Of a DNA stretch of 12,337 nucleotides, positions 1 through 12,337 are shown piece by piece. Every line of letters begins with the position of its first letter. The first letter of the stretch is position 1. Both the position numbers and the translations under genes were made by a program. The stretch is taken from contig MIDO01000110.1 of NCBI GenBank assembly GCA_001831055.1, positions 1 through 12,337 of the forward strand, read 5' to 3'. This stretch comes from Verrucomicrobia bacterium GWC2_42_7 (GTDB lineage: Bacteria; Verrucomicrobiota; Verrucomicrobiia; Opitutales; GWC2-42-7-A). The notes under the pieces were generated by a model that made no database searches, was not told the DNA's origin, and saw only the letters and a list, made by a program, of their open reading frames with translations.

Positions 1-32
1 GAAAAGGACGAAAACCGAAGACCTCTAAAAAC

Positions 33-75
33 TGCGGGGAAACGGCTTTTATTGGCATAAAAGCGTTTCCCCGCA
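33..75 (+). repeat. Hairpin 1 of the left spacer, 17 bp stem
   Basis: The left arm (33-50) and right arm (59-75) are complementary over 17 bp with one bulged G and an 8 nt loop. The inner part, AAACGGCTTTT paired with AAAAGCGTTT, recurs with the same bulged G at 4684-4720, so the two are related copies and not independent hairpins. It could end transcription of a gene lying left of the window, but the right arm is followed by CACCACC and not a T-run, so it is not a clean intrinsic terminator on the + strand. Confidence 0.8.
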
Positions 76-93
76 CCACCTTCCTAAAAGGAG
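76..93 (+). repeat. Conserved CCTTCCTAAAAGGAG motif after hairpin
   Basis: Directly after the 33-75 hairpin is a short stretch ending in TTCCTAAAAGGAG. Close relatives follow hairpins at 4724-4742, 12137-12154 and, on the minus strand, 8601-8618. The consensus is near CCCCTTTCTGAAAAGGAG, itself able to form a mini-hairpin (CCTTT/AAAGG). Function is unknown; I treat it as a linker module of the palindromic repeat family. Confidence 0.55.
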
Positions 94-97
94 GCAA

Positions 98-140
98 TCT
101 GCGCACTAACAAGTTCTTTCAGAACTTGTTAGTGCGCAGA
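98..140 (+). repeat. Perfect 20 bp inverted repeat, 3 nt loop
   Basis: Positions 98-117 and 121-140 are exact reverse complements separated by TTC. The stem reads TCTGCGCACTAACAAGTTCT. A perfect 20 bp palindrome with a minimal loop would be extremely stable as RNA or as cruciform DNA. No T-run follows. It occupies the second-hairpin position of the hairpin, motif, hairpin module also seen at 4684-4798 and 8556-8657. Confidence 0.9.
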
Positions 141-320
141 CATGGTTCAATCATAACATATCCTAAATACACCTTCATTTTTTCGAAAAATAGGGTTTTT
201 AGAGGCGTCCAGCCTTCTTTTTCTGGGAAAGAAAGGTTTTCAGGTGCTTAATATCCATTTTAGCATTTACAAAGGAGTAAAGTTTTTATTAGAGTTGGGA
301 AGGAGAGTTGTAAAAAAGCC
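141..320. other. Leader region of the chemoreceptor gene
   Basis: No gene is supported here. The stretch holds an imperfect CCTTCTTTTTC / GAAAGAAAGG hairpin near 213-236, whose right half (AAGAAAGGTTTTC) resembles the right arm of the hairpin at 7941-7978. It ends in a purine-rich GGGAAGGAGAG at 297-307, the probable ribosome binding site of the next gene, although about 15 nt from its GTG. Confidence 0.45.
278..285 (+). promoter_or_regulatory. Possible sigma-28 -35 box before the chemoreceptor
   Basis: TAAAGTTT is an exact match to the -35 octamer of the flagellar sigma-28 consensus (TAAAGTTT-N11-GCCGATAA). However, the octamer at the expected spacing, GGGAAGGA, matches only 3 of 8 positions and coincides with the likely ribosome binding site. 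It is recorded because chemoreceptors are often in this regulon, but the -10 does not support it. Confidence 0.22.
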
Positions 321-2318
321 GTGTTGCTGGTAAATTATTTTTTGAATTTAAGCATAAAGAAAAAGCTATCTGTTTTTTCGACGTTTTATATTTTGCTTAT
401 ATTGGCGTTTATTGCGGTGGGTTCGGTTTTTTGGAAGAGCATTGATCGAAGTTATTTGCTTAAAGAAAAGGTTTATCAACTGGTACGCTTTGCGCAAAAT
501 GCACGTATTTTAGAAAAATCCTATCTGCAGTATTATGAGGTGCAGTACTATGAAAAAGTTTTGTTGGCTTGCGATGACATTCTCTCTTCGATCGATAGCC
601 TTATGAAACAAAAGATACGAGTCGAAAAGATAAATGAGATTCGTGAAGACATTGACCTTTATAAGCGAGAGTGTAAAAACATTAATCAGTCCTATCAAGA
701 GCGGTTAGGTCTTTACGCTGCCATCAACCAATACGAGGAAGAAGCAAGAACGTGCATTAATAGTTTTTGGAAATTTTATTCAGCTTATAAAGAAGGACTT
801 CGTGCGGTGGGGAGGACTTTGCCTATTGGAGAAGAAACCTCAAGCATTGATATCGAAAATTGCTATAAGTTACTGTTACGCTTAAAAATCTATTTTCAAC
901 AATTTATACTAGAAGGAAAAAGAGAACATCTCATTGCTTTTAAAGAAATTCTGAATGGTGAGTATAATACCATTCTTGAATCTATATCAAAGGCTTCAAA
1001 AACCGTTACTGATCCACAAATTGTGGCATTTATTAACAAAATGACTTCCATTCTCGACCAATGTACACGCATTCCTGCGCCATTGGATGAATCTTTTGAG
1101 ATAGCTAAGGCATCTATTGAATCATTGGACAAGATTGGAAGTAAAATATCCTTAAATGCGGATACGTTGCTCGCAGAGGCTGATCAAGCCAATAAAGATG
1201 CAATAAAAAGCGCTGCTGTTTTTATCTTTGGCCTTAGTTTAATAGGTATTTCTTTAGCTTTGGGATTCGGTGCCCTATTGAATAACTTGATAACAGGTGC
1301 CGTTCAAGCACTTATGGCGTTTGCAAAGGACCTTTCTGAGGGAGACCTCACTACTCGTATCAAAGTAACAACAAAAGATGAGTTGGGTAAAATGTCAGCA
1401 ACATTTAACCAAGTTATCGATCGTTTTCAGAAAATTATTAAGGACGTCGATGTCAATACTAGGACTCTTAATAATTCATCAGAAAATCTCTCCATGACGT
1501 CAGATAAGATGAGTACGAGCGCTAATAAAATGAAAAAACAAGCAGCCAAAGTCGCCGCTGCAGGGGAAGCTCTCTCTTCTAATATCATTTTTATGGCATC
1601 TTCTGCCGAAAAAATATCCACTTCGGCCATAAATGTAACCAATAGCATTAGCCAAATCAGTCTCTCTATCAATGATGTTGCCAAAAGCTGTACAAAAGAA
1701 TCAGAAATTGCAAAACATGCAGACCTTAAAGCACAAGAAGCAAGTGAAATGATGATGCGTTTAGGCAAAACAGCCCAAGAAACTGAGAAAATCGTCGAGT
1801 TAATCACTCATATTGCGGATCAAACGAACTTGCTCGCCCTCAATGCCAATATCGAAGCGGCCTCCGCAGGCGGTGCCGGTACCGGATTTTCCATCGTCGC
1901 AAATGAAGTCAAAACACTATCTAAGAAAAGCAGTGAATCTGCTATTCAAGTTAATAAGTTGATCGAACAAATCCAAAAAGATACAAAAACTGCCAATGAA
2001 GTTATCAAATCCGTAAAAGAAATCATTGGTGAAGTCTCAGTTATCTCGCAATCAATCGCCGTCGTCGTAGAAGAACAATCCTCCACCACCAACGAGATCG
2101 CCAGAGCTATGCAAAATTCTTCCACCGCAACTAACGAATTAGCTGGAAGTATTCACGAAGCGGCAAGACGCGCAACCGAAGTATCCAACAACGTCCAAGG
2201 GGTCAGCCTAGACGCAGATCAGGTTGCGTTGGGCACAAACGCAAATAATACGGGTTCCCAAGAACTCGCACAAATGGCCATTCGCCTCCAAAAAATCGTT
2301 CAACAATTCAAAGTTTAG
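321..2318 (+). CDS. Methyl-accepting chemotaxis protein with large periplasmic sensor
   Basis: This is a transmembrane chemoreceptor that senses ligand outside the inner membrane and controls the CheA kinase in the cytoplasm. The 665 residues show a short cytoplasmic start, a first membrane segment at about 17-38, an all-helical periplasmic region of about 255 residues (42-297), and a second membrane segment at about 298-322. A HAMP linker follows (about 323-376), then a long coiled-coil signalling domain. The hairpin tip is clear at about 490-535 (IADQTNLLALNANIEAASAGG, then GFSIVANEVKTLS). The sensor length and helical character resemble the helical bimodular (HBM) class, but this is inference. 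There is no WxxF-type pentapeptide at the C-terminus, so CheR/CheB tethering of the enteric kind is not expected. The start is GTG at 321, the only upstream candidate in frame. The end overlaps convergent nth by 11 bp. Confidence 0.95.
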   Translation: MLLVNYFLNLSIKKKLSVFSTFYILLILAFIAVGSVFWKSIDRSYLLKEKVYQLVRFAQNARILEKSYLQYYEVQYYEKVLLACDDILSSIDSLMKQKIRVEKINEIREDIDLYKRECKNINQSYQERLGLYAAINQYEEEARTCINSFWKFYSAYKEGLRAVGRTLPIGEETSSIDIENCYKLLLRLKIYFQQFILEGKREHLIAFKEILNGEYNTILESISKASKTVTDPQIVAFINKMTSILDQCTRIPAPLDESFEIAKASIESLDKIGSKISLNADTLLAEADQANKDAIKSAAVFIFGLSLIGISLALGFGALLNNLITGAVQALMAFAKDLSEGDLTTRIKVTTKDELGKMSATFNQVIDRFQKIIKDVDVNTRTLNNSSENLSMTSDKMSTSANKMKKQAAKVAAAGEALSSNIIFMASSAEKISTSAINVTNSISQISLSINDVAKSCTKESEIAKHADLKAQEASEMMMRLGKTAQETEKIVELITHIADQTNLLALNANIEAASAGGAGTGFSIVANEVKTLSKKSSESAIQVNKLIEQIQKDTKTANEVIKSVKEIIGEVSVISQSIAVVVEEQSSTTNEIARAMQNSSTATNELAGSIHEAARRATEVSNNVQGVSLDADQVALGTNANNTGSQELAQMAIRLQKIVQQFKV

Positions 2319-2928
2319 GGTCGTTTTTAATTGCAGAACAAATAGGACAGGTCCCCTTGCAACCTCTTGCAGTACAATAATCTCTTCCGTATTGAATGAT
2401 CTTGAGGTGGAGAGGGATCCATTCGTGTTCGGGGAATGATTTTTTTAAGTCCGCTTCTATTTTTTTGACATTTTTAGAGGTGGTTAACCCCCAACGTAGT
2501 GCAAGCCGTTGAATATGAGTATCTATTGGAAAGGCTGGAATGTGGAACGCCTGAGCCATTACGACAGAAGCTGTTTTATGACCAACCCCAGGAAGGGATT
2601 CTAAGGCATCCCAGTTTGCAGGTACTTCACTATCAAACTGTTCTAATAAAATCGTAGATAATTGCTTTATGGCAACTGATTTCCTCGGAGATAGACCGCA
2701 GGGGCGTATAATATCTTGAATTTGTTGCACTGATAGTGAAGCCATTTTTTGGGGAGTATCGGCTAAAGCAAACAACTTTGGCGTGATCTTATTGACTTGA
2801 ACATCTGTGCACCTAGCAGACAAAACAACCGCTACCAACAACGTAAATGGATTTTTGTGATCCAGAGGAATTTTCATCTCTGGATACAACTCTTTCAGCT
2901 TCTTTAAAATATATTCTGTTTTTTTCAT
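2308..2928 (-). CDS. nth: Endonuclease III (DNA glycosylase/AP lyase)
   Basis: This base-excision repair enzyme removes oxidised pyrimidines and cleaves the abasic strand. At 206 aa it has the usual family length. The helix-hairpin-helix motif is LPGVGHKTA at residues 112-120, with the expected catalytic lysine at K118. The catalytic aspartate is D136 in FPIDTHIQR. Four C-terminal cysteines (C185, C190, C194, C197) probably hold the [4Fe-4S] cluster. Their spacing C-x4-C-x3-C-x2-C differs from the C-x6-C-x2-C-x5-C of the E. coli enzyme. No Shine-Dalgarno is seen before the ATG at 2928. The 3' end overlaps the convergent chemoreceptor gene by 11 bp, leaving no room for a terminator between them. 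Confidence 0.95.
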   Translation of the reverse strand: MKKTEYILKKLKELYPEMKIPLDHKNPFTLLVAVVLSARCTDVQVNKITPKLFALADTPQKMASLSVQQIQDIIRPCGLSPRKSVAIKQLSTILLEQFDSEVPANWDALESLPGVGHKTASVVMAQAFHIPAFPIDTHIQRLALRWGLTTSKNVKKIEADLKKSFPEHEWIPLHLKIIQYGRDYCTARGCKGTCPICSAIKNDPKL

Positions 2929-2985
2929 GTGAAGTGAAGGGTGATGCTTGAAGGAGACGGCTATAGTAAAAAAATTATTGACGCA

Positions 2986-3013
2986 AATATATTAAATCAA
3001 TTTCTAATGACAA
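2986..3013 (-). promoter_or_regulatory. Probable sigma-70-type promoter of nth
   Basis: Read on the minus strand: TTGTCA (5/6 to TTGACA, 3008-3013), a 16 nt spacer, then TATATT (5/6 to TATAAT, 2986-2991). This would start transcription near 2979 and give nth a leader of about 50 nt. It lies between nth and the palindromic element at 3050-3110. It is a prediction by consensus match in AT-rich sequence, so chance matches are possible. Confidence 0.45.
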
Positions 3014-3049
3014 TGCCGGAACCCCTTTCTTTTTGAGGTAAAAACCGAA

Positions 3050-3110
3050 CCTTCCCTAAGAAAACCCAATAATCGGGCCAAACAAATTCGACGAATTTGT
3101 TTGGCCCGAT
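3050..3110 (-). repeat. Variable-stem hairpin element B, copy 1
   Basis: The arms 3072-3090 and 3092-3110 are exactly complementary over 19 bp around one central base; a physical hairpin would have a 5-7 nt loop. The flank at 3050-3071 (CCTTCCCTAAGAAAACCC, then AATA) is shared with the complement of 12310-12332 and partly with 8541-8555. Further out, TTTCTTTTTGAGGTAAAAA (3026-3044) matches 8501-8519 in 18 of 19 bases. The repeat unit therefore includes flanks as well as the hairpin. On the minus strand the order is hairpin, then ATTATTGGGTTTTC. It lies downstream of the flagellar chaperone genes and upstream of nth. Confidence 0.8.
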
Positions 3111-3332
3111 GAGATCGAATTCATTCATGCTCTTGAAAATAACCATCTATTTGTATCAATAGATTTTTAATTCACTATAAAACCTTGTAGATTTTACTTA
3201 CGCGAAAAAGAGATTACTGTCACTATTTATTTCCAGTGGAGGCAATTATAATGTCGCAGAAAGACCTTACGGGATTTTGAGTTGGGGCCGGTCAATGTGA
3301 GGATCTTTTCAGCTCTTCTTTAAGCACCCCAG

Positions 3333-3450
3333 AAAATCCCCCGTTCAATTTTTGAGAAGGCGGACGAGGCGAAGATGATGGAGCGTACATATGTACGTAA
3401 CCGAATATGAGTCCGATGTTCAACACACTCAAAAGTTGAACGGGGGTTTT
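3333..3450 (+). repeat. Conserved-core hairpin element A, copy 1
   Basis: The arms 3333-3356 and 3428-3450 pair over about 22 bp with one bulged T and one mismatch. They enclose a 71 nt core (3357-3427). The core is 56/71 identical, without gaps, to the reverse complement of 12038-12108, while the arms of the two copies are unrelated. Inside the core, CGGAC (3361-3365) pairs with GTCCG (3411-3415), and the centre is the perfect 14 bp palindrome CGTACATATGTACG (3384-3397). Read on the minus strand it follows the flgN stop by only 8 bp, and the GC-rich stem ending in GGGGGATTTT could act as that operon's terminator with a greatly enlarged loop. Confidence 0.85.
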
Positions 3451-3458
3451 TCCCAAGA

Positions 3459-3833
3459 TTATGCTTTTAAGCTTAACGTTGTCGTCGAGGTATGCTCGGC
3501 GTAGCTTTTAGAAAACTCTTTGAGTTTTACTTGCGACTTGCGAATGTCCTCGAGTTTTGTTTGGAGCTCAGAAACGGTGTCGCGAGTAAGATTGGTATTT
3601 GTTGTTTGATTTCGGGCAATCTCTGCTGCGAGATTTTTCATTGATTCCCGTTCCTCTACCGTTAGATTTTTCCAACTATTTGATTGCAAGGTGGATAGTA
3701 CATCTGTTTTTTGAAGAATCGTCTCATGTAGACAATCCACATTGCATTCTAGTAATGAAACTCGTTCTTTATCAATCAGTTGAGTGAGTGTTTGGAGCAA
3801 TCGTAGAAGCTCTGAATAATCGGATTGATTCAT
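3459..3833 (-). CDS. flgN: FlgN-like flagellar export chaperone
   Basis: This is a small, almost entirely helical protein of 124 aa with strong heptad character and no signal peptide or membrane segment. FlgN family proteins are cytoplasmic chaperones that hold the hook-associated proteins FlgK and FlgL for the type III flagellar export gate. The pattern LLxLLxxLTxLIDKERxxLL at the start, a central K-T-D-V-L-xxL, then RNQTTNTNL is typical of the family, but sequence conservation is low. Position is the main support: the start codon overlaps the fliS stop by 4 bp (ATGA), so the two are almost certainly co-translated. FliT-type chaperones are the alternative. Confidence 0.72.
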   Translation of the reverse strand: MNQSDYSELLRLLQTLTQLIDKERVSLLECNVDCLHETILQKTDVLSTLQSNSWKNLTVEERESMKNLAAEIARNQTTNTNLTRDTVSELQTKLEDIRKSQVKLKEFSKSYAEHTSTTTLSLKA

Positions 3834-4255
3834 GCGTTGCTTGATAAGGACGGCTTATCGGGTTTTTGATCTTGTTTTGTTAACATTTCTGCCCAGGCAT
3901 CTCGAATTTCGTTGAGCATTTTGTAGACATTGTCGATAGGGCCAATTGTTTTTTTTAGATTAGCTTTTTGTAACTCTTTGAGCATGAAATCATAAAGACC
4001 TCGCATGGTCCGGGTAAAATCCGTATCCATGGTTGGGTCTAAGCTAATTTGCAACTCTGTAATGATATTTTGCGTTTTTGTTATGTTGTTGTTAATAATC
4101 TCGTTGCGAGCGACAGGATTGGGTTCGTTAAAACCAGTGCGAGCAACTTGCATAAAGCGAAGGGCTCCATCGAAAAGCATTAAAACAAGCTTTCCCGGAG
4201 AAGCTGTTTCGACGGAATTACTTTTGTAAGATTTTGCCAATTCCTTAGGATTCAT
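3830..4255 (-). CDS. fliS: Flagellin export chaperone FliS
   Basis: FliS binds the C-terminus of newly made flagellin, prevents premature polymerisation in the cytoplasm and delivers it to the export apparatus. The 141 residues show the family signature clearly: Y at the start of the first helix (AKSYKSNSVETASPGKLVLM), LFDGALRFMQ, a central NNNITKTQNIITELQISLD, and LYDFMLKELQKAN. The C-terminal tail (KQDQKPDKPSLSSNA) is low complexity. The ATG abuts the TAA of the upstream FlgM-like gene with no gap (TAAATG on the minus strand), preceded by AAGGA 7 nt away. Its stop overlaps flgN by 4 bp. The flagellin gene is not in the window. Confidence 0.96.
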   Translation of the reverse strand: MNPKELAKSYKSNSVETASPGKLVLMLFDGALRFMQVARTGFNEPNPVARNEIINNNITKTQNIITELQISLDPTMDTDFTRTMRGLYDFMLKELQKANLKKTIGPIDNVYKMLNEIRDAWAEMLTKQDQKPDKPSLSSNA

Positions 4256-4585
4256 TTAACATCCTTCGATAGCAGAAGAAGATATGTCTTGAAGTAAGAC
4301 CGATGAGAGCCTACCCAGTTGATCAGAAGAGGGATAATTTTCGTCATTGAGTAAACGCTTCCCTAATGCAACTTTATCAGTGCGAATTTCAGGTATCTTT
4401 TTGATATCAGAAATAACAGCATCTTGACTGCGTACCTGAAAAAGACTTTCAGGCGTGGAGACGGAGTCCTGTAACTTCGAAGCATCCTTGTCCGTTTTAG
4501 ACGCAGACGATCCTCCTTGCCGCAATGGTTGATAACCCATTGAAGACTTAGAAAGATCTATATGTAGCTTTGGATCCATACTCAT
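4256..4585 (-). CDS. Candidate FlgM-like anti-sigma-28 factor
   Basis: This protein of 109 aa is polar and probably disordered over the first 60 residues, with a short C-terminal helical region. The part at about residues 64-101, with IRTDKVALGKRLLNDENYP and a final LGRLSSVLL, follows the FlgM pattern (V/I-R-x-D-K-V-x-x-L-x-x-x-I-x-x-G-x-Y-x-V-...-A-x-x-L-L). FlgM binds sigma-28 until the hook is finished and is then exported, releasing late flagellar transcription. Being first in an operon with fliS and a FlgN-like chaperone, behind a possible sigma-28 promoter, fits this role. The usual GxY is here ExY (NENY), and no search was run, so the assignment is a strong hint rather than proof. Confidence 0.6.
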   Translation of the reverse strand: MSMDPKLHIDLSKSSMGYQPLRQGGSSASKTDKDASKLQDSVSTPESLFQVRSQDAVISDIKKIPEIRTDKVALGKRLLNDENYPSSDQLGRLSSVLLQDISSSAIEGC

Positions 4586-4617
4586 ATGCCTTTTATCCTA
4601 AACAAGCCTTACCCTAT

Positions 4618-4644
4618 AAGTCGATCTTATTTTATAAAACTTAA
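4618..4644 (-). promoter_or_regulatory. Possible sigma-28 promoter of the flgM-like operon
   Basis: On the minus strand TTAAGTTT (4637-4644, 7/8 to TAAAGTTT) is followed after exactly 11 nt by ATCGACTT (4618-4625). The latter shares only the central CGA with GCCGATAA. The -35 octamer is identical to the one at the better fliD promoter (7583-7590), with the same spacing. Start of transcription would be about 4610, giving a leader near 25 nt that contains AAAGG before the ATG at 4585. The -10 is weak. Confidence 0.4.
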
Positions 4645-4683
4645 ATCAAATTTACTCTTTTTTTGAAAAAATGGGAATTTTTT

Positions 4684-4720
4684 GAAAAAACGGCTTTTAA
4701 TCGCTTAAAAGCGTTTTTCC
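4684..4720 (+). repeat. Hairpin related to 33-75
   Basis: GAAAAAACGGCTTTTAA (4684-4700) pairs with TTAAAAGCGTTTTTCC (4705-4720) with one bulged G and a 4 nt loop. The core sequence and bulge position are shared with the hairpin at 33-75. On the minus strand the stem ends in a T-run (CCGTTTTTTC), so it may act as a second terminator below the fliD-lipoprotein operon. Confidence 0.75.
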
Positions 4721-4723
4721 CAA

Positions 4724-4742
4724 GCCCCTTTCTGAAAAGGAG
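4724..4742 (+). repeat. Conserved CCCCTTTCTGAAAAGGAG motif
   Basis: This is the best copy of the linker that follows hairpins in four spacers (others near 76-93, 12137-12154 and minus-strand 8601-8618). It could form a 5 bp mini-hairpin. Here the + strand order hairpin-motif-hairpin runs opposite to both flanking genes, which argues against a simple gene-oriented terminator role. Confidence 0.6.
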
Positions 4743-4769
4743 TTCGTCTCAACTTACTCGAAAATTGAA

Positions 4770-4798
4770 AAAACGCTTTCCCGTCATGGAAGCGTTTT
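4770..4798 (-). terminator. Intrinsic terminator overlapping the lipoprotein stop codon
   Basis: On the minus strand AAAACGCTTCC (4798-4788) pairs with GGAAAGCGTTTT (4781-4770) with one bulge, around a loop that contains the TGA stop (4786-4784). The stem runs on into a T-run (GCGTTTTTTC), the layout of a rho-independent terminator. The last codons of the gene thus form the first arm of the terminator. Confidence 0.65.
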
Positions 4799-5440
4799 AA
4801 ATGCTTCCGATGCAACGTACTTGGAGAATTTTGAGGGGCTGTGGAGGATGGAGTCGGAGTTGTCGAGCGGATAGTCCTGTTGTTCGTTTTTCATTTGAAA
4901 CAACTTAGCTGCGTAAGAAACTCTTGGAGAACCTGCATCAAATATATTGTCAAAGGCCCAAAGGATTTTCCCTGTTTTTATTTCAACTAATTTAGCTCTT
5001 ATGCCGATGATAATGGGTTTATATGGTTGATATCGAAGTAGATCGATAAAAATAACCCCATCGGCGTCATATTTATTGTTCAATAACGGGAAGAAGTTTT
5101 GAGGGAAATTAGATGATGAATTAATTTGTTGCTTTCCAAACAATTGAGCCATTTCCTCCTTGGAGGCAGTGACCACTTCGAAACAAGCATTTTTTATGAG
5201 TTCGCAACTAAAAATATCTTCTAAAGAGAGAAGGAATGGGGCATCTCTTTCTTCGAAATAGATGGGCAAAAGGACGACACGTCGCAATGGAATGGTTTCT
5301 TTGGGCGCGAATACATTTTTTGGTTTGTAAGGTGGGGGAGGGGGGATGAGATCTCGTTTGATTTCACGTGTTCCACAACCAATTAATAATGAAGCTAATA
5401 GAAATAAAATACTTTTTTTAAAAAGAGGGGAAAGCATCAT
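4784..5440 (-). CDS. Outer-membrane-type lipoprotein, CsgG/PelC-like fold suspected
   Basis: The 218 aa protein starts with a lipoprotein signal: positive charges (KK at 8-9), a hydrophobic run, and the lipobox LIGC with the modified cysteine at C22. A proline run (about 33-37) serves as a flexible tether. The mature part alternates strands and helices: RRVVLLPIYF at about 53-62, a helix near 71-87, then DADGVIFIDLLRYQ and IGIRAKLVEIKTGKILWAF at 125-163. That arrangement recalls the CsgG/PelC/LpoB group of envelope lipoproteins, where a line reading KLVDxxTGxIlW is typical. The start overlaps the fliD stop by 4 bp (ATGA), so a role in flagellar assembly or rotation in the envelope is likely but undefined. 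I do not recognise a named family. Confidence 0.8.
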   Translation of the reverse strand: MMLSPLFKKSILFLLASLLIGCGTREIKRDLIPPPPPYKPKNVFAPKETIPLRRVVLLPIYFEERDAPFLLSLEDIFSCELIKNACFEVVTASKEEMAQLFGKQQINSSSNFPQNFFPLLNNKYDADGVIFIDLLRYQPYKPIIIGIRAKLVEIKTGKILWAFDNIFDAGSPRVSYAAKLFQMKNEQQDYPLDNSDSILHSPSKFSKYVASEAFKTLP

Positions 5441-7485
5441 GATAAGCTGGAGATAAAATTGTTTAATTGGGTGGTTTGTTGGTTGAGCTTTTGCATTGCC
5501 TCTTGCATTTTAAAGAGACTTGTCTGCATTGCCTCTTTTTGATTGTCTATGTATAGCTGTGTGGCGTCAATTTGTTTTTGCAAGGACTTGACCTGAGCCT
5601 GGTATGAATCGGTAATAACTTGTAGGGTTCCGCGAGAAGACGCATTAGTACTGTCTTGTTTAGTCAATTGGGTTGTGTACTTTTCAATAACAGCACCTAA
5701 GCCATTATTTTCGTCAGTAAAAAGGGTGGTTACTCCAGCGGGGTTTTGTTTTAAGGCCTTGGTTAATTTTGATTGATCTTTGATTTGCAGTTGGGAACTG
5801 GTGCTGCTGAAATCGATACCCATGTCAGCAAGGCGCTGGACTGACCCCGTTAAGCCTGGGACCGTATCAAAAACTTTAGCTCTAAGAGCACGGGCGATGC
5901 TCTTTATGTCATCATTGGTAGCAAATTGTGCAGGAGTAACTTTTCCGCTGGCATCTTTTTTTATGGAAGTATTCGTGTCGATGTAAGTTTGCACTTTGTT
6001 ATAAGCATCGATAAATCCTTGTATGGCCGATTGAGCGCCTGTCGTACTTTGATCAACCGCAACTGTTTCGGTTCCTGTTTTAAGGGCGGAAACGGTCAGA
6101 CCGGAAATACCGTGTACAGAGGCTGTTAGGTTATTGCTTTGACTTGTCATAGCGATATTGCTATCGCCAATGTAAAAGGTTGCATTCTCTCCTAAAGTTG
6201 TAGTCGGGGCTGTCAGCCCCATTTTATTCAGTAACCCACCAGAAATATCGGAAACGCTGACATCAAGCGATCCTGTATTTTTGCTTGTTAAAACGAACCT
6301 ATCATTGGTGTTATCATAAGAAATATTAACACCTGCAGAGGATAAGTTGATTTGGGACATCAAATAACCCATACTTTGTCCCGATTGAAAATTGAACCTA
6401 ACTCCGTTAATGGTGAAGGCGCCGTCTTGGGTCACCATGTTGTTACTTTGAAGCTGAGTGTCTTCGTTAACTCCACCGATGGTATTAGAGCTAGAGACAG
6501 TATTAGTGTTGTTTCCTGACAATTTCGCGGCGCTGAGGAAGTTGCTCGTATCACTAGAAGAGCCTAGCACAATGGGGTCGCTTCCTTGGCCTGTTAGGGT
6601 AATTTTGTCTTTAGCGGAATCATAAGAGGCGGTAACAACACCACCTGTGGCCGCAGAAATTTTATCGAATACATTTTTTAATGTATCTGTTGTATCGATG
6701 GTTACAGTCTTTCCGTTAACCGAAAGTGTTCCCGCTGTTACCTTGTTGTCTGATAGGGAGCTAGCTAGATTTGAACTTGTCAGGGCATTACTCATGCTAA
6801 CAGCGCCCAATTTTGAACCGCTTGATATGGAAGAGGTTCCGTTGCTAAATAATTTTACAGCGCTGAGAAAGTTACTCGTATCTCCAGCCGTCCCGATCAC
6901 GATTGCCGAAGTGCTTGATAAGGAAATTTTGTCTGAAGTGGGGTTGTATCGCGCGGAAACGGTACCGCCTGTCGCTAGGGAAATTTTATTAAAAACCGAT
7001 TGGAGCGAATCGCTGGTAGCAATGGTAATGGTTGCCCCATTGACTGTAAAATTTCCAGCAGTAATAGGGCTATTAAGACTCATAGACGACAATGTCACTG
7101 CACTAACATCGCTGGTCGAATGAATCGGCTTTGCTATACTGGAGGCTCCCGTTCTTACTGATTTTGTTGCCAAAGAAGTAATCTTAAATTGATAGGAACC
7201 AACAATAGTATTCGGTTCAGCCTCAGCGGATACAACGGGCGTAGTATTTCCGTTTTTTAAAGAAGTTGTTCTTCCTCCAAATACAGAGTTTTGTTTGAGT
7301 GCTTGAGCGGCTGATTTTAAAGCACTTAAGCTGCTATTCAGTTCACCCAAGGAGGTTGTTTTTGCCCTGGCAGTCGTTTGCTCTGTTTGAAGCTTTGTTT
7401 TAGGAACAGATAAACCACTAACATATTGATCAAGCATGGATTGCCAATCAATACCATTTACCAATCCTGTCAGTTGAGTGCCCAT
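5437..7485 (-). CDS. fliD: Flagellar filament cap protein FliD (HAP2)
   Basis: FliD caps the growing filament outside the cell and guides insertion of flagellin subunits. The 682 residues show the N-terminal D0 region (GLVNGIDWQSMLDQYV, then a heptad stretch to about residue 65), a long middle region, and the C-terminal family domain. In the latter, AIQGFIDAYNKVQTYIDTN (about 487-505), an ALRAKVF element, RLADMGIDFSSTSSQLQI (551-568) and the coiled-coil end (625-682) are diagnostic. The middle holds three related units (about 143-235, 248-345, 350-426), described as a finding. ATG at 7485 is chosen because it starts directly before the conserved D0 sequence; no Shine-Dalgarno is visible. A sigma-28-type promoter lies about 80 bp upstream. 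It is the first gene of a two-gene unit with the lipoprotein. Confidence 0.96.
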   Translation of the reverse strand: MGTQLTGLVNGIDWQSMLDQYVSGLSVPKTKLQTEQTTARAKTTSLGELNSSLSALKSAAQALKQNSVFGGRTTSLKNGNTTPVVSAEAEPNTIVGSYQFKITSLATKSVRTGASSIAKPIHSTSDVSAVTLSSMSLNSPITAGNFTVNGATITIATSDSLQSVFNKISLATGGTVSARYNPTSDKISLSSTSAIVIGTAGDTSNFLSAVKLFSNGTSSISSGSKLGAVSMSNALTSSNLASSLSDNKVTAGTLSVNGKTVTIDTTDTLKNVFDKISAATGGVVTASYDSAKDKITLTGQGSDPIVLGSSSDTSNFLSAAKLSGNNTNTVSSSNTIGGVNEDTQLQSNNMVTQDGAFTINGVRFNFQSGQSMGYLMSQINLSSAGVNISYDNTNDRFVLTSKNTGSLDVSVSDISGGLLNKMGLTAPTTTLGENATFYIGDSNIAMTSQSNNLTASVHGISGLTVSALKTGTETVAVDQSTTGAQSAIQGFIDAYNKVQTYIDTNTSIKKDASGKVTPAQFATNDDIKSIARALRAKVFDTVPGLTGSVQRLADMGIDFSSTSSQLQIKDQSKLTKALKQNPAGVTTLFTDENNGLGAVIEKYTTQLTKQDSTNASSRGTLQVITDSYQAQVKSLQKQIDATQLYIDNQKEAMQTSLFKMQEAMQKLNQQTTQLNNFISSLS

Positions 7486-7490
7486 ATTAA

Positions 7491-7511
7491 ATTGATTATC
7501 AAACTGTTATG
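7491..7511. repeat. TTGATTATCAAA palindromic site, copy 1
   Basis: The 11 bp dyad TTGAT-T-ATCAA is at 7492-7502, followed by an ACTGTTATG extension. It lies in the fliD leader, 6 bp before the ATG. A second copy of the 21 bp unit with three differences is at 7682-7702, on the other side of the fliD promoter. It could be a regulator binding pair. The half-sites resemble FNR half-sites, but the 1 bp spacing does not fit FNR (4 bp). Confidence 0.45.
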
Positions 7512-7563
7512 TTTTTTTTTGATTGTCTTAGAAAATCCAAATTCACATAAGTAGCCAACTTAT

Positions 7564-7590
7564 ATATCGGATTTTTAGAAAAAAACTTAA
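7564..7590 (-). promoter_or_regulatory. Sigma-28 (FliA-type) promoter of fliD
   Basis: On the minus strand TTAAGTTT (7583-7590) matches 7 of 8 bases of the -35 consensus TAAAGTTT. The spacer is exactly 11 nt, and TCCGATAT (7564-7571) matches 6 of 8 bases of GCCGATAA including the CCGATA core. Transcription would start near 7556, giving fliD a leader of about 70 nt. This is the usual class for a filament cap gene. Confidence 0.72.
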
Positions 7591-7681
7591 GTGTTTATGG
7601 TTAAATGTGTTGAAAAAAGAGGCAAAAACTCTCTTTTTGCAGTGAAAAGAAAGCTTTTCGATTCTAAGGGAAATGCAATAA

Positions 7682-7702
7682 TTTGATTATCAAATTGTTG
7701 TG
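7682..7702. repeat. TTGATTATCAAA palindromic site, copy 2
   Basis: The dyad TTGAT-T-ATCAA is at 7683-7693, followed by ATTGTTGTG, and agrees with 18 of 21 positions of 7491-7511. The copies are 191 bp apart on the same strand and flank the fliD promoter, an arrangement seen with looping repressors or dimer-bridging regulators. Confidence 0.45.
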
Positions 7703-7940
7703 TGTATTGCTTGGGGTGTAAGGAAATACCCAAATTAAAAAGAAAATCTAAAGCTTCGCTTTTCTCCTTAATACAGTAACAACAAATTTTCCTACTTCCC
7801 CACAATAATTATAGTTTAAACCATAAGGGATCTTATAGCAAGAAAGAAGTGATTCCTATCTCTTTAATAAAAATTGCCTTAAAGAAAGTTAACAGCTGTT
7901 TTTTTGTCATATATACTTAATAGCATTGAGAATAGATACG

Positions 7941-7978
7941 CGGAAACCTTTCTTTTCCTGAGAAAAGAAAGGTTTTCG
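7941..7978. repeat. 17 bp hairpin below the small secreted-protein gene
   Basis: CGGAAACCTTTCTTTTC (7941-7957) pairs with GAAAAGAAAGGTTTTCG (7962-7978) through 16 Watson-Crick pairs and one G-T, with loop CTGA. It starts 35 bp beyond the stop codon of the 8013-8387 gene and may end its transcript, although no T-run follows on the minus strand. The arm sequence resembles the hairpin at 8618-8657 and part of 213-242. Confidence 0.75.
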
Positions 7979-8012
7979 CACCTTGTCACTTCTATTTTTC
8001 AGTATGCTATAC

Positions 8013-8387
8013 CTAAAAAAGAGGTGTTATTGCAAGGTCTTCGACTACTGCCGAAAGGCTGTCAACACTCCTTCCTAGGGCGTTGATTGCGCTTTGGTTT
8101 TGCTTATCACTACTTTTTATCTCATTCCAAACAAATCGCGCATATATAAGGTCTCCGGACAATATATCAAAAGCCCATAGTCTTTCTTCGATGCTATCCA
8201 CTCCAGCTGCATTTAGTGATTTAAGCTGAAATTGTTCTATTTCTCTCAAGGATTGCTTTTGTCGACTTATTCGTCTTTGAATCCTATTCATCTTTAACCT
8301 GATGACATGTAAGTTTGTTCGAGTATGAAATCCGTATGCTTGCGATAAGCATAGCATTGCTAGGGTAATTAGTAATCTTTTCTTCAT
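8013..8387 (-). CDS. Small secreted or periplasmic protein, function unknown
   Basis: The 124 aa product begins with a classical signal peptide: MKKR, a hydrophobic run, and probable signal peptidase I cleavage after about residue 19 (QAYG/FHT). There is no lipobox cysteine. Residues about 25-60 are rich in R, K, Q and E with regular hydrophobic spacing (LHVIRLKMNRIQRRISRQK), so an amphipathic helix or coiled coil is likely. No family is recognised. It lies upstream of fliD on the same strand but 527 bp away, with its own hairpin between, so it is probably a separate transcript. A flagellar link is only positional. Confidence 0.7.
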   Translation of the reverse strand: MKKRLLITLAMLCLSQAYGFHTRTNLHVIRLKMNRIQRRISRQKQSLREIEQFQLKSLNAAGVDSIEERLWAFDILSGDLIYARFVWNEIKSSDKQNQSAINALGRSVDSLSAVVEDLAITPLF

Positions 8388-8540
8388 ATGGCTAATAATA
8401 AGTGGTTGGAATTTTTAGAAGATTCAAAATCCTTTGGCAAATAAATAACAAAACACTTTGCCTAAGAGTCGTAGGTCCCTTAATCGAATGAAAGGGTATA
8501 TTTCTTTTTGAGATAAAAAAGAGGGAGGGAGTCTTCTTAA

Positions 8541-8594
8541 AGGGAAAAACCAACAATCGAGCCAATCAAATTCTTCGAATTTAATTGGCTCGAT
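8541..8594 (-). repeat. Variable-stem hairpin element B, copy 2
   Basis: ATCGAGCCAATCAAATTC (8556-8573) pairs with GAATTTAATTGGCTCGAT (8577-8594), 17 of 18 positions, with a TTC loop. Compared with the stem at 3072-3110, at least two positions differ on both arms so that pairing is kept (G-C for A-T, and A-T for T-A). The flank AAAAACCAACA (8545-8555) matches AAAACCCAATA before copy 1, and 8501-8519 matches 3026-3044. Read on the minus strand it follows the gatB-proximal hairpin and linker. Confidence 0.8.
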
Positions 8595-8600
8595 ATTCGC

Positions 8601-8618
8601 TTTCCTTTGAAAGGGGCC
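8601..8618 (-). repeat. Linker motif GGCCCCTTTCAAAGG
   Basis: On the minus strand this is a slightly shortened copy of the CCCCTTTCTGAAAAGGAG linker, located between the gatB-proximal hairpin and element B copy 2, exactly where the module seen elsewhere predicts it. Confidence 0.5.
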
Positions 8619-8657
8619 GGGAAAACTTTCTTTTCTTTTAAAAAGAGAGTTTTCCCG
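8618..8657 (-). terminator. Hairpin downstream of gatB, probable terminator
   Basis: CGGGAAAACTTTCTTTT (8618-8634) pairs with AAAAGAGAGTTTTCCCG (8641-8657), 16 Watson-Crick pairs plus one T-G, around a 6 nt loop. It begins 20 bp after the gatB stop codon. The transcript would end in CCCGGCCCC rather than a T-run, so classic intrinsic termination is doubtful; a role in 3' end protection is the alternative. Confidence 0.6.
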
Positions 8658-8677
8658 AGATACTTCCGCCTCCCTTA

Positions 8678-10132
8678 CTAAGCGAGTAATTTCCTTAAAA
8701 TTTCGTCGATGATTTTTGGATTTGCTTTACCTTGGGAGGCCTTCATGACTTGGCCCTTGATGGCGTTGATGGCGTTGTCTTTTCCTGATTTGAATTCAGC
8801 AACAGCTTTGGGATTGTTATTGATTGCATCTGCGCAGAGTTTTTCGATGGCAGAGGTATCTGTGTTTTGTTTCAAATCCTTGTCTTCGACGATCTTTTCT
8901 GGGTTTTGTCCCGTTTTGAAGATTTCATTGAAAACTTCTTTGGCGATTTGTGACGAAATGACCGATTGATCGACCAACTTGGCTAATGAGGCCAGGTGAT
9001 GTGGTTTTACCTTGGATTCGGCGAGGGGTAGGGAGCCGTTTGTTCCTGCAACTGACAATTCACGTAGTAACTCGTTGACAATGAAATTGGCAATCATTTT
9101 CGGTTGATTATAGAGAGAAACCGCTTCCTCAAAGTAATCACTCAACTCTTTATCTGGGCAAATTACTGATGTGACAGAATAGGGGAGGTCGTATTGCTGA
9201 AAAAAACGCTCCTGTTTTATGAAGGGCAATTCTGGTTGTTCAGCGCGAATAGATTCTCGCCATTCCTTAGAAATTTTGACAGGCATTAAGTCTGGGTCTG
9301 GGAAATAGCGATAATCATGAGCCATTTCCTTGGAACGCATAGAGATAGTGATTCCTCCTTCTGCATCCCAGCGACGTGTTTCCTGAAGAATGCGTTGCCC
9401 TGATTCTAAAGATTCGATCTGGCGCTTAATTTCGAAAGAAACGCCGTTACAAACGCCGGAAATGGAATTGAGATTTTTGAGTTCGACCTTTGTGCCCAAT
9501 TTGCGTTCTCCTTTAGGTCTGACGCTGATGTTGGCATCGCAGCGCATTTGCCCTTTTTCCATGTCACAATCCGAGATTCCCGCATAGAGGAGATGCATGC
9601 GGAGAGATTTTAGAAAAGCAAAAACTTCATCTGCATTATGCATATCTGGTTCGGTGACAATTTCAATCAACGGAGTTCCTGCGCGATTGTAATCAACTAG
9701 GCTTTCGTTCCCGATGTGAGTGAGTTTTCCGACGTCTTCTTCCAGGTGGATACGGGTCAATTTGACCATCCTGTGTTTTCCCATGATATTTCGAGCAGAG
9801 CCTGGGAGCTCAATTTCGACTTCACCTCCCTGACAAATGGGCTTATCATACTGGGAAATCTGATAGTTTTTTGGCATATCAGGGTAAAAATAGTGCTTGC
9901 GGTCCCATTTGCAGATTTCCGGGATCTGGCAATTGAAAATCAATCCGACGCGGATAGAGTCGCGAATCGCTTGTAAGTTCATAACAGGCAACGCACCTGG
10001 TAGGCCAAGAACAACAGAATTGGTAAGAGTGTTGGGTTCTGCACCATACGCATAAGGGACTCGTGTAAAGAGTTTTGTTTTTGTGCCAAGTTGTACATGG
10101 ACTTCTAATCCGATGACTGCTTCGTATTCCAT
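8678..10132 (-). CDS. gatB: Asp/Glu-tRNA amidotransferase subunit B
   Basis: GatB binds misacylated Glu-tRNA(Gln) or Asp-tRNA(Asn), activates the side chain with ATP and receives ammonia from GatA. At 484 aa it is full length. The N-terminal cradle begins YEAVIGLEVHVQL and contains YGAEPNTLT, GLPGALPVMN, KHYFYPDMPKNYQISQYD (about 84-101), DYNRAGTPLIEIVTEPDM and MRCDANISVRP. The last 150 residues form the helical YqeY-like tRNA-recognition tail. The gene starts 5 bp after the gatA stop without a visible Shine-Dalgarno, so translational coupling is likely. It is last in the gatCAB order, followed by hairpins at 8618-8657 and 8556-8594. Confidence 0.97.
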   Translation of the reverse strand: MEYEAVIGLEVHVQLGTKTKLFTRVPYAYGAEPNTLTNSVVLGLPGALPVMNLQAIRDSIRVGLIFNCQIPEICKWDRKHYFYPDMPKNYQISQYDKPICQGGEVEIELPGSARNIMGKHRMVKLTRIHLEEDVGKLTHIGNESLVDYNRAGTPLIEIVTEPDMHNADEVFAFLKSLRMHLLYAGISDCDMEKGQMRCDANISVRPKGERKLGTKVELKNLNSISGVCNGVSFEIKRQIESLESGQRILQETRRWDAEGGITISMRSKEMAHDYRYFPDPDLMPVKISKEWRESIRAEQPELPFIKQERFFQQYDLPYSVTSVICPDKELSDYFEEAVSLYNQPKMIANFIVNELLRELSVAGTNGSLPLAESKVKPHHLASLAKLVDQSVISSQIAKEVFNEIFKTGQNPEKIVEDKDLKQNTDTSAIEKLCADAINNNPKAVAEFKSGKDNAINAIKGQVMKASQGKANPKIIDEILRKLLA

Positions 10133-10137
10133 GATAA

Positions 10138-11604
10138 TTAAAGGGATGGATTTTTTGTGTAGTGAGGGTGTGCTTTCTCAAAGAAATCTGCAATGGCAAG
10201 CAACTGAGCTTCTGCATAGGGTTTGCCTATGATCTGCAAGCCAACGGGCAGATTGTTGTTTGTAAAGCCGCAAGGAATGGAGATTCCTGGGAGTCCTGCT
10301 AAATTGATAGAGATGGTGTAAATATCACTCAGATACATAGATAGCGGGTCTGTTGCCTTTTCTCCAATCTTAAAGGCTGCGGTTGGTGAAGTCGGAGTCA
10401 ATAAGGCATCAACACGCTGGAATGCTTGCTCGAAGTCTCTGCGAATAAGCGTCCTTACCTTTTGAGCCCGCACATAATAGGCATCATAATAACCACTACT
10501 GAGCACATAGGTCCCCAGAATGATGCGACGCTTAACTTCATCCCCAAATCCCTCTGCTCGGCTTTTTGAATAAATGTCGATGGCATCCGTTGCGTCTGAA
10601 CTCCGATGGGTATAACGAATCCCATCATAGCGAGCCAGATTGGATGAAGCTTCGGCTGTTGCTGTTAAATAGTAAGCTGGAATAGCCAAATCAGCATTTG
10701 GCAGCGATACTTCAACAATCTCACAGCCCTGTTGCTTATAAAAATCGATGGCCTTTTCTATAAAAACGCGAACCTCTGGATTAAGGCCTTCGCCGAAATA
10801 TTCCTTAGGAACCCCTAATTTCCAAGGACCCTTATTTTTTTCAATAGATTCTGTGTAATTGGGAATATTGGCCTTAAAACTTGTAGAATCGTAGCGATCG
10901 TGTCCCGCTATGATTTGCAAAGTGCTTGCGACGTCTTTCACGGTCCTCGCAAAAGGACCAATTTGATCAAGAGAGCTAGCAAAAGCAGCTAATCCATAAC
11001 GACTTACGAGTCCATATGTGGGTTTTAGTCCTACAACACCACACAAGGCTGCAGGTTGTCTAATGGAACCGCCTGTATCGCTTCCGAGAGCAATAATCGT
11101 TTCTCCCGCAGCAACAGCGGCAGAACTCCCTCCACTGCTTCCCCCCGGGATACGTTCAAGGTCCCAAGGATTATGCGTTGCCTGGAAAGCAGAGTTTTCA
11201 ACAGAAGAACCCATTGCAAATTCGTCGAGATTCGTCCGTCCCCACATAATTGCCCCTGCATCGCGTAAACGTTCAATAGCTGTTGACGTATAAGGGCTTA
11301 TATAGTTTTTTAAAATCTTACTTGCACACGTCAATTGTACACCCTTATCTGCCAAGATATCTTTAGTCGCTACGGGAATACCATCAAGAGGGCTCAATTT
11401 CTTGCCAGCTGCACGACGTTCATCGGAAGCCTTCGCTTCTGCAATGACTTTTTCTTCATTAGTCGCAAGGAATGCCTGCACCCTTGGCTCAATCTTTTTT
11501 GTCCGATCGATTACAGACTGGATTAATTCAACAGCAGAAATCTCCTTTTTATCGAGCAATTCGCCTAGTTCTGCTGCACTTTTAAAAAATAATTCGTTTG
11601 ACAT
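10138..11604 (-). CDS. gatA: Asp/Glu-tRNA amidotransferase subunit A (amidase)
   Basis: GatA hydrolyses glutamine and passes ammonia to GatB. The 488 aa sequence is full length and carries the amidase-signature triad: K81 in VATKDIL, the cis-serine S156 in PGGSSGGSS, and nucleophile S180 in GSDTGGSIRQPA. The lysine and nucleophile keep the spacing known from Staphylococcus aureus GatA (K79, S154, S178). The glycine-rich substrate-binding stretch GLKPTYGLVSRYGL follows. The C-terminal part ends in GFTNNNLPVGLQIIGKP, which is typical. The ATG lies 12 bp after gatC with a weak AGGAT upstream. Confidence 0.97.
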   Translation of the reverse strand: MSNELFFKSAAELGELLDKKEISAVELIQSVIDRTKKIEPRVQAFLATNEEKVIAEAKASDERRAAGKKLSPLDGIPVATKDILADKGVQLTCASKILKNYISPYTSTAIERLRDAGAIMWGRTNLDEFAMGSSVENSAFQATHNPWDLERIPGGSSGGSSAAVAAGETIIALGSDTGGSIRQPAALCGVVGLKPTYGLVSRYGLAAFASSLDQIGPFARTVKDVASTLQIIAGHDRYDSTSFKANIPNYTESIEKNKGPWKLGVPKEYFGEGLNPEVRVFIEKAIDFYKQQGCEIVEVSLPNADLAIPAYYLTATAEASSNLARYDGIRYTHRSSDATDAIDIYSKSRAEGFGDEVKRRIILGTYVLSSGYYDAYYVRAQKVRTLIRRDFEQAFQRVDALLTPTSPTAAFKIGEKATDPLSMYLSDIYTISINLAGLPGISIPCGFTNNNLPVGLQIIGKPYAEAQLLAIADFFEKAHPHYTKNPSL

Positions 11605-11616
11605 AATTTAAATATC

Positions 11617-11913
11617 CTATTCTTCGACTACGCGTGGAACAACTATCTGATCCTCATCAGCTTTAGGAGCATTTAAAAGGACATCCTCAACAGCAAAAGT
11701 TGATTCAGGGGTGTCCTCTTCCCAAACATTATAAAAGGGAAAGGAGTGGGACATGGGTTCGATGCCATCAACGTTTACTTGGCTTATTTTCTCACAATAC
11801 GTTATAATATTCTCCAATTGGCCAGAAAATTTCACCTTTTCAGCGTCTGACAACTCTATTCGCGCCAGCTGAGCCACATAATCTATATCAATCTTGTGCT
11901 TGCTTGTATCCAT
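11617..11913 (-). CDS. gatC: Asp/Glu-tRNA amidotransferase subunit C
   Basis: GatC is a small belt-like subunit that wraps GatA and stabilises the A-B interface. The start is placed at the ATG at 11913, giving 98 aa beginning MDTSKHKIDIDYVAQLARIEL; the frame stays open upstream to a TTG at 12009, but those 32 extra residues (many P, K and G) are unlike any GatC. The family marks are present: VAQLARIELSDAEK, the central QLENIITYCEKISQVNVDGIEP, and the end VVPRVVEE. The Shine-Dalgarno is weak. It is the first gene of gatCAB; the promoter must lie in the 11914-12010 stretch or beyond the hairpin, but I see no convincing consensus. Confidence 0.93.
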   Translation of the reverse strand: MDTSKHKIDIDYVAQLARIELSDAEKVKFSGQLENIITYCEKISQVNVDGIEPMSHSFPFYNVWEEDTPESTFAVEDVLLNAPKADEDQIVVPRVVEE

Positions 11914-12010
11914 ACCCGTTTTAGTTTTCTGTTTTTGTTCCCTTTTACAAGATTTTTTTGGGGGAATTGGGGGAACTGCTTTTGGTCTCCCAGAAAAGGG
12001 TCCCCTCAAC

Positions 12011-12135
12011 AGAAAGATGTTAGTTTAAGATTTCGAGATTGTTGGACATCGGACTCACACTTCCTTACGTACGGATGTGCGCTCGGTCGTGTTCGCCTCG
12101 TCCGCCTTCTCGAAATCTTAAACTAACATCTTTCT
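12011..12135 (-). repeat. Conserved-core hairpin element A, copy 2
   Basis: The arms 12011-12037 and 12109-12135 are perfect reverse complements over 27 bp, enclosing a 71 nt core. The reverse complement of the core matches 3357-3427 at 56 of 71 positions with no gap. The arms differ completely from those of copy 1 except for the innermost GAG/CTC. The inner pair CGGAC/GTCCG is kept, and CAC/GTG replaces a weaker pairing. The element lies 98 bp upstream of the gatC start, on the opposite orientation relative to copy 1. Confidence 0.9.
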
Positions 12136-12136
12136 T

Positions 12137-12154
12137 GCCCCCTCCGAAAAGGAG
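12137..12154 (+). repeat. Linker motif CCCCCTCCGAAAAGGAG
   Basis: It follows element A copy 2 by one base and shares GAAAAGGAG and the C-run with 4724-4742 and 76-93. In the + direction the spacer then has a weak remnant (12171-12200) and the hairpin at 12271-12309, so the same hairpin-motif-hairpin order applies. Confidence 0.5.
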
Positions 12155-12170
12155 ATCAGCATGTCGCCAT

Positions 12171-12200
12171 TGATCGAATCGGACTCGCATTCCCTGATAT
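12171..12200 (+). repeat. Possible degenerate fragment of element A core
   Basis: TTGATCGAATCGGACTC, then GCATTCC, resembles the core end TTGGACATCGGACTC-ACACTTCC in copy 2; the 9-mer ATCGGACTC is exact (12178-12186). No second half or enclosing arms are seen. It may be a decayed copy or chance. Confidence 0.3.
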
Positions 12201-12270
12201 ATATAGTGAAATGTATTGACAGTCGAGACGCTTTTGCGGTTCCCGTTGAAAGATCCAGTGGCCTAAATTT

Positions 12271-12332
12271 ATTTGGCAATCAAAATCTACCAGATTTTGA
12301 TTGCCAAATTATTGGTTTTTCTTGGGAAGGTT
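12271..12332 (+). repeat. Variable-stem hairpin element B, copy 3
   Basis: ATTTGGCAATCAAAATCT (12271-12288) pairs exactly with 12292-12309 around ACC. The tail, ATTATTGG then TTTTTCTTGGGAAGG (12308-12330), is the reverse complement counterpart of the flank of copy 1 (ATTATTGGGTTTTC, then TTAGGGAAGG), although the stems have little in common. The element runs to the end of the window, so its far flank is not visible. Confidence 0.78.
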
Positions 12333-12337
12333 GCGGA

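Follow-up and report, generated by a model that had tools for sequence, protein, structure and literature searches.

A recurrent non-coding hairpin with a conserved core in variable paired arms, probably a small mobile element of Opitutales and other Verrucomicrobiota

The closest described systems are small repeats, palindromes and folded sites, which we cite here and below from excerpts of the papers concerned. MITE-like small mobile repeats of bacteria include the enterobacterial RU-1, RU-2 and RU-3 (PMC2759123, PMC2229807), REPs are palindromes of 20–40 bp (PMC3733652), and integron attC sites fold into DNA hairpins whose sequence is poorly conserved (PMC2727003, PMC6393395). Template switching has been proposed as both maker and keeper of stems (PMC8794818). 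Among the titles and abstract openings listed in literature searches, we found no description of the hairpin family reported here.

The window, by which we mean the whole analysed stretch of 12,337 nt, holds two copies of this hairpin. Their conserved cores (copy 1, 3357–3427, plus strand; copy 2, 12038–12108, minus strand) are identical at 56 of 71 positions in an ungapped alignment and lie on opposite strands, as the initial annotation of this DNA had stated; the match extends to 3350–3434 versus 12031–12115, with 80% identity over 85 nt. The long inverted repeat described around each core is also present. In copy 1, a 5′ arm at 3332–3356 pairs with a 3′ arm at 3428–3452 over 25 nt with 92% complementarity (23/25). 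In copy 2, the arms (5′, 12108–12135; 3′, 12011–12038; both minus strand) are 28 nt long and 100% complementary, unlike those of its near relatives L009 and L033. Within the most conserved part of a cross-family alignment (A3) lies the tip, which in copy 1 is GGAGCGTAC-N4-GTACGTAACC at 3380–3402 and in copy 2 lies at 12063–12086. The core-centred model R2, made from this alignment of 29 of 31 prepared stretches, matches copy 1 at 3346–3438 (E 9.2e-23) and copy 2 at 12027–12119 (E 1.7e-21), both copies being in its training set. Copy 1 lies between a gene for an endonuclease III-like HhH-GPD DNA glycosylase (2308–2928, minus strand) and the FliS/FliD region, and copy 2 lies just upstream of the reading frame for gatC in gatCAB; no open reading frame of at least 80 amino acids overlaps either copy. 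The GatB protein is 67–68% identical to those of two Opitutia MAGs, and the remaining top matches listed are mostly from Opitutia/Opitutales, so we assign the host to the Opitutales (Verrucomicrobiota). A T-rich leader (about TTCTTTTGCTCCCTTTGCATAATCCCGC) stands 5′ of many A-type copies, for example at 3303–3336 in the window, and marks the junction of nested copies; the GCTCCC within it resembles the complement of GGGAGC in the core.

The window's own genome (G000, Opitutales) is represented by 1.30 Mb in 133 contigs, with 64% completeness. A 20-nt core motif allowed up to three mismatches has 137 matches there (60 forward, 77 reverse), compared with one for a reversed-pattern control, so the resemblance of the window pair is not due to chance. 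Further copies, on which the initial annotation had made its proposal depend, were found in relatives as well. The loci fetched around the matches (about 351 kb, overlaps counted) contain 120 full copies, in 97 of which the 5′ and 3′ motifs together span 77 nt; the distance, covariation and chimera tests used 118, two having been dropped for N in the arms or core. The two window copies are 12 (5′) and 14 (3′) apart in arm distance, as against medians of 8 and 9 over pairs of the 118 copies. Calling the arms unrelated is therefore apt for the window pair, an extreme one, but not for the family, in which 54 aligned copies share an arm consensus with a nearly invariant TnAGTT box; replacement of arms by unrelated sequence is thus not supported. 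Nine other copies separate copy 1 from copy 2 in a minimum spanning tree of arm distances, and because two of these intermediates (L044 and L047) are arm chimeras, simple drift does not account for the chain between the window copies. A further repeat, roughly TGTCTATTATAACATATG...GTTTGATACGTTTGATC, is found 3′ of the hairpin in the A-type copies L058, L095, L015, L111, L122 and L045.

Covariation shows that the fold is conserved. In the alignment underlying model R1 (A1; 54 of 56 copies picked from the 89 of 118 with an arm duplex energy below −18), both partners have changed in 25 of the 38 predicted pairs, core helices included (for example, columns 58–83, with GC 27, CG 14 and AU 6); pair counts for the arms are biased upwards because these copies were preselected for arm pairing. 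When all 118 copies are used, some of the strongest covariation is between helix partners, and some neighbouring columns covary strongly too. Both-side changes are likewise found in 18 of 20 predicted pairs of the 29-sequence alignment, which spans seven genomes. In most families an AGGC loop stands opposite a CAAC loop in the core, whose short helices contain tandem G.A mismatches and whose tip is GGAGCGTA-N-TACGTGAC; a G.U pair next to the tip is conserved in all but one of the 29 sequences (28/29).

Core and arms are exchanged in G000. Across the 118 copies, distances between 5′ arms correlate with those between 3′ arms (r 0.59, 0/999 permutations), and core distances correlate at r 0.05 with the 5′ arm (66/999) and r 0.07 with the 3′ arm (27/999). 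A core that followed the arm tree would be expected to give 0.67 ± 0.05 (lowest of 200 simulations, 0.48), a value that depends on the average-linkage tree of the arms; the observed 0.07 therefore indicates separate histories for arms and core in this genome. A difference in rate is ruled out as the explanation, because linkage is lost in both directions: at an arm distance of 3–5 (155 pairs) the core distance is 14.6, near the roughly 16 of unrelated pairs, and at a core distance of 3–5 (122 pairs) the arm distance is 13.5 versus about 16.6. The closest pairs are still linked, with a mean core distance of 6.3 at arm distance 0–2 (12 pairs) and an arm distance of 6.5 at core distance 0–2 (19 pairs). 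Copies whose cores differ at one or two positions can have arms that are quite different yet matched, as in L036-1251 and L098-631, which have one core difference and 7 and 9 arm differences with matched arms in each; similar arms with different cores also occur. The basal helix of the core is not linked to the apical one (0.05–0.14). The two strands within each helix are linked (0.45 and 0.67), which base pairing alone may explain. Eight of 18 poorly paired copies are chimeras, with arms from two different lineages, and in L044 the 3′ arm is closer to the outer 5′ arm (distance 3) than to the inner one (distance 9), as expected of a recombination intermediate. The initial annotation had argued from the window pair that simple duplication is insufficient, and the 118 copies agree, with core and arms decoupled both ways. 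Homologous arms in further copies, which it had named as evidence for duplication, do occur in part, yet the congruence test speaks against duplication on its own. Exchange does not hold throughout the family, as core and arms are congruent in G012, the second well-populated genome (r 0.53, 0/999 permutations; best 33 of 41 matches).

Copy 2 also illustrates how paired arms may be kept. It has the same inner 5′ arm as L009 and L033 (in L033, the innermost part only), and its 3′ arm differs from theirs by one inserted base and two substitutions, all three of which bring it to exact complementarity with the copy's own 5′ arm. The inverted repeat of L012 reaches about 10 nt into host sequence. 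These few cases, copy 2 and L012, would fit template switching. The earlier suggestion that arms are rewritten in this way suits copy 2, the one clear case, but arms are not swapped for unrelated sequence.

Copies also lie inside other repeats. One such host in G000 is an abundant two-hairpin repeat consisting of a long palindrome, a CTCCTTTTCGGAAGGGG link and a second hairpin (hpB); its long first hairpin, too, differs from copy to copy in a matched manner. Copy 2 occupies one of 18 filled repeats (row L031-), with the link of host repeat 'B' (CTCCTTTTCGGAGGGGG; 12138–12154) directly upstream and hpB (11969–12007) directly downstream, both on the minus strand. The window contains host repeats without a core hairpin as well: one at 36–140 (minus strand; 20-bp hairpin 98–140, link, hpB 36–72), the hpB part of another at 4688–4737 (minus strand; row L001-) and a host-like repeat at 8547–8655 (plus strand; hairpin 8547–8603, short link, hairpin 8618–8655). 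Throughout G000, 64 host repeats are without the element and 14 have it between link and hpB; a link-only scan counts 18 filled and 71 unfilled repeats, and diverged copies are present in some of the 71. In 54 of the 64 unfilled repeats, link and hpB are 3–4 nt apart, and this comparison of filled with unfilled repeats suggests that arms and core arrive together, between the hairpins rather than inside a loop. From the sequences we infer gain rather than loss at these sites, which are paralogous, so that gain and loss are not distinguishable there. Copies of the element are also nested in one another. In a classification of 112 full copies with clean context, 21 directly follow a truncated 5′ half of another copy, 6 are followed by a 3′ half, one has both and 84 have neither, two-sided nesting being rare (1/112); the counts rest on this classification, as earlier half-copy lists hold spurious rows (coding sequence and reverse-strand matches of full copies). 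By eye, 5′ halves typically end after GGYGAAC, where the T-rich leader and the next copy start.

The element is mobile in a relative. A core-bearing insertion just upstream of a start codon in G031 is absent at the orthologous place in G077, G110, G063 and G098; a fifth congener, G047, matches the element only, without the flanks of the insertion. A second G031 insertion is absent from G077, the sole congener with a match covering that place. The G031 unit is about 262 nt long and has TIR-like ends, starting with ACCCCAAAGTTTCAAA and ending with TTTGAATCGTTTGGGT (from one insertion; the same ends recur among match limits). No target duplication of 2 nt or more was visible by eye at the G031 and host-repeat junctions. 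The mobile unit varies by genome: arms plus core in the G000 hosts, the approximately 262-nt unit in G031 and, in G035, composites of several hundred nucleotides of which the element is the 3′ end. A 221-nt G035 element sequence has 100 matches in G035, some of them opposite-strand matches of the same hairpins, and no match in the congeners G015 and G050; G091, another congener, has at least two R2 matches. G035 also carries a tandem array (L299 823–1590; G035:C1, about 1577.3–1578.1 kb) of units of about 171 nt, each made up of a leader hairpin, a 5′ arm and a core variant, with a matching 3′ arm only once, at the end of the array; match spacing suggests several such arrays in this genome.

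Relatives occur in the order and elsewhere in the phylum. Model R1 has matches in 7 of 52 genomes searched, own included, and in the aligned matches the core motifs are kept and the arms are, by eye, seemingly unrelated between families. Of 372 genomes of the order, 29 (from 17 of 100 genera, and with G000 among them) match model R2, as do 21 of a sample of 387 from the phylum, where family f41, outside the class, accounts for 15 of the 21; copies per genome from either model are lower bounds. In the two f41 genomes whose loci were inspected (G451 and G437), the core sits inside a long predicted hairpin. We do not rely on the R2 matches in G656 (E 2.8e-7) and G518 (E 1.6e-4). The viral contig IMGVR_UViG_3300024580_000032 (L327) has two core hairpins with long arms, each just 3′ of a reading-frame end, at 5938–6032 and 9989–10083 (R2 limits; E 1.7e-13 and 4.5e-11), and its tail sheath protein is 39–45% identical to those of Mu-like phages. 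A tip-pattern match in another viral contig (L328) was taken as chance, R2 covering only positions 28–63 of 93, and copy 1 had no match in plasmid and phage records at blastn sensitivity.

Searches of carrier genomes for an integron integrase, a Y1 transposase and a reverse transcriptase found no mobilising enzyme. The integron integrase model TIGR02249 has no match over the cut-off in seven carriers, and weaker matches are found in 7/7 carriers and likewise in 14/14 control genomes. The Y1 transposase (PF01797) is found in three of seven carriers and not in G000 (64% complete), G012, G029 or G035. The reverse transcriptase (PF00078) is found in three of nine and is absent from six, including G029, G031 and G035, which are 96–97% complete. 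Each was rejected as the common mobiliser.

We consider that the hairpin is probably a small, non-coding, non-autonomous mobile element of Opitutales and other Verrucomicrobiota, with a core that is recognised by its structure. The core, enclosed by long arms in which mainly complementarity would matter, may be the recognition site of an enzyme and may be read as folded single-stranded or cruciform DNA. The element would move as a unit of arms and core, with an extra leader or tail in some genomes and without visible target duplication, and would enter intergenic DNA, other copies of itself and the abundant two-hairpin repeat. In G000, copies would nest and would recombine through the core that they share, so placing one core in other arms, and the mispaired arms would then be repaired, by compensatory change or perhaps by template switching between the two arms; this is the order of events that we propose. 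A broader reading is tentative and, as a whole, rather doubtful: these would be phylum-wide mobile DNA hairpins, neither integron, REP nor retroelement, in which an enzyme recognises the folded single-stranded core, the arms need only be complementary, cores are modules passing between stems and Mu-like phages spread them between hosts.

Other explanations account for parts of these data. The core alone might be mobile and insert into the loops of pre-existing hairpins, as the initial annotation had suggested. The decoupling of core and arms in G000 is consistent with this, as are the 5′ halves of copies with another copy starting inside their core. The second G031 site, empty in G077, also folds better than shuffles (−14.0 versus −8.7 ± 2.7), which leaves room for a hairpin target there. 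Unfilled host repeats, however, hold just a short spacer where others carry arms and core, core and arms are congruent in G012, no hairpin with family arms but lacking a core came to our notice in passing, and the empty places of four congeners at the first and best-covered G031 site fold no better than shuffles (for example, −7.7 versus −11.2 ± 3.1; RNA energies and single-base shuffles at both sites). Because the core seems to bring its arms along, and because no tendency to form a hairpin is seen at the best-covered empty site, insertion of cores into existing hairpins is not the general rule, and movement of the core alone seems to us quite unlikely. Of that suggestion, the exchange of cores between arms stands; the uninterrupted hairpin expected at an empty site is not apparent where four congeners cover the place, the second site, in G077, folding better than shuffles. 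Selection on a structured RNA, either a transcribed element or an RNA intermediate with compensatory changes at the RNA level, would agree with the strong covariation and with the conserved G.U pair. Such selection would be expected to favour G.U, but on the modelled strand G.U cells do not significantly exceed A.C cells in the arms (55:72, p 0.16) or in the core (52:37, p 0.14, a slight lean toward RNA), and from this test of 118 copies, which has no positive control, we read the pairing constraint as acting mostly on DNA. The reverse transcriptase is moreover absent from six of nine carriers, G029, G031 and G035 included, and the window and six loci of relatives have no core match in Rfam 15 at the gathering score; we regard an RNA as unlikely.

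Plain duplication and drift, in which an old repeat acquired diverged arms without exchange, would explain the shared arm consensus, the similar cores of copies at arm distance 0–2 and the congruence in G012. It does not accommodate the chimeric arms or the loss of linkage both ways (core 14.6 at arm distance 3–5, arm 13.5 at core distance 3–5), and we hold it to be very improbable. The end boxes of attC sites are RYYYAAC and GTTRRRY; a comparison by eye of G029 and G000 copies found no consistent pair of attC-type boxes, the element having a conserved core and variable arms instead. Copies in G000 and G012 are furthermore on both strands and on many contigs, and the integron integrase model stays under its cut-off in all seven carriers. 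An attC-like recombination site or cassette array would have in its favour that attC sites are themselves folded hairpins of DNA with weakly conserved sequence (PMC2727003, PMC6393395, as excerpted) and that, in G029, 11 of the 12 core matches listed (at least 12 exist) share a strand and a 66-kb stretch of one contig, where they lie between ordinary genes (L148, L149; G029:C11, about 56–122 kb), but it appears to us exceedingly unlikely.

If the reading as a structure-recognised mobile element is right, it brings to light in Verrucomicrobiota a widespread family of small mobile elements whose defining feature is their conserved fold. With more than 100 copies in one genome, the family is also a natural experiment on the upkeep of paired arms in long hairpins, a copy number that lets recombination, compensatory mutation and template switching be separated. 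Core conservation, in turn, points to a putative structure-reading enzyme.

Among known systems, template-switch stem maintenance as excerpted (PMC8794818) resembles copy 2 in its matched multi-base changes that restore a stem; it is a mutation mechanism rather than an element family and accounts for neither mobility nor core exchange. The REP/RAYT system (PMC3733652, in the part cited) is likewise palindromic, high-copy and intergenic, but the element here is about 125 nt or more, and the Y1 transposase is absent in four of seven carriers searched. With MITE-like repeats, as the cited excerpts describe them (PMC2759123, PMC2229807), the family shares a length of 100–300 nt and a non-coding, dispersed, multicopy nature and perhaps terminal inverted repeats, to judge from the TIR-like ends of the G031 unit; it is a short non-coding element at many sites, with presence and absence at orthologous sites in the case of G031. 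It differs from them in its covarying core, conserved across families of the phylum within highly variable arms, in the absence of visible target duplication and in the reassortment of core and arms in G000. Integron attC sites share a hairpin structure that is conserved more than sequence (PMC2727003, PMC6393395, again from excerpts), but in the present element it is the inner core that is conserved, within variable arms, and the integron integrase is below cut-off. Because defining features that we tested for were not found, we would not file the element as attC, REP or classical MITE; on our analysis, it seems somewhat to resemble the folded-hairpin recombination sites.
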